A stretch of DNA of 64,000 bases from Mesohalobacter salilacus (lineage in GTDB: Bacteria > Bacteroidota > Bacteroidia > Flavobacteriales > Flavobacteriaceae): the NCBI GenBank assembly GCA_003931895.1, contig RRZV01000043.1, forward strand, positions 1 through 64,000, given 5' to 3'. The notes beneath the pieces are model-generated. The model did not search any database. It was not told the origin of the DNA and saw nothing but the letters and a program-made list of their open reading frames with translations. Shown piece after piece: positions 1 through 64,000 of the stretch. How positions within the stretch are numbered: position 1 is the first letter of the stretch; every line of letters starts with the position of its first letter. The translations under genes were made by a program, and so were the position numbers.

Positions 1-405
1 AGCCTAAAAAATCAACTAAGAAACAACTGATAATGGTCTAAACAAATCGAGGTATTTTAGTCTTTCATTAAAATATAATTCTATTTTCTAAAATTTGCAC
101 AAATATAAGTCAAGCACTTAAGTTTGTTTTTGATTTGGGTATAAATTTTTTTAATACGACTTATAGTGTAATCCCTTTTTTGAATTGTGGTCGTGTTTGT
201 TTTGAGTTTATAAGTTTAAAGTTTATGAGTTTAAAGTTTATGGGGTTATAAGTTATCCTGTTTGGGTTAAATCAATATCGAATCATCTGATAAACTATCT
301 GGGAATTTAGATTCCACGACCCTAAAAGTATTGTTGACTTGTGAGGCTTAAAAATAATACTGTAACCCATCAATCTTTTTACCTTTAACCTATAGCCAAA
401 AAAAC
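1..405. other. Non-coding stretch at left edge
   Basis: No convincing reading frame on either strand. The stretch is strongly AT-rich and holds a short degenerate tandem repeat (listed separately). A TATATTTG on the minus strand at 100-107 resembles a Bacteroidota -7 element but has no properly spaced -33 TTG and no gene after it within the window, so I do not call it a promoter. The right part is the downstream region of the minus-strand anmK gene. Confidence 0.6.
204..256. repeat. Degenerate 15-bp AT-rich tandem repeat
   Basis: A partial unit at 204-211 is followed by 15-base units at 212-226, 227-241 and 242-256. The first two full units differ at two positions (AA versus GA at the start); the third is more diverged. 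The units are built from AGTTTAAAG-like words. The repeat lies beyond the 3' end of anmK, and no function is evident. Confidence 0.6.
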
Positions 406-1476
406 CTAAGCTTTAAATTTAAATATTTCTCCTGAGCTATGGTCATGTTTTGCCCCTGATACTGAACTTAACACGTTGATGTCTCCACGGAACTTCAATA
501 CACCCAATAACCCAAAAATTAAAGCTTCTTTGTAATCAACGATTTCTGGACTTGGAATGTGAATTTTTACATTTGTCGAGTAATTTTCTATGCATTCAAT
601 TAAAAAACTGTGATAAGCTCCACCACCAGTTATCAAAATTTTTGCATTGTTCATTTTTAAAGATTTTGAAATTTGAAAGGCAATATGATGTGTTAAGGTG
701 TTTAGAATGTCTTTATTAGACATCTTAAATGATTCTATTATTGGAAGCATTTCGTTTTCTAACCATTCCACACCTAAAGATTTTGGAGGTGTTTTAGAAT
801 AAAAGGCTATAGCATTTAATTTAGCTAAAAGTTGCTGATCACATTGGCCTTGAGCAGCAATTTTACCTTTATCATCATATTCAAAGCCTTCTTTTTCTGC
901 ATAAATATTCAACACTTTATTAGCAGGACAGATATCAAAAGCTTGGCGTTTTTCCTTATTTTTAAAAGAGATATTCACAAATCCACCAATGTTGATGCAG
1001 TAATCATAATCGGCGAAGAGTAATTCATCACCAATCGGAACCAGAGGTGCACCTTGACCACCAAGAGCGACATCGGCAGTTCTAAAATCGCAAACTACAG
1101 TTTTTTGGACGAGTTGGCTCAGTAGTTTAAGATTACCAATTTGATAGGTAAACCCTTTGTCGGGCTGGTGCCAAATAGTGTGGCCGTGACTGCAAATCAT
1201 ATCAACTTCATGAGGCTTATCCATAAAGCCCAAAATGAATTCACCCAATAGTCTGCAGTATTTTTCATCTAAAATTTTTATATTGTTTTTAGATAATTTA
1301 TGAGCGTTTTGCAATTTATTTTTCCATTCTAAATCATAAGGAATGGTTTGTGTTTTTAAAATATTATACGACCAAGTTTTTTGATTAAAATGGAATTTAA
1401 CTTCACATAAATCTACACCATCAAGCGATGTTCCACTCATCACACCAATAACATGATATGTATTTTGTTTTGGCAT
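406..1476 (-). CDS. anmK: Anhydro-N-acetylmuramic acid kinase
   Basis: This 356-aa cytoplasmic kinase phosphorylates and opens 1,6-anhydro-N-acetylmuramic acid, giving MurNAc-6-phosphate during recycling of cell-wall fragments. The N-terminal nucleotide-binding loop reads GVMSGTSLDG (residues 11-20). The signature TADVALGGQGAPL (133-145) contains the presumed catalytic Asp135. A glycine-rich ITGGG segment near the C-terminus fits the ASKHA fold. Length is close to the family norm of about 350-370 aa. The ATG start puts the phosphate loop where it sits in homologues. The gene is divergent from rnpA with about 108 bp between them, and no other recycling gene is adjacent. Assignment is secure from motifs; activity is inferred. 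Confidence 0.93.
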   Translation of the reverse strand: MPKQNTYHVIGVMSGTSLDGVDLCEVKFHFNQKTWSYNILKTQTIPYDLEWKNKLQNAHKLSKNNIKILDEKYCRLLGEFILGFMDKPHEVDMICSHGHTIWHQPDKGFTYQIGNLKLLSQLVQKTVVCDFRTADVALGGQGAPLVPIGDELLFADYDYCINIGGFVNISFKNKEKRQAFDICPANKVLNIYAEKEGFEYDDKGKIAAQGQCDQQLLAKLNAIAFYSKTPPKSLGVEWLENEMLPIIESFKMSNKDILNTLTHHIAFQISKSLKMNNAKILITGGGAYHSFLIECIENYSTNVKIHIPSPEIVDYKEALIFGLLGVLKFRGDINVLSSVSGAKHDHSSGEIFKFKA

Positions 1477-1584
1477 TATTTATTTTTTGTATTCATTTAC
1501 AACTAATTAGTCCGTAAAAATAAAGCATAGAAAATGATTTAGGCTTTTGTAAAACATAAATTCTAAAATGTATAATTTTACAAG

Positions 1585-1935
1585 ATGAATTACAAGTTTC
1601 CGAAATCTGAAAAATTACGATTGAAACGTCATATTGAACCGCTTTTTAAAAGTGGTAAAACTAAAAAGGTTTCTCCGCTAATTGTAAAATATTTGAAATT
1701 TAAGGAGTCGGGAACAAATCTTTGCGGTGTAAGCGTTCCTAAACGAAAATTTAAAAAAGCAGTAGACCGAAACCGTATTAAAAGGCAAATGCGAGAAGCT
1801 TACAGACTCAACAAACACTTAATTGTTAAAGATGAAACACATTTTCATATGATGTTTGTATATTCAACTTCTGAAAAATCAGCTTATCAAGAGATTGAAA
1901 AAGCCTTGATAAAATTGTTGAAAGCAATGAGTTGA
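1585..1935 (+). CDS. rnpA: Ribonuclease P protein component
   Basis: This 116-aa basic protein is the small subunit of RNase P, which matures tRNA 5' ends together with the RNA subunit. The family signature RNRIKRQMRE lies at residues 62-71, preceded by the usual V-P-K-R central strand at 51-54. The N-terminal F-x-x-S-x-K-L-R-L-K pattern is also typical. Size matches the family. It is not next to rpmH as in many bacteria; a gene for an S41 protease follows after a 162-bp gap rich in inverted repeats. Confidence 0.93.
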   Translation: MNYKFPKSEKLRLKRHIEPLFKSGKTKKVSPLIVKYLKFKESGTNLCGVSVPKRKFKKAVDRNRIKRQMREAYRLNKHLIVKDETHFHMMFVYSTSEKSAYQEIEKALIKLLKAMS

Positions 1936-1939
1936 AGAG

Positions 1940-1977
1940 ATTCTAAAAAATGCGACGAAAGGAGCATTTTTCAGAAT
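1940..1977. repeat. Stem-loop, terminator or intergenic repeat, after rnpA
   Basis: Fourteen-base arms at 1940-1953 and 1964-1977 pair with one A/C mismatch around a 10-base loop. The 3' arm holds a run of Ts but is not followed by a U tract, so termination after rnpA is possible but not classical. A second, 7-bp hairpin lies at 1981-2001. The sequence resembles short repeats scattered in flavobacterial intergenic regions. Confidence 0.45.
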
Positions 1978-2039
1978 GACAAGGATTAATTTAGAATCCT
2001 TAACAACCATAGAAACCACAGCAACAATAGAAACAATAG

Positions 2040-2065
2040 CCGTTCATTGAGCGAAGTCGAAATGA
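2040..2065. repeat. Dispersed flavobacterial intergenic repeat fragment
   Basis: The word TTGAGCGAAGTCGAAATG sits between rnpA and the S41 protease. From memory, this word and its complement recur in intergenic DNA of many flavobacterial genomes. Only one copy is present here, so the repeat nature rests on that recollection rather than on this window. Confidence 0.35.
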
Positions 2066-2097
2066 ATCATAGCATCAATAAAAAATAATAAAGAACC

Positions 2098-3717
2098 ATG
2101 AAAAAACTAAAATACATTTTGCTCACAGCAGTAGCAGCGATTATACTCAGCAGCTACACAGTTTATCGCTCTGATTTTTTTGAAATTGCCAAACAGATTG
2201 AAATATTTACAGCGCTGTACAAAGAAATCAATATGAATTATGTTGATGAAGTTAATCCCGCTGAATTAATGGACACCGCTATCACTAAAATGCTGGCGGA
2301 TTTAGACCCTTATACTAATTTTTATAACGAACAAGATGTAGAAGAAGCCAGAATTCAAAAATCAGCTAACTATGCCAATTTAGGTTTAGAGCTCAAAAGC
2401 CTTGAAGACAAAGTGGTTGTAACCAATCTGTTAAAAGATTTTGCCGCTGACCAATCAGGTTTAAAGTTAGGTGATGAAATTCTTAAAATTGACGGCTCTC
2501 CCGTAATCGATTACCAAAATAACCTTGGCGAAGTTTTAAATGGTGCACCAAATACCAGTGTTGAGCTGGAAATCAAGCGTGGAAATCAAACTAAAGTCAT
2601 TAATCTAAAACGCGTTTTAAGTCAACCTTCAGCCGTGCCTTTTTATGGTATGGCAGACGACAAAACAGGCTTTATTGTTCTTAGTCAATTTACTCGAACA
2701 GCTTCTAAAGACGTTGGTTTAGCCGTGCTTGAGTTGAAAGAGCAAGGCGCAGAGCAATTAATTTTAGACTTGCGAAACAATCCTGGCGGGTTGCTCTCAG
2801 AAGCCGTGAATGTGAGTAATATTTTTGTGCCCAAAGACCAGCTTATCGTTTATACCAAATCACAAATAGAAAACTACAACGCCACTTATGCTACAAAACG
2901 AGAACCCATCGATACTGAAATCCCGTTGGTGGTTTTAATTAATGATAAAAGTGCTTCTGCAAGTGAAATTGTGTCTGGCAGTTTGCAAGATCTTGACCGT
3001 GCTGTGATTGTTGGTGCCAGAAGTTTTGGTAAAGGTTTAGTACAACGCCCAAAACCTTTGAAATACGGTACGCAAGTTAAAATTACAATTTCAAGATACT
3101 TTCTACCAAGCGGTCGTGGTATTCAAGCTTTAGATTATGAAAACGGAAAATCGATTAGAAAATCTATTGAAAATTCAACTGCATTTCAAACCCAAAATGG
3201 CAGAACAGTTTACGATGGTGGCGGCATAAAACCTGATGTTAAGGTAGAAGCTGAAGACATTAGCAATTTTACTCAAACCTTGATTGATGATTTGGTCATA
3301 TTCGATTTTTCAACCCAATTTGCCATTAAAAATCCAGACTTAGAATGGAAAAAATTTAAAGTTGATAATACTGTTTTTAATCAGTTTTTAGATTATGTGA
3401 AGGATAGAAAATACCTGCCAAAAACAGAAACCGATGAATCTTTAGAAGCTTTTGTAAAATCAGCCAAAGCAGATAATTTTGACCAAAAGTTTATCAAAAC
3501 ACTCAATAGCTTAAAGTCTGAGATTCAAGCTGAAAAAAACGAATTATTTGAAACTTACAAAACACAAATATCCGCTTTGATTTCAGACCAAATTATTAAA
3601 CATTACGCCTATAATCAAGGCGTTTATCAACATAATTTAGAACAAGCAGAGGTAGTAAAAAAAGCGGTTGAGATTTTGTCTAATACAAATAAATACAGTG
3701 CAATACTTAAACCCTAA
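2098..3717 (+). CDS. S41 family C-terminal processing peptidase
   Basis: This 539-aa envelope protease is of the CtpA/Prc type, which trims or degrades proteins from their C-termini. An N-terminal hydrophobic segment (about residues 5-20) serves as signal peptide or anchor. A PDZ domain spans roughly 85-170. The S41 core carries SASASEI with the likely nucleophile Ser287, and SFGKGLVQ with general-base Lys312; the 25-residue spacing matches Prc. The C-terminal ~150 residues are charged and helical. The stop codon TAA overlaps the ATG of the next gene by one base, suggesting translational coupling. The substrate is unknown. Confidence 0.9.
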   Translation: MKKLKYILLTAVAAIILSSYTVYRSDFFEIAKQIEIFTALYKEINMNYVDEVNPAELMDTAITKMLADLDPYTNFYNEQDVEEARIQKSANYANLGLELKSLEDKVVVTNLLKDFAADQSGLKLGDEILKIDGSPVIDYQNNLGEVLNGAPNTSVELEIKRGNQTKVINLKRVLSQPSAVPFYGMADDKTGFIVLSQFTRTASKDVGLAVLELKEQGAEQLILDLRNNPGGLLSEAVNVSNIFVPKDQLIVYTKSQIENYNATYATKREPIDTEIPLVVLINDKSASASEIVSGSLQDLDRAVIVGARSFGKGLVQRPKPLKYGTQVKITISRYFLPSGRGIQALDYENGKSIRKSIENSTAFQTQNGRTVYDGGGIKPDVKVEAEDISNFTQTLIDDLVIFDFSTQFAIKNPDLEWKKFKVDNTVFNQFLDYVKDRKYLPKTETDESLEAFVKSAKADNFDQKFIKTLNSLKSEIQAEKNELFETYKTQISALISDQIIKHYAYNQGVYQHNLEQAEVVKKAVEILSNTNKYSAILKP

Positions 3718-4049
3718 TGGATAAAGAAGCAATTAAAAATCAATTAGATAAAGAAATAGAGCGACTCCAAAAGCAAATTAAAAACTACAAAGCGTTAACC
3801 AAACCTATTGCGCCAGAAAATGCCATAGGTAGAGTCTCAAGAATTGATGCCATCAACAACAAAAGTGTTTTAAAAAACGCCCTGCGAAAAGCTGAGCAAC
3901 GCTATAACGGTATGCTAAAAGTTTACGATAGAATAGACGACGAAGACTTTGGACAATGTGCTAAATGCCACGACAAAATTCCGCTTCAACGCTTAATGAT
4001 TATGCCCGAAAGCCGATTTTGTGTAAAATGTGCAGAAAATAGATTTTAA
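3717..4049 (+). CDS. DksA/TraR-type zinc-finger protein
   Basis: This 110-aa protein has an N-terminal coiled-coil-like region (about 1-75, rich in K, E and Q) and a C-terminal C4 zinc finger with Cys81, Cys84, Cys102 and Cys105. That layout is typical of DksA/TraR proteins, which reach into the RNA polymerase secondary channel. It is shorter than E. coli DksA and lacks a clear DxxDxA coiled-coil tip, so it may not be a true ppGpp cofactor. Its start overlaps the preceding protease stop by one base, so the two are almost certainly co-translated. Confidence 0.78.
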   Translation: MDKEAIKNQLDKEIERLQKQIKNYKALTKPIAPENAIGRVSRIDAINNKSVLKNALRKAEQRYNGMLKVYDRIDDEDFGQCAKCHDKIPLQRLMIMPESRFCVKCAENRF

Positions 4050-4077
4050 ATAAGCTGTTTTCACGATTACTTAAAAC

Positions 4078-4107
4078 TTGACAAAACAAAAAAATTGACT
4101 AAATTTG
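4078..4107 (+). promoter_or_regulatory. Bacteroidota-type promoter of the first TA module
   Basis: TTG at 4078-4080 and TAAATTTG at 4100-4107, spaced by 19 bases, match the Bacteroidota consensus (-33 TTG, -7 TAnnTTTG). Transcription should start about 4-7 bases further on, at or next to the ATG at 4113, so the antitoxin mRNA would be leaderless or nearly so. This also argues against the in-frame TTG at 4095 as start codon. Confidence 0.65.
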
Positions 4108-4112
4108 TTAAT

Positions 4113-4334
4113 ATGGAAACCATTGTTATACAAACTGATATCAAAAAAGCCAAAGCCATTAAAGAATTTTTAAAGGCTTTTAATGTTTCTTTTTCATCAA
4201 ATGCTTCAGAAAAATCTACAAACTCTGAAGAAAGCCCTTATAATCCTGAGTTTGTAAAGGAAATATTAACAGCAAGAGAAGAAGAAGGTGGGAAAACAAT
4301 CGACCCAAAAAAATTATGGGAAAGTTTGAAATAA
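4113..4334 (+). CDS. Antitoxin of YoeB-type module, copy 1 (DUF2683-like)
   Basis: This 73-aa protein is encoded just before and overlapping a YoeB-like toxin by 19 bases, the usual antitoxin-first order. The N-terminal part (residues 1-48) is nearly identical to the antitoxin 522 bp downstream, including KKAKAIK and SEESPYNPEFVK. The C-terminal tail (about 50-73) is unrelated to that of the sister copy. It resembles the small DUF2683-type proteins that accompany Txe/YoeB toxins in Bacteroidota. I chose the ATG at 4113 because the paralogue begins at the same residue and the promoter lies immediately upstream. Confidence 0.75.
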   Translation: METIVIQTDIKKAKAIKEFLKAFNVSFSSNASEKSTNSEESPYNPEFVKEILTAREEEGGKTIDPKKLWESLK

Positions 4335-4594
4335 TACTTAAACCAAAAGCACAAAAAGATTTTTCAAGAATAGAAAAGTCAGGTCAAAAATCTTTGATTA
4401 AAAAGCTTGAAAAAATGGTTATAGAGTTATCAGAACACCCCAAAACAGGTTCTGGAAAGCCAGAAAAATTAAAGTTTGAATTATCTGGTTTGTGGAGCAG
4501 ACGATTAAATAAAAAAGACCGATTAATTTACGAAATTATCGAAGAACCTGACAAACAGGTCGTCGTAATTTCAGCTCTTGGGCACTATGAATAA
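4316..4594 (+). CDS. YoeB/Txe family toxin, copy 1
   Basis: This 92-aa toxin belongs to the RelE/YoeB superfamily of ribosome-associated mRNA endonucleases. The residues needed for cleavage in E. coli YoeB have counterparts here: Glu50 in GKPEKLK, Arg69 in DRLIY, and His90-Tyr91 at the end, followed by one extra Glu. The LSGLWSRRL core is typical of the family. The ATG lies inside the 3' end of the antitoxin gene, so translation is probably coupled. Nothing suggests inactivation. The second half is nearly identical to the copy-2 toxin, while the first half is divergent. Confidence 0.88.
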   Translation: MGKFEIILKPKAQKDFSRIEKSGQKSLIKKLEKMVIELSEHPKTGSGKPEKLKFELSGLWSRRLNKKDRLIYEIIEEPDKQVVVISALGHYE

Positions 4595-4634
4595 AGTTTA
4601 GTATCTTTATTGAACCTTTATAAGTTATAAAACT

Positions 4635-4874
4635 ATGGAAACAATTATAATTCAAACAGAGTCTAAAAAAGCCAAAGCCATTAAACAGTTTTTAAAGGCT
4701 TTTGATGTTTCTTTTTCATCAAATGCTTCAGACAAATCTACAAACTCTGAAGAAAGCCCTTATAATCCTGAATTTGTAAAAAAAATACGCGAGCGTCAAA
4801 AAAGCGCTAAAGAAGGTAACGTGGTAGAATATACTGACGAGCTAAGAAAAGAGCTTTTTGGACATAAAGAGTAA
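4635..4874 (+). CDS. Antitoxin of YoeB-type module, copy 2 (DUF2683-like)
   Basis: This 79-aa paralogue of the antitoxin at 4113 shares almost the whole N-terminal 48 residues with it, at protein and nearly at DNA level. It then ends in a different, charged tail containing EYTDELRKELFG. It starts 40 bases after the first toxin. A TATCTTTA in that gap is close to, but not, a perfect -7 element, so it may be read through from the first module or have its own weak promoter. The toxin follows after 10 bases rather than overlapping, unlike copy 1. Confidence 0.75.
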   Translation: METIIIQTESKKAKAIKQFLKAFDVSFSSNASDKSTNSEESPYNPEFVKKIRERQKSAKEGNVVEYTDELRKELFGHKE

Positions 4875-4884
4875 ATTTTAATCA

Positions 4885-5172
4885 ATGTCTTCATCTATTA
4901 AATATCAAATTATATTTGAAAAAAAAGCATTAAAAGACATTAAAAAAATAAGTTTCTCAGGGAGAAAAAGCGACAAAAACAGACTTGAAAATTGCTTAGA
5001 AGAATTAAAAGTTCATCCATATTCAGGATCTGGAAAACCAGAAAAATTAAAGTTTGAATTATCTGGTTTGTGGAGCAGACGATTAAATAAAAAAGACCGC
5101 TTGATTTACGAAATTATTGAAAAGCCGTATAAAAAAGTTGTTGTGATTTCAGCACTTGGGCATTATGAATAA
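4885..5172 (+). CDS. YoeB/Txe family toxin, copy 2
   Basis: This 95-aa YoeB-like mRNA interferase retains Glu53, Arg72, His93 and Tyr94 at the catalytic positions. Residues from about 50 onward match the copy-1 toxin almost perfectly, including a run of 62 identical bases (5038-5099 versus 4460-4521). Residues 1-48 are clearly different from copy 1 apart from scattered positions. Both toxins therefore look active, each with its own antitoxin tail. Confidence 0.88.
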   Translation: MSSSIKYQIIFEKKALKDIKKISFSGRKSDKNRLENCLEELKVHPYSGSGKPEKLKFELSGLWSRRLNKKDRLIYEIIEKPYKKVVVISALGHYE

Positions 5173-5189
5173 CAACTTTTTTGTTGTTA
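5170..5189 (+). terminator. Weak hairpin after the second toxin gene
   Basis: TAACAAC and GTTGTTA (7 bp) flank a loop of six Ts just at the toxin stop codon. There is no U-tract after the stem, so it is at best a weak terminator. Confidence 0.25.
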
Positions 5190-5252
5190 ATCTCTTAAAT
5201 TTACATCACTAAACCTAAACTCATCAAAGCATAAAATATTCATTAATGCATC

Positions 5253-5281
5253 TTGAGCTCTTTTTTATTTTATGATATTTG
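5253..5281 (+). promoter_or_regulatory. Probable gltX promoter
   Basis: TTG at 5253-5255 is followed after 18 bases by GATATTTG (5274-5281), one mismatch from TAnnTTTG. The ATG of gltX is 17 bases beyond it. The stretch is free of coding sequence. Confidence 0.45.
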
Positions 5282-5298
5282 CATAAAACATTTTGACT

Positions 5299-6819
5299 AT
5301 GAAAAATTCGGTAAGAGTGCGGTTTGCACCAAGTCCAACCGGCCCACTACATATTGGTGGTTTGCGTACCGCACTTTACAACTATTTATTTGCTAAAAAA
5401 CACAACGGCACATTTATTTTAAGAATAGAAGACACCGACCAATCTCGCTATGTAGAAGGTGCAGAACAATATATTAAAGAAGCTCTCGACTGGTGCGGAT
5501 TAACTATCGATGAAGGTCCTAACACACCAGGAGATTTTGGACCTTATCGACAAAGCGAAAGGCAACATATTTATAAAGAATACGCTCAAAAACTCATTGA
5601 TTCAGGTCATGCTTACTATGCATTTGACTCCGCTGAAGAACTCGATAAACTCAGGAAAGAACGCGAAAGCAAAGGTGAAACCTTTACCTACAACTCTCAA
5701 AACAGAACGCATCTCAACAATAGCTTAAATCTATCTGAAGATGAGTGTCAAAAATTATTAGATGATGGTCAACCTTATGTCATTCGATTTAAAATGCCCA
5801 TGGCCAAGCAATTACTCATCAGCGACATTATCAGGGGAAATATACAAGTTAGAACAGATGCATTAGACGATAAAATTTTATTTAAAAGTGATGGTATGCC
5901 AACCTACCATTTGGCCAATATTGTTGACGATCACTTGATGAAAATCACACATGTGATTCGCGGCGAAGAGTGGTTACCGTCGTTGGCTTTGCATATTTTA
6001 CTTTACGATGCATTAGGCTGGGATGCGCCTGAATTTGCACATTTACCTTTAATTTTAAAACCCAGTGGTAAAGGAAAGCTTAGCAAAAGAGATGGTGAAA
6101 AGCACGGTTTCCCAGTATTCCCATTAGAATGGAAAGATCCCAAATCGGGCCAAATTTCTGCAGGCTATCGCGAAGATTATTATCTACCAGAAGCTGTTAT
6201 CAATATGCTTGCACTTCTCGGGTGGAATGATACTTCAGATCAAGAAATATTTAGCTTACATGAACTGATAGATAAATTTGATTTATCACGAGTTCATAAA
6301 GCTGGTGCCAAATTTGACCCTGAGAAAACTGAATGGTTTCAACACCAATATGTCCAAAAAGTCGATATAGAAATTTTAGCGAATCAATTTCAAAATTGGC
6401 TTAAAACCCAAAAATCTATTGATAGTAAGATAGAATACGTTCGACAAATCGTTAGCTTATTAAAAGAACGCATCAACTTTGTTCCAGATTTTTGGCAAGA
6501 AGGCTATTTCTTTTTTGAAGCGCCACAAGAGTTTAATCCTAAAGCCACTAAAAAAGCATGGAAAGACGGTACAGCGGAAATCATTTCAAATTTAAAAACC
6601 CTAATTAGTGAGCAAAATGATTTTTCGAAAGAAAGTATTCAACCAACAATTAAAAACTGGATTCAGTCTCAAGATATTGGTTTTGGAAAAGTGATGCAAC
6701 CGCTTAGACTTTCACTTGTTGGCGATATGAAAGGCCCTGATGTGTTTGACATCATAAGCTTGTTAGGGAAAGAAGAAGTGGTAAAACGATTAGAATTCGC
6801 AATAAACACATTAAAATAA
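5299..6819 (+). CDS. gltX: Glutamyl-tRNA synthetase
   Basis: This 506-aa class I aminoacyl-tRNA synthetase charges tRNA-Glu. The HIGH-type motif PSPTGPLHIGG is at residues 11-21 and the KMSKS counterpart KLSKR at 260-264. The Rossmann catalytic domain is followed by an all-helical anticodon-binding region from about 330. Length matches bacterial GltX. An in-frame TTG lies six bases upstream, but the ATG at 5299 gives the usual short N-terminus before VRVRFAPSPTG. maeB follows after 7 bases, so the two may be cotranscribed. Confidence 0.97.
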   Translation: MKNSVRVRFAPSPTGPLHIGGLRTALYNYLFAKKHNGTFILRIEDTDQSRYVEGAEQYIKEALDWCGLTIDEGPNTPGDFGPYRQSERQHIYKEYAQKLIDSGHAYYAFDSAEELDKLRKERESKGETFTYNSQNRTHLNNSLNLSEDECQKLLDDGQPYVIRFKMPMAKQLLISDIIRGNIQVRTDALDDKILFKSDGMPTYHLANIVDDHLMKITHVIRGEEWLPSLALHILLYDALGWDAPEFAHLPLILKPSGKGKLSKRDGEKHGFPVFPLEWKDPKSGQISAGYREDYYLPEAVINMLALLGWNDTSDQEIFSLHELIDKFDLSRVHKAGAKFDPEKTEWFQHQYVQKVDIEILANQFQNWLKTQKSIDSKIEYVRQIVSLLKERINFVPDFWQEGYFFFEAPQEFNPKATKKAWKDGTAEIISNLKTLISEQNDFSKESIQPTIKNWIQSQDIGFGKVMQPLRLSLVGDMKGPDVFDIISLLGKEEVVKRLEFAINTLK

Positions 6820-6826
6820 AACAATA

Positions 6827-9118
6827 ATGGCTGCAAGCAAAAAACAACACAAAGAAGCATTAGACTATCACGAGTTTCCTAAACCAGGAAAAATAAAGGT
6901 GGTTCCAACCAAAAAATATGCATCGCAGCACGATTTGGGTTTGGCGTATTCGCCAGGCGTGGCTATTCCTTGTCAAGAAATAGAAAAGGATAAACAAAAG
7001 GTTTACAACTATACCAATAAAGGTAATCTTGTTGGCGTGATTTCTAATGGAACTGCTGTTTTGGGTTTAGGTAATATCGGCCCAGAAGCTTCAAAACCTG
7101 TGATGGAAGGTAAAGCGCTTTTGTTTAAAATCTTTGCTGACATAGATGTGTTTGATATAGAAATAGACGAAGAAGATCCACAAAAATTTATTGAAACCGT
7201 TAAAAATATTGCGCCAACTTTCGGTGGAATAAATTTAGAAGACATCAAAGCACCAGAAGCTTTTGAAATAGAAGAACGACTTAAAGCGGAGTTGGATATC
7301 CCAATTATGCATGACGATCAACACGGCACGGCTATTATTTCTGCGGCCGCTTTATTAAATGCGTTAGAGTTGGCAGATAAAAAAATAGACAAAGTTAAAA
7401 TTGTAGTCTCAGGGGCAGGATCGGCTGCCATTGCCTGTGCAAAGCTTTACGTTTTACTGGGTGCCAAAAAAGAAAACATCGTGATGTTTAACAGTAAAGG
7501 CGCACTTAAAAAAGGTCAAGAGGGTTTATCCGCGGGTCAGAAAGAATTTGCCACAGAAAAATCTTACGACTCTCTTGCGGATGCTATGAAGGGTAGTGAT
7601 GTCTTTCTCGGCTTATCTATCGGCGGATTGGTTTCTGCCAAAATGCTCAAAAGCATGAATGACAATCCTATTGTTTTTGCTATGGCTAATCCAGATCCTG
7701 AAATTGATTATGACTTGGCCATCAAAACCCGTGATGATGTCATTATGGCGACTGGCCGTTCAGATTTCCCTAATCAAGTGAACAACGTCTTAGGGTTTCC
7801 TTTTATTTTTAGAGGAGCGCTTGATGTTGAAGCGACAAAAATCAATGAGGAAATGAAAATGGCAGCCGTAAAAGCACTGGCCGAGTTGGCTAAAAAACCT
7901 GTTCCTGAACAAGTCAATATTGCGTATTGTGAAACCAAATTGCAATTTGGAAGAGATTATATTATCCCTAAACCATTTGACCCGAGGTTAATAGGTGAAA
8001 TTCCGCCAGCTGTCGCCAAAGCTGCTATAGAAAGTGGTGTGGCCAGAAACAAAATCACAAATTGGGATGCCTATAAATCAGAATTGCTCGAACGTATGGG
8101 CAATGAAGATAAAATTACCCGACTGTTGATGAGTAGAGCGAAATCTAACCTTAAGAAAATTGTTTATGCTGAAGCCGACCATATCGATGTTTTAAAAGCA
8201 GCTCAACAAGTTTACGAAGACAAAATCGCCATTCCTATTTTACTCGGGAGACGTGAAATTATTTTAGAATTGATGGAAGAGTTAGATTTTGAAAGTGAAT
8301 ATATCACTATCATAGATCCAAAATCTGATGAGCAACTTCCTGACTTAAAAAAATATGCCAAAACTTTATGGGAAAAACGCCAGCGAAAAGGCATCACATT
8401 GTATGAAGCTGAAAAATTAATGCGTGAACGCAATTACTTTGCAGCTATGATGGTAGTTGAAAATGATGCTGATGCTATGCTTTCAGGCTATTCTAGATCT
8501 TATCCAAAGGTGTTAAAACCTATTTTAGAAATTATAGGTAAAGAAAAAGGAGTTTCAAAAATTGCGGCAACCAACTTAATGAATACCGCTAAAGGCCCAA
8601 TTTTTATTAGCGACACTTCAATAAATATTAATCCGGATGCTATTGAATTGGCTAGAATTGCCCAAATGACAGCCTACACCGTCAAAATGTTTGGTATAGT
8701 GCCTAATGTAGCTATGGTTTCTTATAGTAATTTTGGATCATCAAATCATCCTTCAGCAAAGAAAATTAATGATGCTGTAAATTATTTACACGAAAATTAT
8801 CCAGAGATTCATGTTGATGGAGAATTACAAGTTGATTTTGCTCTCAACAGAAAATTACGACACAACAAATTTCCTTTTAGTAAATTAAAAGATAAAAGAG
8901 TTAATACTTTAATTTACCCTAATCTTGATGCCGCCAATGGCACCTATAAATTATTAAAAGAACTCAATACCGCCGACTCTATAGGGCCAATACTTATGGG
9001 CTTAGACAAACCTGCCCATGTTTTTCAGCTCGGTGCAAGTGTTGAAGAAATGATCAACATGTCTGCTGTGGCAGCAATAGATGCTCAACAAAAGGCAAAA
9101 CGAAAACGAAAGAAGTAA
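6827..9118 (+). CDS. maeB: NADP-dependent malic enzyme (MaeB type, with phosphotransacetylase-like domain)
   Basis: This 763-aa enzyme decarboxylates malate to pyruvate with NADP+. The malic-enzyme part (about 1-425) contains YSPGVAIPC near residue 41, HDDQHGTAI near 161 with acidic metal ligands, and the nucleotide-binding [11 protein letters not shown] around 191-201. The C-terminal part (about 430-763) is the phosphotransacetylase-like regulatory domain of large MaeB enzymes, where acetyl-CoA usually acts. The 763 aa equal the usual size of the fused form. It lies 7 bases after gltX and about 140 bases before ruvA. Confidence 0.95.
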
Positions 9119-9230
9119 TACTCAAATAGACATAAGTTCTGAAGAGTAAAACCAAAAATAACCTAATTTATTTATTTTAAAATAGGGTTTTAAAACCATG
9201 TATTAAGAGTATTACTTTCATTTATTTTAT

Positions 9231-9238
9231 TACTTTTG
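9231..9238 (+). promoter_or_regulatory. Possible ruvA-sprA promoter (-7 element)
   Basis: TACTTTTG fits TAnnTTTG and lies 19 bases before the ruvA ATG. No TTG is found at the ideal -33 distance, so strength and use are uncertain. It would also serve sprA, whose start is 6 bases after the ruvA stop. Confidence 0.35.
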
Positions 9239-9257
9239 AAGCCTTTAACGGTTTTTT

Positions 9258-9839
9258 ATGATAAATTTTTTAAGGGGTAAGTTGACGGAGAAGTCACCTA
9301 CACAAATTGTTGTTGACTGTAACGGTGTAGGTTATGAAGTTAATATCTCATTGTATTCTTATGGTAAACTACCTGAGGATGAAGCCATAAACATTTATAC
9401 TTATTTTCAGGTTCGAGAAGATGCTCAAGTTTTATATGGGTTTATGGACAAATCTGAAAGAGATGTTTTTACTAAACTTATTAGTGTTTCGGGAATTGGT
9501 GCCTCAACAGCCCGTATGATGTTTTCATCATTATCGCCCGAAGAAGTCGTGAATGCCATTGCAAATGCAGATGTTGAAACCATAAAAAGTGTAAAAGGAA
9601 TAGGGCTAAAAACGGCTCAAAGAGTCATTGTTGATCTCAAAGACAAAATCACAAAAATTGATGTCGCAAACGAAGTTTTACCACTTCAAAACAATACGCA
9701 TAAAGATGAGGCGTTATCTGCATTGGTAACTCTTGGGTATTCTAAAAAACAAGCAGAAAAAACTGTTTTGAAAATTTTGAAAGAAACCCCTGAGGCTAGT
9801 ATAGAACAAATCATAAAAACAGCGCTTAAAAACTTATAA
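9258..9839 (+). CDS. ruvA: Holliday junction branch migration protein RuvA
   Basis: This 193-aa protein binds four-way junctions and loads the RuvB helicase for branch migration. It has the N-terminal OB-fold (1-65), two helix-hairpin-helix motifs (SVSGIGASTA at 77-86, VKGIGLKTA at 112-120) and the C-terminal RuvB-contact domain (148-193, with ALSALVTLGYS). Length is standard. It directly precedes sprA; I recall the same pairing in other flavobacteria. Confidence 0.96.
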   Translation: MINFLRGKLTEKSPTQIVVDCNGVGYEVNISLYSYGKLPEDEAINIYTYFQVREDAQVLYGFMDKSERDVFTKLISVSGIGASTARMMFSSLSPEEVVNAIANADVETIKSVKGIGLKTAQRVIVDLKDKITKIDVANEVLPLQNNTHKDEALSALVTLGYSKKQAEKTVLKILKETPEASIEQIIKTALKNL

Positions 9840-9844
9840 TAAAG

Positions 9845-12800
9845 TTGAAATTTTCTAAATTTTTTAAAATACAACTGTCAAAACAAATTTTTTGGCTTTT
9901 TTTTGCATTTCTGTTTTGTAATATTGGTTTTGCTCAAGAAGAAACACCTTCTGATTCAACCAAAACGGGATATGATCTTGGCAATATCCAAATGCCCAAC
10001 CCTGAGAGTATTCAATCTAAATATACTTATGATCCCATTTTAGATCGTTACATTTACTCTGAAAAAATTGATGATATCAATACCATTTATCCATTGGTTT
10101 TGACTCGAGAAGAATATCAAAAACTAGTGTTAAGAGAGCGGATGATGGCTTATTTTAAGCAGAAAAGCGATGTAGTTAAAGGTCGTAATGATGATGCTCA
10201 GGATGATTTGCTTCCGATTTTTTATGTTAATAATGATTTTTTCGAAACTATTTTTGGGGGTAATCAAATAGAAGTTAACCCTCAAGGTTCTGTTGGTATT
10301 GATATGGGGATTCTCTACTCTAAACAAGACAATCCTACACTTTCACCAAGAAACCAAAGCAACTTATCCTTTGACTTTAACCAAGCTATTAGATTGAGTT
10401 TACAAGCTAAAGTCGGCACAAGGTTAACCGTAGATGCACAATTTGACACCGAGTCTACTTTTGATTTTCAGAACCAAATTAAGCTTCAATACACCCCAAA
10501 TGAAGATGATATTCTACAAGATATACAGATTGGTAATGTTAATATGCCACTTAATTCATCCTTAATTCAAGGTTCACAAAGTTTGTTTGGTGTTAAAACC
10601 AAGTTTAAATTTGGAAAAACAACCATTACAAGTGTGTTTTCTGAAATGAATTCAGAACGTCAAAATGTAAGTGTTGAAGGCGGAGGAACAGTTAGAGAAT
10701 ACGATAAGTTTATTTTAGATTATGATGAAAATAGACACTTTTTCTTAGCTCAATTTTTCAGAGACGAATATGACAGGGCTTTGCAAAACTATCCATTTAT
10801 AAATTCAAGAGTTCAAATTCAACGTGTACAAATTTGGGTAACCAATAGGACAAACAATCCGCAAACTATTGCCAATGCTAGAAATATTGTTGCCATACAA
10901 GACTTAGGCGAATCTGAGCCAGATAAGTTAGGGTTTTTTTTAGATGATAATGGCAATCAAATATCACCGCCTTTACCAAACTTTTTAAATAATCCTGGTA
11001 ATTTTCCTGATAACCCAAACAATGATTTTAACCCTTTTGGTATTGGCTCAGGATCTAATTCAGTTTTAACAGAGCAAATAAGAGAAATTGCAACAGTAGG
11101 TCAAGGTTTTGGCGCGGCTTCCAGCTTTGTTCAAGAAGGCAGAGATTATGGTGTTTTAGAAAATGCTCGCGAACTTCAACCCAATGAATATACTTTAAAT
11201 AGAGAATTAGGTTATATCACTTTAAACCAGCGATTATCAAACGATGAAATTTTAGGTGTTGCATTTCAATTTACAACCAATGGACAAGTCTTTCAAGTTG
11301 GTGAGTTTGCTAATGACGGAATTGATGCTTCTCAAAATATTCAAAACCCTGACCAACAAGACCAACAAATTGCTCAAAACCAAGCCTTAGTGGTTAAAAT
11401 GCTAAAAAGTCCCGTGACTAATGTCAATGAACCTATTTGGGATTTGATGATGAAAAACTTTTACAATTTAAATGGATCAAACCTCGAGCAAGAAGGGTTT
11501 AAAATGAACATTTTATATACAGATCCTCAGCCTTTAAACTTTATTAATCCAGCGCCAGGCGGCAGTTTAGCTCTACCTGATGATGTAGCTGAAGAAAACC
11601 TTTTAAACGTATTTGAATTAGATCAACTTAATGCTAATCAGGATCCTATTAGCACTGGTGATGGTTTTTTTGATTTTGTTCCTGGAATTACTATTGATAC
11701 TCAAAATGGAGTCATAAAATTTACAAAAGTTGAACCTTTCGGGGAGTTTCTATTCAATAAATTAGACAACACCCCTAATACTGGGCCAGAAGATTACGAC
11801 GATCCTACAACTTATAATGACAACCAAGACTTTTACGTGTTTCGCTCATTATATACAACGACAAAAACTCAAGCTTTACAAAATGAAGCCCAAAAAAATA
11901 AGTTTCAAATTAAAGGCCGGTATAAATCTTCTGGTCAAGACGGTATTCCTTTAGGGGCGCTTAATGTTCCAAGAGGTTCAGTTACAGTTACTGCTGGAGG
12001 AAGAACTTTGCAAGAAGGTGTTGATTATGTAGTCGATTATGAATTAGGCCGAGTTCAAATTTTGGATGATGCTTTGCTAGCCTCAAATACACCTATTCAG
12101 GTTTCCACAGAAAACAATGCGCTTTTTGGACGACAGACTAAACGCTTTACTGGAATTGACGTACAACATCAGTTTAGTGATAAGCTGCTGTTAGGTGCAA
12201 CTTTTTTGAATCTAAATGAGAGGCCTTTAACTCAAAAAGCCGATTTCAATCAGGAGCCAATTAATAATACCATTTATGGATTCAACTTCAACTATAATTC
12301 TGAAGTTCCATTTTTAACTAGACTTGTCAATAAGTTACCTAATATAGATACAGATGTGCCATCAAATTTATCATTAAGAGGTGAATTTGCTTATTTAAGC
12401 CCTGGTTCACCAAATGCAGATGATTTTAACGGAGAAACCACTTCTTATGTCGACGACTTTGAAGGTTCTCAAACGTCTATTTCACTACTTAACCCTGATC
12501 CTTGGGAACTATCAAGTGTTCCCGTTGGTTTTCGTGGGCCAAACGATGTTAATGGGTCATTTGATGCCAATAATGAGTTAAGTATAAATGATTTTAGAGC
12601 AAAATTAAATTGGTACTCTATCGATCCTATTTTTTACAGCACCCAAAGACCAGCTGCCATTTCCGATCAAGATTTATCTGATTATAAGACCCGAAGAGTT
12701 TTAATCAATGAGTTGTTTCCCAATACTGATATTGTAACGGGACAGATTCAAACGATATTTACACTTGATTTATCATTTGACCCAACCCGCCGTGGAATGT

Positions 12801-15800
12801 TTAATTATAATTCTGCTGCATCGAATGATAATACTTTACCAAACCCACAACAAAATTTTGGTGGTATTATGCGAGGCTTACAAACAACAGATTTTGAACG
12901 AGCTAATGTCCAGTTTATTGAATTTTGGGTAATGGACCCTTTTATCTATACAGAAAATGCTGGTAATAATGGCGGCCAAGTGGTTTTAAACTTAGGAAGT
13001 ATGTCAGAAGATATACTCAAAGATGGTCGAAAACAATACGAAAATGGCTTACCTGAAGACGGTGGAGAAGCTAACACCATTACGACAGAGTTTTCTAAAT
13101 TACCAACAGAACAATCTTTAGTTTACGCTTTTGATACTGAGGGCCAAGAAAGAACCAACCAAGATGCTGGTTTTGACGGTTTAAACAATGCTCAGGAAGC
13201 TCAGAAGTTTCCTGGTTTTTCAAACTTCGACGATCCGTCTAATGATGATTATGTCTACTTCTTAAATCGTGACGGAAGTATTACTGAGCGATACGAAAAT
13301 TTTAATGGTTCTCAAGGAAATAACATAACAGAAGTTTCTCAAAACAATAGAGGAAATTCAGCATTTCCTGATGTAGAAGATGTCAATCGAGACAATACTA
13401 TGAATACTATTGACAGTTACTTTGAATACAAAATTCCTGTCTTTCCCAATATGAGTGTGGATAATAATACCAGTAATCAAGCAGGTATTAATCAAGACTA
13501 TATAACTGACGTAAGAGAAACCACCACAACCCTACCTAACGGTGAGCAATTGCCCGTAAGATGGGTACAATTTAGAGTACCGCTAAATACTAGCGAAGAA
13601 TTTGCAGTTGGCGGAATAGCCGATTTAAGATCGGTTAGGTTTATGAGGATGTATCTCACCGATTTCGAAAGAAAAACACATTTAAGACTTGGTTCTCTAG
13701 ATTTAGTGAGAGGCGACTACTTAACCTATAAACAACCTATTTTACCAAATGGAACAGATCCGGAAACCAACGGCTCAACAACTTTTAGTGTACAATCAGT
13801 AAGTGAAGAGAATACTACCGAATATGTAGCGCCACCCGGTGTTGTAAGAGAGGAACTGGTTAATAACAACCAAAGCATTAGAGAGGATGAGCAATCTCTA
13901 GCTTTACTCATAAATAATTTAGAATCACAAGATTCAAGAGGTGTTTTCAAAAATTTTAGAGTGGATATGCGTCAGTACGAAAACTTAGAAATGTTTTTGC
14001 ATGCGCAAGCTACACCGCCTCCTGCTATTCAGCTACAAGACAATCAAATGGTAGCGTTTATTAGAATGGGGCTAGATTTCACAAACAACTATTATCAAAT
14101 AGAAGTTCCTTTAAAAGTAAGCGAGGCCGGGGATTTAACCCCACGTGGCGTTTGGCCACTAGAAAATGACCTCAATTTACCATTAGATTTGCTTCAAGAA
14201 ATTAAATCTTTAGTCATTGGTAATGATGCTTTTAGTAATCTAGAACTCAATTTTTTTAATGAAAATCTTGAGCCAGTCTCTGGAACTGAACAAACTGAGG
14301 ACTTAAGAATTGGAATAAAAGGAAATCCAAGTTTTGGAGATATTAGAGTGTTGATGTTAGGGGTTAAAAACCAAACTGAACAAAATATTTCGGGTCAAGT
14401 TTGGTTTAATGAATTAAGGCTATCCGGTTTACAGAATGAGGGCGGTTGGGCTGCTTTAGTAAACTTAGATACCAACCTAGCTGATTTTGCTACTATTACT
14501 GCTACAGGAAGACGAAGTACCGTTGGTTTTGGTAATATAGAAGATGGACCCAACCAAAGAAGTCGAGAAGATGTTCAAGAATATGACGTCACAACAGGAA
14601 TAAATGTTGGGCAACTGTTACCTAAAGACTGGGGTATAAAAATCCCGTTTTCATATAGCCGCGGCGAAACTTTAATCACACCACAGTTTGATCCGGTTTT
14701 GAGAGATATTGAATTAGAAACCTTACTAGACAATGCCCAAGATGAGCAAACCGAAGATGAACTTAGAGAACGCGCAGAAGACTATACAAAAAGACAAAGC
14801 GTAAGTGTTATTGGGTTAAGAAAAGAGCGAACAAATACAGCTAAAACACCAATGCCTTATGATGTTGAAAACTTTACATTTTCAGGGACTTATAACCAAA
14901 TTGACCACAGAGATTTTGAAATTAAAGAGTCCGTAGACCAAAGTGTTGATGTCAATGCAACATATAATTATGCTTTTCCGCAAGTAAAAGTTGAACCACT
15001 GAAAGACAACGAGTTTTTGAAAAAAAGTCCATACTTTGACTTAATTAAAGATTTTAATTTTAACGCTTTACCAACTAGTGTTTCTGCTAGCTCAACAATC
15101 AATAGGCAGTATAGTGAACTTCAGTTTAGAGAGTTTAACTTACCCGAAGGCAGTTTAGGCCTACCAAGATTATTCCAACGCAATTATTTTTACGATTGGC
15201 AATTTGCAATTGATTATCAACTAACAGAATCCTTAAACTTTAACTTCAGCGCTGCACAAAACCGTGTGGTAAGAAACTTTATTGATGAAAATAATGAACA
15301 AGATAATAGTGTAGGGGTTTGGACTGACTTTTTTAACGTAGGCATTCCCAATAGACACTCTCAAACGCTTCAGGTTAATTATAATTTACCTTTTGATAAA
15401 ATTCCATTCTTGAAATTTATCAATGCCCAATACTCTTATACAGGTAATTTTTTATGGCAAAAAGGGTCTGAGATTTTAAGGAATTTAGAAGACATTCCCA
15501 ACATTGGCAACTCCGTACAAAATTCTTCTCAGCATCAAATTAATGGAAATTTGACAATGGCAACGTTTTATGACTACATTGGTCTGAAGAAAAAAGGACA
15601 AGACAACAATACGCAACGTGTAAACAATCAGCAAAGCCGTCGTCGTCGAGGTCAAAACCAAAATAATCAAACGTCTCAATTACAACCTCAAAACACTCAA
15701 GAAGATGACGATTTAGGGTTTGGAACGCAACTACTTAACACTGGAGTCACTTTGTTAAGAGTTGTCGATAATGTACAATTTAACTATTCAGAAAGCAGAG

Positions 15801-17095
15801 GTATATTTTTACCGGGTTATACTAATGATGTTGGCTTTACTGGAACATTAAGACCAACTGCTGGTTTTGTTTTTGGTGGTCAACGTGATGTAAGAGAAAT
15901 CGCTGCAAGAAAAGGCTGGTTAACACTTTTTCAAGATTTTAATGAACAGTACTCACGGAACTTAACAGAACAGTTTGATATGCAGGCTGGTTTAAAGTTG
16001 TTGCCAGGCTTGACCATTGATTTATTGGCAAATAGAATGTATATGGATACTTATACTGAAAACTTTAGAATAGACCCTGAAACACTTCAGTACCAATCAT
16101 TAGCACCTAATACATTTGGTAATTTTAATATTACCACAAATTTAATTAAGACTGCATTTCAAACCTCAACTGCAGACAATTCTCCAGCCTTTGAAGATTT
16201 TAGAAGTAATCGGTTAATAGTTGCTCGAAGGCTGGCTCGTGAAGCTGGTATTAATCCAGACAATCCAGACAATTTAGATGATGATGGCTTCCCTATTGGT
16301 TTTGGTAAAACCAATCAAGCTGTGCTTTTACCTGCTTTTTTAGCAGCCTACACAGGCGAAGATGCTTCATCAGTAAAGCTCAGTGCTTTTAGAGATACAC
16401 CAATTCCGAATTGGAATATGAAATATACAGGATTAATGCGTTTAAAGTGGTTTCAAGAGCGCTTTAACCGCTTTTCTATTGAACACGGATACACCTCAAA
16501 CTACACTATAAACCAATTTCAAAGTAATCTTGAATTTGACCGAAATAATCCATTTGGAGAGTCTAATAAAGATCAAAACGGTAACTTTATAAACAATCTA
16601 TTCATTGGTAATGTTATATTATCAGAGCAGTTTACGCCTTTAGTTAAAGTTGATTTTGAAATGAAAAATTCTGTGAGTATCTTAGCAGAAATTAAAAGAG
16701 ATAGAGCTTTATCACTTAGTTTTAATAACAACTTAATGACCGAAATACAAGGCGACGAATACCGATTAGGCTTAGGTTACAGAGTTAGAGATCTGCGAAT
16801 TGTTACTAAATTTGAAGGCAATAGACGGGTCTTATCAAGTGACTTAAATTTGAAAGCAGATATTTCTTTTAGGCGAAACGAGACTATTATAAGAAGTTTA
16901 GATGTGCTTAATAGCAGAACAACCGCTGGACAGGATATCTGGACTATTAACTTTACTGCAGATTATGGGTTGACAAGGAATTTAACAGCGGCATTCTTTT
17001 ATGATCATACATTTTCTGAGAATGCCATTTCAACTATTTTCCCTCAAACCACAATCAGAACAGGAATACGATTAACTTATAACTTTGGAAACTAA
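9845..17095 (+). CDS. sprA: Gliding motility / type IX secretion outer-membrane translocon SprA
   Basis: At 2416 aa this is by far the largest gene in the window and fits SprA (Sov in Porphyromonas), the very large outer-membrane beta-barrel that is the exit channel of the type IX secretion system. A signal peptide ends near residue 31 (CNIGFAQ). The rest is rich in Asn, Gln and aromatic beta-strand patterns and ends in a strand closing with TYNFGN. The start is a TTG at 9845, 6 bases after ruvA; no in-frame ATG would keep the signal peptide. The family assignment rests on size, composition, signal peptide and the ruvA-sprA-gcvH order. Confidence 0.93.
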   Translation: MKFSKFFKIQLSKQIFWLFFAFLFCNIGFAQEETPSDSTKTGYDLGNIQMPNPESIQSKYTYDPILDRYIYSEKIDDINTIYPLVLTREEYQKLVLRERMMAYFKQKSDVVKGRNDDAQDDLLPIFYVNNDFFETIFGGNQIEVNPQGSVGIDMGILYSKQDNPTLSPRNQSNLSFDFNQAIRLSLQAKVGTRLTVDAQFDTESTFDFQNQIKLQYTPNEDDILQDIQIGNVNMPLNSSLIQGSQSLFGVKTKFKFGKTTITSVFSEMNSERQNVSVEGGGTVREYDKFILDYDENRHFFLAQFFRDEYDRALQNYPFINSRVQIQRVQIWVTNRTNNPQTIANARNIVAIQDLGESEPDKLGFFLDDNGNQISPPLPNFLNNPGNFPDNPNNDFNPFGIGSGSNSVLTEQIREIATVGQGFGAASSFVQEGRDYGVLENARELQPNEYTLNRELGYITLNQRLSNDEILGVAFQFTTNGQVFQVGEFANDGIDASQNIQNPDQQDQQIAQNQALVVKMLKSPVTNVNEPIWDLMMKNFYNLNGSNLEQEGFKMNILYTDPQPLNFINPAPGGSLALPDDVAEENLLNVFELDQLNANQDPISTGDGFFDFVPGITIDTQNGVIKFTKVEPFGEFLFNKLDNTPNTGPEDYDDPTTYNDNQDFYVFRSLYTTTKTQALQNEAQKNKFQIKGRYKSSGQDGIPLGALNVPRGSVTVTAGGRTLQEGVDYVVDYELGRVQILDDALLASNTPIQVSTENNALFGRQTKRFTGIDVQHQFSDKLLLGATFLNLNERPLTQKADFNQEPINNTIYGFNFNYNSEVPFLTRLVNKLPNIDTDVPSNLSLRGEFAYLSPGSPNADDFNGETTSYVDDFEGSQTSISLLNPDPWELSSVPVGFRGPNDVNGSFDANNELSINDFRAKLNWYSIDPIFYSTQRPAAISDQDLSDYKTRRVLINELFPNTDIVTGQIQTIFTLDLSFDPTRRGMFNYNSAASNDNTLPNPQQNFGGIMRGLQTTDFERANVQFIEFWVMDPFIYTENAGNNGGQVVLNLGSMSEDILKDGRKQYENGLPEDGGEANTITTEFSKLPTEQSLVYAFDTEGQERTNQDAGFDGLNNAQEAQKFPGFSNFDDPSNDDYVYFLNRDGSITERYENFNGSQGNNITEVSQNNRGNSAFPDVEDVNRDNTMNTIDSYFEYKIPVFPNMSVDNNTSNQAGINQDYITDVRETTTTLPNGEQLPVRWVQFRVPLNTSEEFAVGGIADLRSVRFMRMYLTDFERKTHLRLGSLDLVRGDYLTYKQPILPNGTDPETNGSTTFSVQSVSEENTTEYVAPPGVVREELVNNNQSIREDEQSLALLINNLESQDSRGVFKNFRVDMRQYENLEMFLHAQATPPPAIQLQDNQMVAFIRMGLDFTNNYYQIEVPLKVSEAGDLTPRGVWPLENDLNLPLDLLQEIKSLVIGNDAFSNLELNFFNENLEPVSGTEQTEDLRIGIKGNPSFGDIRVLMLGVKNQTEQNISGQVWFNELRLSGLQNEGGWAALVNLDTNLADFATITATGRRSTVGFGNIEDGPNQRSREDVQEYDVTTGINVGQLLPKDWGIKIPFSYSRGETLITPQFDPVLRDIELETLLDNAQDEQTEDELRERAEDYTKRQSVSVIGLRKERTNTAKTPMPYDVENFTFSGTYNQIDHRDFEIKESVDQSVDVNATYNYAFPQVKVEPLKDNEFLKKSPYFDLIKDFNFNALPTSVSASSTINRQYSELQFREFNLPEGSLGLPRLFQRNYFYDWQFAIDYQLTESLNFNFSAAQNRVVRNFIDENNEQDNSVGVWTDFFNVGIPNRHSQTLQVNYNLPFDKIPFLKFINAQYSYTGNFLWQKGSEILRNLEDIPNIGNSVQNSSQHQINGNLTMATFYDYIGLKKKGQDNNTQRVNNQQSRRRRGQNQNNQTSQLQPQNTQEDDDLGFGTQLLNTGVTLLRVVDNVQFNYSESRGIFLPGYTNDVGFTGTLRPTAGFVFGGQRDVREIAARKGWLTLFQDFNEQYSRNLTEQFDMQAGLKLLPGLTIDLLANRMYMDTYTENFRIDPETLQYQSLAPNTFGNFNITTNLIKTAFQTSTADNSPAFEDFRSNRLIVARRLAREAGINPDNPDNLDDDGFPIGFGKTNQAVLLPAFLAAYTGEDASSVKLSAFRDTPIPNWNMKYTGLMRLKWFQERFNRFSIEHGYTSNYTINQFQSNLEFDRNNPFGESNKDQNGNFINNLFIGNVILSEQFTPLVKVDFEMKNSVSILAEIKRDRALSLSFNNNLMTEIQGDEYRLGLGYRVRDLRIVTKFEGNRRVLSSDLNLKADISFRRNETIIRSLDVLNSRTTAGQDIWTINFTADYGLTRNLTAAFFYDHTFSENAISTIFPQTTIRTGIRLTYNFGN

Positions 17096-17109
17096 TATAA
17101 AACAATAAA

Positions 17110-17499
17110 ATGAATGACATGAATTTACCTGAAAACTTAAAATACACAAAAGACCACGAATGGGTCAAAATAGAAGGAGATATCGCAACTGTCGGGATAA
17201 CTGATTTTGCTCAAAGCGAACTGGGAGATATAGTTTACGTAGAAGTAGAAACTTTAGATGAAAGTTTAGAACAAGAGGAAGTCTTTGGCACAGTGGAAGC
17301 TGTAAAAACGGTTTCAGACTTGTTTATGCCCTTATCTGGAAAAGTTGAAGAATTTAATGAAACACTTGAAGATGAACCAGAGCTCGTAAATGAAAAACCT
17401 TATGAAGATGGCTGGATTATTAAGATAAAACTGAGTAATCCTGATGAAACATCAGACCTTTTATCTGCAGATGACTATAAAAAACATATTGAAGGATAA
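17110..17499 (+). CDS. gcvH: Glycine cleavage system H protein
   Basis: This 129-aa lipoyl carrier protein shuttles the aminomethyl intermediate between the P, T and L proteins of the glycine cleavage complex. The lipoylation site is Lys66 in VEAVKTVSD, in the expected hairpin between GTVE and FMPLSG. An alternative ATG at 17119 would give 126 aa beginning [15 protein letters not shown], closer to most homologues. No gcvT or gcvP is nearby; its place behind sprA is positional. The 3' end overlaps the next gene. Confidence 0.95.
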
Positions 17500-17875
17500 A
17501 ACTTTATCGTTTTCTGTAGCGGTGATTTACAGCCTAGCTATTTTAATTTTATCACTTATCAATTTAGAAAGTAGTCCTATTAAAATTGAAACCAGCGACA
17601 AAGTTTACCATTTTGTAAGTTATACTTTGATGGCCATTTTTTGGCTATGGTTCTTAAAAACAACTCGAAATAAAACAAGCTATACTTCAGTTTCTTTAAT
17701 AATTTTATCAATTATTGTTTATGGTATAATTATTGAATACTTACAATTAAATTTAACCAATTACAGAATGTTTGATTGGAATGATGTTAAAGCTAATGTT
17801 TTTGGAACTATATTTGGATATCTAATATTTTTTATCGCATCAAGAATATTATTTAGCTATAAATTTGATAATTAA
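17471..17875 (+). CDS. VanZ-family membrane protein
   Basis: This 134-aa small integral membrane protein has about four transmembrane helices. It carries the VanZ pattern: a DKVYHFVSY segment after helix 1, and EYLQ plus [11 protein letters not shown] before the last helix. In this family the function is mostly unknown; the prototype affects teicoplanin resistance. I placed the start at ATG 17471, inside the 3' end of gcvH (29-base overlap); the upstream ATG at 17444 would add nine residues that do not look native. It sits in the sprA-gcvH-vanZ-tonB-remB block. Confidence 0.75.
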
Positions 17876-17915
17876 AAAAATAAATATAATTTAGTAATCT
17901 CAAAAAAACTTATTA

Positions 17916-18620
17916 ATGGAAACTAAAAAGAATCCAAAAAAAGATTTAAGAAATAGAAGTCTTTTGTTTTTTCAAATTGGCTTAGTTATTATGTTGTTCA
18001 TATCGTGGAGAGCCATAGAATGGAAAACAGACAAAGAAGAGATTGATGTAGGTATGGTTGATTTAGACATGCTTGAGGAAGAGGATGTTCCAATTACTGA
18101 AATGCAAAACCAACCACCACCACCGCCACCACCACCACCAGCTCCTGAAGTTATTGAAGTGGTAGAAGACGATTCTGAAGTAGAAGAGGAGGTTATAGAG
18201 TCTACTGAAACAACTGAAATGGAAATCGTTGAGGTTGAAGAAGTAGAAGAAGTAGAAGAAGAAATAGCAGACGTTCCTTTTGCATTAATCCAGCAGGTTC
18301 CTATTTTTCCGGGCTGTGAAAATGCCAAAGACAAGAAAAAATGTATGAGTGAAAAAATCACAAAACACGTCAATAAAAAATTTGATACAGGTTTAGGAGC
18401 TGAATTAGGCTTATCAGGAAGAAATCGTGTAAGTGTTCAATTTAAAATTGACAAAAACGGAGATATCGTCAATGTACGTGCACGTGGGCCGCACCCTAGA
18501 CTAGAACAAGAGGCTGTAAGAGTTATAAAAGCTCTACCTAAAATGACCCCTGGAGAACAGCGTGGTCAAAAAGTTGGTGTGCTTTATGGCTTACCAATTA
18601 ACTTTGTGGTACAAGATTAA
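17916..18620 (+). CDS. TonB-family energy transducer
   Basis: This 234-aa inner-membrane protein has a single N-terminal transmembrane helix (about 15-32). A periplasmic linker follows, with a run of nine prolines (about 66-74) and then Glu/Val repeats. The C-terminal TonB domain (about 150-234) contains RNRVSVQFKIDKNG and ends in LPINFVVQD. Such proteins pass proton-motive force from ExbBD to outer-membrane receptors. No exbB/exbD genes are adjacent. The linker codes for VEE repeats from a 9-base DNA repeat near 18230-18265. The segment FPGCE...KKKC before the TonB domain is typical of Bacteroidota TonB proteins. Confidence 0.88.
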   Translation: METKKNPKKDLRNRSLLFFQIGLVIMLFISWRAIEWKTDKEEIDVGMVDLDMLEEEDVPITEMQNQPPPPPPPPPAPEVIEVVEDDSEVEEEVIESTETTEMEIVEVEEVEEVEEEIADVPFALIQQVPIFPGCENAKDKKKCMSEKITKHVNKKFDTGLGAELGLSGRNRVSVQFKIDKNGDIVNVRARGPHPRLEQEAVRVIKALPKMTPGEQRGQKVGVLYGLPINFVVQD

Positions 18621-18642
18621 ATTTTATAATTTTAATAAATTC

Positions 18643-18674
18643 AAAAACCTGAGTCTATTGACTTGGGTTTTTTT
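18643..18674 (+). terminator. Rho-independent terminator after the tonB-like gene
   Basis: Arms at 18643-18655 and 18660-18672 pair over 13 positions (two are G-T) around a TATT loop and run into a T stretch to 18674. It ends the transcript carrying sprA through the TonB-like gene, so remB needs its own promoter. Confidence 0.75.
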
Positions 18675-18698
18675 GTAGGTAGATGCTTCTTAAATGAC

Positions 18699-18706
18699 TA
18701 AATTTG
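18699..18706 (+). promoter_or_regulatory. remB promoter (-7 element)
   Basis: TAAATTTG is a perfect TAnnTTTG match 19 bases before the remB ATG and just past the terminator of the preceding gene. A TTG at 18673-18675 is the candidate -33 element, but 23 bases away is longer than usual. Confidence 0.5.
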
Positions 18707-18725
18707 TATCTTGAAATTTTTAGCG

Positions 18726-20822
18726 ATGAAAAACTTAATCGTATTAGTAGGTGTGATATTTTCATCCATCTCACTAATTGCCCAAGAAAGTACTTATCCT
18801 TTATTTGAGTCTTGTAGTGAAAATGCAAATGAGCTTGAACAAAAGCAGTGCTTTGAGTCTACTTTTAAAACTTATCTTTTTAATCTTTTAGAAAACTCAA
18901 AAGATCAAACTGAAGGCCAGCCTAGTCAAGTCGGATTGATTTTTGACGTTGATAAAGAAGGTCAATTCAATTTAATTTTCGTCAATGCCGAAAACGAATC
19001 TATTAAATCAATTTTTAAAAAAGCTTTTGATCAACTCCCGCAAGTCAAGCCATCAAAAATTTATGGCAAACCCACTTTTATGCAGTTTAATATGGATTTG
19101 GTTTATCCTCCAAAGCAACAAAACACACCTATTGATTCTCTAGATAAAAATACAAATAAGGAAAAATCAAATTTAACGGAATCGCTCATCAAAGCTAAAC
19201 AAGAGTTTGACGAGATAGAAAATGAGACCAAAACATATGACGGAGAATTGTTTTCAAGCTATGCTTATATTCCGTTGTCTCATGAAATATACAACCGATT
19301 TGATAGAGAAATTAACCTAATCGGGACTAATTCTCATACCGCTCAAAAGCCATTTACATATAAAGATGTAAAACCATATTATGATTTCAAAGCAGTTAAC
19401 GATAGCTTATCATTTAATAAAACCTCTTGGTTTGGAAGAAAATTATTTGATGAACATCTCGCTACAGTCAGTGGGAAAAATTACTGGTTAACCCTAGACT
19501 TTGGAGTTGATGTTCAAGTAGGGAGAGATACAGATGCAGATTTAAACACTTATAATAACACTCGAGTTGCTTTCGTTCAAGGTGGTGTTGGAGAAAAACT
19601 AACTTACTACGGTGCTATTTTTGAAAGTCAAGGGCGATTTGCTGATTACTTTAATCGTTTAGCGCGTTCAAGAGCACCAATAGACGGCAATCCTGCCATT
19701 ATTCCTGGGCGTGGTGTTGCTAAGGATTTTAATTCAGACGCTTTTGATTATCCTGTAACAGTGGGATATATCAATTACCGTATTAATGACAATTTTAATG
19801 CCCAAATAGGCAACTACAAAAATTTCATTGGCGATGGTTATCGCTCTTTGTTTTTAAGTGATAATGCCAGTCCATATCCTTATGTAAAAGTCGATGCCAA
19901 ATTCTGGAAAATTAAGTATACCAACATTTGGATGCAGGCTAGAAACACTAATTTGTTGACGGACCGAGAAGCTTTTCAAACTAAATTTATGGCTATTCAT
20001 CACTTAAGCTATAATGTTACTAAAAAACTTAATATAGGATTATTTGAAGCCGCCATTTGGGACAATGAAGAAGAACGCGGTTTTGATATCAGTTATCTCA
20101 ATCCGTTGCTATTCTATCAGATGGTTGAGTTTTCTACGGGTACTGAAGGCGGTAAGGTTATGGTAGGTGCTAATTATAAATACAAATGGACAGACAATAT
20201 TCATTCGTATGGTCAATTGCTTATAGATGAACTTTCTTTAGATGATATTTCTAGTGGTGATAAAAGTTTTAGAAATAAATTTGGACTTCAACTAGGGATT
20301 AAATATTTTGACGCTTTCAAGGTTAAAGATTTTGACCTTCAATTAGAATACAATCAAGTAAGACCATTTACCTTTTCTCATAATAAAATCAGCACAAATT
20401 ATACCCATAACGGACAATCACTAGCACATCTTTGGGGTGCAAATTTTAGAGAAATAATTGCTATTGCACGGTATCGTAAAAATCGTTGGTTCGGTCATAC
20501 CAAATTAATATTTGGAGAACGTGGCTTTGAGCCTGAAGCTGACCTTGATCCGTTTTACGGGTCAGATTTGTTTGGGACTGAAGATAATTTGTTTAGTGAA
20601 ACAGGCAACACAATTGGACAAGGCAATCGTGTAAATTCTTATTACGCTGAATTAGAAGCAGGTTACCTCATCAATCCTGCAACAAATTTTAAAGTATATC
20701 TTAATGTTATTGGACGAAATTTTGACGCCACAACACAAAATGAGAGAACGTTTGATAACAATACGGTTTGGGTCAATTTTGGACTAAGAACAGATTTGTT
20801 TAATTGGTATTTTGATTATTAA
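18726..20822 (+). CDS. remB: Gliding motility protein RemB-like outer membrane protein
   Basis: This 698-aa exported protein has a signal peptide ending near residue 20 (SLIAQ). The first ~115 residues, with two cysteines (FESCSENA, KQCFES), form a small TonB-C-like domain. The long C-terminal region is beta-barrel-like, rich in aromatic and Gly/Asn/Asp strands. The protein and its place after sprA-gcvH-vanZ-tonB fit RemB, a gliding-associated protein of Flavobacterium johnsoniae; that link rests on remembered gene order and general appearance. I used ATG 18726 rather than the TTG at 18711 because it begins the signal peptide properly. The last codon overlaps the convergent lipoprotein gene. 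Confidence 0.75.
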   Translation: MKNLIVLVGVIFSSISLIAQESTYPLFESCSENANELEQKQCFESTFKTYLFNLLENSKDQTEGQPSQVGLIFDVDKEGQFNLIFVNAENESIKSIFKKAFDQLPQVKPSKIYGKPTFMQFNMDLVYPPKQQNTPIDSLDKNTNKEKSNLTESLIKAKQEFDEIENETKTYDGELFSSYAYIPLSHEIYNRFDREINLIGTNSHTAQKPFTYKDVKPYYDFKAVNDSLSFNKTSWFGRKLFDEHLATVSGKNYWLTLDFGVDVQVGRDTDADLNTYNNTRVAFVQGGVGEKLTYYGAIFESQGRFADYFNRLARSRAPIDGNPAIIPGRGVAKDFNSDAFDYPVTVGYINYRINDNFNAQIGNYKNFIGDGYRSLFLSDNASPYPYVKVDAKFWKIKYTNIWMQARNTNLLTDREAFQTKFMAIHHLSYNVTKKLNIGLFEAAIWDNEEERGFDISYLNPLLFYQMVEFSTGTEGGKVMVGANYKYKWTDNIHSYGQLLIDELSLDDISSGDKSFRNKFGLQLGIKYFDAFKVKDFDLQLEYNQVRPFTFSHNKISTNYTHNGQSLAHLWGANFREIIAIARYRKNRWFGHTKLIFGERGFEPEADLDPFYGSDLFGTEDNLFSETGNTIGQGNRVNSYYAELEAGYLINPATNFKVYLNVIGRNFDATTQNERTFDNNTVWVNFGLRTDLFNWYFDY

Positions 20823-21253
20823 TTTACCAATGCCTCAGCTTCTTCTATCGCTTTTTGTATATGGGCTTTCATATCTTCAGCCATTATGTGTGATTGCTTA
20901 AGAGCTTTAAGTCGTTGCTTTAAACTATCGACATTTTCAAGTTGAATGCCTTGATTAATTTCAGTTTTTGAGAATTCATCTCCAAAAGACTTCATCCAAG
21001 TCATCATTTTATCGTGACCAGATTTTAAATCTTCCATTGCAGGTTGAAATTTTTCAACATTGGTGCTGTCCATTTTGGTCTCTAATTGGCTTAAAAGCTG
21101 GTTGATTTTACTCATTTTAGGCATTACCTCGTCGTGTATGGCGATAGTTTCTGTCATCTTTTTGTTAAATTCAGTAACCTCTTTCGGTTTAGAGTCCGAA
21201 CAACTTATTAAAAAAAATACAAGACCAGCTAATAAGAGTTGAGTGATTTTCAT
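20819..21253 (-). CDS. Small lipoprotein with helical coiled-coil-like body
   Basis: This 144-aa protein has a lipoprotein signal (FFLISC, Cys at about 18). A highly helical, Met- and Lys-rich body follows, with no recognisable enzymatic motif. The +2 to +4 residues after Cys are Ser-Asp-Ser, not a strong surface-export signal, so the periplasm-facing leaflet is as likely as the surface. Proteins like this are often labelled uncharacterised or, wrongly, 'viral A-type inclusion protein'. The ATG at 21253 is chosen over 21313 because only it begins a signal peptide. Its stop codon overlaps that of remB. Function unknown. Confidence 0.7.
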   Translation of the reverse strand: MKITQLLLAGLVFFLISCSDSKPKEVTEFNKKMTETIAIHDEVMPKMSKINQLLSQLETKMDSTNVEKFQPAMEDLKSGHDKMMTWMKSFGDEFSKTEINQGIQLENVDSLKQRLKALKQSHIMAEDMKAHIQKAIEEAEALVN

Positions 21254-21377
21254 GATTTTATTTTTTACAAATTTACGCCATATCGCTTTATTCTTTAAAC
21301 AATTTCGTTTCAAATTTTAGCCTTATATAGTTCAATATACATTTATAATCTTTATTTTAGATTTCAAAATCAGGTTT

Positions 21378-24300
21378 TTGAATTTACCACACTTCTATAT
21401 TTATGATGCTTCTGCAGGTTCTGGTAAAACTTATACCATAACTCGAGAATATCTCTGTATTTTACTTCAGCAGGATAAAGTCTTTGCTTTCCAAAATATA
21501 TTAGCTATTACGTTTACAAACAAAGCTGCTGCCGAGATGAAACAGCGTATAATTAAAGCTTTGGTTTATTTTGCAGGATTAAACTCAGAAGAATCTTATG
21601 AAAGTCTTATTACAGATGTTGCTAAGCAAACAGGACTAACTAAGACTGAAATTCAAAAAAAGAGTCTTCAAATTCTAAAATACCTCATTCCAAACTATGC
21701 GGGTTTTGAAGTTTCAACTATTGATAGTTTCAACCATCGTATTATTAGAACATTTGCTAAAGACTTGAGCTTAATTCAAAATTTTGAAATTGACCTAGAA
21801 CCTCAGCCCTATATTCAAAAAGCAGTTGATAGTTTAATAGAAGATGTAGGTCACGATTTGCAACTTACCGAATGGTTGGTTGATTTTGTTCATTATAAAA
21901 TTGAACGTGATAAAAGTGGAGACATAAGTTTGGATTTAAAAAATTATGCAGAATTAGCTTTAAACGAAAACAATTATAAGCCTATTGAGCAGCTTCAAAA
22001 TTATAGCTTAAATGATTTAAAACAGTTTAAATCTCAAACACTAAAATATAGAGATGAAATAAAACAAGACTTAATCGATATAGGTCAAGATTTTTTTCAT
22101 CTGCTTAAAAAGCACGAGATTGAAAAAGAAATTTTCCCAAGACAAACTATCCCTAACTATTTTAAAAACCTAATAGAGGGTAAAATTGTTTCAAAGTTTG
22201 AAGCCAAATGGCATGATATAGCTCAAACAAGTTTCTACAAAAAGACCATTGATGATGCAGTTAAGCAACAAGTAGATCTAATTAGAATTGATATTGAGAC
22301 CCTCTTTTTAAGATCAAAAGAATTAAGTTTAAATTATCATTTATCTGAAAAAGTTTTGAAGTCTTTTGTGCCTTTATCTATGATAAGTGAAATTCAACGG
22401 CGCATCAGTCAAATAAAAGCTGAAGAAGGCGTGCTGTTTGTAAATGACTTTAACCGTATCATTAGCAAAAACATAAAACAACAGCCAGCACCCTTTATTT
22501 ACGAAAGGCTTGGAGAGAAATTTAGACATTATTTTATCGATGAGTTTCAAGACACATCTCAATTGCAATGGCAAAACTTGATTCCATTGGTTGATAATGC
22601 TATCACGACAGAACACAGTGACGGTACTTCAGGAAGCTTATACTTGGTTGGTGATGTTAAACAATCTATTTATGAGTGGCGAGGCGGCGACCCACAGCAA
22701 TTTTTAGATCTATCTCAAGGTCGGGCTCATCCTTTTAGTATTGATGCTAAAAAAATCACTTTAGAAAACAACTGGCGGAGTGCTAAAACTATAGTTGAAT
22801 TTAATAATGATTTTTTTGAACACGCAGCAAATTTCCTCACTAATCTTAACCATCAATCGCTGTATAAAAGTGCAAATCAAAATTTTAAAAAAAATAATAC
22901 AGGCTATGTAGATATTAGGTTTTTAAAAGAAAAAGATGATAAAGATATAATGAATAAACAACGCATCGACAATTTATCTGAAATTATCTCGTCCATAAAA
23001 GATCAAGGTTTCAGTTTGGGTGATGTTTGTATATTAGTGCGGCAAAATAAGTTTGGCACTAAAATAGCAGAAGAATTTAACGCTCTCGACAACCCTATAC
23101 CTGTTGTTTCTCAAGAATCTCTTTTAATTGCTTCTGATGCCAAAGTTCAACTTCTGGTTCAGTTTTTAACACTTTTAGAGCAATATGAGCAAGAAACCTC
23201 TATAGATTTTATGTTGATGTGGTTTAATCATTCTGGGTTTGATAGAGAATTATACCATGAATCCTTACATAAAGTTAAAGATCTTAAACTTGAAGAGTTT
23301 TTTGATTATATAAAAATCTATAATCTTGATTTTGACATTTCTATTTTTCAAAGCCTGTCTTTGTATGATAAAGTTGAATACGCTATAAGAACTTTAAAAA
23401 TCGATACTGAGGCTAATGCTTATATACAATTTTTTTTAGATGAGGTGTTTGAATATTCCATATCAAAATCTAATAGTATGTCAGTTTTTCTCAACTATTG
23501 GGAAGATCAAAAATCCAAGAAAAGCATTTCTACATCTCAAACTCAAGATGCAGTAAACATCATGACTATACACAAAAGTAAGGGCTTAGAATTCCCCGTA
23601 GTTATTTACGCACATTCAAATTTTACTCTAGCGGATTTGAGAAGGACTGAAGATTGGGTTCATATAGATCAAGATCACTTTGGAATTCCTTTTATATATG
23701 AAAGAATATCAAAGAGCTCTAAATCCCTTAGCCCATTTTTTGAAGAAGCTTATCATAAAAATATCAGCAATCAAGAGTTAGCAAGTTTAAATACAGCTTA
23801 TGTATGCATGACCCGGGCTGTAGAGCAGCTCTACATTTTATCTGAGCCCACTTCGGAAAACGCAACAAGTTTTTCAGATATATTAGAAAGTTTTTTAAAA
23901 ACTAAAAAACTTTATCAAGACGATAAAAATCACTATAGCTTTGGTAGTCAAACCTTTTCAGGAACAAAAAACAATAAAATTTTAAATCTAAAATATGCTA
24001 ACTTTAAATCTTATTCAGCACAAAAATTTTATGCAAACCTTACTGCCGATAATATTATAGATGAAAGGAATACTGAAGCAATAGCCTACGGCCAAGAAGT
24101 TCACGATTATCTTCAAAAAGTAAAATATTTTTCAGATATCGAAAATAATGAAATTCCAAAAGATCTCAAGCCTATATTACACCAAGTGGTATATCACCCA
24201 GATTTAAAGACATATTTTGAAAGTGATTGGGAAATTTATAATGAGACCGATATTGCATTTAATGCTAATATCCTTCGACCAGATAGAATTTGCATTAAAG

Positions 24301-24461
24301 ATAATAAAGCAGTTATTATCGACTATAAAACAGGGCGAGAAAACCCGGCACACGCCACACAATTAACAAATTATAAAACAGCGCTAGAAGCAATGAATTA
24401 TTCTGTAAAAGCCTCATATTTGGTGTATATTCGCAAAAACATTAAAATAGAATCACTATAA
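21378..24461 (+). CDS. UvrD-type helicase with C-terminal nuclease (AddA/RecB-like)
   Basis: This 1027-aa superfamily 1A helicase starts with Walker [10 protein letters not shown] (10-18). It has the Walker B DEFQD near residue 388, then a [13 protein letters not shown] motif III region and [13 protein letters not shown] near 730. The end carries a PD-(D/E)XK nuclease core, VIIDYKTGR (about 978-986). This is the layout of AddA, the helicase-nuclease subunit that resects double-strand breaks for RecA. The AddB-like partner lies 2.7 kb downstream, beyond kbl and ompA. The start is TTG 21378, as no in-frame ATG lies before the Walker A motif. kbl follows after 10 bases. Confidence 0.88.
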
Positions 24462-24471
24462 AAAAATTATT

Positions 24472-25668
24472 ATGTTTTCAAACAAACTTAAAACTCAACT
24501 CAAAAACGAAATCTCAACTATAAAAGAAGAGGGGCTTTTTAAAACAGAGCGTATTATAACATCTCCTCAAGGTGCGGAAATCACTTTAGATTCGGGTAAA
24601 AAAGTTTTAAATTTTTGTGCCAACAACTATTTAGGCTTGTCCTCACACCCTGAAGTTATACAAGCAGCTAAAGATACTTTAGATACTCATGGTTTTGGAA
24701 TGTCTAGTGTTAGATTTATTTGTGGCACACAAGATATTCATAAAAAGCTTGAACACACCATAGCAGACTTTTATGAAACTGAAGACACTATACTTTATGC
24801 CGCATGTTTTGATGCTAATGGTGGCGTTTTTGAGCCGTTATTAACTAAAGAAGATGCTATTATTTCAGACTCATTAAATCACGCCTCCATTATAGACGGT
24901 GTACGCTTGTGTAAAGCTGGGCGATACCGTTATGCCAACGGAGATATGCAGGATTTAGAAAAACAACTTATAGAAGCTGATAAAAATGGCGCTCGACATA
25001 AGCTTATTGTTACTGATGGTGTTTTTTCTATGGACGGCATTGTGGCACCACTTGATAAAATTTGCAATTTAGCCGATCAGTATGAAGCTCTAGTTATGAT
25101 AGACGAATGCCACGCCACTGGATTTATTGGTCAACATGGTATTGGAACTCCAGAATTAAAAGATGTTTTAGGTCGAGTTGATATTATAACTGGAACTTTA
25201 GGGAAAGCGCTTGGAGGAGCAATGGGCGGTTATACCACTGGGAAAAAAGATCTGATTGAGCTTTTAAGACAACGCTCAAGACCATATTTGTTTTCAAACT
25301 CTTTGGCTCCTTCAATTGTTGGTGCTTCTTTAAAAGTATTTGAAATCTTAAAACGCGACACCAGTTTAAGAGATAAACTCGAAGAAAATACTAATTATTT
25401 TAAGAAAAAGATGAATAAAGCTGGTTTTGACATCATTGATGGAGATTCTGCAATTGTTCCCGTAATGCTTTATGATGCTAAGTTAGCTCAAAAAATGGCA
25501 GCTGAACTTTTAGAAGAAGGAATATATGTCATAGGCTTCTTTTACCCAGTTGTGCCTAAAGATAAAGCAAGAATAAGAGTGCAACTCTCAGCAGCACACC
25601 ATAAGGAACATATAGATTCAGCAGTAGATGCTTTTGTAAAAGTTGGTCAAAATCTAAATGTAATTTAA
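24472..25668 (+). CDS. kbl: Glycine C-acetyltransferase (2-amino-3-ketobutyrate CoA ligase)
   Basis: This 398-aa PLP enzyme of the alpha-oxoamine synthase family condenses glycine with acetyl-CoA, or cleaves 2-amino-3-ketobutyrate in threonine breakdown. The PLP lysine is in [13 protein letters not shown] at about residue 245, and the Asp-bearing strand reads [13 protein letters not shown]. Length is exactly that of Kbl, and the N-terminal [15 protein letters not shown] is typical. No threonine dehydrogenase gene is adjacent, and it sits between the two recombination nuclease genes. A related family (serine palmitoyltransferase) is possible, but the residues read more like Kbl. Confidence 0.9.
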
Positions 25669-25697
25669 TTTTTTAGAGAAAAAAAATATTATTATGT

Positions 25698-25727
25698 TTG
25701 TTAATAAGTATTAATAATTTAAATTTG
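25698..25727 (+). promoter_or_regulatory. Strong promoter of the ompA-family gene
   Basis: TTG at 25698-25700 and TAAATTTG at 25720-25727 with a 19-base spacer give a perfect match to the Bacteroidota consensus. The predicted start leaves a leader of about 27 bases before the ATG at 25759. This is the clearest promoter in the window and fits an abundant outer-membrane protein. Confidence 0.75.
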
Positions 25728-25758
25728 CCCCTTTGAATAGTAACTAAACTCAAATAAA

Positions 25759-27141
25759 ATGAAACATTTAAGCAAATTAACATTCCTCATACTATTTGTA
25801 TTTGGAATGACTTCAGTACAAGCACAAGATGAAAACAATCCATGGGCTGTATTCATTGGTGCTAACGTAGTAGACTTTTTTCCAACCGGCTCTGATGTCG
25901 TAACTCCAGATGGCATAGTCTCATCAAAAGATTTTGGTGAAGACCTTTTCTTCCAAGAAGATAACTGGAACTATGTTACTGCAATTTCAAGTATAGGCGT
26001 AACTCGCTATATTGGTGAAGGCTTTAGTTTTGAAGCTTCTGGATCTTACAACAGAATAGATCGATTAGGAGAAGTTGATACTGACGAAGTAAGCTGGGTA
26101 AACTTAGATGGTACCATTCAATATAATTTTAAAAACCTTATCAATGGTTACAATTGGTTTGATCCATTTCTTGGTGTAGGTGGTGGTTATTACTGGCTAG
26201 ACGAACAAGGAGCTGGTACTTTTAATGCCAATTTAGGTATTAACTTTTGGATTAATGAACAATTTGCCATTACTGTTGATACCAATTATAAATCTGCATT
26301 TGAAGATGATGATTTAGATTTATTTCAACATAGAGCAGGTATTAAATTCGCTTTTGGCGGTAAAGATACAGATGGCGATGGCGTTTATGATAAAAATGAC
26401 GAATGTGTTGACACTCCAGGCTTAGAAGAGTTCAATGGTTGTCCTGATACAGATTCTGATGGTATTCCTGATAAAGATGATGCATGTCCTGATACTCCTG
26501 GTCTTGCAGAATTTAATGGCTGTGCAGACTCAGATGGTGATGGTATCGATGACACAAAAGACGAATGTCCAAATGAGGCTGGATCTGAAGCTATGAACGG
26601 TTGTCCAGATGCTGATAATGATGGTTTAGCTGATAAGGATGATAACTGTCCTAATGAAGCTGGTCCTTCTGCCAATGGTGGATGTCCTTGGCCAGATAGT
26701 GATGGTGATGGTGTTCTTGACAAAGATGATCAGTGCCCAGATGTTGAAGGCACTGTTGCAAACAACGGTTGCCCTGAAGTAACTGAAGAAGTTCAAAACG
26801 AACTAAATGAATATGCTAAAACAATCAACTTTGATACTGGTAAGTCTTCAATTTCAAAAGATTCAGAAGAAGCTTTAACTGCAATTTTGGCAATATTAGA
26901 TGAATACCCTAATGCTAAATTTACAGTTGAAGGTCATACTGATAGTGTTGGTTCTGCTAAGAATAACAAAAGATTATCTGAAGCCAGAGCACTTTCAGTT
27001 AAAGAATATTTAGTTGCAAATGGTGTTGAAGAGTTTAGATTATCATCTAAAGGTTATGGTGAAGAAAAGCCTGTTGCTTCTAATAACACTAGAAGCGGTA
27101 GAGCTCAAAACCGTAGAGTTGAAATCAACTTAGTGAAGTAA
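25759..27141 (+). CDS. OmpA-family outer membrane protein with thrombospondin type-3 repeats
   Basis: This 460-aa protein has a signal peptide (1-22, ending VQAQ). A predicted eight-strand barrel spans about 25-200. Five calcium-binding thrombospondin type-3 repeats follow (about 205-345, each DxDxDGxxDxxDxCP-like). The C-terminal OmpA peptidoglycan-binding domain (about 350-460) carries the VEGHTDSVG and NRRVEI signatures. It likely links the outer membrane to the wall and may stiffen with Ca2+. It has its own strong promoter and a perfect terminator, so it is a one-gene transcript. Confidence 0.93.
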
Positions 27142-27164
27142 TTATTTTTCACATTATATTTACT

Positions 27165-27200
27165 AAAAACACTTCTCGAAAGAGAAGTGTTTTTTATTTT
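27165..27200 (+). terminator. Rho-independent terminator after the ompA-family gene
   Basis: A 13-bp perfect stem (27165-27177 with 27182-27194) closed by a GAAA tetraloop runs into a T-rich tail. It lies 23 bases after the ompA stop and only 12 bases before the AddB-like ATG. Confidence 0.9.
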
Positions 27201-27205
27201 TAGAC

Positions 27206-29896
27206 ATGCAAACTTTATTAGGCGATTTCGTAGAACATTATACAAATAACTTTGGTTTAAAATCAAAGGAGTCTATAATTATACTGCCTAGCAAACGATC
27301 AGTTGCCGAGTTAAAACATAAATTTGCTGAACACCAAAATGCTTTTTGGCTTCCAAGAATAATAGATATTGTTACGTTTATAAAAAACATCTCTAAGCTC
27401 GAAATTCTCTCTCAAGAGGATACACTAATTGAGTTTTATAAAGTTTATACTTCTAATTTTAAGAATCATAACACAGAGAGCTTTGAAAATATATATCCCT
27501 GGGCTTCAGTCTTAATTAATGATTTTAACGAAATTGACCGTTTTCTTCTCAATACCAGCCAATTTTTTGAGCATCATAAATCCTTGAAAAAGCTAAATTA
27601 TTTTGGTGAAGAAGAAACAGACATGATAAAATCTTATATCAAATTTTGGGAAAACCTACCTCATTATTATAATAAGTTTAAGGCACATTGTTTAAATTCT
27701 AATTTTGCATATCAGGGTTTAGCTTACCGAATTGCGTCTGAAAATATAGACAGTTATTTAAAAAAGCAAGAGTCTTCAATATTTTTCGTCGGCTTTAACG
27801 CCCTTAATAAAGCAGAAGAATGCATTTTTGAAACTTGTTTGAAGAATAACTTAGGTTATATAGCTTGGGATATTGATGATAATATTTTACTAGACCAATC
27901 TCATCCTGCCAACACTTTTATTAAAAAATATCACCATCAATGGTCGGCGTATAAAGACCGCTTTATTAAGTTTAATAATAAAAATTATTCTAGTGAGAAG
28001 TCTATAAGCATTATATCTTCCCAAAAAAATATTGGTCAGGCTAAAGCAGTCTCTAGAATCCTCAAAAACATCAATTCTGATAACAATACTAAAACAGCAA
28101 TAGTACTAAATGATGAAAACTTGCTTTCACCTATTCTTAATAGTATACCAGATGATTTACATGAAGTAAACATTACTATGGGGCTGTCATTAAATAAATC
28201 ACCAATATCTGATTTTTTTACTTTAATCTTAGATCAACAGCTCAAGAAGGAGGAAACTTTGAGTCACGATTTAGTCAGTACGCTTTTACATCACAAGCTT
28301 CTAAATTATCAGTCTTCTAAAAATATTGATGCTGTTAAGTCTTACTTGTTGAATAATGGACTGTTAAAATATTCAATTAAAGAAATTAATCAGCTTTTTC
28401 AAAGTGATAATTTAGCTAAAAAAGTATTTAGCTGTCTAAAACATTTTAATAAACCTTCTGATTTTTTAAGGACTGTTGTTGATTTTATATCAAGTTTGTT
28501 AGATGATCAAATTACTCCTTTTAAGCAATACCTTTTAGCCTACCAAAAAATATTTTTAAACCTTAGAACTGTTTCAGAACTTAACCCCGAACTTAGTTTA
28601 ATGGCACTAAAACTTCTGTTTAAGGATTATGAAAAATCTGAAAAGCTAAGTTTTAAAGGAGAAAAACATAAAGGTCTTCAAATTATGGGAATGCTAGAAT
28701 CTAGACTTTTGGATTTTGATAATGTTATATTCGTGTCTGTAAATGAAGGTGTAATTCCAGCAGGGAAAACAGATAACAGCTATATCACATACGATTTAAA
28801 AAAACAATATGGCTTGCCAACTTATACCGAAAAGGACGCTATTTATGCCTATCATTTTTTTCGATTGATACAGCGTTCAAAAAATTGTTATATGATATAT
28901 GATAGTGATCAATCAGGATTTAATAAGGGAGAAAGGAGTCGATTTTTGAGTTATTTAGAAGTCTTTAAATCCCCAAATCATAAATTGATTTCAAATGCAT
29001 TTTCATTGTCTACAAGTCTAAAGCCTAAGGAAGCTATTACATTTAAAAAATCTGCAGAAGTTTTAGCAAAATTGAAAAAATTAGTAGAGCAAGGTCTTTC
29101 ACCAACAGCTTTATCTGCTTATATCAGAAATCCTATTCAGTTTTATAAACGCTATGTGCTAGGGATAAAAGAGACCGAAAATTTCGAGGAAATATTAAAT
29201 TATAAACACTTTGGGACAATAATTCATGAAAGTATCGAGGAACTCTACCCTTCCCAAAATCAATATTTAAATGAAGCTGACTTAGAATTACTTTGCAAAA
29301 AAACGCCTAATGTGCTACAGTCAAAATTTGAAAAGATATACAGTCAAGACGTTCATAAATTTGGCTCTAACCGTATTCAATACGAAATTGCTAAAGGCTC
29401 ATTGCTACGTTTTCTAAATAAGGAAAAAGAGACATTAAAAAAATCGGATTTATTTATACAAGACATCGAAAAACCAGTAGAAAGTATTATAAAAATTAAT
29501 AATCAAAACATTAAACTTAAAGGTCATATTGATAGAATTGATAAGTATAATAATGAACTTAGAATTATAGATTTGAAAACAGGAAATGTACAACCCAAAC
29601 ATTTAAAATTTAATGACTATACTCAACTCATTTCTGATGATGAATACGCCAAAGCTTTTCAAATTCTTTTCTATGCTTTAGTGTATTCTAAAAACTATGA
29701 TACAGATAATTTGAATGCTGGCATTATCAGTTTTAAAAACCTGAACCAATGGTTTATGCCCTTAAACTTTGATGGAAAAACTACAATAAACCAGTCAATT
29801 TTAATAGAATTTGAACATTACCTTCATCAACTTATCAGTGAAATATTAGATCCTAATATTCCATTTAAAGAAAAAGATGTTAATTTTGAGTCATGA
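27206..29896 (+). CDS. PD-(D/E)XK nuclease family protein, AddB-like
   Basis: This 896-aa protein has the look of AddB, the inactivated-helicase and nuclease partner of AddA. The N-terminal half is a degenerate SF1-like fold: IIILPSKRSVAELKH occupies the Walker A place without a GKT signature. The C-terminal nuclease has KGHIDRID and LRIIDLKTG near residues 772-795. I see no convincing four-cysteine iron-sulfur cluster as in Bacillus AddB. The ATG begins 12 bases after the ompA terminator, so its promoter must overlap that terminator or lie within it. The stop overlaps the recJ ATG (ATGA). Confidence 0.82.
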   Translation: MQTLLGDFVEHYTNNFGLKSKESIIILPSKRSVAELKHKFAEHQNAFWLPRIIDIVTFIKNISKLEILSQEDTLIEFYKVYTSNFKNHNTESFENIYPWASVLINDFNEIDRFLLNTSQFFEHHKSLKKLNYFGEEETDMIKSYIKFWENLPHYYNKFKAHCLNSNFAYQGLAYRIASENIDSYLKKQESSIFFVGFNALNKAEECIFETCLKNNLGYIAWDIDDNILLDQSHPANTFIKKYHHQWSAYKDRFIKFNNKNYSSEKSISIISSQKNIGQAKAVSRILKNINSDNNTKTAIVLNDENLLSPILNSIPDDLHEVNITMGLSLNKSPISDFFTLILDQQLKKEETLSHDLVSTLLHHKLLNYQSSKNIDAVKSYLLNNGLLKYSIKEINQLFQSDNLAKKVFSCLKHFNKPSDFLRTVVDFISSLLDDQITPFKQYLLAYQKIFLNLRTVSELNPELSLMALKLLFKDYEKSEKLSFKGEKHKGLQIMGMLESRLLDFDNVIFVSVNEGVIPAGKTDNSYITYDLKKQYGLPTYTEKDAIYAYHFFRLIQRSKNCYMIYDSDQSGFNKGERSRFLSYLEVFKSPNHKLISNAFSLSTSLKPKEAITFKKSAEVLAKLKKLVEQGLSPTALSAYIRNPIQFYKRYVLGIKETENFEEILNYKHFGTIIHESIEELYPSQNQYLNEADLELLCKKTPNVLQSKFEKIYSQDVHKFGSNRIQYEIAKGSLLRFLNKEKETLKKSDLFIQDIEKPVESIIKINNQNIKLKGHIDRIDKYNNELRIIDLKTGNVQPKHLKFNDYTQLISDDEYAKAFQILFYALVYSKNYDTDNLNAGIISFKNLNQWFMPLNFDGKTTINQSILIEFEHYLHQLISEILDPNIPFKEKDVNFES

Positions 29897-31602
29897 TTTG
29901 GACTCAAAAAGCATTACCTGAAACTTCTGACGTCGATTCGCTCGTAGAATGTTTAAAAGCTTCTAGACCTATTGCAAGTTTGCTGGTTCAAAGAGGCATC
30001 AAAACCTTCGATGAAGCCAAAGCTTTTTTTAGGCCAGATTTATCTCATCTTCACGACCCTTTCTTAATGAAAGATATGGATAAAGCTGTGAATCGTATAA
30101 ACCAAGCCATTCAAAATCATGAAAACATACTCGTTTATGGTGATTATGATGTTGATGGCACCACAAGCGTGGCTTTGGTTTATAGTTATTTAAAGGACAT
30201 CCATAATTCGACCTTAGCCTATATTCCAGATCGTTACAAAGAAGGCTACGGTCTTTCCAAAACCGGTATTGACTATGCTAAATCTAAAAATGCAAGCTTA
30301 ATTATTTGCTTAGATTGTGGCATAAAAGCCATAGACAAAGTTGAATACGCCAACAGATTAGGGGTAGATATTATTATTTGTGACCACCACAGGCCTGGGA
30401 AAAACATTCCGGATGCTATAGCTGTTTTAGACCCAAAACAAGATGACTGTCATTATCCATACGACGAGCTATGTGGTTGTGGTATCGGATTTAAACTTTT
30501 ACAAGCACTTCACCAAAAAGCCAACAAAAACTTTAAGATGCTAATTCCTTATTTGGATTTAGTTGCAACAGCAATTGGTTCAGATATCGTTCCTATTACT
30601 GGTGAAAACAGAATATTGGCCTATCATGGACTTCACGTTTTAAATCAAAATCCAAGACCTGGATTTAAGGCAATTATGAACATTGCTAAAAAAGATCAAT
30701 TCAGTATTACTGATGTCGTCTTTATAATTGGACCACGAATTAATGCTGCTGGCCGAATGGAACACGGTTTACACGCTGTAAATTTATTGACAGAGACCAA
30801 TTTAAGTGAAGCACAAGAAAAAGCAAAAACCATTAATGACTTCAATTTAGAACGCCGCGATACCGATAAAATGATAACACAAGAGGCCTTAAAACAAATT
30901 AAAGCTCTAAAAGAAGAAGATAGAAAAACGACGGTAGTTTATCACGAGTCATGGCATAAAGGGGTGATTGGTATTGTAGCTTCTCGGCTAACAGAAACCT
31001 ATTACAGGCCAACTCTAGTGTTTACAAAAAGTGGAGAGTATTTAGCCGCTTCTGCACGATCAGTATACGGATTTGATATTTACAATGCCTTAGAAGCCAG
31101 CTCAGAACTTATAGAACAATTTGGCGGACATAAATACGCCGCAGGATTAACCATCAAAGAAGAAAACTACGACGTTTTTAAGCAAAAATTTGACGATGTA
31201 GTTTCAGAACAAATTGAAGACCATCAGCTTATCAAAAAACAAATTTATGATACTGAACTTGAGCTAAAAGATATCACCCCTAAATTTTATAGAATACTCA
31301 AGCAATTTGCGCCTTTTGGTCCAGGCAATATGAGACCAGTCTTTAGGTTTAACGGTCTTCAAGATACAGGATTTGCTAAAGGTGTAGGAAAAGAAAAAGA
31401 ACATTTAAAATGTAAACTTTTCAAAGATAAAGACCCCTTTAAAATTGATGGTATTGGCTTTAATTTAGGTCAAAAATTAAAACACTTAGATCAAAAATCA
31501 AAAATTGATGTGTTGGCTACAATAGATGAAAATGAATGGAATAATCAAGTCAGTTTGCAACTTAAAATCAAAGATTTAAAACCACATATGCTAAATGCTT
31601 AG
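29893..31602 (+). CDS. recJ: Single-stranded-DNA exonuclease RecJ
   Basis: This 569-aa 5'-3' ssDNA exonuclease acts in recombination and mismatch repair. DHH motifs are intact: YGDYDVDGTTS (about 82-92), CLDCGIKA near 138, ICDHHRPGK (about 161-169). The DHHA1 motif FGGHKYAAGL is near 412, followed by a C-terminal OB-fold. Length is standard. The ATG overlaps the AddB-like stop by four bases, so the two are translationally coupled, and both work on double-strand break ends. Confidence 0.95.
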   Translation: MIWTQKALPETSDVDSLVECLKASRPIASLLVQRGIKTFDEAKAFFRPDLSHLHDPFLMKDMDKAVNRINQAIQNHENILVYGDYDVDGTTSVALVYSYLKDIHNSTLAYIPDRYKEGYGLSKTGIDYAKSKNASLIICLDCGIKAIDKVEYANRLGVDIIICDHHRPGKNIPDAIAVLDPKQDDCHYPYDELCGCGIGFKLLQALHQKANKNFKMLIPYLDLVATAIGSDIVPITGENRILAYHGLHVLNQNPRPGFKAIMNIAKKDQFSITDVVFIIGPRINAAGRMEHGLHAVNLLTETNLSEAQEKAKTINDFNLERRDTDKMITQEALKQIKALKEEDRKTTVVYHESWHKGVIGIVASRLTETYYRPTLVFTKSGEYLAASARSVYGFDIYNALEASSELIEQFGGHKYAAGLTIKEENYDVFKQKFDDVVSEQIEDHQLIKKQIYDTELELKDITPKFYRILKQFAPFGPGNMRPVFRFNGLQDTGFAKGVGKEKEHLKCKLFKDKDPFKIDGIGFNLGQKLKHLDQKSKIDVLATIDENEWNNQVSLQLKIKDLKPHMLNA

Positions 31603-31642
31603 CCAAAAATCAGTAATTTAGTTATAGAAAAAAGTTTGATTT

Positions 31643-32338
31643 ATGCTTGAAGATATTTTTTCAGCAATTCCATTAGGAATATTTCTAGCATTTATGTTAG
31701 GGCCTGTTTTCTTTGTATTGCTTGAAACAGCGGCAATAAAGGGTTTTAGAGCTGCTCTAGCTTTTGATATTGGCGTGTTGATTGCCGATGCTGTTTTTTT
31801 AATTATCGCTTATTTTGGAACCAATCCTTTACTCAATCGTCTTAAAGACGATCCAGCACTTTATATTTTTGGAGGAACAGTTTTACTGACTTATGGTATT
31901 ATTACTTTTATCAAAGTCAAACGCACCACAATTACACCCGCTACTTTTGAATTTCAAAAACTTAAAAACAGCGACTATATTCAAATTGCAGTCAAAGGAT
32001 TTTTACTCAATTTTATCAACATTGGTGTTTTGGGGTTTTGGCTGGGTTTAATCATTATTTTTGGTCCAGGTCTAGAGATGCAACCCTTTAGATTGATCAC
32101 CTTTTTCTCTACAATTTTAGCGACCTATTTAGTCGTTGATATTTGTAAGATTTTACTGGCTAAAACTTTAAAACATAAACTCACACCAACTCGAATCGCC
32201 ATCTCTAAAAAAATTATCAGTATTCTTATAATAGTATTCGGTGTTATACTAATTATAAGAGGGATTGCGCCGAAACAAGTTTCAAAAATTGAACAAAAAG
32301 TAGAAGACCAAATTCATATAGAAACAGACTCTCTTTAG
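31643..32338 (+). CDS. LysE/RhtB-family amino acid exporter
   Basis: This 231-aa inner-membrane protein has six predicted transmembrane helices. The N-terminal LysE signature (GIFLAFMLGPVFFVLLETA) is followed by the usual GxRxAL...D..G..AD arrangement. The family exports basic or other amino acids. It ends with a charged tail (SKIEQKVEDQIH). It begins 40 bases after recJ; its stop is 4 bases from the convergent DASS gene. Substrate unknown. Confidence 0.82.
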   Translation: MLEDIFSAIPLGIFLAFMLGPVFFVLLETAAIKGFRAALAFDIGVLIADAVFLIIAYFGTNPLLNRLKDDPALYIFGGTVLLTYGIITFIKVKRTTITPATFEFQKLKNSDYIQIAVKGFLLNFINIGVLGFWLGLIIIFGPGLEMQPFRLITFFSTILATYLVVDICKILLAKTLKHKLTPTRIAISKKIISILIIVFGVILIIRGIAPKQVSKIEQKVEDQIHIETDSL

Positions 32339-32342
32339 AAAA

Positions 32343-33809
32343 TTATTTTAAAGATTTAGGAAAATTTAAGTTGTCTAAGCCAAATATCTCTGGCATAATA
32401 AAGTAAACTGCAAGCGTAATAATGATAATGGAAATGATATTCATTAAGAACCCTTTTTTGACCATATCAGATACCTTAAGATAACCCGAACCAAACACGA
32501 TAGCATTGGGTGGCGTGGCAACGGGCAACATAAACGCGCATGACGCCGAAAGAGTCACGGCTATCATGATTAAAAAAGGATGCATGTCAAAACTCAATGC
32601 TACTGGAGACAAGATAGGAAGTAGCATAGCCGTTGTAGCAAGATTAGAAGTCACTTCCGTTAAAAAATTGACCATCGCAGCAACAATCAATACAAACACA
32701 ATTACAACGACACCCTCAAAAACAGTAATTTGGCTAGCAATCCAATTTGCTAGACCTGTTTCTGTAAAACCCTTAGCTAACGCCATACCTCCACCAAATA
32801 AAATGATGATGCCCCAAGGAATTTTAACTGCTTCTTCCCAAGTTAAAAGCTTTTGACCTTTTTCATTTTTAGAAGGAATTAAAAACAACAATACCGCAGC
32901 TGAAATCGCAATAATAGTATCATCTATACCTGGAATAATGTTTTGAATTAAACTTCTAAAAATCCAGCCTAAAGCCGCGAGTAAAAATACTACACCGACC
33001 ATTTTTTCTTCGTAGGATAAATGGCCTAATTTGTTAATCATCTCTTGTATTTGATGCTTTCCACCTGTAAATTTCAAGTTTTTAAGTTTAAAAGCAACCG
33101 ATGTTAAATACTTCCAGCAAATAAATAACAACAACATAGACACAGGAAATGCAAAAGTCATCCACTCAAAAAAACCAATTTTGATATCGTATAAATTTTC
33201 TAAAACTCCTGCTAAAACCAAGTTAGGTGGCGTTCCTATTAACGTGCTGATACCACCTATTGATGCACTGTAGGCAATAGATAGCATCAAAGCTTTAGAA
33301 AAATAAGTATTGGTTTCTTGATTATCTTGATTTTGCTCAAAAATTTGATTAGTGATCGCAATGGCAATAGGCAACATCATAACAGTTGTTGCCGTATTGG
33401 ATATCCACATCGATAAAAATGCAGTCGCCAACATAAACCCCAAGATTAATAAAGAGGCTTTTGAACCAATTGTTTTAATAATATACAATGCTATGCGCTT
33501 GTGTAAATTCCAACGTTCTATAGCAACAGCTAAAATAAAACCACCAACATATAAAAATACAAATTTATGGCCGTATTGGGCTGTGGTTTCAGATAGCTTC
33601 AACACATTAAATATGGGAAATAAAATAATAGGAATCAAAGCCGTCACGGCAATAGGCACGACTTCAAAAATCCACCAAATGGCCATCCAAAGTGTAATGC
33701 CAAGTAGCATAAACGCATTTGTTTCAAGACCTTCTGGCGGTTTTATTATTAAAAAAATGATAAAAACCAAAGGGCCTAAAAGCTTAAATATGTATGCCTT
33801 AACTTTCAC
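32343..33809 (-). CDS. DASS (SLC13) family sodium-coupled anion symporter
   Basis: This 488-aa membrane protein has about 11-12 helices. Both DASS signature motifs occur, each with its downstream partner: SNTATTVMMLPI with GTPPNLVLAG, and TSNLATTAMLLPI with ATPPNAIVFGSGYL. Family members import C4-dicarboxylates, citrate or sulfate with Na+. The start is GTG at 33809, directly next to the stop of the upstream porin (TAA then GTG). As the last gene of the iadA operon, dicarboxylate or aspartate-derived acids are the likely substrate. Confidence 0.9.
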   Translation of the reverse strand: MKVKAYIFKLLGPLVFIIFLIIKPPEGLETNAFMLLGITLWMAIWWIFEVVPIAVTALIPIILFPIFNVLKLSETTAQYGHKFVFLYVGGFILAVAIERWNLHKRIALYIIKTIGSKASLLILGFMLATAFLSMWISNTATTVMMLPIAIAITNQIFEQNQDNQETNTYFSKALMLSIAYSASIGGISTLIGTPPNLVLAGVLENLYDIKIGFFEWMTFAFPVSMLLLFICWKYLTSVAFKLKNLKFTGGKHQIQEMINKLGHLSYEEKMVGVVFLLAALGWIFRSLIQNIIPGIDDTIIAISAAVLLFLIPSKNEKGQKLLTWEEAVKIPWGIIILFGGGMALAKGFTETGLANWIASQITVFEGVVVIVFVLIVAAMVNFLTEVTSNLATTAMLLPILSPVALSFDMHPFLIMIAVTLSASCAFMLPVATPPNAIVFGSGYLKVSDMVKKGFLMNIISIIIITLAVYFIMPEIFGLDNLNFPKSLK

Positions 33810-35090
33810 TTAAAGCGCAATGTGAAAGATGAGTTCAAATTGATTAATGGCTTCTCCCATTACAGGGTCAATTCTAGAATATGAGGCTTGTATTTTCAAT
33901 GCATTTTCATAGAAGTACTTTGATACACCAAGAGTAGTCGCATCTATTTCAGTTAATACAGATCCTGCGAAAGTTTCAAATTCTGGTGTTGTTGTTTCGT
34001 ACCTGGCATCAAAGCTAAAACCACTTTTTGTTAAATAACCCAATTGAAAATTATAACTATCTCCTAAAGCTAAAAATTCGCTAATTTGTTGTGGTCTGAG
34101 TATTTCTGTTGCAGATTCGTCAACATATGTAATGTCAATATTTGTAGCTGTAGTGTTGGCATATTCTGCTAAAAATGAAAAGCCTTTATACTTTAAAAGT
34201 AAATCTGTGTAAAGTTGTCTGTAATCAGGGAGATTATTATTTCCGTTTTCATCAAAAAGGAAAAAGTCACCATGGCTCTCGCCCACGGAACCGCTGGCAC
34301 CATCGTTTTGGCTACCGGCAATACCAAGTACAAATTTGAGTTTATCTTCTCTTTTTAAATCAACACTGGTTATTTCATTGCCTGGCTTAAAGAACCCGAG
34401 TGGATAGATGTCCAAACGACCGCCAATTTTTATACCACCGATGTCAGAATCTCTAGAGTCCTCGCCAAAAGAATTTCTACCATCTCCAGAAGTTAAAGCC
34501 GCCATAGGAGCAATACCGAATGATTCTCCTAATTTAAATTGAGATTCTACAAATACCCCAAATTCACGCCCGGTTTTTGACAGGTTTTGACTTAAAAAAC
34601 TTCGATTTACAAATTGTAATCTGTCTTCTCTGTATAACATTTCTCGGTTATTCACAAAGGTTTGCTTCTGTCCGAAACTTAATTTTAATTCCTCTATAGG
34701 GTGATAGGCTATCCAAGCATCCATCAAAGGATTTGTTAAACTAAAATCTAATTGAACAAAAAAGGACACTTTTTCTTTTAAAGCTGCACCATCAAATTGA
34801 AGGAATGTACGCTTAGATCTAAATTGATCGACATCCTCTAAACCGTCTACTGTTTCTTTAAAATAACCAGGTTGGATAAACCCCGTAACGTTAAAAAGGT
34901 AATCGCCTTCGTTAAAAGAAAAATTTAAACCGCTACCTAAGCTGTAATTGGCAAAGTTTCTTTCAGTTTTTGATTCTGAGTCAGGATCTTCTTCTACAAA
35001 TTCATCTTGGGCAACAACAGAATTTGCCGTACCAATACAAAAAGCGAGGATTAAAAATTGGATTGTGTTTATGTTTATGAATCGTTTCAT
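33810..35090 (-). CDS. OprO/OprP-type porin, copy 1
   Basis: This 426-aa outer-membrane barrel has a signal peptide ending near residue 27 (SVVAQ). The mature part alternates aromatic and charged strands and carries GFIQPGYF, SKRTFLQFDGAALKEKVSFF and LSFGQKQTFVNNRE, typical of the phosphate-selective porin O/P family. It ends with a strand closing in Leu (FHIAL). In Bacteroidota these porins are not limited to phosphate. It sits between the M14 peptidase and the DASS symporter genes and has a paralogue two genes upstream (36643-38007). It is probably an entry route for small anionic peptides or acids; that role is inferred from context. Confidence 0.82.
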   Translation of the reverse strand: MKRFININTIQFLILAFCIGTANSVVAQDEFVEEDPDSESKTERNFANYSLGSGLNFSFNEGDYLFNVTGFIQPGYFKETVDGLEDVDQFRSKRTFLQFDGAALKEKVSFFVQLDFSLTNPLMDAWIAYHPIEELKLSFGQKQTFVNNREMLYREDRLQFVNRSFLSQNLSKTGREFGVFVESQFKLGESFGIAPMAALTSGDGRNSFGEDSRDSDIGGIKIGGRLDIYPLGFFKPGNEITSVDLKREDKLKFVLGIAGSQNDGASGSVGESHGDFFLFDENGNNNLPDYRQLYTDLLLKYKGFSFLAEYANTTATNIDITYVDESATEILRPQQISEFLALGDSYNFQLGYLTKSGFSFDARYETTTPEFETFAGSVLTEIDATTLGVSKYFYENALKIQASYSRIDPVMGEAINQFELIFHIAL

Positions 35091-35111
35091 ATCGATTTAG
35101 TTTTATTGCGC

Positions 35112-36641
35112 TTAGTTTATTAATCTATATATGGGTAAAGTTTCTCCTTTTTTGGTTTCTAAAACACCAAAACTCACAAAACTATTTGGAGCTTCTGGTT
35201 CTAGTATAACGCTAGCAAGATTTGCTCGGCGTTGATCCATCATAATAATTGTGGTTCCTTTTGGAAAGGTTTTTTCTTCCTTTACCAAATTGACCCCAAC
35301 TGTTTGTAATTTCATTTTTTCATATCGTATAGGTTTTCTCCAATAAGAATCTACCACATACTTTTCAATTTTAAAGCTCTTTTCTTCTTCTAAGACTTGA
35401 ACTTCTATACCTAAAGTTTCTAATTTTTCAATAAGGTCTGTTCTGTTGGCATCTATGATATAAGCTTTAGGTCTTGATCGGGTTAGCTTGGGTTTTGCCT
35501 TCCAAGCATCGCGAATGGTCATTTCAAATTCTACATATTCAGCTGCACTTACATCAATAAATTTGACACTATCTTTATAAACACCTCTTTCATAATCTAC
35601 AACAACCTTATTATTTTGTTTAGTTGCTTTTTTGATTTCATTTTTTACAAGTTGAACATTTTCTGCAGCTGTTCTTAAATACGACATAGCAATAAGAAAG
35701 CTAGAATGGATTCTTCTTTTGAATGAAGTCCTTCCCAAAGCAACACCTCTAATTTCAACAAGTGTTGAAATAGTGTTGGTTAATGCGTTATTCGTTGCAC
35801 TGGATCTGGCGCTTATAGAGCCTTGATTGATGTGTATTTCCCCATAATGTTTACGAGATGATATGTAAGGGTGATGGGTGTAATCATGTTCATCTAAAAC
35901 CTGTCTTGTATTTTCAACAAAAAGTTCATTAGTGAGCGTCCTTAAGTTTTGAGGAATATTAAGATTTCCACTGTATAAAAACATGGCATCGTACATATTG
36001 GTTACCCCAAAATCTCCCATTCTGGCATAATCTCTTCGGTAGGGTCTATACTCATGAAAATCTACGGCAACTTCTGGATTGAATTTAGCAAAAGCTTTCT
36101 TCAAAATTACAGTCTCCGGCGCCATAAGTTTGGTTTGATCTCTATTCAGATCAAGCCCGTTGGCGGCATACCTGTTGTTTTTTAAGTAACCGTCTATGTT
36201 GGCCATTGGGATTACAGCCAACTCTACATTTTCTAATATGTCTGCATAACTCTCACCATTAAGTAGCCGATCTAATAAATATAACAAAGACTCTGTACTG
36301 GCTGGTTCATTGCCGTGAAGACCGCCTTGCATCCAAACTTTTATTTTTTCTTTATCGTTAGGCGTAGTCAATATTACCATAGGAATGTCTCTTCCTTTTT
36401 GACTTTTACCGATAAAAGACATTGAAATTTTGTCTGAATGATTGTCCGCAAGATTATCAAGAAAACTGAGTAATTCTTCATAATTCGTATATCCTCTTTT
36501 CTTTTGTAAAGCAGGTGTAGTCTCAAGGACTTGATCAGGATTAGGAAAGAACTTTTCGGTTATTTTTTTGGATTGCGGATTCAGTTGGGCGTTAGTTGTA
36601 AAACCAACCAAAACACATAATATGATCACTATATTTTTCAT
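35112..36641 (-). CDS. M14-family zinc carboxypeptidase, exported
   Basis: This 509-aa protein has a signal peptide (1-18, TTNAQ). The M14 metal site is complete: His109 and Glu112 in GLHGNEP, His196 in VDFHEY. Substrate-binding Asn166-Arg167 lie in LDLNRDQ. The catalytic Glu296 is in STLVEIRG. A ~170-residue C-terminal part (340-509) is beta-rich and of unknown role. M14 enzymes release C-terminal residues or cut amide bonds in peptides and peptidoglycan. It lies 1 base after porin copy 2 and 21 bases before copy 1, so it probably acts in the periplasm or at the surface, feeding the transporters. Its side-chain preference cannot be read from the sequence. Confidence 0.88.
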   Translation of the reverse strand: MKNIVIILCVLVGFTTNAQLNPQSKKITEKFFPNPDQVLETTPALQKKRGYTNYEELLSFLDNLADNHSDKISMSFIGKSQKGRDIPMVILTTPNDKEKIKVWMQGGLHGNEPASTESLLYLLDRLLNGESYADILENVELAVIPMANIDGYLKNNRYAANGLDLNRDQTKLMAPETVILKKAFAKFNPEVAVDFHEYRPYRRDYARMGDFGVTNMYDAMFLYSGNLNIPQNLRTLTNELFVENTRQVLDEHDYTHHPYISSRKHYGEIHINQGSISARSSATNNALTNTISTLVEIRGVALGRTSFKRRIHSSFLIAMSYLRTAAENVQLVKNEIKKATKQNNKVVVDYERGVYKDSVKFIDVSAAEYVEFEMTIRDAWKAKPKLTRSRPKAYIIDANRTDLIEKLETLGIEVQVLEEEKSFKIEKYVVDSYWRKPIRYEKMKLQTVGVNLVKEEKTFPKGTTIIMMDQRRANLASVILEPEAPNSFVSFGVLETKKGETLPIYRLIN

Positions 36642-36642
36642 C

Positions 36643-38007
36643 TTAAAATGCTAAGGTTAAAATTAGTCTAAAGATTTGTTCATCACCAGGAAGCTTTTCG
36701 CCTTGGTTGTCATTAATGCCGTCTTCACCAGCGTTCACCCATGTATAGGAAGCTTGAATTTTAGCGCCGTAACTTCTGTTTAAATACTTACTTACACCGA
36801 TGGTATAATAATCTGGTCTGTTGTAGAAGGTGGCGTTATTTAGAAATGAAAATCTATCAGCGTTGATATGGGTATATCTGGCATCTACAGAAAAACCATT
36901 TTTAAACAAATAGCCTCCTTGAATATTGTAAGCTTCACCCAACATCATTTGTCGTCTGGCATATTCCTGAGGAGTAAAATCTCTAAATTCATCAGATGTT
37001 GGTGAGACTCTACCTCTAAATCTATCGGTTAAAACATTGATATCATCACCAAATATGTCGTTCCTAAGGTTGATATCATTTGGAATATCTGCAAAACTCT
37101 TGTGATATTCACCTATTACTGAAAAGCCTTTGTATTTGAACATGAAGTCTATACCAAATTTACCATAATCAGGAAGCCTTTCTTCTCCATCATCTAGCAT
37201 GCCATTACCATTTATATCATTGAGATAAAAAATTCTGCCACTATTTCTACCCCTCCTACTACTTATTCCGTCGTTGTAGTTTATAGTAGCCCCTACAACT
37301 AATTTTGGGGTAAGCTCTCGTACAACATCGGCTTGTCTAAATTGACCGAAATTGGTAAAAAGACCAAAAGGTAAAAAGTCCAGACGGGCGCCATATTTTA
37401 AACCTCCTCGATCATTTGTAAAAGCATTGGCTCCGTCTCCGTTTGTAACGGTTATATAAGGCTTAAGATAGGTTCCTCTACCTGTTCTGAACGATCCTTT
37501 TGCGAAAAAACCGAATTCACGAATACTTGCAAAAGCAGAGGTCAATCTACTACGTTCTGGTAACTGCAATGAATAAGAATTCATAAAAAGCTCTCGATTA
37601 TCTGTGTATGTAGCTCGTTGCCCAAAAATAAATTCTATTCGCCTGGCAATTTTATATGATATATAGGCATCTAAAAGAAAGCTATTGATGTCTCTTTCGG
37701 CTTCGTCTGCTCCAGCCAAATCTACCTGAAACCTGTATCCAAACCTTTCATTTGCAGATTTCCCAGAGAGCCTAACACGTAATCTTCTCATTCTAAACCT
37801 GTCCCCGCTTGATTGGTCAGAACCCTCATAGATTTCTGAATCGAAATAGGGTTGTATATACCCCTCTATTTTCATCGTACTGCCATTGGAATTTGTGAAA
37901 CTATAGCCTTCACCAAAGTTATATGAACTCAAACGGGTATTTTGAGCAAAACTTTCTAAAAAGCCCATTATTACAATAACAGTAACAATAATTTTGAATA
38001 CTTTCAT
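36643..38007 (-). CDS. OprO/OprP-type porin, copy 2
   Basis: This 454-aa outer-membrane barrel is related to the porin at 33810-35090 (shared IEGYIQPYF, RMRRLRVRLSGK, IFGQRATYTDNRE and REFGFF-type segments). The signal peptide (MKVFKIIVTV... SFAQ) fits the ATG at 38007. The longer frame from 38034 would overlap iadA and add nine residues before the signal. The C-terminal LTLAF strand is typical. It lies directly after iadA and before the M14 gene in the same operon. Two porins with one peptidase suggests a dedicated uptake pathway. Confidence 0.82.
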   Translation of the reverse strand: MKVFKIIVTVIVIMGFLESFAQNTRLSSYNFGEGYSFTNSNGSTMKIEGYIQPYFDSEIYEGSDQSSGDRFRMRRLRVRLSGKSANERFGYRFQVDLAGADEAERDINSFLLDAYISYKIARRIEFIFGQRATYTDNRELFMNSYSLQLPERSRLTSAFASIREFGFFAKGSFRTGRGTYLKPYITVTNGDGANAFTNDRGGLKYGARLDFLPFGLFTNFGQFRQADVVRELTPKLVVGATINYNDGISSRRGRNSGRIFYLNDINGNGMLDDGEERLPDYGKFGIDFMFKYKGFSVIGEYHKSFADIPNDINLRNDIFGDDINVLTDRFRGRVSPTSDEFRDFTPQEYARRQMMLGEAYNIQGGYLFKNGFSVDARYTHINADRFSFLNNATFYNRPDYYTIGVSKYLNRSYGAKIQASYTWVNAGEDGINDNQGEKLPGDEQIFRLILTLAF

Positions 38008-38023
38008 ATTAATAAGTGTTATA

Positions 38024-39172
38024 CTATAGTTCAAAATTTCCTTTCACTATAATTTTTTTATCTTTCATCATCTCTCGTCCTTTGGCAAAAACGTCTATGA
38101 GGTTTAAGTTCTCGTCAAAGCAGCAAATATCAGCATCATAGCCTATAGCGATTTGACCCTTATGTTTTAAACCTAGGTTTTCTGCGGGATTAGTGGTGTT
38201 TAATTTAAAAGCCATTTCAATAGGTAGACCACCTTGTTTTACCAAAGCTTGAATTTGTTTAAAATTAGCATCTATAGGCGCTTTTCTTACGCCAATGGCA
38301 TTTCCAGCATCATTAAATTTGGTTAATCCTGCATGTCCATCTGTACTAAAGGTCATTTTATCTATTGAAACACCTTCATCTAAGGCATAAATTACAGATT
38401 TGTAGGGCTCAGTATATTTTGAAGCACCTGTTGTGATGTCTATCATCCCTCCCAGTTTAGCAAACTCAATAGCTTGGTCAAACAATGGTTTTGTTCTTCC
38501 GACGTGAGTTGGCGAGATATGTTTGATAGGAAAATGATAGTCCTTAACCAGTTCGAATAACACATCCATTTTGCTTGGCAGGTCTCCCAAGTGCAAATGA
38601 AGAATACCTTTTTTGCCACCTATCATTCCACCAACCATTATGTCTCTCAATTTTCTGACTAAATCTGTAGCGCTTGGGTAAGAGGAGCGAATATCACTGA
38701 TGGCAATCTTTACTCCAAGTACTTTATCTATAAAAAGCATATCACCCTGAATACTATCTGTAATAGTAACGGTGTCCATACCATAATATCCACTAAACAT
38801 ATAAGCTGAAATTCCTTCTTGGTTTAGACCTTTTATTTTCGCGTAAAGCGTTCTGATATTTCTAGCAGTACCGTCAGTGCCTAAAAGACTATTAACAGTT
38901 GTCGAGCCACAAGCAACAAGTTCGCTTAACTGAACTTCTGGTGTCATTGAAGCAAAACCTTCTTTGCCACCCGCACCAATCACATGAATATGCTGATCAA
39001 TCAACCCGGGTGTTACAATTTTACCTTCTAAGTCTATGGTTTTTGTATGCTTATTTTCAAACTCAGAAAGATTATCATCAATTGCTACAATTTTATCATT
39101 AGCTATTAAGATGTCTTTCATTCCCATTTTTTGTGGGCTATAGAGTTTAGTATGTTTTAAAAGTGTGAGCAT
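38024..39172 (-). CDS. iadA: Isoaspartyl dipeptidase (beta-aspartyl peptidase)
   Basis: This 382-aa amidohydrolase cleaves beta-aspartyl dipeptides. All residues of the E. coli IadA site have counterparts: His61 and His63 in DQHIHVIG, Glu71 in GGKEGF, the carboxylated Lys155 in GVKIAISD, His194 in HLGD, His223 and Arg226 in THVGR, and Asp278 in FSTDGHAG. No signal peptide is visible, so it should work in the cytoplasm after uptake. It lies 4 bases behind a DcuC-type transporter and ahead of a porin and the M14 peptidase. This gene is the best clue to the substrate of the locus. Confidence 0.93.
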   Translation of the reverse strand: MLTLLKHTKLYSPQKMGMKDILIANDKIVAIDDNLSEFENKHTKTIDLEGKIVTPGLIDQHIHVIGAGGKEGFASMTPEVQLSELVACGSTTVNSLLGTDGTARNIRTLYAKIKGLNQEGISAYMFSGYYGMDTVTITDSIQGDMLFIDKVLGVKIAISDIRSSYPSATDLVRKLRDIMVGGMIGGKKGILHLHLGDLPSKMDVLFELVKDYHFPIKHISPTHVGRTKPLFDQAIEFAKLGGMIDITTGASKYTEPYKSVIYALDEGVSIDKMTFSTDGHAGLTKFNDAGNAIGVRKAPIDANFKQIQALVKQGGLPIEMAFKLNTTNPAENLGLKHKGQIAIGYDADICCFDENLNLIDVFAKGREMMKDKKIIVKGNFEL

Positions 39173-39176
39173 AAAT

Positions 39177-40544
39177 TTAGATAAAATGATAAGTTAACAT
39201 AATGGCTAAAGCAACGGTCAACGGGATAATATTTCGTTTTACAATATCAATTGTTGAAACTTTAGCAATTTCTGCAGTTGCGATTATGACACCTGCTACG
39301 GGCGAAACTGTTCTTCCCATTGAAGCTGAAAACTGCATGGGTAAAATAATAGAACTGGTTTCTGCACCAAGTCCATTAGAAATTTTCGGCACTAATGGTC
39401 CAAAAGCAAAGAACGAAGCATTTCCACTACCCATGAGCATGGATGCTAAAAAAATCATGATTGACATAACCACACCAATACCAATAGCTGCAAAACCTGC
39501 GTTTTGAGCAAAGACCAATAAACCATCTATAAAACCAAGACTAATTAAACCTTTAGCAAATATATCTGCTGTAATGATTAACGTAACTACAGTTTTAAAA
39601 ATATTACCCATACCATTCCAGAAAACCTTTAGTGAATCAAAAACCTGTTTAAGTTTTCGTTTTCTAAAGCCTTCAAAAATCAAAGCAATAAAAAGACTTA
39701 TAAACATTGCCGTTGTCGTATCTAAACTAATAGGTGTTGGGAAAAAACTGAATAGCTTTGAAAAAACAATGAGTAGCAAAATTGGTAAAACAGGAATAAT
39801 TGCATAAATGAGAGGAACATCTAATTTTTTTTCTGTTTTGTATTTATCTTCTAAGACGTTTTCATCTTCAATTTTTCTGTCAAAATACCTATTAACGAAA
39901 TAATAAGTAATCATCATTGAAATACTCAAAGGCCAAACCAAAGGAATTTGATAATCTACCAGATAAGGTATGATTGAAATATCGCAAATTGCAGCAGCGC
40001 TTACAGTCATAGCTGATGCTGGACCCATTCCAAAAGCCGTAGTAGCGGTAATGACAGACACAGCGGATAATCTGCTCACGCCTAAATTGACTAAAATTGG
40101 AAATAGAGATGCCATGAGCAGCAAACTTAAACCCGCAGCAGAAGGAATTGAGACAAATAACATTTGACCTATAGGTATAACCATAGACGCAGCGATATAA
40201 GGTTTCTTTTTAAACAATTTTAGAGGCTTCATAGCTACATGAACTAAAGCTCCTGAGGCACCAATTTTATCGATGTATGCAACAAACCCACCAATGGCCA
40301 TAATCATTAACCCAACACCGGCATTAGTTTTACTAAATGACTCTTTCACATATCTAAAAAAATCAAAACCAATAAAACCAGTCTCCTCTTTGAGTAAAGG
40401 AAGATTATAATTTAATAGAAATGATATAAGTAACATCAACAACCCAGACACCAATAAAATGGCGTGCGGATTATGCTTTTTTAATAGCAATCGTGCAACG
40501 ATGACTATAAATATTAGTGAAATGATGACACCTGAGTATTCCAT
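39177..40544 (-). CDS. DcuC-type C4-dicarboxylate / peptide-acid transporter
   Basis: This 455-aa membrane protein has about 11-12 helices. It resembles the DcuC/YfcC group of C4-dicarboxylate or peptide-related transporters: a long N-terminal helix-rich half, GIGVVMSIMIFLASMLMGSGNA-like and QFSASMGRTVSPVAGVI segments in the second half. The substrate is not evident from sequence. It is encoded 4 bases before iadA and 9 bases after the lamin-tail lipoprotein. Import of aspartyl dipeptides, or exchange of aspartate or fumarate, would fit that position. Confidence 0.8.
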   Translation of the reverse strand: MEYSGVIISLIFIVIVARLLLKKHNPHAILLVSGLLMLLISFLLNYNLPLLKEETGFIGFDFFRYVKESFSKTNAGVGLMIMAIGGFVAYIDKIGASGALVHVAMKPLKLFKKKPYIAASMVIPIGQMLFVSIPSAAGLSLLLMASLFPILVNLGVSRLSAVSVITATTAFGMGPASAMTVSAAAICDISIIPYLVDYQIPLVWPLSISMMITYYFVNRYFDRKIEDENVLEDKYKTEKKLDVPLIYAIIPVLPILLLIVFSKLFSFFPTPISLDTTTAMFISLFIALIFEGFRKRKLKQVFDSLKVFWNGMGNIFKTVVTLIITADIFAKGLISLGFIDGLLVFAQNAGFAAIGIGVVMSIMIFLASMLMGSGNASFFAFGPLVPKISNGLGAETSSIILPMQFSASMGRTVSPVAGVIIATAEIAKVSTIDIVKRNIIPLTVALAIMLTYHFI

Positions 40545-40553
40545 TAATTTAAT

Positions 40554-41558
40554 TTAAAATGAAGTTCCATCTAGTTTTGTCCCAGGTGAATATAATGCGC
40601 CATTAGCCTCTGGAATGTCTTGGTCGTGTTGAACAAATTCTCCAGTTAAATCTGGATTTCTGGTATAAGATTCGTTAGGATTATTGGAAAGTGGTTCAAC
40701 ATCAAATGTCAAAACAGGATTTCCACTCGGGTCAGCAAGGGTTACAAAATCTCCAGAATTATTCATATTAATAACACTTTCTGATGCAGTTTGAACGATT
40801 GCTCCACCAAAATCACCAGTAGGAGTTCCACCACCAAAGACAACTAAAACACCATTAACTGGTAAGACAGTGCCTTGTGGAAAAATGTGTCTGATTTGTT
40901 CTGCATCTGAAATTGTGTAGCCTGATAAATCTAATTCTGGGCCAGAATTAAAGAACTCGATAAACTCATCTTCATTAGGATCTCTGGTACCGTCATTATT
41001 AGCGTCACCAGGACTTCCAGAAGGTGGGTCGTATAAAACTTCATTAATTAAAAACCCTAAGAAAGGACAACCGTTATTTTCAACATCTCCAGGAGTATTA
41101 GGACAATCATCATTAGCGTCTAATATGCCATCACCATCAGTATCAGAATCGTCGTCAAGCATAGATATTTCAATTGCACCAGATAGAACCAAAAAGCCAG
41201 AGCCTCCAGCTAGTGATACGCTTATAGTTTCAATACCTTCTATTTCTTCATCTTGATTTCCTGTTAGAATGACACTACCACTAGTATCTCCATCTTCTAT
41301 AATAATTTGATTAGATGATGGAGTGTAGTCTTGCCCATCAGTTGCTGATCCATCAAAAGTAATTGGTACTGTAGTTGCGCCAATACTAGAGGAATTTAAT
41401 GTGGCAATTACTTCAACTGTACCATTGGCTTCGCTAAGTTCAGCATTATTTGAGGTGAGCTCAATAGCTGGCTGAATATCGTCTGTTGTACAAGCGTGTT
41501 GAAATAGACAAAGCGTAAGAATAACTACTACACGAATTATGTTTTTACATCTGTTCAT
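40554..41558 (-). CDS. Surface lipoprotein with Calx-beta, thrombospondin type-3 and lamin-tail domains
   Basis: This 334-aa protein has a lipobox ending HAC (Cys23) followed by Thr-Thr-Asp-Asp, an acidic signal like those that send Bacteroidota lipoproteins to the surface. A Calx-beta-like domain spans about 40-135, one thrombospondin type-3 repeat (DTDGDGILD...DDCPNTPG) about 141-167, and a lamin-tail domain about 168-334. The last contains a calcium loop, DANNDGTRD. The lamin-tail domain closely matches that of the neighbouring secreted protein. It is first in the seven-gene operon with iadA and the porins. A binding role at the cell surface is inferred; no enzymatic motif is seen. Confidence 0.78.
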   Translation of the reverse strand: MNRCKNIIRVVVILTLCLFQHACTTDDIQPAIELTSNNAELSEANGTVEVIATLNSSSIGATTVPITFDGSATDGQDYTPSSNQIIIEDGDTSGSVILTGNQDEEIEGIETISVSLAGGSGFLVLSGAIEISMLDDDSDTDGDGILDANDDCPNTPGDVENNGCPFLGFLINEVLYDPPSGSPGDANNDGTRDPNEDEFIEFFNSGPELDLSGYTISDAEQIRHIFPQGTVLPVNGVLVVFGGGTPTGDFGGAIVQTASESVINMNNSGDFVTLADPSGNPVLTFDVEPLSNNPNESYTRNPDLTGEFVQHDQDIPEANGALYSPGTKLDGTSF

Positions 41559-41643
41559 AAGTCATAAATTATAGAGTTTCAACTGAAATAAATACTATAC
41601 ACTTATACCAGTTTTTATATAAAACAATACCAATTCTATCTGA

Positions 41644-41687
41644 AATATTAAAAAGACCGTCAAATAAGTGACAGTCTTTTTAATATT
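41644..41687 (-). terminator. Bidirectional rho-independent terminator
   Basis: Arms of 19 bases (41644-41662 and 41669-41687) pair with a single C/A mismatch around a 6-base loop. Runs of A and T flank both sides. It starts 3 bases after the stop of the minus-strand lamin-tail gene and separates it from the iadA operon, which therefore needs its own promoter. Confidence 0.85.
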
Positions 41688-41690
41688 ATA

Positions 41691-43433
41691 CTATTTGATG
41701 ATTAATTTTTTAGTTATTGATCGGTTAGAAACTGATATTTTAACTAAATATACACCACTTCTCAAATTAGATACTTCTAATCTCTCAGTTGTTAAAGTCT
41801 TGTTCATTACGATTTTCCCTGTTAAATCGTATAGCTCAATATTTGTTTCACCACTAATATTAGAGTCTATAGTTACAAATCCATTTGTGACAGGATTTGG
41901 GTATATTTTAAACTCGTTATTTAAGTTTACATCTTCAGTAGATAATGTTGTTCCATCTACACGTAATCCAGGAGAAAAAACTAAGACAGGATTGGCATTG
42001 GTATGAAAATCATAACCCCCAGTAATATCAGGGTTTCTTGTTATAGATTCATTGCTTCCAAAATCAATACCTAAATCAGATTCAAGTTGTGGACTATTTA
42101 ATTCTAATACAAAATCATCAGTACCTGTGGTTACGGTCACGACGTCTCCAGAATTTGATAAGTTTAACTGTCCATCAGAAGCTGTTTGTACAATTGCTGT
42201 TCCAAAATTACCTGTTGGTGTGCCGCCGCCAAATACTACATAAGCGCCGTTTGCTGGAATAACAGTATTAGCAGGCACTATATGTCTTGGAGTACCTGAG
42301 CCTAAAGCATTAGAGTCATAAATCTTATAGCCGCTAATGTCTAAACTAGAATTTGAGTTATTGAAAAACTCTAAAAATTCATCATCAAGAGCATCTCTTG
42401 TTCCATCGTTATTAGCATCACCTTCAACTTCAGGCGTTGCACCATCGTCACTTGGGGGGTCAAAAAGCGCTTCGTTGAGCACTAATGGCACACAGGCTGG
42501 ACTGTCAATATCTACTGATAAATCGCAAACACCACCATCGCCAAGATCACTCAATGTTACGGTAACATCAGTACCTTCTGGAATATTCATGATTTGGATT
42601 GTTCCAGAGTCCATAATATTAGGATCATCGCCACCAACAGTTCCAGCGGTAGTTGATACTGTAAACGTATTTCCATCGTTTGCATTTGAGAAATCTATGC
42701 TTGCTGTATAAGTATCATCAGTAGAACCAACAGCTTCAGACATACAAGATACTGAAGTGGTATTTCCGAAAATTGTCGTGCAAACATTGCCTGTCGGGGT
42801 CCATCCTGAACCAGTTCCTAAAGGAAACGTCGCACCAAGACTTGCAAAATACGTTTCTAAATTAGGGCTTACAACACCACCTTGGCAAGCCGTGTGGTCA
42901 TCTAAGTCCTGTTCCGGTGTAATATCCCAGTGGGTTGGATCCCAAGTTCCAAGATCTGGTATGCCATCTAGTCGAGTTGCCACAGCATCACTGTGTTGCC
43001 AATTTGAACTTGTATCGTTATCGGCATCGGTTTCAGTTTTGCCAAATTGGCTAACCACCGTACCATTTAATACAACCTGATAGCCGTCATCACCATTGGT
43101 TGAGGTTCCAACAACTACAGTATTAGAAGCATCAAAAGTTGTGGATGGAAATTCTGCTTGCATTAATGGAATATCTCTAATAAGATAAACAAAAGAGTCG
43201 GTTTGAACACCCAAGGCAGAGACGTCGATTTGATTGTCTGCCCAAGGTGCACCATTTTGCATATAATTGATAGTAACTTCTGTAGCAAAATCAACCGTAC
43301 CATCAACATAGAGTTCTACAGTTTTAACAAAGGGACTTGAACATCCAGTCTCAATTATTTTTGTGATCGTTACATTTTGAGAAAATGTAGTCAGGCTAAA
43401 TAAGCCTAATAAGAATAAGTAAATTTTTTTCAT
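41691..43433 (-). CDS. T9SS-secreted lamin-tail domain protein
   Basis: This 580-aa protein has a signal peptide ending TTFSQ (about residue 19). An N-terminal beta-rich region (20-190) may be a first, degenerate lamin-tail-like domain. A middle beta domain (about 225-310) with paired cysteines follows, then a lamin-tail domain (about 310-480) with the calcium-type loop DANNDGTRD. The end is a type A T9SS sorting domain (about 505-580: FKIYPNPV ... GVYLVKI ... KKLIIK). It should be exported by SprA and anchored or released at the surface. It lies next to, and divergent from, the MocR-type regulator. No catalytic motif is recognised. Confidence 0.85.
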   Translation of the reverse strand: MKKIYLFLLGLFSLTTFSQNVTITKIIETGCSSPFVKTVELYVDGTVDFATEVTINYMQNGAPWADNQIDVSALGVQTDSFVYLIRDIPLMQAEFPSTTFDASNTVVVGTSTNGDDGYQVVLNGTVVSQFGKTETDADNDTSSNWQHSDAVATRLDGIPDLGTWDPTHWDITPEQDLDDHTACQGGVVSPNLETYFASLGATFPLGTGSGWTPTGNVCTTIFGNTTSVSCMSEAVGSTDDTYTASIDFSNANDGNTFTVSTTAGTVGGDDPNIMDSGTIQIMNIPEGTDVTVTLSDLGDGGVCDLSVDIDSPACVPLVLNEALFDPPSDDGATPEVEGDANNDGTRDALDDEFLEFFNNSNSSLDISGYKIYDSNALGSGTPRHIVPANTVIPANGAYVVFGGGTPTGNFGTAIVQTASDGQLNLSNSGDVVTVTTGTDDFVLELNSPQLESDLGIDFGSNESITRNPDITGGYDFHTNANPVLVFSPGLRVDGTTLSTEDVNLNNEFKIYPNPVTNGFVTIDSNISGETNIELYDLTGKIVMNKTLTTERLEVSNLRSGVYLVKISVSNRSITKKLIIK

Positions 43434-43455
43434 AAAATTATATTTAAAGTTTAAT

Positions 43456-43479
43456 AAAACGTTTTCGTAATTTGTACAA
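43456..43479. promoter_or_regulatory. Two palindromes in the divergent promoter region (candidate operators)
   Basis: AAAACGTTTT (43456-43465) and TTGTACAA (43472-43479) are perfect palindromes six bases apart in the 93-bp gap between the lamin-tail gene and the MocR gene. Their place suits binding by the regulator. Both are short and AT-rich, so chance cannot be ruled out. Confidence 0.35.
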
Positions 43480-43526
43480 TATTAAAATTAAATACATTAT
43501 ATTTATCATACCAATTAGTTTAAAAT

Positions 43527-45011
43527 ATGCATACCAGTAAAGACATTATTCTTGATTTGCTAAAACAATCTTATATTCATTTACAAACAAATCAAAAACC
43601 ACCTACTTATCTTAAGATTTTAAATTTGGTAAAACAGAAAATAGATGAGCATCAAATTCCTAAAGAGGTGTTTTTGCCTTCTACTCGTCAATTATCAAGA
43701 GCCTTAGGCGTATCTAGAAGTACTATTGTTAGAGTATATAATCTTCTTGCTATTGAAGGTTATGTTAAATCTATTCAAGGTGCGGGGTATTTAGTTAACC
43801 CTATTGATTTATCGCCTGTAAAAAAGAAAAATGTTAGTGAAAACTCCAATTATCCAGTAATATCAGATAGAGGTAAAATGTTTATCAAAAACGTTAGCCT
43901 AATGCATTCTACGGCTCAAAAAGATTTAGCCTTTAGACCGGGCTTACCACCTTTGGATGTATTTCCAGTCAACCAGTGGAAGCGTTTATTTAATAGTTAC
44001 TGGAAACAAGTGAAGTTTTCTAATTTATCGTTTTCAGATTCTTCAGGTTTAGATCATCTAAAAAAAAATGTAGCTTTATATCTTAATTTGGTTCGTGGTA
44101 TTCGATGTGATCATGAACAGATTGTTATTGTTTCAGGGTCGCTGCAATCTCTTTACCTTATAGCCAATGCGGTTTTAAATCCCATGGACAAGGTAATTAT
44201 GGAATCGCCAACTTTTCCTAACGTGCATTCTATTTTTAAAAGTTTGGGAGCTGATATTTCAGCTTTGCCCTTAGATCAAGAAGGTCTACAAATTAAATCC
44301 TTCAAAGGTAAACCGCCTAAATTGATTCATACGACACCTTCAAGCCACTATCCTACAGGAAAGCAAATGACTTTAAACCGAAAAAAGGAGTTGTTAGACT
44401 GGGCACAACAACACAAAGCTATTATTATTGAAAACGACTATGACCATGAAATTAGTAACTGGAAGCGGGAAAATAATGATGCTATATTTAGCTTAGATAA
44501 CAGTCAAAGAACAGTTTATTTAGGAACTTTTAACAGGTTACTACACCAGTCCATTCGTTTAGGATATATGGTTGTACCCTATTATTTACTAGATGTGATT
44601 AAAGCACTTCAAATGCATTCACATAGGTTTGTTTCTCCATCAAATCAAATTGTAATGAGCCAATTTATAGAAAATAACTACATTTACAGTCATATTAAAA
44701 ATGTAGTCAAAGTGGCAAAAGAAAGAAAAAGCCTTTTTGTTGAACAATTTCAGGATTTAATGCCAAGTTCTTTTAAAATTCAAGACTCAGAAGCAAGAAG
44801 TTTGCATATTCTAGTTAAAATTCCTGAACACATCAATGACAAAACTTTAAAATCAGACTTATTTAAAAGTCACATCAATGTTCACAACTATAGTCACTGT
44901 TTTTTAGAAAACTCCCAAAATGGATTAATTTTTGGATATTCGGCTGTTAAGAAGCCTATAATGACTAAAAAAATAAAGATTATGCAAAACCTCGTTAAAA
45001 AACATTTATAA
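43527..45011 (+). CDS. MocR-type regulator (GntR winged helix + aminotransferase-like domain) lacking the PLP lysine
   Basis: This 494-aa protein has a GntR-type winged helix (about 15-90: LPSTRQLSRALGVSRSTIVR) joined to a fold-type I aminotransferase-like domain (about 120-494). The cofactor pocket signatures TTPSSHYPTG and ENDYDHE are present. The segment that normally reads GTFSK...LRLGY is here GTFNRLLHQSIRLGY, with Arg337 (codon AGG at 44535-44537) in place of the lysine that forms the PLP Schiff base. It may bind PLP non-covalently or another ligand. It is divergent from the secreted lamin-tail gene, and its stop is one base before the next gene. Confidence 0.88.
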   Translation: MHTSKDIILDLLKQSYIHLQTNQKPPTYLKILNLVKQKIDEHQIPKEVFLPSTRQLSRALGVSRSTIVRVYNLLAIEGYVKSIQGAGYLVNPIDLSPVKKKNVSENSNYPVISDRGKMFIKNVSLMHSTAQKDLAFRPGLPPLDVFPVNQWKRLFNSYWKQVKFSNLSFSDSSGLDHLKKNVALYLNLVRGIRCDHEQIVIVSGSLQSLYLIANAVLNPMDKVIMESPTFPNVHSIFKSLGADISALPLDQEGLQIKSFKGKPPKLIHTTPSSHYPTGKQMTLNRKKELLDWAQQHKAIIIENDYDHEISNWKRENNDAIFSLDNSQRTVYLGTFNRLLHQSIRLGYMVVPYYLLDVIKALQMHSHRFVSPSNQIVMSQFIENNYIYSHIKNVVKVAKERKSLFVEQFQDLMPSSFKIQDSEARSLHILVKIPEHINDKTLKSDLFKSHINVHNYSHCFLENSQNGLIFGYSAVKKPIMTKKIKIMQNLVKKHL

Positions 45012-45012
45012 A

Positions 45013-45924
45013 ATGAAAAGATGGCTTAATATTTTATTAATTTTTCTAATCATAGGAAGCTGTGATAATTATGAAGAAACTGAACCTAATGGCTCTTCGA
45101 GTCAAATTAACGTTGGTACAGGCTTTTATAGTTTTAATTATGAGGCTTCAAACTCTAATATAGCAATGGATATTCATTATCATATCCCTGATGCTGATTT
45201 AAGCACAATGCCTATACTTTTTGTTTTCCATGGAGGGGGTCGAAATGCTGTTGAATATAGAAATTCTTGGATTGAAGAAGCTAACAACAGAGAATTTATA
45301 GTTATAGCACCAAAATTTTCTTCAACTGATTTTCCTAGAGGTGATGGGTATAATTTAGGCAATGTTTTTGAAGATGGTGATAATCCTTCAACATCTACTT
45401 TAAATGAGGAACAAGATTGGGCATTTTCTATTATTGAACCTCTTTTTGATGATGTCAAAAGTCAATTAGGAAATACTTCAAGTACCTATAATATTTTCGG
45501 GTTTTCGGCGGGGTCTCAGTTTGCCCATCGTTTTGTGATGTTTAAACCTAACGCTCGTGTTAACAAAATTGTGGCTTCTGCTGCAGGATGGTACACAGTA
45601 CCTGATGCTAATGTTGAATTCCCTTACGGCATAGATAACAGTCCTATTGAAAATATAGCACCGTCATCTTATTTTACAAAAAACATGACTATTCAGATTG
45701 GAACTTTAGATAATGATCCTAATGCCTCTGCTTTACGTCGTAATGCTATAGTAGATCAACAAGGCAACAACCGTTTTGACCGGGCTTTTTATATGTTTAA
45801 TACTTCCAAAATTATTGCTGAAAGTTTGGGTGAAACCTTCAATTGGCAAATTATTGAAACTCTAGGTAACAATCATAATAATAGAGAAGCTGTGGAGCAG
45901 GCTGCACAGATTTTAGGACTTTAA
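45013..45924 (+). CDS. Lipoprotein alpha/beta hydrolase (esterase/PHB-depolymerase-like)
   Basis: This 303-aa protein has a lipobox (FLIIGSC, Cys17) followed by an acidic stretch (DNYEETE), which may direct it to the cell surface. The hydrolase domain shows the oxyanion loop LFVFHGGGRN and the nucleophile elbow GFSAGSQ; a C-terminal His lies in LGNNHNN. These fit esterases related to polyhydroxybutyrate depolymerases and feruloyl esterases. It starts one base after the MocR-type gene and is surely co-transcribed with it. Substrate unknown; shared regulation with the lamin-tail/iadA genes is inferred. Confidence 0.78.
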   Translation: MKRWLNILLIFLIIGSCDNYEETEPNGSSSQINVGTGFYSFNYEASNSNIAMDIHYHIPDADLSTMPILFVFHGGGRNAVEYRNSWIEEANNREFIVIAPKFSSTDFPRGDGYNLGNVFEDGDNPSTSTLNEEQDWAFSIIEPLFDDVKSQLGNTSSTYNIFGFSAGSQFAHRFVMFKPNARVNKIVASAAGWYTVPDANVEFPYGIDNSPIENIAPSSYFTKNMTIQIGTLDNDPNASALRRNAIVDQQGNNRFDRAFYMFNTSKIIAESLGETFNWQIIETLGNNHNNREAVEQAAQILGL

Positions 45925-46046
45925 ATTTTTATTAAAAATATTTATATAATACAAAAATTAATATCTTAAAATTTCATTACATTTTAAACTTATTCCTAAA
46001 AAATCACTCTAAAATATTGTAGATTTAATTCCAAAAATTCGAAATC

Positions 46047-49000
46047 ATGCGATATTTTACGATTTTATGCTTAGCTTTTTTTACGGTTCAGCTTCAAGCT
46101 CAATCCTTAATCATGCAACCCAGTATTTCTCCTGATGGGGAGCATTTGGCTTTTAGTTTTCAAGGGGATATTTGGATCAGTGATATTTCTGGAAACAACA
46201 CCAACCGACTAACCATTCACGAAGCTTACGAAGCTAATCCAGTATGGTCTAAAGATGGAAAACATATCGTTTTTTCCAGCGATAGATTTGGTAATGATGA
46301 CCTATTTAAACTTCCTGTAAAAGGTGGGACTCCTGAACGCTTAACCTATCATTCAGCCAGTGATTCTCCTTACAGCATTACACCTAAAGGTGACATTTTG
46401 TTTACAACCTCAAGAAATTATAAGCAAGTAGAACGCGAATCTGAAATTTACATTTTAGAAGAATCTGCTTCTACAGAAAAACGTTTTCTCGACGCCTTGG
46501 GGTTTGACCCTGTCAGTTCTCCCGACGGAAACAAAATAGCTTTTGTTCGTGGCACTTGTCGTATAGATAGAGAAGCCTACAACGGACCAGCTAATCGTGA
46601 TGTTTGGGTGTTTGATAAAACGACAGGTGACTACTCACAAATCACCAAACACGGCACAAATGATTTTAATCCACATTGGCTAAACAACAATGAATTGGTA
46701 TTTATTTCTGGTAGAAGTGGACGATATAATATTCATCAAGCTAATTTAGAAGGTGATATTTTACAATTAACAGACCAAGAAAAATTTGGAATTATCAATT
46801 TTTCTGTAAGTCCACAAACCAATACAATTTCATTTCAAACCGCAAAGCAGTCTTATACGTTTAATATCAATACTAAAAAACCACAGCCGATTAATATAAA
46901 TATAAGCAGTGATTACCGCTTTGATCCTGTAGTGAACGAAAGTGTGCGCAACAGTGTTGATGAGTTTTCAGTATCGCCAAATGCAAAATTTATAGCCTAT
47001 ATCAACCGTGGTGAATTATTCGTCACGCGAAATGACAAAGAAGATAGTAAATCTATAAGGCTGACCGATGGTCCTGCACGTGAGTCTAATCCGGCTTGGC
47101 TAAATGATTCGGTATTGCTCTTTATTTCAGACCGTGAAGGTCAGAAAGACTTATACGCCATAAATTCTACAGATGATAAAGAATCAGATTTATTTTATTC
47201 GTTTAAAAGAGAAACAAAACGGCTAACCAAAACTAAGGACGAAGAATCTAATCCAGTCGTCAGCCCTAATGCTAAAAAAGTGGCTCTTGAAATTGGCAGA
47301 GGTGGATTAAAAGTTTATGATATTGATGAAAAAGGAAAATTAAGTAAAGCTAAAACACTTCTCGACGGTTGGGATTCGCCAAGTGGTGTAACCTGGTCGC
47401 CAGATAGCCAATGGTTAGCTTACAGCAAATCAGACTTAAACTTTAATGAAGATGTGTTTATTCACGCTGCCAATAATTCACAAGATCCTGTAAATGTAAG
47501 TATGCATCCAAAAGGCGATTATAACCCCGTGTGGAGTAAAGACGGAAGCAAACTCGGTTTTGTCTCTGAACGAAATAACGGTGATAACGACATTTGGTTT
47601 GCTTGGTTGAAAAAAGAAGATTGGGAAAAATCAAACGCCGAATGGACGCGCCGAGAAAAAGAAAAAGACGACAAAAGCAAAGCAAAAAAGAAAAAGAAAG
47701 ATGATGATGAAGACGAAGAGGAAGAAGAAAATTCTTCTGATATCGTAATTGATTTTGACAAGATTTATCAACGTTTAGAGCAAGTAACCCGCTACACAGG
47801 CGGTGAATCTGATTTTACTTTTGATGCCAAAGGCGAATTCATTTATTATACCAATGGTGGTGTCAGTCGAAAGGACTATGAGATAGACAGAAGCTTATTT
47901 AAAATTAAATGGGATGGTAGTGATAAAGAAGAAATTAAAGGTGGGTCAAACACTTATGGACTACAAAAATACCCCTTAAAAAACAAAATATATCTCATGT
48001 CTCGTGGCGGCCAAATCACGGTGTTGAATACTAAGTCTGATAAAATTGAAAAGTTACCCGTTAATTCTGAAATGAAAATTCGTTATAAAGAAGAATTGAC
48101 ACAAATTTTTGAAGAAGGGTGGCGCGTGTTGGATGCTGGCTTCTACGACCCTGAATTCCATGGACGAGATTGGGATGATCTTAAAAAAACCTATAAACCT
48201 TTAGCTCTAAACGCTTCGACAAAGGAAGACTTCAGAATGATTTTTAATTTAATGTTAGGTCAATTGAATGCGTCGCATATGGGACTCTATGGTGGGAATG
48301 ATCAAAAAGAAACTCAAAATGAACGCACAGGACTACTCGGGATTGAAGGTGAAACTACTACAGAAGGTTTTAGAGTCACAAGAGTGGTTTACGACAGTCC
48401 TGCTGATAAAACCGAAAGTCAATTGGAAGTCGGTGATATCATTACGGCCGTTAACCAAAATAAAGTGGGATCTTCAGACAATTTTTATAGTCATTTAGAA
48501 GGTTCAGCCAATGAACGCACATTGCTAAGTGTAAAACGAGATGGCGATGTTTTGGAAATGATCATTTGGCCAACAAATTCACTAAGCACCGAATTATATA
48601 ACGAATGGGTAGAAGATCGCCGAAAATTGGTCGATGATTATTCTGACGGAAGACTCGGCTATTTGCATATTCAAGGTATGAACTGGAGTTCTTTTGAACG
48701 CTTTGAACGTGAACTTATGGCAGCAGGTTACGGTAAAGAAGGTATTGTAATTGATGTCCGCTACAACGGTGGTGGCTGGACAACAGATTATTTGATGGCC
48801 GTTTTGAATGTCGATCAACACGCCTATACTATACCACGTGGTGCCGCAAAAAGCCTAGAAGAGCATAAGCAATACAAAGAAAATTATCCTTTCGGAGAAC
48901 GACTGCCGCTAGCATCTTGGACTAAACCTTCGATAGCTTTATGTAACCAAAATTCGTATTCTAATGCTGAAATCTTTTCTCACGCTTATAAAACTTTAGA

Positions 49001-49244
49001 CTTAGGAACTCTAGTTGGTACACCAACTTTTGGTGCAGTAATTTCAACAGGTGGCGCAAGATTACAAGACGGTTCTTTAATTCGTTTACCCTTTAGAGCT
49101 TGGTATGTGAAAGCTACTGAGGAAAATATGGAAAATGGGCCAGCCGTTCCTGACATTATTGTGAACAACCCACCAGCTTATAAAGCGAAAAATATAGATC
49201 CTCAATTGAAAAGGGCTGTTGATGAGTTGTCGGGGCAACTTTAA
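46047..49244 (+). CDS. Tricorn-like S41 protease, exported
   Basis: This 1065-aa protein has a signal peptide (1-19, QLQAQ). WD40/TolB-like beta-propeller repeats cover about 25-520, with SPDG and SKDGK motifs. A charged linker near 525-575 (KDDKSKAKKKKKDDDEDEE) follows. A second propeller-like or TSP-C1 region precedes a PDZ domain (about 765-850, LGIEGETTTEGFRV). The C-terminal S41 domain carries the nucleophile in SYSNAEIFSH (about 971-980) and GTPTFGAVISTGG. This is the layout of tricorn protease homologues, which degrade peptides handed over by other proteases. It is a stand-alone gene. Confidence 0.88.
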   Translation: MRYFTILCLAFFTVQLQAQSLIMQPSISPDGEHLAFSFQGDIWISDISGNNTNRLTIHEAYEANPVWSKDGKHIVFSSDRFGNDDLFKLPVKGGTPERLTYHSASDSPYSITPKGDILFTTSRNYKQVERESEIYILEESASTEKRFLDALGFDPVSSPDGNKIAFVRGTCRIDREAYNGPANRDVWVFDKTTGDYSQITKHGTNDFNPHWLNNNELVFISGRSGRYNIHQANLEGDILQLTDQEKFGIINFSVSPQTNTISFQTAKQSYTFNINTKKPQPININISSDYRFDPVVNESVRNSVDEFSVSPNAKFIAYINRGELFVTRNDKEDSKSIRLTDGPARESNPAWLNDSVLLFISDREGQKDLYAINSTDDKESDLFYSFKRETKRLTKTKDEESNPVVSPNAKKVALEIGRGGLKVYDIDEKGKLSKAKTLLDGWDSPSGVTWSPDSQWLAYSKSDLNFNEDVFIHAANNSQDPVNVSMHPKGDYNPVWSKDGSKLGFVSERNNGDNDIWFAWLKKEDWEKSNAEWTRREKEKDDKSKAKKKKKDDDEDEEEEENSSDIVIDFDKIYQRLEQVTRYTGGESDFTFDAKGEFIYYTNGGVSRKDYEIDRSLFKIKWDGSDKEEIKGGSNTYGLQKYPLKNKIYLMSRGGQITVLNTKSDKIEKLPVNSEMKIRYKEELTQIFEEGWRVLDAGFYDPEFHGRDWDDLKKTYKPLALNASTKEDFRMIFNLMLGQLNASHMGLYGGNDQKETQNERTGLLGIEGETTTEGFRVTRVVYDSPADKTESQLEVGDIITAVNQNKVGSSDNFYSHLEGSANERTLLSVKRDGDVLEMIIWPTNSLSTELYNEWVEDRRKLVDDYSDGRLGYLHIQGMNWSSFERFERELMAAGYGKEGIVIDVRYNGGGWTTDYLMAVLNVDQHAYTIPRGAAKSLEEHKQYKENYPFGERLPLASWTKPSIALCNQNSYSNAEIFSHAYKTLDLGTLVGTPTFGAVISTGGARLQDGSLIRLPFRAWYVKATEENMENGPAVPDIIVNNPPAYKAKNIDPQLKRAVDELSGQL

Positions 49245-49660
49245 GATTATGAAATTATAAAAGTTATAGGGCCTTGTATTGGGCTTGGTCATCGCACTAA
49301 GTTATGCACTTAGTGCAAAAGAAATGTCAAAATGCAGTAGAAGTGTGAGTTAAAAACTATAGTCAAATTTGAACTTTGACAGAGCTGCTCTGAAAGACAA
49401 TAAATATCATATAATCATTATATTAAGTTCTAATATTAATCGAAATCAGGCTATGAGGAGTAAAATTTATCAAAATAGAAAAGTGTTGAATTTTCTAAGA
49501 AGATCCTAAATTTGGCATTTTAAAACTGTTTTGGAATTTTAAATAGAGAGAGGTAATTAGGTAAAGAATCAAATTTCTAGATAAGGTATCAAATCAAAAG
49601 TTAGAATAATAAACGTATATTTGAAACAATAGTATATTTATATGGTTAAAATTCTACTGC
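49245..49660. other. Intergenic stretch with a 9-bp inverted repeat
   Basis: No reading frame longer than about 20 codons is credible here. The one clear structure is the inverted repeat GCACTAAGT / ACTTAGTGC at 49294-49302 and 49308-49316, with a 5-base loop. It is followed by no T run on either strand, so a terminator role for the tricorn-like gene is doubtful. A -7 element for the next gene lies near the right end. Confidence 0.6.
49616..49623 (+). promoter_or_regulatory. Possible promoter -7 element for the trypco2-like gene
   Basis: TATATTTG fits TAnnTTTG and lies 37 bases before the ATG at 49661. No TTG at the right distance upstream. Confidence 0.35.
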
Positions 49661-50044
49661 ATGGACCTCAAAGACTTTATTAAAAATACAATTACCTCAA
49701 TAAGTGAAGCAATTTTAGAATCTCAAAATGAATTATCAGAAAAAGGTGTTATAGTTAACCCTGAGAAAGTTGAAATTGGAAAAAACGGTGAAAAACTTTT
49801 ACGAAAAGATGGTTGGCGATACATACAGAATTTAGATTTTGATATTTTGGTTGCAGCAGAAGAAGGAGAGAATGCAAAAGGAGGAGCAGGTCTTAAAGTT
49901 GCTGGAGTGATATCCATAGGTGGAGATTTAAGTGAATCCAATACAAATCAACAATCTAATAAAATAAAATTCACAATACCTGTTGCGTTTCCCACAAATG
50001 AAACACCAGAAGAATATAAAAGTAAAAAGAGTACTATTTTATAA
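49661..50044 (+). CDS. Small protein resembling the trypsin-co-occurring domain 2 (trypco2)
   Basis: This 127-aa protein has no signal peptide or membrane segment. An N-terminal helix (LKDFIKNTITSISEAILES) is followed by beta-strands with VNPEKVEIGK, FDILVAAEEGE, a Gly-rich turn (AKGGAGLKVAGVISIGG) and a last strand KIKFTIPVAFP. This order of helix, V-x-x-V-E strand, alternating strand, GGxGLKV and final IPV-x-x-P strand is what I recall for trypco2 domains, small modules found beside trypsin-like proteases and NTPases in bacterial conflict systems. No such partner is adjacent. The match is from memory of the fold pattern, so it is tentative. Confidence 0.6.
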   Translation: MDLKDFIKNTITSISEAILESQNELSEKGVIVNPEKVEIGKNGEKLLRKDGWRYIQNLDFDILVAAEEGENAKGGAGLKVAGVISIGGDLSESNTNQQSNKIKFTIPVAFPTNETPEEYKSKKSTIL

Positions 50045-50104
50045 TCTCAATAATCCAGCCAAGTTATTAATAAGAATCAGTACTTTTATAAAAATTTAAC
50101 CCTA

Positions 50105-51016
50105 ATGAAATTACATCTTATAATTATTCTATTTGTTCTTTGCTCTTGCGGGAATTCTAAAAAAGAAAAGAAACAAGTTAAAGAATCAGTTGACAAATCA
50201 ACTATTAAAATCACTTCAGAGTTAGAACGACTTGCTACTGATTTTAAATTTACAGAAGGTCCGGCAGTTGATGCCCGAGGTAATGTCTATTTTTCTGACA
50301 TTCCTAATTCTAAAATTTGGATATGGACAACAGCAGATAGTTTAAAACTGTTTAGAGAAAACAGCAATGGTTCCAATGGGTTATATTTTGATAAAGATCA
50401 AAATCTTCTAGCTTGTGAAGGTGGCGCTTCCCAAATCAGTTTGACTACTCCAAGTGGTGATTATAAAGTGATTGCTTCGGAATATGATGGTAAACCTTTT
50501 AATTCTACCAACGACCTATGGCCAGATGCTAAAGGCGGTGTTTACTTCACCGATCCTCAATACGGTGGCGATATGGAAAATTTAGCTCAAGGTGGAATGC
50601 ACGTGTTTTATCTGCATCCGGATCATCAGCAAATCTCAAGAGTTTGTAACGATTTAACCCGACCTAATGGCATCTTAGGAACACCAGATGGCAAAACACT
50701 TTATGTCACTGACCGTGGTGCGGGAAAAACATATCATTACGATATTCAAGATGATGGAACTTTGAAAAATAAAACTTTATTTGTTGATTACGGTAGTGAC
50801 GGAATGACTCTAGACCAAAAAGGGAATGTTTATCTGACGACAAAAGACAAATCTCAAATTGACATATTTTCAAAAGAAGGCGAATTACTCAAGACTATAG
50901 AAACTCCAGAAGTACCAACCAATGTGTGTTTTGGTGGAGAAAACAGAAATCAACTTTTCATCACAGCTCAAACCTCTTTGTATAAAATAGGTTTAGATAC
51001 TGAAGGTGTTAATTAA
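50105..51016 (+). CDS. SMP-30/gluconolactonase-like lipoprotein
   Basis: This 303-aa protein has a lipobox (FVLCSC, Cys about 15) followed by a basic, not acidic, stretch (GNSKKEKKQ), suggesting it stays on the periplasmic side. A six-bladed beta-propeller follows with the family pattern: TEGPAVDARGNVYFSD at the start, ENSNGSNGLYFDKDQNLLACEGG, FNSTNDLWPDAKGGVYFTDP and TRPNGILGTPDGKTLYVTD carry the usual metal-binding Glu, Asn, Asn and Asp. Members hydrolyse lactones such as gluconolactone. It is convergent with the TonB-dependent receptor gene, 6 bases apart. Substrate is unknown. Confidence 0.87.
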   Translation: MKLHLIIILFVLCSCGNSKKEKKQVKESVDKSTIKITSELERLATDFKFTEGPAVDARGNVYFSDIPNSKIWIWTTADSLKLFRENSNGSNGLYFDKDQNLLACEGGASQISLTTPSGDYKVIASEYDGKPFNSTNDLWPDAKGGVYFTDPQYGGDMENLAQGGMHVFYLHPDHQQISRVCNDLTRPNGILGTPDGKTLYVTDRGAGKTYHYDIQDDGTLKNKTLFVDYGSDGMTLDQKGNVYLTTKDKSQIDIFSKEGELLKTIETPEVPTNVCFGGENRNQLFITAQTSLYKIGLDTEGVN

Positions 51017-51022
51017 TTATCA

Positions 51023-53482
51023 TTAAAATCTTCCTCTAATCCTTAAATTAAACACGCGAGGACTCAAAAAGTCTGGAATTGCAAACTGGTTTTTGCTTTC
51101 AGCATCTCTAACGAAAGTATTGGTAATGGAATTTAGACGGTCAAAAAGATTGAATATTTCAAAACCTACTTCCAAGTGTTTAAAAGGGTTTAACCAATGC
51201 CCTTTGTTTAAAACATCGCCTTCTTCTTTTAAAGTATAGAAAAAACCAACATCAGTTCGGGTGTAATCGGGTAAACGGTTTTGAAAATCAAAAGGATCAG
51301 CAAACTGCGGTTGACCACCTGGCAAACCAGTATTATAAACCAAATTCAAATACAGCTTCATTTTTGGAATATTAGGCACATAATCTTGAAACAAAGCTGC
51401 AAATTTTAATCGTTGGTCCGTTGGTCGAGCAATATAGCCGCGTTCATCAAATCTCTCTTCCGTTTTTAAAAACCCGAAACTGAACCAACTTTCTGTGCCT
51501 GGCACAAATTCGCCATTTAACCTCATATCTAATCCGTAAGCATAAGCTTCTGCATTGTTATTGGCTTGATAGCGTATTCTTACATTTTCTACAGTAAATC
51601 GGTTAACATCGGTAAGGCTTTTGTAATACACTTCAGACACCAGCTTAAATGGTCTGTTCCATAGTTTAAAACTATAATCATGACCGACAACAATATGAAA
51701 AGATTCTTGAGCTTTTACGTTTTCATTTACTGTTCCGTCTGGACGACGTAGCTCACGATAAAACGGCGGTTGATGATATAAACCTGTAGCCACTCTAAAA
51801 ATCATATCCTTATCCCAATCAGGTTTTATAGCAAATTGAGCACGTGGACTAACAACGGTTTGGGTATTATTTTCAATATCATCGCCACTCACGTTCCACG
51901 TATGAGAACGAATTCCTGCGTTATACCAAGCTTTGGCATTGCCAATTTTACTTTGGTAACTCCATTGCAAATAATTGGTAAACCGATTGATTTGCATATC
52001 ATTGAAGGACCGAATTCTAATAAATGGTTCTATCGGTTCGTCAAAAGGAGCGTATGGCTCATCGTTAGCAAAGTCGGGCAAAGGCGGTCTGACGTTGAAG
52101 CCTGCCGAGTCTACAACTTCAAATTCTTGAAGCCTGTCTCGAATATCTTCGTGAGTGAATTTGACCCCGTATTTAATCAAATGTTCATCAATTTTGATAT
52201 CGCCCTGATGATCAAGGTTAAAAATTAAAGCATCCAAATCATTTCTGGCGTGTTTAAATTGGCTTCCAGCGCCTTGACTAAACTCTACATCGCCAAAGTT
52301 TTCATCACCAATACTTGAATTCACAGAACCTAATCGGTATTGGGCTAAAATATCGAAGTGTTCTTGTTCTTGGGTGTGATAAGTTGAAGCGATAAATTTT
52401 GCTGTATAATTTTCAGACACGTCATAAGTCGCTTTTAATGCACCAAAATAAGTTTCATACTCGTCATCTTCTTGTCCTTCGTAAAACACTAATAACGCTC
52501 TTGGGTCTTGCAAAGTTCCAAAATTAGTTTGACGCGTAAAAGGTTCAAATTCGTAATCGTTGATAGAAATATTACCGAGAAAGCCCAACTCAAATTTATC
52601 GTTAAACTTATAAGTGATATAGCTCTGCACATCAAAAAAACGCGGTTTAAAATTGGCTTCGGTATCTTTGGCATTGACAAAAAGAGAGTTGTCACGAAAT
52701 CTTATTCCTGTAATAGCGGATAGTTTTTTATCTTTTGAAATGCCACCAATCATGGCCGAACCGCCGAGAAAACTGCCTTCAAAACTCGCCATAAAATCCA
52801 CTGGTCTTTCGTAAGTAATGTCGAGAACCGATGACATTCTATCACCGTATTGGGCTTTAAATCCACCGGCAGAAAAATTGATATTTCGCACCATATCAGG
52901 ATTGACAAAACTCAAACCTTCTTGTTGACCACTTCTAATCAAGAATGGGCGATAAACCTGAATATCATTGACATAAACTAAATTTTCATCAAAATTACCA
53001 CCGCGCACGTTATATTGGGTACTCAATTCATTGTTTGAACTTACTCCAGGCAAAGACGTCAATAAATTTTCTACGCCAGGATTAGCCCCAGGAATACGTC
53101 TTACAGTTGCAGGTTCAAGTGTTACAATGCCTTCGACACGTGTTCGCCTATCGTTAGTAATAGTAACCTCACCTATTTGTTCAACATTGGTTTTTAAGAC
53201 AAAATTTAACTCTCGACTTTGGTTTACACCAAGTTCAATCGTAGCCGTTATGGTTTTAAAACCTGTGTAACTTATGACGACTTTTACTTTTTGATTGGCT
53301 GGAATTCTTAGTTGGTAAAATCCGTTTTCATTAGATGTTGTTCCCGAACTTTGCGAAGTGATATTTGCAAAAGGTAATGGATTTTTGTTTTCGTCAAAAA
53401 TTATACCTTTTATTGAAGCAGTTTGCGAATACCCACAGGTAAATAAAAAACAGGTTAAGAGTAAAAATAAATATTTATTCAA
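51023..53482 (-). CDS. TonB-dependent receptor with carboxypeptidase-regulatory-like domain
   Basis: This 819-aa outer-membrane receptor has a signal peptide ending GYSQ (about 20). A CarboxypepD_reg-like domain (about 22-95: GIIFDENKNPLPFANI, TSNENGFYQL) is followed by a plug (about 110-230, with LLTSLPGVSS, YNVRGGNFDENLVYVNDIQVYRP split over the plug core). A 22-strand barrel ends with RVFNLRIRGRF. No SusD-like gene is beside it, so it is not a SusCD pair. It is 9 bases after the M23 peptidase gene on the same strand. Energy would come from a TonB protein such as the one at 17916. Substrate unknown. Confidence 0.9.
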   Translation of the reverse strand: MNKYLFLLLTCFLFTCGYSQTASIKGIIFDENKNPLPFANITSQSSGTTSNENGFYQLRIPANQKVKVVISYTGFKTITATIELGVNQSRELNFVLKTNVEQIGEVTITNDRRTRVEGIVTLEPATVRRIPGANPGVENLLTSLPGVSSNNELSTQYNVRGGNFDENLVYVNDIQVYRPFLIRSGQQEGLSFVNPDMVRNINFSAGGFKAQYGDRMSSVLDITYERPVDFMASFEGSFLGGSAMIGGISKDKKLSAITGIRFRDNSLFVNAKDTEANFKPRFFDVQSYITYKFNDKFELGFLGNISINDYEFEPFTRQTNFGTLQDPRALLVFYEGQEDDEYETYFGALKATYDVSENYTAKFIASTYHTQEQEHFDILAQYRLGSVNSSIGDENFGDVEFSQGAGSQFKHARNDLDALIFNLDHQGDIKIDEHLIKYGVKFTHEDIRDRLQEFEVVDSAGFNVRPPLPDFANDEPYAPFDEPIEPFIRIRSFNDMQINRFTNYLQWSYQSKIGNAKAWYNAGIRSHTWNVSGDDIENNTQTVVSPRAQFAIKPDWDKDMIFRVATGLYHQPPFYRELRRPDGTVNENVKAQESFHIVVGHDYSFKLWNRPFKLVSEVYYKSLTDVNRFTVENVRIRYQANNNAEAYAYGLDMRLNGEFVPGTESWFSFGFLKTEERFDERGYIARPTDQRLKFAALFQDYVPNIPKMKLYLNLVYNTGLPGGQPQFADPFDFQNRLPDYTRTDVGFFYTLKEEGDVLNKGHWLNPFKHLEVGFEIFNLFDRLNSITNTFVRDAESKNQFAIPDFLSPRVFNLRIRGRF

Positions 53483-53491
53483 AAGTGAGCT

Positions 53492-55183
53492 TTAGTTTTT
53501 TCTGAAAAATTTCGATTCAAATATAGTAGTATTTCCGACTTTATCTGTAACTACCAGCTTAAAATTATTTTCGGTTTCGTTAATCACGCCATCATTAAAA
53601 TCGTGCACCAGGGTATTGGTTTTATAATCGTATTCCATCAAAATAAATTTTCCATTCACTGTAGCTCTATAACTATCAATGCCAGTTAAATCATCATCAA
53701 TTTTTAATTTGAGATAGCGAAAACGCGACAACCATTGTTTATTACGAAAATTAAGTGGGTTTATTGTGGGTGGTGTGGTATCTTTTGCCAAAATATATTC
53801 GCCAAACTCCTTCACTCCAGTCGTAAATCGGTTTTTCTTCTTAGTGGTATTGACATAATAAATTTTGCCCCAAGGCATTTTTCTGCCAATGAATAAATGT
53901 TGTTTATCTTCATCCGTATATTGAGAAACATCAAAACCAATCGTAATACCTTTATGAACGGGCGTTCTGTAATCGTGAAGTTTTATGCTTTCTCCTTCAA
54001 TTTTAATATCTAAATACGTGTCATTATACAAGGCGTGCTTTGGGATATAAAAGTCGACCAAACCTTTGTCATAAGCAAAAGCATGGTCATGTTTTACAAA
54101 ATAATTGGTTTTTGCTATGCTGTCTTTGATGTTTTGATTAAGAGGTTCGTAGCTTATCGGGATGTGGATTTGAGTTGTATTGCCTTTAAAATCTTTAATT
54201 TTTAAATCATATTTGTAATTTAAGGTATCGTTAATCTGCAATACTCCATTATTGATTTGGTCATGATTGATGTCTAAACGGTTGTAATCATAGCTTTTGA
54301 GTTTGTGAATTCTTCTTTTATGTTCTCTATAATAACCGTAATCTATCAACCTGTTCAGATATCGGGTTTCACTAAACGCAAAACGATTAAAAGTTGAGGT
54401 AAAAAAGGGTAAACCGTTGAGTTTGGCTTCAACTTCATAATATCCATTTCTATTAAAGGCTAAATCTAATTGGTCATAGGCTTCTATGCCGAAATAAATA
54501 TCACCCGCGGCTTTAATTTCTGGCACTTTTAAATTTCCGTTTTGACTTCTAATTGTTCTTAGCTTTACACGGCCTTTTTTATTATTAATGTGGGCGTCTT
54601 TTGAAGCAGTAAACGCATAAATACTTCTTGCTCTTGGTGGCTTTGTGTCTTTGACTTCATCAAATCCAAATAGAAAAGGATTCATAGGTCTTGACTGGCT
54701 ATCTCTAATTTCAAAATGCAAATGTGGGCCACCGCTTGAGCCTGTATTTCCGCTATAAGCAATCACTTCTTGAGCACTAACAGGTAGTTTGTCTGCAGAT
54801 GGAAAAAGCTGAACTTCGTAACGTTCTTGATCGTATTGATAGGCTTTGACGTATTCTTCAATTTCAGGGGCAAATTTCTTTAAATGGGCGTAAACCGTGG
54901 TATAACCATTAGGATGTGTGATGTATAAAGCTTTGCCATACCCAAATCGCTGTATCTTGATACGACTGACATAGCCTTCAGCACTGGCTTTAACTTCTAA
55001 GCCTGTGCGGCCTTGAGTTTTTAGGTCTAAACCTGCATGAAAGTGATTAGACCGCAACTCGCCAAACGTGCCAGATAGAACTAAGGGAATATCTAATGGT
55101 TTTTGAAAATAATCTTGTGGCAAATCATTTTGAGCCCAAAACATTTGAGTAAACAAAATCAACAGCCCATACCAAATTTTCAT
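53492..55183 (-). CDS. M23-family metallopeptidase
   Basis: This 563-aa protein has a signal peptide (1-17, QMFWAQ). The LytM/M23 domain is in the N-terminal third: His49 and Asp53 in HFHAGLD, then His154 and His156 in PHLHFEI. All zinc ligands are present, so it should be an active endopeptidase against peptidoglycan cross-links. The C-terminal ~380 residues form beta-sandwich-like repeats of unknown role. It lies upstream of the TonB-dependent receptor (9-base gap) and downstream of prmC in the same direction. Confidence 0.9.
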   Translation of the reverse strand: MKIWYGLLILFTQMFWAQNDLPQDYFQKPLDIPLVLSGTFGELRSNHFHAGLDLKTQGRTGLEVKASAEGYVSRIKIQRFGYGKALYITHPNGYTTVYAHLKKFAPEIEEYVKAYQYDQERYEVQLFPSADKLPVSAQEVIAYSGNTGSSGGPHLHFEIRDSQSRPMNPFLFGFDEVKDTKPPRARSIYAFTASKDAHINNKKGRVKLRTIRSQNGNLKVPEIKAAGDIYFGIEAYDQLDLAFNRNGYYEVEAKLNGLPFFTSTFNRFAFSETRYLNRLIDYGYYREHKRRIHKLKSYDYNRLDINHDQINNGVLQINDTLNYKYDLKIKDFKGNTTQIHIPISYEPLNQNIKDSIAKTNYFVKHDHAFAYDKGLVDFYIPKHALYNDTYLDIKIEGESIKLHDYRTPVHKGITIGFDVSQYTDEDKQHLFIGRKMPWGKIYYVNTTKKKNRFTTGVKEFGEYILAKDTTPPTINPLNFRNKQWLSRFRYLKLKIDDDLTGIDSYRATVNGKFILMEYDYKTNTLVHDFNDGVINETENNFKLVVTDKVGNTTIFESKFFRKN

Positions 55184-55231
55184 AGGTCTTCTTTTAAAAA
55201 TAAAATTAAAATAATTTCTAAGATTTCAAAG

Positions 55232-56077
55232 CTAATCAATCAAAAGCTTTAGCATACGCTCATTGCCTCTAAAATCTTTTCGAAACTCGATTTTATTAAT
55301 GTCGTAAGACTGTATCAATTTTTTCAAATCCTTTTTTAAATATTGATTGATTTCAAAATAAATCGTTTTGCACTTTGAAGAATGTATAGCTAACTCAATG
55401 ATTTTTCTATAAAACACTAAGGCATCATCATTTTTGACAAACAATGCCTGATGCGGTTCAAATTTTAAGACATTATCGTGCATCTGTTCTTTTTCAAGAA
55501 CTCTGACATAAGGTGGGTTTGAAACAATAATATCAATATCTTCTGGAAGTGAGTTAAGCTTTAAAATGTCCTGTGTTTCAAAGTTGACAATCACCTCGTT
55601 TTGTTTTGCGTTTTCTGAAGCAATTTGGAGTGCTGTTTCTGAAATATCAAAGGCAGAAATTTCACATTCTGGCAATTCGTTTTTTAGAGCAATAGCAATG
55701 CAACCACTTCCTGTACCAATATCTAATAAGTGTTTTTTCGATTGATGTTTTAAATCACTTACAATCCATTCAACCAACTCTTCAGTTTCAGGTCGTGGGA
55801 TTAACACTTCAGGATTCACTTGAAACCTCATGCCGTAAAATTCAGTTGACCCTAAAATATATTGAATAGGTTCTTCTTGTTGTAAGCGATTTAAATGGTT
55901 TTGAATGGTTTTTAAATCGACTTGATTAATTACGATATCAGGATTTAAACTCACATCAATACGCTTAAGGTTTAAAATATCTTCAACAATCCAATAAAAA
56001 AAGGTGTTGATTTCAGATTTAGAATAAATTTCTGAAAGGGTTTTGTGGAATTGGGTTTGGAGGCTGTTGAGTGTCAT
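55232..56077 (-). CDS. prmC: Peptide chain release factor N5-glutamine methyltransferase
   Basis: This 281-aa S-adenosylmethionine-dependent enzyme methylates the GGQ glutamine of release factors. The N-terminal helical domain is followed by the SAM site LLDIGTGSGCIAIAL and the signature SNPPYVR. I placed the start at ATG 56077, which leaves two bases to the stop of the preceding GNAT gene and gives the usual N-terminus; the frame opens 11 codons earlier inside that gene. Length matches HemK/PrmC. Confidence 0.93.
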   Translation of the reverse strand: MTLNSLQTQFHKTLSEIYSKSEINTFFYWIVEDILNLKRIDVSLNPDIVINQVDLKTIQNHLNRLQQEEPIQYILGSTEFYGMRFQVNPEVLIPRPETEELVEWIVSDLKHQSKKHLLDIGTGSGCIAIALKNELPECEISAFDISETALQIASENAKQNEVIVNFETQDILKLNSLPEDIDIIVSNPPYVRVLEKEQMHDNVLKFEPHQALFVKNDDALVFYRKIIELAIHSSKCKTIYFEINQYLKKDLKKLIQSYDINKIEFRKDFRGNERMLKLLID

Positions 56078-56079
56078 TG

Positions 56080-56565
56080 TTATAAAAATTTCAACATCCA
56101 AACCGTACAAGCATGATGACCGGTTTGTCCTAATCTGTAACCGATATATTCAAAACCATTTTTAAGATAGCGCTTTTGAGCGGCTTTCATACTCGGCAAA
56201 GTTTCTATATAACAAGAGTTAAAGCCTTGATTTTTTGCAAATTTCAAACACTGTTCTATCATTTGTTGTCCTAAACCTCTTCCACGGGCTTTGGGATGAA
56301 AATACATTTTTTGTAATTCGCAAATACTGTCGTCATCATCTAAAGCCTGAATGCCTGCACCGCCAATAATTTCGTTATTTTCAATCAAGATATAGTAAAC
56401 CGCACGCTCATCTTTATAAGTTTCATACAAATCATCAAGCGCTTTGTCTTCATAAGCTGTGCCCGTTTTAGGAGCATTTTGCTCGATAAGAACATAACGA
56501 ATCATTTCTGCAGTGGCTTGATTATCTTTTTTTTGAATCGGTCGAATTGCAATGCTTTGACTCAT
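56080..56565 (-). CDS. GNAT-family N-acetyltransferase
   Basis: This 161-aa cytoplasmic protein has a GNAT fold: acetyl-CoA loop RGRGLGQQM in motif A after MYFHPKA, and the GxxG-like IEQ...FAKNQGF segment. Its substrate is unknown. The ATG at 56565 begins MSQSIAIRPIQKKD, the usual start for the family; the longer frame to 56661 would run into ribD. It is divergent from ribD and two bases ahead of prmC, so they share a transcript. Confidence 0.85.
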   Translation of the reverse strand: MSQSIAIRPIQKKDNQATAEMIRYVLIEQNAPKTGTAYEDKALDDLYETYKDERAVYYILIENNEIIGGAGIQALDDDDSICELQKMYFHPKARGRGLGQQMIEQCLKFAKNQGFNSCYIETLPSMKAAQKRYLKNGFEYIGYRLGQTGHHACTVWMLKFL

Positions 56566-56584
56566 ACGAAAAACCTTATTTTTG
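56557..56584 (+). promoter_or_regulatory. Probable ribD promoter
   Basis: TTG at 56557-56559 and TATTTTTG at 56577-56584 (17-base spacer) precede the GTG at 56589 by four bases. This points to a leaderless transcript. The element overlaps the 5' end of the divergent GNAT gene. Confidence 0.45.
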
Positions 56585-56588
56585 CGAT

Positions 56589-57638
56589 GTGAATATACAC
56601 GAAAAATACATGAAACGCTGCTTAGATTTGGCCAAAAATGGATTGGGCCAAACCTATCCAAATCCCATGGTGGGTTGTGTAATTGTTTATCAAGATAGAA
56701 TTATAGCCGAAGGTTGGCATCAACGTGCTGGCAAAGCTCATGCTGAGGTCAATGCCATTAAGCAAATATCTGATGAAAGCCTAATAAAACATTCAACATT
56801 GTATGTGAGCTTAGAGCCTTGTAGTCACTTCGGCAAAACACCGCCATGCGCCGATTTAATAATTGACAAAGGCTTTAAAAAAATAGTTATTGGCAGTATT
56901 GATCCCTTTGCAAAAGTGAAAGGTAAAGGCATTCAAAAATTGATGGCTAGGGGTTGCGAAGTGGTTTTGGGCGTTTTGGAAGACGAGTGTTTAGACCTCA
57001 ACAAACGTTTTATAACGTTTCACACACACATACGACCTTATATTATTTTGAAATGGGCCGAATCTCAAGATGGGTTTTTGAGCCCTTTTGAATTTGGAAA
57101 AGGTCAACATCAAGATCCTGTTTGGTTGACCAATACCTATTCCAAGCAACTTGTTCATCAGTGGCGTAGTCAAGAACAAGCTATTTTGGTTGGCACGCAT
57201 ACGGTGTTGATGGACAATCCTGCGTTGACCACAAGACTGTGGAAAGGGAAACATCCACTTAGGGTGGTTATTGATAAAGATTTAAAAATCCCCAAGACTG
57301 CCAAAATCTTTTCAGATGAAGCTCAAACTTTGGTGTTTACGGCTCATCAAAAACCAAACTTTAAGACCGTTGAATTTTTTCAACTCGACTTTGACCAACC
57401 CATTTTACCTCAACTCTTAAACGAGCTTCACAAAAGAGACATCCAGTCTTTAATTGTTGAAGGCGGTCGGGCAACATTACAAGCTTTTATAGATGCCAAC
57501 TTATGGGATGAAGCGAGAGTGTTTAGGAGTCCAAAACACCTTAAAAGCGGCACTCAAGCACCTTTTTTTAAAGCTCATTTAACTCAAACAAAACAAATTG
57601 TCAAAGATGAATTGAAATTTTTTAAGCCTATAAATTAA
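56589..57638 (+). CDS. ribD: Bifunctional riboflavin biosynthesis protein RibD
   Basis: This 349-aa enzyme deaminates and then reduces the pyrimidine intermediate of riboflavin synthesis. The N-terminal deaminase has HAEVNAI and the zinc pair PCSHFGKTPPC. The C-terminal reductase (about 145-349) has LKWAESQDG and the VEGGRATLQAF motif. The start is GTG 56589, giving MNIHEKYMKRCLDLA, which matches RibD N-termini and the leaderless promoter. ATG 56547 would add 14 residues overlapping the divergent gene. Other rib genes are not in this window. Confidence 0.93.
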   Translation: MNIHEKYMKRCLDLAKNGLGQTYPNPMVGCVIVYQDRIIAEGWHQRAGKAHAEVNAIKQISDESLIKHSTLYVSLEPCSHFGKTPPCADLIIDKGFKKIVIGSIDPFAKVKGKGIQKLMARGCEVVLGVLEDECLDLNKRFITFHTHIRPYIILKWAESQDGFLSPFEFGKGQHQDPVWLTNTYSKQLVHQWRSQEQAILVGTHTVLMDNPALTTRLWKGKHPLRVVIDKDLKIPKTAKIFSDEAQTLVFTAHQKPNFKTVEFFQLDFDQPILPQLLNELHKRDIQSLIVEGGRATLQAFIDANLWDEARVFRSPKHLKSGTQAPFFKAHLTQTKQIVKDELKFFKPIN

Positions 57639-57745
57639 TATGAAGCTGTTTTGTCAATTTCAATCCATCTATTCAATTTGTCTAAGACTTGATAGCCTGA
57701 CTTGTTTTCGTAAATCTAACCAAAACTTGTCAATCTGACCCAAAG

Positions 57746-57846
57746 CTTGTCCATCTTAACTTGTTTCAGATCTGAACTTTTTGTTGTCAATCTGAACTTG
57801 TTTCAGATCTGAACTTTTTGTTGTCAATCTGAACTTGTTTCAGATT
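57746..57846. repeat. 37-bp tandem repeat (about 2.7 copies) between ribD and a DUF2141 gene
   Basis: Copies begin at 57746, 57783 and 57820. The second is followed exactly by a partial third (27 bases); the first differs at a few positions. An older half-copy lies near 57726. Each copy holds the core TCTGAACTTGTTTCAGA, which forms a small inverted repeat (TCTGAA ... TTCAGA) and resembles a dispersed repeat I recall from flavobacterial intergenic DNA. It sits at the 3' ends of two convergent genes and runs into the stop codon of the right one. Confidence 0.75.
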
Positions 57847-58256
57847 CATAGCTTTAACGCAATAGTTTTTGAATTGCTATCAAATGTAAACTTTGCATCA
57901 TCCCAAATGGGCATTTGTTCAGGATTAACATTTCCAGACATCACCCAAGGTTCAGCAGGCCTGCCGTAGTCGTCCATATCAAACTGCTGATTGGCATTCA
58001 AATCTTGAAACACTGAAACGGCATATTCGCCATGAGGTAAATTTTCAAAAATCACTTGTTTATTTTTCTGAGAAACCTTTATAGTCTTACCTATTTTGGG
58101 TTGACGTAAAAAGTTGTCTTTCTCAAAAATACCAATATACAATTCACCTTTGTCTTGAGAAATTTGGTCAAAGCTAACCGTTAGATTTCCTTTGTCTTGT
58201 GCATTGGTTAGGCACGTCATTAAAAAAGTTGCTGCAATAATACTTAAAGTTTTCAT
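57846..58256 (-). CDS. DUF2141 domain-containing exported protein
   Basis: This 136-aa protein has a signal peptide ending TNAQ (about 19). The rest is a DUF2141 beta-sandwich, with GELYIGIFEKDNFL, LPHGEYAVSVFQDLNANQ and FDMDDYGRPAEPW, the last holding Asp-rich calcium-like turns. Members are secreted or periplasmic, and their role is unknown. Its stop codon is the end of the 37-bp repeat region. Confidence 0.82.
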   Translation of the reverse strand: MKTLSIIAATFLMTCLTNAQDKGNLTVSFDQISQDKGELYIGIFEKDNFLRQPKIGKTIKVSQKNKQVIFENLPHGEYAVSVFQDLNANQQFDMDDYGRPAEPWVMSGNVNPEQMPIWDDAKFTFDSNSKTIALKL

Positions 58257-58421
58257 TATTTATGGTTCTAAAATTCACTTCAAAAATAGATTGCACATCT
58301 CGCAGTTAAAATTTTAAATGACCGAAGTGTTGATTTTTGAAGATGAGTTGAGAGATATAGTTGAATAATACTAGCCGTTGATTATTTTTCAAAAGAGAAA
58401 ATAACTAATGCAGCTATAAAA

Positions 58422-59081
58422 TCATTCAATGTAGTTGGCTGGAGTTGTAAACTTGAGTTTTATAGGCTCAATTTTCTTTAAGGTATATCGACCAATGTTT
58501 TTACCCTCAAAATCCTTGTAAAAGATCACATAGGCTATACCTAAAGGGTATTTTTTGAATTGTTTTTTCCAGAGTTTAATTTCCATAAACCTATCAAACA
58601 AAGGAAATGTTTTGATACTCTGGTCGATTAAATAATGTTTTTCTAAAATTTGTTTTCGCTTTTGATATTTTTTTGACCTTGTAGATTTTAATACCATGTG
58701 TTTTAGGGTTTTGCCATCTAAAATCGTATCGGTCTTCTGTTTAAAAACATAGTTTTTTTCAACAGCCTTGGACGGATAAAACGGAGAAACAAATTCTTCT
58801 TTAATAGTTTCAACGGGTTTAAAAGCTCGCTTTTTTATGGTATAGTTAGAGAGTTGACCCCTAAAGTCTCTAAGAATTAAATGAAGGCTATCGGTAGTTT
58901 TAATAGGGTGTGTTTGTAAAAAAGCTAAGTTATTTTGAGAATTGATATAGTAGGTATTTCTAATAACTGTGGTGTCATTTTTATAATCATATTGCAGCTT
59001 TAAGTCAAATTTATAATTAACCTGAGCGAATGAAATTTGATTCAAAAAGAAATATAATGTTATGCAAATAAAAATTTTCAT
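58422..59081 (-). CDS. Exported protein of unknown function
   Basis: This 219-aa protein has a signal peptide ending ISFAQ (about 20). It is very rich in Lys and aromatic residues and beta-strand patterns (YKFDLKLQYDYK, YYINSQNNLAF, HYLIDQSIK). I do not recognise a family; it looks generally like GLPGLI-type secreted proteins of Bacteroidota but lacks a clear signature. It stands alone, with 165 bp to the DUF2141 gene and 133 bp to fbp. Confidence 0.65.
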   Translation of the reverse strand: MKIFICITLYFFLNQISFAQVNYKFDLKLQYDYKNDTTVIRNTYYINSQNNLAFLQTHPIKTTDSLHLILRDFRGQLSNYTIKKRAFKPVETIKEEFVSPFYPSKAVEKNYVFKQKTDTILDGKTLKHMVLKSTRSKKYQKRKQILEKHYLIDQSIKTFPLFDRFMEIKLWKKQFKKYPLGIAYVIFYKDFEGKNIGRYTLKKIEPIKLKFTTPANYIE

Positions 59082-59214
59082 TAAAAATAGAAGATAAAAT
59101 CTAATTTACTAAAAAACGCTTTAAACATAAGTATAAAATTTTACATTAAACTACTATTAGATTGGTTTTTTAAAAATATGATTTAACTAAATGACGAGTT
59201 CGTTCATTGATAAA

Positions 59215-60213
59215 TCACTTCATAAACGTTTCAGCTTTTTCTACCATTTTTTTACTGCCACAGAAAAACGGTACTCGTTGATGAAGTTCAGTAGGTTGGA
59301 TATCCAAAATACGTTGATAGCCATCACTAGCTTTCCCGCCAGCTTGCTCAACGATAAATGCCATAGGATTGCACTCGTATAAAAGACGCAATTTTCCATT
59401 AGTAACCTTTGAACTTTTAGGATAAATGTAAATGCCACCTTTTATCATATTACGATGAATATCAGAAACTAAAGAACCAATATATCGAGAGGTGTAAGGC
59501 CTATTATCTTTCTCTTCCTGACAGTATTTGATATAATCTTTGACGCCTTGTGGAAAATGCACATAATTGCCTTCGTTGATAGAATAAATCTGTCCAGTTT
59601 CAGGAAACTTCATATTAGGATGCGACAAATAATAAGTCCCAATAGCAGGGTTAAGCGTAAACCCATTCACTCCGTGACCAGTGGTGTAAACCAACATCGT
59701 TGAGGTGCCGTAAATGATATAACCTGCAGCCACTTGCTGATGACCTGGTTGTAAGAAATCTTGCATCTCCACAGGTTGACCAATGGGTGTAACGCGTCTA
59801 TAAATAGAAAAAATTGTCCCTACGGAAACGTTAACATCTATGTTTGAGCTGCCATCTAATGGATCCATTAACACGACATATTTATTGTCATGTGCTTTAT
59901 TATGGCCTTGGACGGTGATAAAACTGTCTTCTTCTTCAGAAGCAATTCCACAAACAATTTCTCGATTTGTTAGAGTTTCAATAAATAATTTATTGGCATA
60001 AACATCCAGTTTTTGCTGGTCTTCACCTTGAATATTAGTTTCGCCATGTTGCCCAAGAATATCTACTAATCCTGCTTTATTGACTTCGTGGTTAACCACT
60101 TTGGCCGCTAAGCGAATGGAATTGATTAATCTTGAAAGTTCGCCAGATGAATACTTAAAAGATTTTTGGTGCTCGATTATAAATTCGCCGAGCGTTTGAT
60201 GAGGTTGGGTCAT
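59215..60213 (-). CDS. fbp: Fructose-1,6-bisphosphatase, class I
   Basis: This 332-aa gluconeogenic enzyme removes the 1-phosphate from fructose-1,6-bisphosphate. The metal site [16 protein letters not shown] is intact with upstream Glu residues in EEED. The C-terminal [13 protein letters not shown] and GGKASDG motifs are the class I signature. Length is normal for FBPase I. The ATG at 60213 lies 22 bases from a TATTTTTG element. Confidence 0.95.
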
Positions 60214-60235
60214 AACGAAAACGTTGTAGTTGATG

Positions 60236-60243
60236 CAAAAATA
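60236..60243 (-). promoter_or_regulatory. Possible fbp promoter (-7 element)
   Basis: TATTTTTG on the minus strand (60243 to 60236), 22 bases before the fbp ATG. No clear -33 TTG. Confidence 0.3.
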
Positions 60244-60267
60244 TAAAAACCTTTCACTATCGACTTA

Positions 60268-60294
60268 TTGAAGTTGGTTTTTTAAATACATTTG
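60268..60294 (+). promoter_or_regulatory. Possible promoter of the GNAT-lysC pair
   Basis: TTG at 60268-60270 and TACATTTG at 60287-60294, with a 16-base spacer, shorter than usual. ATG follows 25 bases later. Confidence 0.35.
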
Positions 60295-60319
60295 TTTATA
60301 AATTTATATTAACATAACA

Positions 60320-60790
60320 ATGACTAACAAAATCCGATTCGCAAAACCTGAAGATATTTCAAGTATAATGCAACTTATACATGAGTTAGCAGACTTTGAA
60401 AATGAACCTGAGGCTGTAGATATTGATGAAGATTATTTATTAAAATTTGGATTTGGAGAATATAAAGCTTTTGAATGTTTGGTTGCTGAAAGTGAAAACA
60501 ATGAAATTTTAGGAATGGCATTATTTTATAATCGGTTTTCAACTTGGAAAGGACTTAGCATACATCTTGAGGATTTGATAGTTAAACAAAAACATAGAAA
60601 AAAAGGTATAGGTAAAGCACTTTTTGAAGCTTTAATCAAACACGCCAAGTCAGAAAATATCAATCGATTAGAATGGGTGGTTTTGGATTGGAACACCGAT
60701 GCGATTGAATTTTATAAATCTTATGGCGCTACTATTTTTCAAGAATGGCGAACGGTTCAGATGGATAAAGAGACAATACAAAAATTTTAA
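60320..60790 (+). CDS. GNAT-family N-acetyltransferase
   Basis: This 156-aa acetyltransferase has the motif A loop HRKKGIGKALFEAL (acetyl-CoA pyrophosphate binding), then RLEWVVLDWNTDAIEFYKSYGA. The last pattern is that of diamine or thialysine acetyltransferases (SAT-like). lysC starts 6 bases after the stop, so the two are cotranscribed. A polyamine-like amine substrate is possible but not proven. Confidence 0.85.
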   Translation: MTNKIRFAKPEDISSIMQLIHELADFENEPEAVDIDEDYLLKFGFGEYKAFECLVAESENNEILGMALFYNRFSTWKGLSIHLEDLIVKQKHRKKGIGKALFEALIKHAKSENINRLEWVVLDWNTDAIEFYKSYGATIFQEWRTVQMDKETIQKF

Positions 60791-60796
60791 AGGAAG

Positions 60797-62059
60797 ATGA
60801 TACAAGTTTTTAAATTTGGTGGAGCATCAGTAAAAGATGCCAAAGGCGTAAGAAATGTAGCGAAAGTTATTGAGCTTACAGGCAAAAACCATAAAGTTGT
60901 TGTGGTTTCAGCTATGGGAAAAACGACAAATGCCTTAGAGCACATCATTGACCTATATTTTACTCAAGATAAAGCCTTAAAGTCTGAAATAGAAAACCTC
61001 AGACAATATCATCACAACATATTAGATGATTTATTTGAAACTAATCAACATCCTGCGTACACCAAAACCAACTATTTTTTTGATGAATTAGAGATCTTTT
61101 TAAGTCGAAATAAATCACCAAATTACGACTTTGTTTACGACCAAGTGGTGGCGTTTGGCGAATTAATCAGCACGAGTATAGTGAGTCAATTTTTACGCCA
61201 ACAAGGCATAGATAATGCTTGGCACGATTGTAGAAACTTAATTGATACCGATAGCACACACCGCGACGCCGAAGTAAATTGGGAGCAAACCCAAACCAAA
61301 ATAAAAGCCCATATCAACCCAGAAGAACTCAGCATTACTCAGGGTTTTATTGGCTCAGATGAAAACAATTTTACAACCACATTAGGTCGAGAAGGTAGTG
61401 ACTACACCGCGGGAATTATCGCCTACTGCTTAAACGCAGAAAACGTTTCCATTTGGAAAGACGTGCCTGGCGTTTTAAATGGCGACCCTAACGTATTTAA
61501 AAATACACAGTTACTCAATCAAATTTCTTATGAAGAAGCTATTGAGTTGGCATTTTACGGTGCGTCGGTCATTCATCCAAAAACATTACAGCCGCTTCAA
61601 CAAAAGGAAATTCCTTTGTTTGTCAAATCTTTTTACGACCCAAAATCACCTGGGACTTGTGTAACTAAAGGTGAAGCTATAGAGCCTAAAGTACCTTGTT
61701 ATATCGTTAAAAATGATTTGATTATGTTATCACTCTCTACTTTAGATTTTTCATTTTTTGTAGAAGATAACATCAGTGAAATTTTTGCTTTGTTTCATAA
61801 ATATCAAATAAAAGTCGATTTGATTCAAAATTCAGCGATTAGTTTTTCGGTTTGTATTGACAACAAATTTAAAAATGCAGATAAATTGATTGAGCATCTC
61901 AAAGCAAAGTTTAAGGTTAAATTTGAAAAAGGTGTAACTCTCCTAACCATACGTCATTATACAGACAAAACCTTAAAAGAGATGACAAGAGAAAAAGAAA
62001 TTTTGCTTAAACAATTTACCCAAGAAACAGTTCAGCTTGTGGTGAAGCCTTCTCGTTAA
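60797..62059 (+). CDS. lysC: Aspartate kinase (monofunctional)
   Basis: This 420-aa enzyme phosphorylates aspartate, the first step to lysine, threonine and methionine. KFGGASVKD starts the kinase domain, with VVSAMGKTT near 36-44, FGELIST, and the Asp-binding TTLGREGSDYTA. The C-terminal ~120 residues form degenerate ACT-type regulatory repeats (LIMLSLSTLDFS, KVDLIQNSAISFSV). It is a stand-alone kinase, not fused to homoserine dehydrogenase. A 9-bp inverted repeat overlaps its stop codon. Confidence 0.92.
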   Translation: MIQVFKFGGASVKDAKGVRNVAKVIELTGKNHKVVVVSAMGKTTNALEHIIDLYFTQDKALKSEIENLRQYHHNILDDLFETNQHPAYTKTNYFFDELEIFLSRNKSPNYDFVYDQVVAFGELISTSIVSQFLRQQGIDNAWHDCRNLIDTDSTHRDAEVNWEQTQTKIKAHINPEELSITQGFIGSDENNFTTTLGREGSDYTAGIIAYCLNAENVSIWKDVPGVLNGDPNVFKNTQLLNQISYEEAIELAFYGASVIHPKTLQPLQQKEIPLFVKSFYDPKSPGTCVTKGEAIEPKVPCYIVKNDLIMLSLSTLDFSFFVEDNISEIFALFHKYQIKVDLIQNSAISFSVCIDNKFKNADKLIEHLKAKFKVKFEKGVTLLTIRHYTDKTLKEMTREKEILLKQFTQETVQLVVKPSR

Positions 62060-62086
62060 AGTTGTTTATCTTTACATCAACTTTAA
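62056..62086. other. 9-bp inverted repeat at the lysC stop codon
   Basis: TTAAAGTTG (62056-62064) and CAACTTTAA (62078-62086) pair perfectly around a 13-base loop, in the 39-bp gap between lysC and the acyltransferase gene. No U tract follows, so a terminator role is weak; mRNA 3'-end or attenuation function is possible. Confidence 0.3.
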
Positions 62087-62098
62087 ACCAAACCTACT

Positions 62099-63907
62099 AT
62101 GCCAATTGTGACGGCTTCTGAAGTTTCTAAAGGCTTAAATCTAAGTAAGTTAGGTTCTTTTGGTGTGCTTTTTGGGCACATTTTTCTGAGCCTTTCAAAG
62201 TTAAACAAACTCAATGCGATTTACGACCGTTACAAGCATTTAGATGCCGTAGATTTTATAGATGCAGTGCTCATTGAACTCGGCGTTTCCTTTGAAATTC
62301 CTGAAAAAGACCTCAAACGTATCCCTAAAGAAGGAGCTTTTATCAGTATTTCAAACCATCCACTTGGTGGTATTGATGGTTTAATTTTGCTCAAACTTAT
62401 GCTTGAAGCACGTGAAGATTACAAAGTCATAGCTAATTTCTTATTACAGCGCTTAGATCCTATAAAGGATAAAGTCATGCCCGTTAACCCATTTGAAAAT
62501 CGACAAGAAGTTAAGTCCAGTGCTTCAGGGCTCAAGCAAGCCTTGGCACATCTAAAAAATGGTCATCCACTTGGGATTTTTCCTGCTGGCGAAGTTTCCA
62601 CTTACAAAGAAGATAAAGACATTGTTGACAAACCTTGGACTGATGAAGCTTTAAAGTTGATTAAAAAAGCAGAAGTGCCTGTTTTACCTGTATATTTTCA
62701 TGCGAAAAACAGTTTAGCCTTTTACAAACTGGCTAAAATTAGCGATAACTTAAGAACGGCTAAATTACCTAGTGAAATGCTATCTCAAGGTTATAGAAAA
62801 ATTAAAGTTAGAATAGGTTTTCCTGTAAATCTAAAAGATCAAAACCAATTTGAAGACCTGCAAGACTACAAAGCTTTTCTTCGTAAAAAGACTTATATGC
62901 TGTCTAGTAGTTTTGAAAAAACCAGTTTGATAAAAAGTTTTCCGAGACAAATCAAATTTCCAATTCAAAACAGAGCAAAAAAAATTGTCTCTAAAAGTTC
63001 TCAACAACTCATCTTAAAAGAAATAGAAGTCTGTAGAGCACAGAAAAAATGTTTACTAAAAAGCAAAAATTACGAAGTGTTTTTCGCTAAACGAGCACTA
63101 ATTCCCAATGTTGTAAGGGAAATAGGACGCCTACGCGAAATTACATTCAGATCTATAGGTGAAGGCACTAATAAATCTATAGATTTAGACGATTACGACC
63201 ATTATTACCACCATATGTTTTTATGGGACAATGATTCTCAAAAGATTGCGGGTGCTTATCGGATGGGTTTGGGAAAAGAAATTTATAAACAACACGGTAT
63301 TGAAGGTTTTTATCTTAGCGAACTTTTTAGGTTTGAGCCCGAATCTCATCGCTTAATGAGTGAATCTATTGAAATGGGACGCGCTTTCATTATTCAAGAC
63401 TATCAGCAAAAACCCATGCCATTATTTTTGCTATGGAAAGGTATTGTGCATTGCACGTTAAGATTTCCAGAACACAAATACTTGATAGGTGGCGTGAGCA
63501 TTAGTAACAAGTTTTCAAATTTTTCAAAATCAATTATGATTGAATTTATGAAATCTAATTACTACGACCCATATTTGGCGCAGTATGTTCATCCTAAAAA
63601 AGAATTTAAAGTCAAACTAAAAGACATTGATAAGGATTTTGTCTTTGACGCCACTCAAGCCGACTTAAATAAATTTGATAAACTCATTGACGAATTGGAA
63701 ACCGACAATTTGCGTTTACCGGTTTTAATTAAAAAATACATCAAACAAAACGCTAAAGTCGTTGCTTTTAATGTTGACCCGTTGTTTAATAACTCGGTTG
63801 ATGGTTTGATGTATATCCGAATTAAAGATTTACCCGAAAGCACAGTGAAACCTGTTTTAGAAGAATTTCAAGCTGAACTCGAAGCCCAACAACAACAGAA
63901 AAAATAA
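62099..63907 (+). CDS. OlsF-like bifunctional acyltransferase (aminolipid synthesis)
   Basis: This 602-aa protein fuses two acyltransferase modules. The N-terminal part (about 60-270) is PlsC-like with NHPLGGID (residues 86-93) and FPAGEVST; the His-to-Asp spacing is one residue longer than the usual HX4D. The C-terminal part (about 320-560) is GNAT/OlsB-like, with REIGRLREITFRSIGEG and the LFRFEPESHRLM region. This order matches OlsF, which makes ornithine lipid in one polypeptide, and the related glycine-lipid enzymes. Which amino acid is used here is not visible. Neither a partner gene nor a signal peptide is seen. Confidence 0.82.
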   Translation: MPIVTASEVSKGLNLSKLGSFGVLFGHIFLSLSKLNKLNAIYDRYKHLDAVDFIDAVLIELGVSFEIPEKDLKRIPKEGAFISISNHPLGGIDGLILLKLMLEAREDYKVIANFLLQRLDPIKDKVMPVNPFENRQEVKSSASGLKQALAHLKNGHPLGIFPAGEVSTYKEDKDIVDKPWTDEALKLIKKAEVPVLPVYFHAKNSLAFYKLAKISDNLRTAKLPSEMLSQGYRKIKVRIGFPVNLKDQNQFEDLQDYKAFLRKKTYMLSSSFEKTSLIKSFPRQIKFPIQNRAKKIVSKSSQQLILKEIEVCRAQKKCLLKSKNYEVFFAKRALIPNVVREIGRLREITFRSIGEGTNKSIDLDDYDHYYHHMFLWDNDSQKIAGAYRMGLGKEIYKQHGIEGFYLSELFRFEPESHRLMSESIEMGRAFIIQDYQQKPMPLFLLWKGIVHCTLRFPEHKYLIGGVSISNKFSNFSKSIMIEFMKSNYYDPYLAQYVHPKKEFKVKLKDIDKDFVFDATQADLNKFDKLIDELETDNLRLPVLIKKYIKQNAKVVAFNVDPLFNNSVDGLMYIRIKDLPESTVKPVLEEFQAELEAQQQQKK

Positions 63908-63911
63908 AATT

Positions 63912-64000
63912 ATGGCTACAATTTTTACAAAAATTATAAATGGCGAAATTCCATCTTACAAAGTCGCTGAAAATGACGAATTCATCGCCTTTTTAGACAT
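63912..64000 (+). CDS. HIT-family protein, 5' end only
   Basis: The window ends 30 codons into this frame. The translation MATIFTKIINGEIPSYKVAE is the typical N-terminus of HIT-family (HINT-like) nucleotide hydrolases; the His triad itself lies beyond the window. ATG starts 4 bases after the acyltransferase stop. Confidence 0.8.
   Translation, partial: MATIFTKIINGEIPSYKVAENDEFIAFLD

Follow-up and report, generated by a model that had tools for sequence, protein, structure and literature searches.

The window, a stretch of 64,000 nucleotides from Mesohalobacter salilacus (contig RRZV01000043.1), carries a ten-gene locus. The initial annotation had named seven minus-strand genes and, beside them, genes for a lamin-tail protein, a MocR-type regulator and an esterase, and all ten open frames were found in place. 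By ascending coordinate, the seven-gene minus-strand run encodes a DASS-family sodium/dicarboxylate symporter (32343-33809; TIGR00785, 332.8 bits against a cut-off of 198.6), porin B (33810-35090), an exported M14 metallo-carboxypeptidase (35112-36641; PF00246, 5.2e-23, over the cut-off), porin A (36643-38034), an IadA-family amidohydrolase (38024-39172; TIGR01975, 390.8 bits, cut-off 331.25), a DcuC-family C4-dicarboxylate carrier (39177-40544; NF037994, 388.3 bits, cut-off 100) and a lipoprotein with Calx-beta and lamin-tail domains (40554-41558; PF03160 and PF00932; lipobox recognised by eye). This lipoprotein is very acidic, with 55 D+E against 7 K+R. The intergenic gaps are 0, 21, 1, -11, 4 and 9 bases. 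A further 132 bases separate the run from the gene for a secreted lamin-tail protein with a T9SS sorting tail (41691-43433, minus strand; PF00932 and PF18962 over the cut-off, TIGR04183). The divergent intergenic region between this lamin-tail operon and the MocR gene (43434-43526) is the presumed control region. On the plus strand lie the genes of the MocR-type regulator (43527-45011; NF052282, 340.2 bits, cut-off 320) and of a serine hydrolase with a lipoprotein signal (...GSC/DNYEE; 45013-45924).

The last gene had been annotated as a lipoprotein esterase; the gene is there, but its PahZ1-type identity was missed. Its closest solved structures are two of poly(aspartic acid) hydrolase-1 (PahZ1), 6ve6 (1.5e-54) and 9o7u (2.4e-51), followed by LpqC 3d0k (2.3e-28). 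The identity of the window hydrolase was 38% to 6ve6, 37% to 9o7u and 29% to LpqC. Ser165, Asp233 and His288 were invariant in 20 locus rows. The triad and most conserved arginines are common to PahZ1 and LpqC, no convincing separating residues were found between the two, and the tree of PahZ1 versus LpqC had weak support near the PDB rows. Some relatives carry an additional, secreted PahZ1-type copy.

The two porins had been described as OprO/P-type, an assignment that is probable through their relatives; neither window copy reaches the Porin_O_P cut-off. Among eight relatives' porins scanned, two were over the cut-off, both at the locus position of porin A (6e-12 in L078 and 8e-14 in L089), and a relative of porin B in L044 fell just below it. 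The profiles of porins A and B are homologous (probability 100). Porin O was the only solved structure found with either profile, and both matches were weak (E 0.04 and 0.13). Porin A has an Arg-rich strand that was invariant in 17 rows. In the M14 protein, which is probably periplasmic and whose signal peptide was recognised by eye, the zinc site and catalytic Glu (H109, E112, H196 and E296) were invariant in 18 aligned rows. The window M14 found carboxypeptidases A/B first. R279 was considered as a specificity site for acidic residues and was not upheld. Structure predictions of M14 and porin A, from three rows each, had pLDDT values of 36.3 and 39.5 and were not used.

Conservation of the locus in Bacteroidota

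The neighbours were checked in related loci and are conserved together. In all 22 Bacteroidota IadA loci examined, the DcuC gene adjoins the IadA gene, and a PahZ1-family esterase is present in 20. Across the 22 loci, within contig reach, the genes are arranged as DcuC, IadA, porin A, M14, porin B, and the sole exception is G512, in which SusC/SusD replace the porins. In 19 of the 22 loci, the gene immediately upstream of DcuC encodes the Calx-beta/lamin-tail lipoprotein. A DASS gene is present in 14 loci, and three others have an SDF symporter. One SDF protein scored 491 bits against DctA (cut-off 513) and 301 against GltP (cut-off 638) in NCBIfam, nearer DctA. The carriers at these loci (DcuC, DASS or SDF) belong to families that include C4-dicarboxylate carriers, although the SDF and DcuC families hold amino-acid carriers too. 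The two loci without a PahZ1-like gene are those of G094, whose genome has none at E 1e-8, and G143, whose genome has only an unlinked 32% relative.

Among 395 genomes of the class, IadA was found in 11, a PahZ1-like gene in 13 and both in 10, which span eight family codes (Fisher p 1.4e-16, uncorrected for kinship). The M14 subfamily of the locus occurs in 10 of the 395 genomes, all of which carry IadA. A PahZ1-like gene without IadA was found in three of the 13 genomes (G174, G521 and G032). The recurrent gene order shows that the arrangement is more than chance, and the cluster is preserved across several families of Bacteroidota.

G512 also carries an open frame of 1009 aa in which a middle segment lies between PahZ1 (residues 20-290) and M14 (517-1008), with SusC, SusD, DcuC and IadA as neighbours. 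The middle segment resembles the SGNH/DUF4886 protein that G174 carries (7e-20); its own DUF4886 match is below the cut-off. G174, of the same genus as the window, has kept PahZ1, DASS and an SGNH-like gene together with SusCD, and has no IadA at E 1e-50. Its AddB-RecJ-LysE genes are present without the locus beside them, and its genome has no IadA or locus-type M14 elsewhere either. Among the stretches scanned, SusC and SusD occurred together only in G512 (L088) and the IadA-free G174 (L090); the window genes include no such pair. Distant homologues of PahZ1 (25-37%) were found on 15 plasmid records. The locus was absent from the three of these that were opened, one of which is a pectin cluster, and no copy was seen in the two opened of 12 plasmid records with an M14 relative (one without annotation) or in the two opened of 33 with an IadA relative.

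Residue changes and candidate substrates

The initial annotation had proposed that isoaspartyl peptides from damaged proteins are scavenged, with IadA cleaving beta-Asp dipeptides. The metal ligands H68, H70, K162, H201, H230 and D285 are kept in all 22 locus IadA rows. However, Glu77 (E. coli IadA numbering), which we take to anchor the alpha-amino group, is replaced by Lys in 20 and by Gln in two, and Ser289, presumably a residue of the substrate-binding site, is Gly in 22 of 22. The window protein has the Lys and the Gly. In contrast, both residues are retained in four outside IadAs, those of E. coli, the L043 MAG, Photobacterium and an E. coli plasmid. Glu77 is named in the cyanophycin literature as a substrate-binding residue of IadA (PMC10206079). 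Cleavage of beta-Asp dipeptides by the locus enzyme is therefore doubtful, and annotation as IadA is unsafe in Bacteroidota because proteins over the curated cut-off have an altered substrate site.

A comparable change was seen in the regulator. The assignment to the MocR type stood, but the Arg at the position of the PLP lysine had been overlooked. The GTFSK motif of GabR, whose Lys we take to be the PLP-binding lysine, aligns to GTFNR of the window MocR, and all 18 locus MocRs that were aligned have Arg at this position. In IadA and MocR alike, the residue that would be expected to deal with an amino group has thus been lost.

Scavenging of isoaspartyl peptides, with PahZ1 as an accessory esterase, would be consistent with the families of IadA and DcuC and with the exported carboxypeptidase. 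The substrate-site changes in IadA count against it, neither an endopeptidase nor a peptide transporter of the ABC or POT type is encoded by the ten window genes, and the presence of PahZ1 in 20 of 22 loci is too regular for an accessory role. We consider this reading quite improbable.

Cyanophycin had also been suggested, from which beta-Asp-Arg would be imported and then cleaved. In other bacteria, IadA and an M14 enzyme can each take part in breaking down cyanophycin (PMC10206079). The S51 proteins of the genome are PepE (NF003642, 281.3 bits) and one T9SS protein on another contig, which scored 66.7 bits against TIGR02069, below the cyanophycinase cut-off of 126.6. No S51 gene is among the ten window genes. 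Two tail-less S51 queries matched nothing in 380 open frames of 26 stretches, and a T9SS-tailed query gave seven weak matches in relatives' stretches, which were taken as matches to the tail. The T9SS S51 type occurs in 39 of the 395 genomes but in only two of the 11 with IadA (Fisher 0.30). The canonical arrangement, with IadA beside an S51 gene, was seen in the Firmicutes MAG L043, as a contrast. The Pedobacter PahZ1 leaves alpha bonds uncut (PMC4456602), which also speaks against cyanophycin. Because of the missing S51 genes in the scanned stretches, the lack of co-occurrence and the low score of the unlinked protein, cyanophycin was rejected as a highly implausible substrate.

The main rival to our own reading is poly(beta-aspartate), or isoaspartyl runs such as those in aged, racemised Asp-rich proteins. 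PahZ1 would cut the beta-beta amides and leave beta-Asp dimers, which DcuC would import and IadA would split to aspartate. The PahZ1 enzymes are the closest solved relatives of the hydrolase, and M14 and IadA are amidase families. Pedobacter PahZ1 cuts the beta-amide bonds of Asp trimers, accepting beta-tri-Asp and not alpha-tri-Asp, and does not cleave the dimer (PMC4456602), so it would leave the isoaspartyl dipeptidase its own substrate. However, a dimer of this kind carries a free alpha-amino group, and both Glu77 and Ser289 are lost in all 22 locus IadAs; the PLP lysine is missing from all the aligned MocRs as well. We also know of no natural poly(beta-aspartate), which further counts against this polymer, and we regard it as rather unlikely.

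The changes in IadA, the Arg of MocR, the dicarboxylate-type transporters and the esterase-like segment of the PahZ1-M14 fusion together favour a beta-linked polymer without free alpha-amino groups. We believe that the locus probably serves the dedicated utilisation of a beta-linked polymer of a C4 acid, malate or aspartate. Poly(beta-L-malate) would be our first choice, held tentatively and at slightly less than even confidence. Against polymalate, we counted the amidase families of M14 and IadA, the amino-acid carriers within the SDF and DcuC families, the cleavage of beta-amide bonds by the characterised Pedobacter PahZ1 (PMC4456602), the active-site residues common to PahZ1 and LpqC, the three PahZ1-bearing genomes without IadA, the two loci without PahZ1, the distant plasmid homologues, and the polymalate hydrolase of Comamonas, a bacterial enzyme that has no serine-esterase activity in the consulted part of its description (PMC9210645).

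Proposed pathway and comparison with known systems

From the gene content we infer the following steps and cellular locations. The acidic lamin-tail lipoprotein, which perhaps binds Ca2+, and the T9SS lamin-tail protein may hold the polyanion at the surface, where the PahZ1-type serine hydrolase would cut the chain. The paired OprO/P-type porins would admit anionic oligomers, and the periplasmic M14 enzyme may trim units off their carboxyl end. Monomers would be imported by DASS (SDF in some relatives) and dimers by DcuC; the IadA-like amidohydrolase would then split dimers without a free alpha-amino group, and the MocR with Arg at the PLP-lysine position may sense a non-amine ligand. The earlier picture of a dedicated locus for capture, hydrolysis and uptake, using porins and not SusCD, is supported; its cyanophycin part is not, and its beta-Asp dipeptide part is doubtful.

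If polymalate is the substrate, this would possibly be the first gene system for poly(beta-L-malate) within the literature searched: free of SusCD, with an isoaspartyl dipeptidase and a MocR converted to amino-free ligands, and with PahZ1 as a depolymerase whose natural target is polymalate and whose action on the isosteric beta-polyaspartate is accidental. We put this forward with reserve. The known polymalate hydrolases, the 43 kDa enzyme of Comamonas and the polymalatase of Physarum, would share the proposed substrate. The Comamonas enzyme differs in its reported lack of serine-esterase activity (PMC9210645), and the literature searched yielded no gene locus for such hydrolases.

The cyanophycin utilisation locus of Ben Hania et al., as cited in PMC10206079, similarly combines IadA with a transporter and scavenges a beta-Asp-linked polymer. 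The window locus differs in having no cyanophycinase, in its PahZ1, porins, M14 and lamin-tail proteins, and in the altered substrate site of its IadA. The iadA-dcuC pair of gammaproteobacteria, which lies beside a LysR gene on the E. coli plasmid and in Photobacterium (the latter LysR recognised by eye), belongs to the same families as the locus pair. Nevertheless, the gammaproteobacterial IadAs keep Glu77 and Ser289, and the 22 locus IadAs do not.

To our knowledge, PahZ1 has been known only from synthetic polyaspartate. The poly(aspartic acid) hydrolase system is described with PahZ1 of Sphingomonas sp. KT-1 and of Pedobacter sp. KP-2. The hydrolase of the locus is a 37-38% relative of two PahZ1 chains from the PDB and shares their catalytic triad. 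PahZ2 is another enzyme family, and M14 occupies the place in the window locus where PahZ2 would act. The PahZ1 enzymes were described, in the part of the source at hand, as purified enzymes on synthetic polymer (PMC4456602), whereas here the relative lies within a ten-gene uptake locus. For relatives of these enzymes, described as degrading a man-made polymer, the locus supplies a natural context that is conserved, together with a few candidate substrates that can be tested.

The overall plan resembles the SusCD polysaccharide utilisation loci, with a surface-binding lipoprotein, a surface endo-enzyme, outer-membrane entry, a periplasmic exo-enzyme and a regulator of its own. In G512, SusC/SusD themselves replace the porins and lamin-tail proteins. 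The window differs in having OprO/P-type porins for SusC/SusD and in a substrate that is probably not a glycan. This suggests that outer-membrane porins and lamin-tail lipoproteins can take the place of SusCD in polymer utilisation.

Gene layout and conservation

The ten genes of the initial annotation were all confirmed in their places between 32343 and 45924. Seven of them form a minus-strand run (41558 to 32343), in which the successive gaps are 9, 4, -11, 1, 21 and 0 bases; the close packing described earlier (0-21 bases) held, except that one gap is an overlap. The gene of the T9SS lamin-tail protein lies 132 bases upstream of this run, and beyond it the MocR gene and the lipoprotein hydrolase gene are on the plus strand. 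The lamin-tail lipoprotein of the window contains a Calx-beta domain, and all 12 lamin-tail lipoproteins counted were very acidic. The two genes named porin A and porin B are putative porins, identified by the matches of their relatives.

IadA was over the cut-off in 10 of 199 genomes in the family survey and present at E 1e-50 in 11 of 395 in the class survey (10 of these over the cut-off). The union of both surveys (20 genomes) and the loci of Mesohalobacter halotolerans (L041) and a Bacteroidia MAG (L042) gave 22 loci. DcuC adjoins IadA in 22/22. Porin A was next in order in 20, the remaining two being a contig end and a SusCD pair. M14 was found in 20 loci, and the other two contigs stop short of its position; genome G422 has M14 on another contig. 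The lamin-tail lipoprotein was upstream of DcuC in 19 loci; other genes take that place in G512 and G551, and it was not visible in G170. MocR was seen in 19 loci. The DASS gene was present in 14, and three others without it have an SDF symporter gene; the one scanned in NCBIfam was closest to DctA, under the DctA cut-off. In the three f12 loci, PahZ1 or the SDF symporter has the gene of a secreted protein (about 429 aa, T9SS tail read by eye) in its neighbourhood (L085:3805-5091, L081:1791-3080 and L083:259-1548).

A gene like that of poly(aspartic acid) hydrolase-1 (PahZ1) was part of 20 of the 22 loci, with three assignments crossing or touching contig ends: in G170, other small contigs carry it next to MocR/DASS and next to porin B; G322 is divided between two contigs; and G381 retains only a 71-aa fragment at the contig end. 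G143 has an unlinked relative at only 32%, and G094 has no PahZ1-like gene at E 1e-8. Because of such exceptions the full ten-gene set is not universal. The core is, and the proposed joint conservation of iadA, M14, porin and lamin-tail genes is thus supported across the 22 loci.

The PahZ1-type hydrolase and variant loci

The gene previously called a lipoprotein esterase is present, and its closest solved relatives are PahZ1, a point that the earlier description did not contain. At E up to 1 there were three solved relatives: two PahZ1 chains, 6ve6 (E 1.5e-54, 38% identity) and 9o7u (E 2.4e-51, 37%), and LpqC, 3d0k (E 2.3e-28, 29%). Homologues also occur in other gene contexts on three opened plasmid records, one of them a pectin cluster, so the family is broad. 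The triad Ser165, Asp233 and His288 was invariant in 20 locus rows and the same in LpqC and the three plasmid homologues; the function therefore cannot be read from the triad. The PahZ1 of Pedobacter sp. KP-2, according to the available part of PMC4456602, cuts beta-linked but not alpha-linked tri-aspartate, requires three units and leaves dimers over.

The PahZ1 copies of L042, L044 and L045 have extended C-termini and lack the lipobox; for L045, a Pfam match confirmed a T9SS tail. M. halotolerans has a second PahZ1-like gene (L041:15377-16099), apparently shortened to 240 aa and with two partial matches, in the interval from porin B to DASS; in the window this interval holds no gene.

Across the class, PahZ1-like genes (E 1e-15) were found in 13/395 genomes and IadA in 11/395; ten genomes, spread over eight family codes, had both (Fisher p 1.4e-16, uncorrected for kinship). 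The two genes were on one contig within 10 kb in nine of the ten; the tenth is G322. The locus M14 subfamily (E 1e-80) was found in 10/395 genomes, every one with IadA, and in G322, the eleventh IadA genome, M14 is cut by the contig end. G174, G521 and G032 have PahZ1 and lack IadA, and no locus gene was recognised near the PahZ1-like gene of G521 and G032.

G174 belongs to the genus of the window, and its PahZ1 is 60% identical to that of the window. Its locus (L090:9232-18913) comprises PahZ1, a Big_5 lipoprotein with a Calx-beta match below the cut-off, DASS, a DUF4886 protein, SusD and SusC; no IadA at E 1e-50 and no M14 of the locus type were found in the genome. This locus is perhaps for a related polyester. 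In the G512 locus, SusC, SusD, DcuC and IadA are accompanied by one open frame of 1009 aa (L088:9804-12833), in which PahZ1 (20-290) and M14 (517-1008) flank a middle segment; where other loci have porins and lamin-tail proteins, this one has SusCD. The middle segment has a DUF4886 match below the cut-off and is related to the G174 DUF4886 protein (7e-20), and SGNH-type motifs were read by eye in both.

Substrate site of IadA and ligand site of MocR

According to PMC10206079, E. coli IadA binds its substrate through E77, T106 and R233 (E. coli numbering), and LmIadA has these residues too. The metal ligands, T106, R169 and R233 were kept in 22/22 locus enzymes, and the Y137 position was Tyr in 20 and Phe in two. 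E77 is replaced by Lys in 20 and Gln in two, and S289 by Gly in 22/22. Both residues were kept in the outside relatives from E. coli, Photobacterium, an E. coli plasmid and a Firmicutes MAG (L043), and the substitution is therefore clade-specific as far as sampled. The Photobacterium (47% identity) and plasmid (44%) enzymes adjoin DcuC, like those of the locus; the Firmicutes one adjoins an S51 gene. E77 is the residue that pairs with a dipeptide's free alpha-amino group. Judged from the alignment, the substitutions argue against an ordinary beta-aspartyl dipeptide substrate, and the cleavage of beta-Asp dipeptides first proposed for this IadA is disfavoured.

The gammaproteobacterial iadA-dcuC pair (L123:8001-10593 and L122:9950-12612), which sits between IS26 copies on the E. 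coli plasmid, is perhaps a beta-aspartyl dipeptide uptake pair.

In the window MocR, GTFNR stands opposite GTFSK of GabR, whose lysine binds PLP. GTFNR was found in 18/18 aligned locus MocRs, the G170 copy being outside the alignment. Without this lysine, a regulator would not bind an amine ligand as the usual aldimine. The changes in IadA and MocR are independent of each other and lead to the same conclusion.

Candidate substrates

Cyanophycin, an earlier suggestion, was not supported. A T9SS-tailed S51 (cyanophycinase-like) protein is encoded in the genome of the window (G000:C57:10598-11893), and this type was found in 39/395 class genomes but in only 2 of the 11 with IadA (p 0.30), unlinked to IadA. 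Two S51 queries without the tail had no match in 380 open frames of 26 stretches; the seven weak matches of the tailed query in the same frames were taken as matches to the T9SS tail.

The inner-membrane carriers at the locus belong to the DcuC, DASS and SDF families, which include C4-dicarboxylate carriers; SDF and DcuC also hold other carriers. From its gene content and residues, the locus would fit a polymer of beta-linked C4 units without free alpha-amino groups, poly(beta-L-malate). This natural polyanion comes from Aureobasidium and Physarum, is a carbon source for some bacteria and forms with calcium a salt precipitating in culture (PMC9210645, in the part available). The main rival would be poly(beta-aspartate), to which the activity of the characterised PahZ1 and the amidase families in the locus point, but the residue changes count against it.

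Among the titles and abstract openings listed in a literature search, no paper described such a locus, and the available parts of PMC4456602, PMC10206079, PMC10857468 and PMC9210645 describe none. Only within the scope of that search do we claim the locus as novel.
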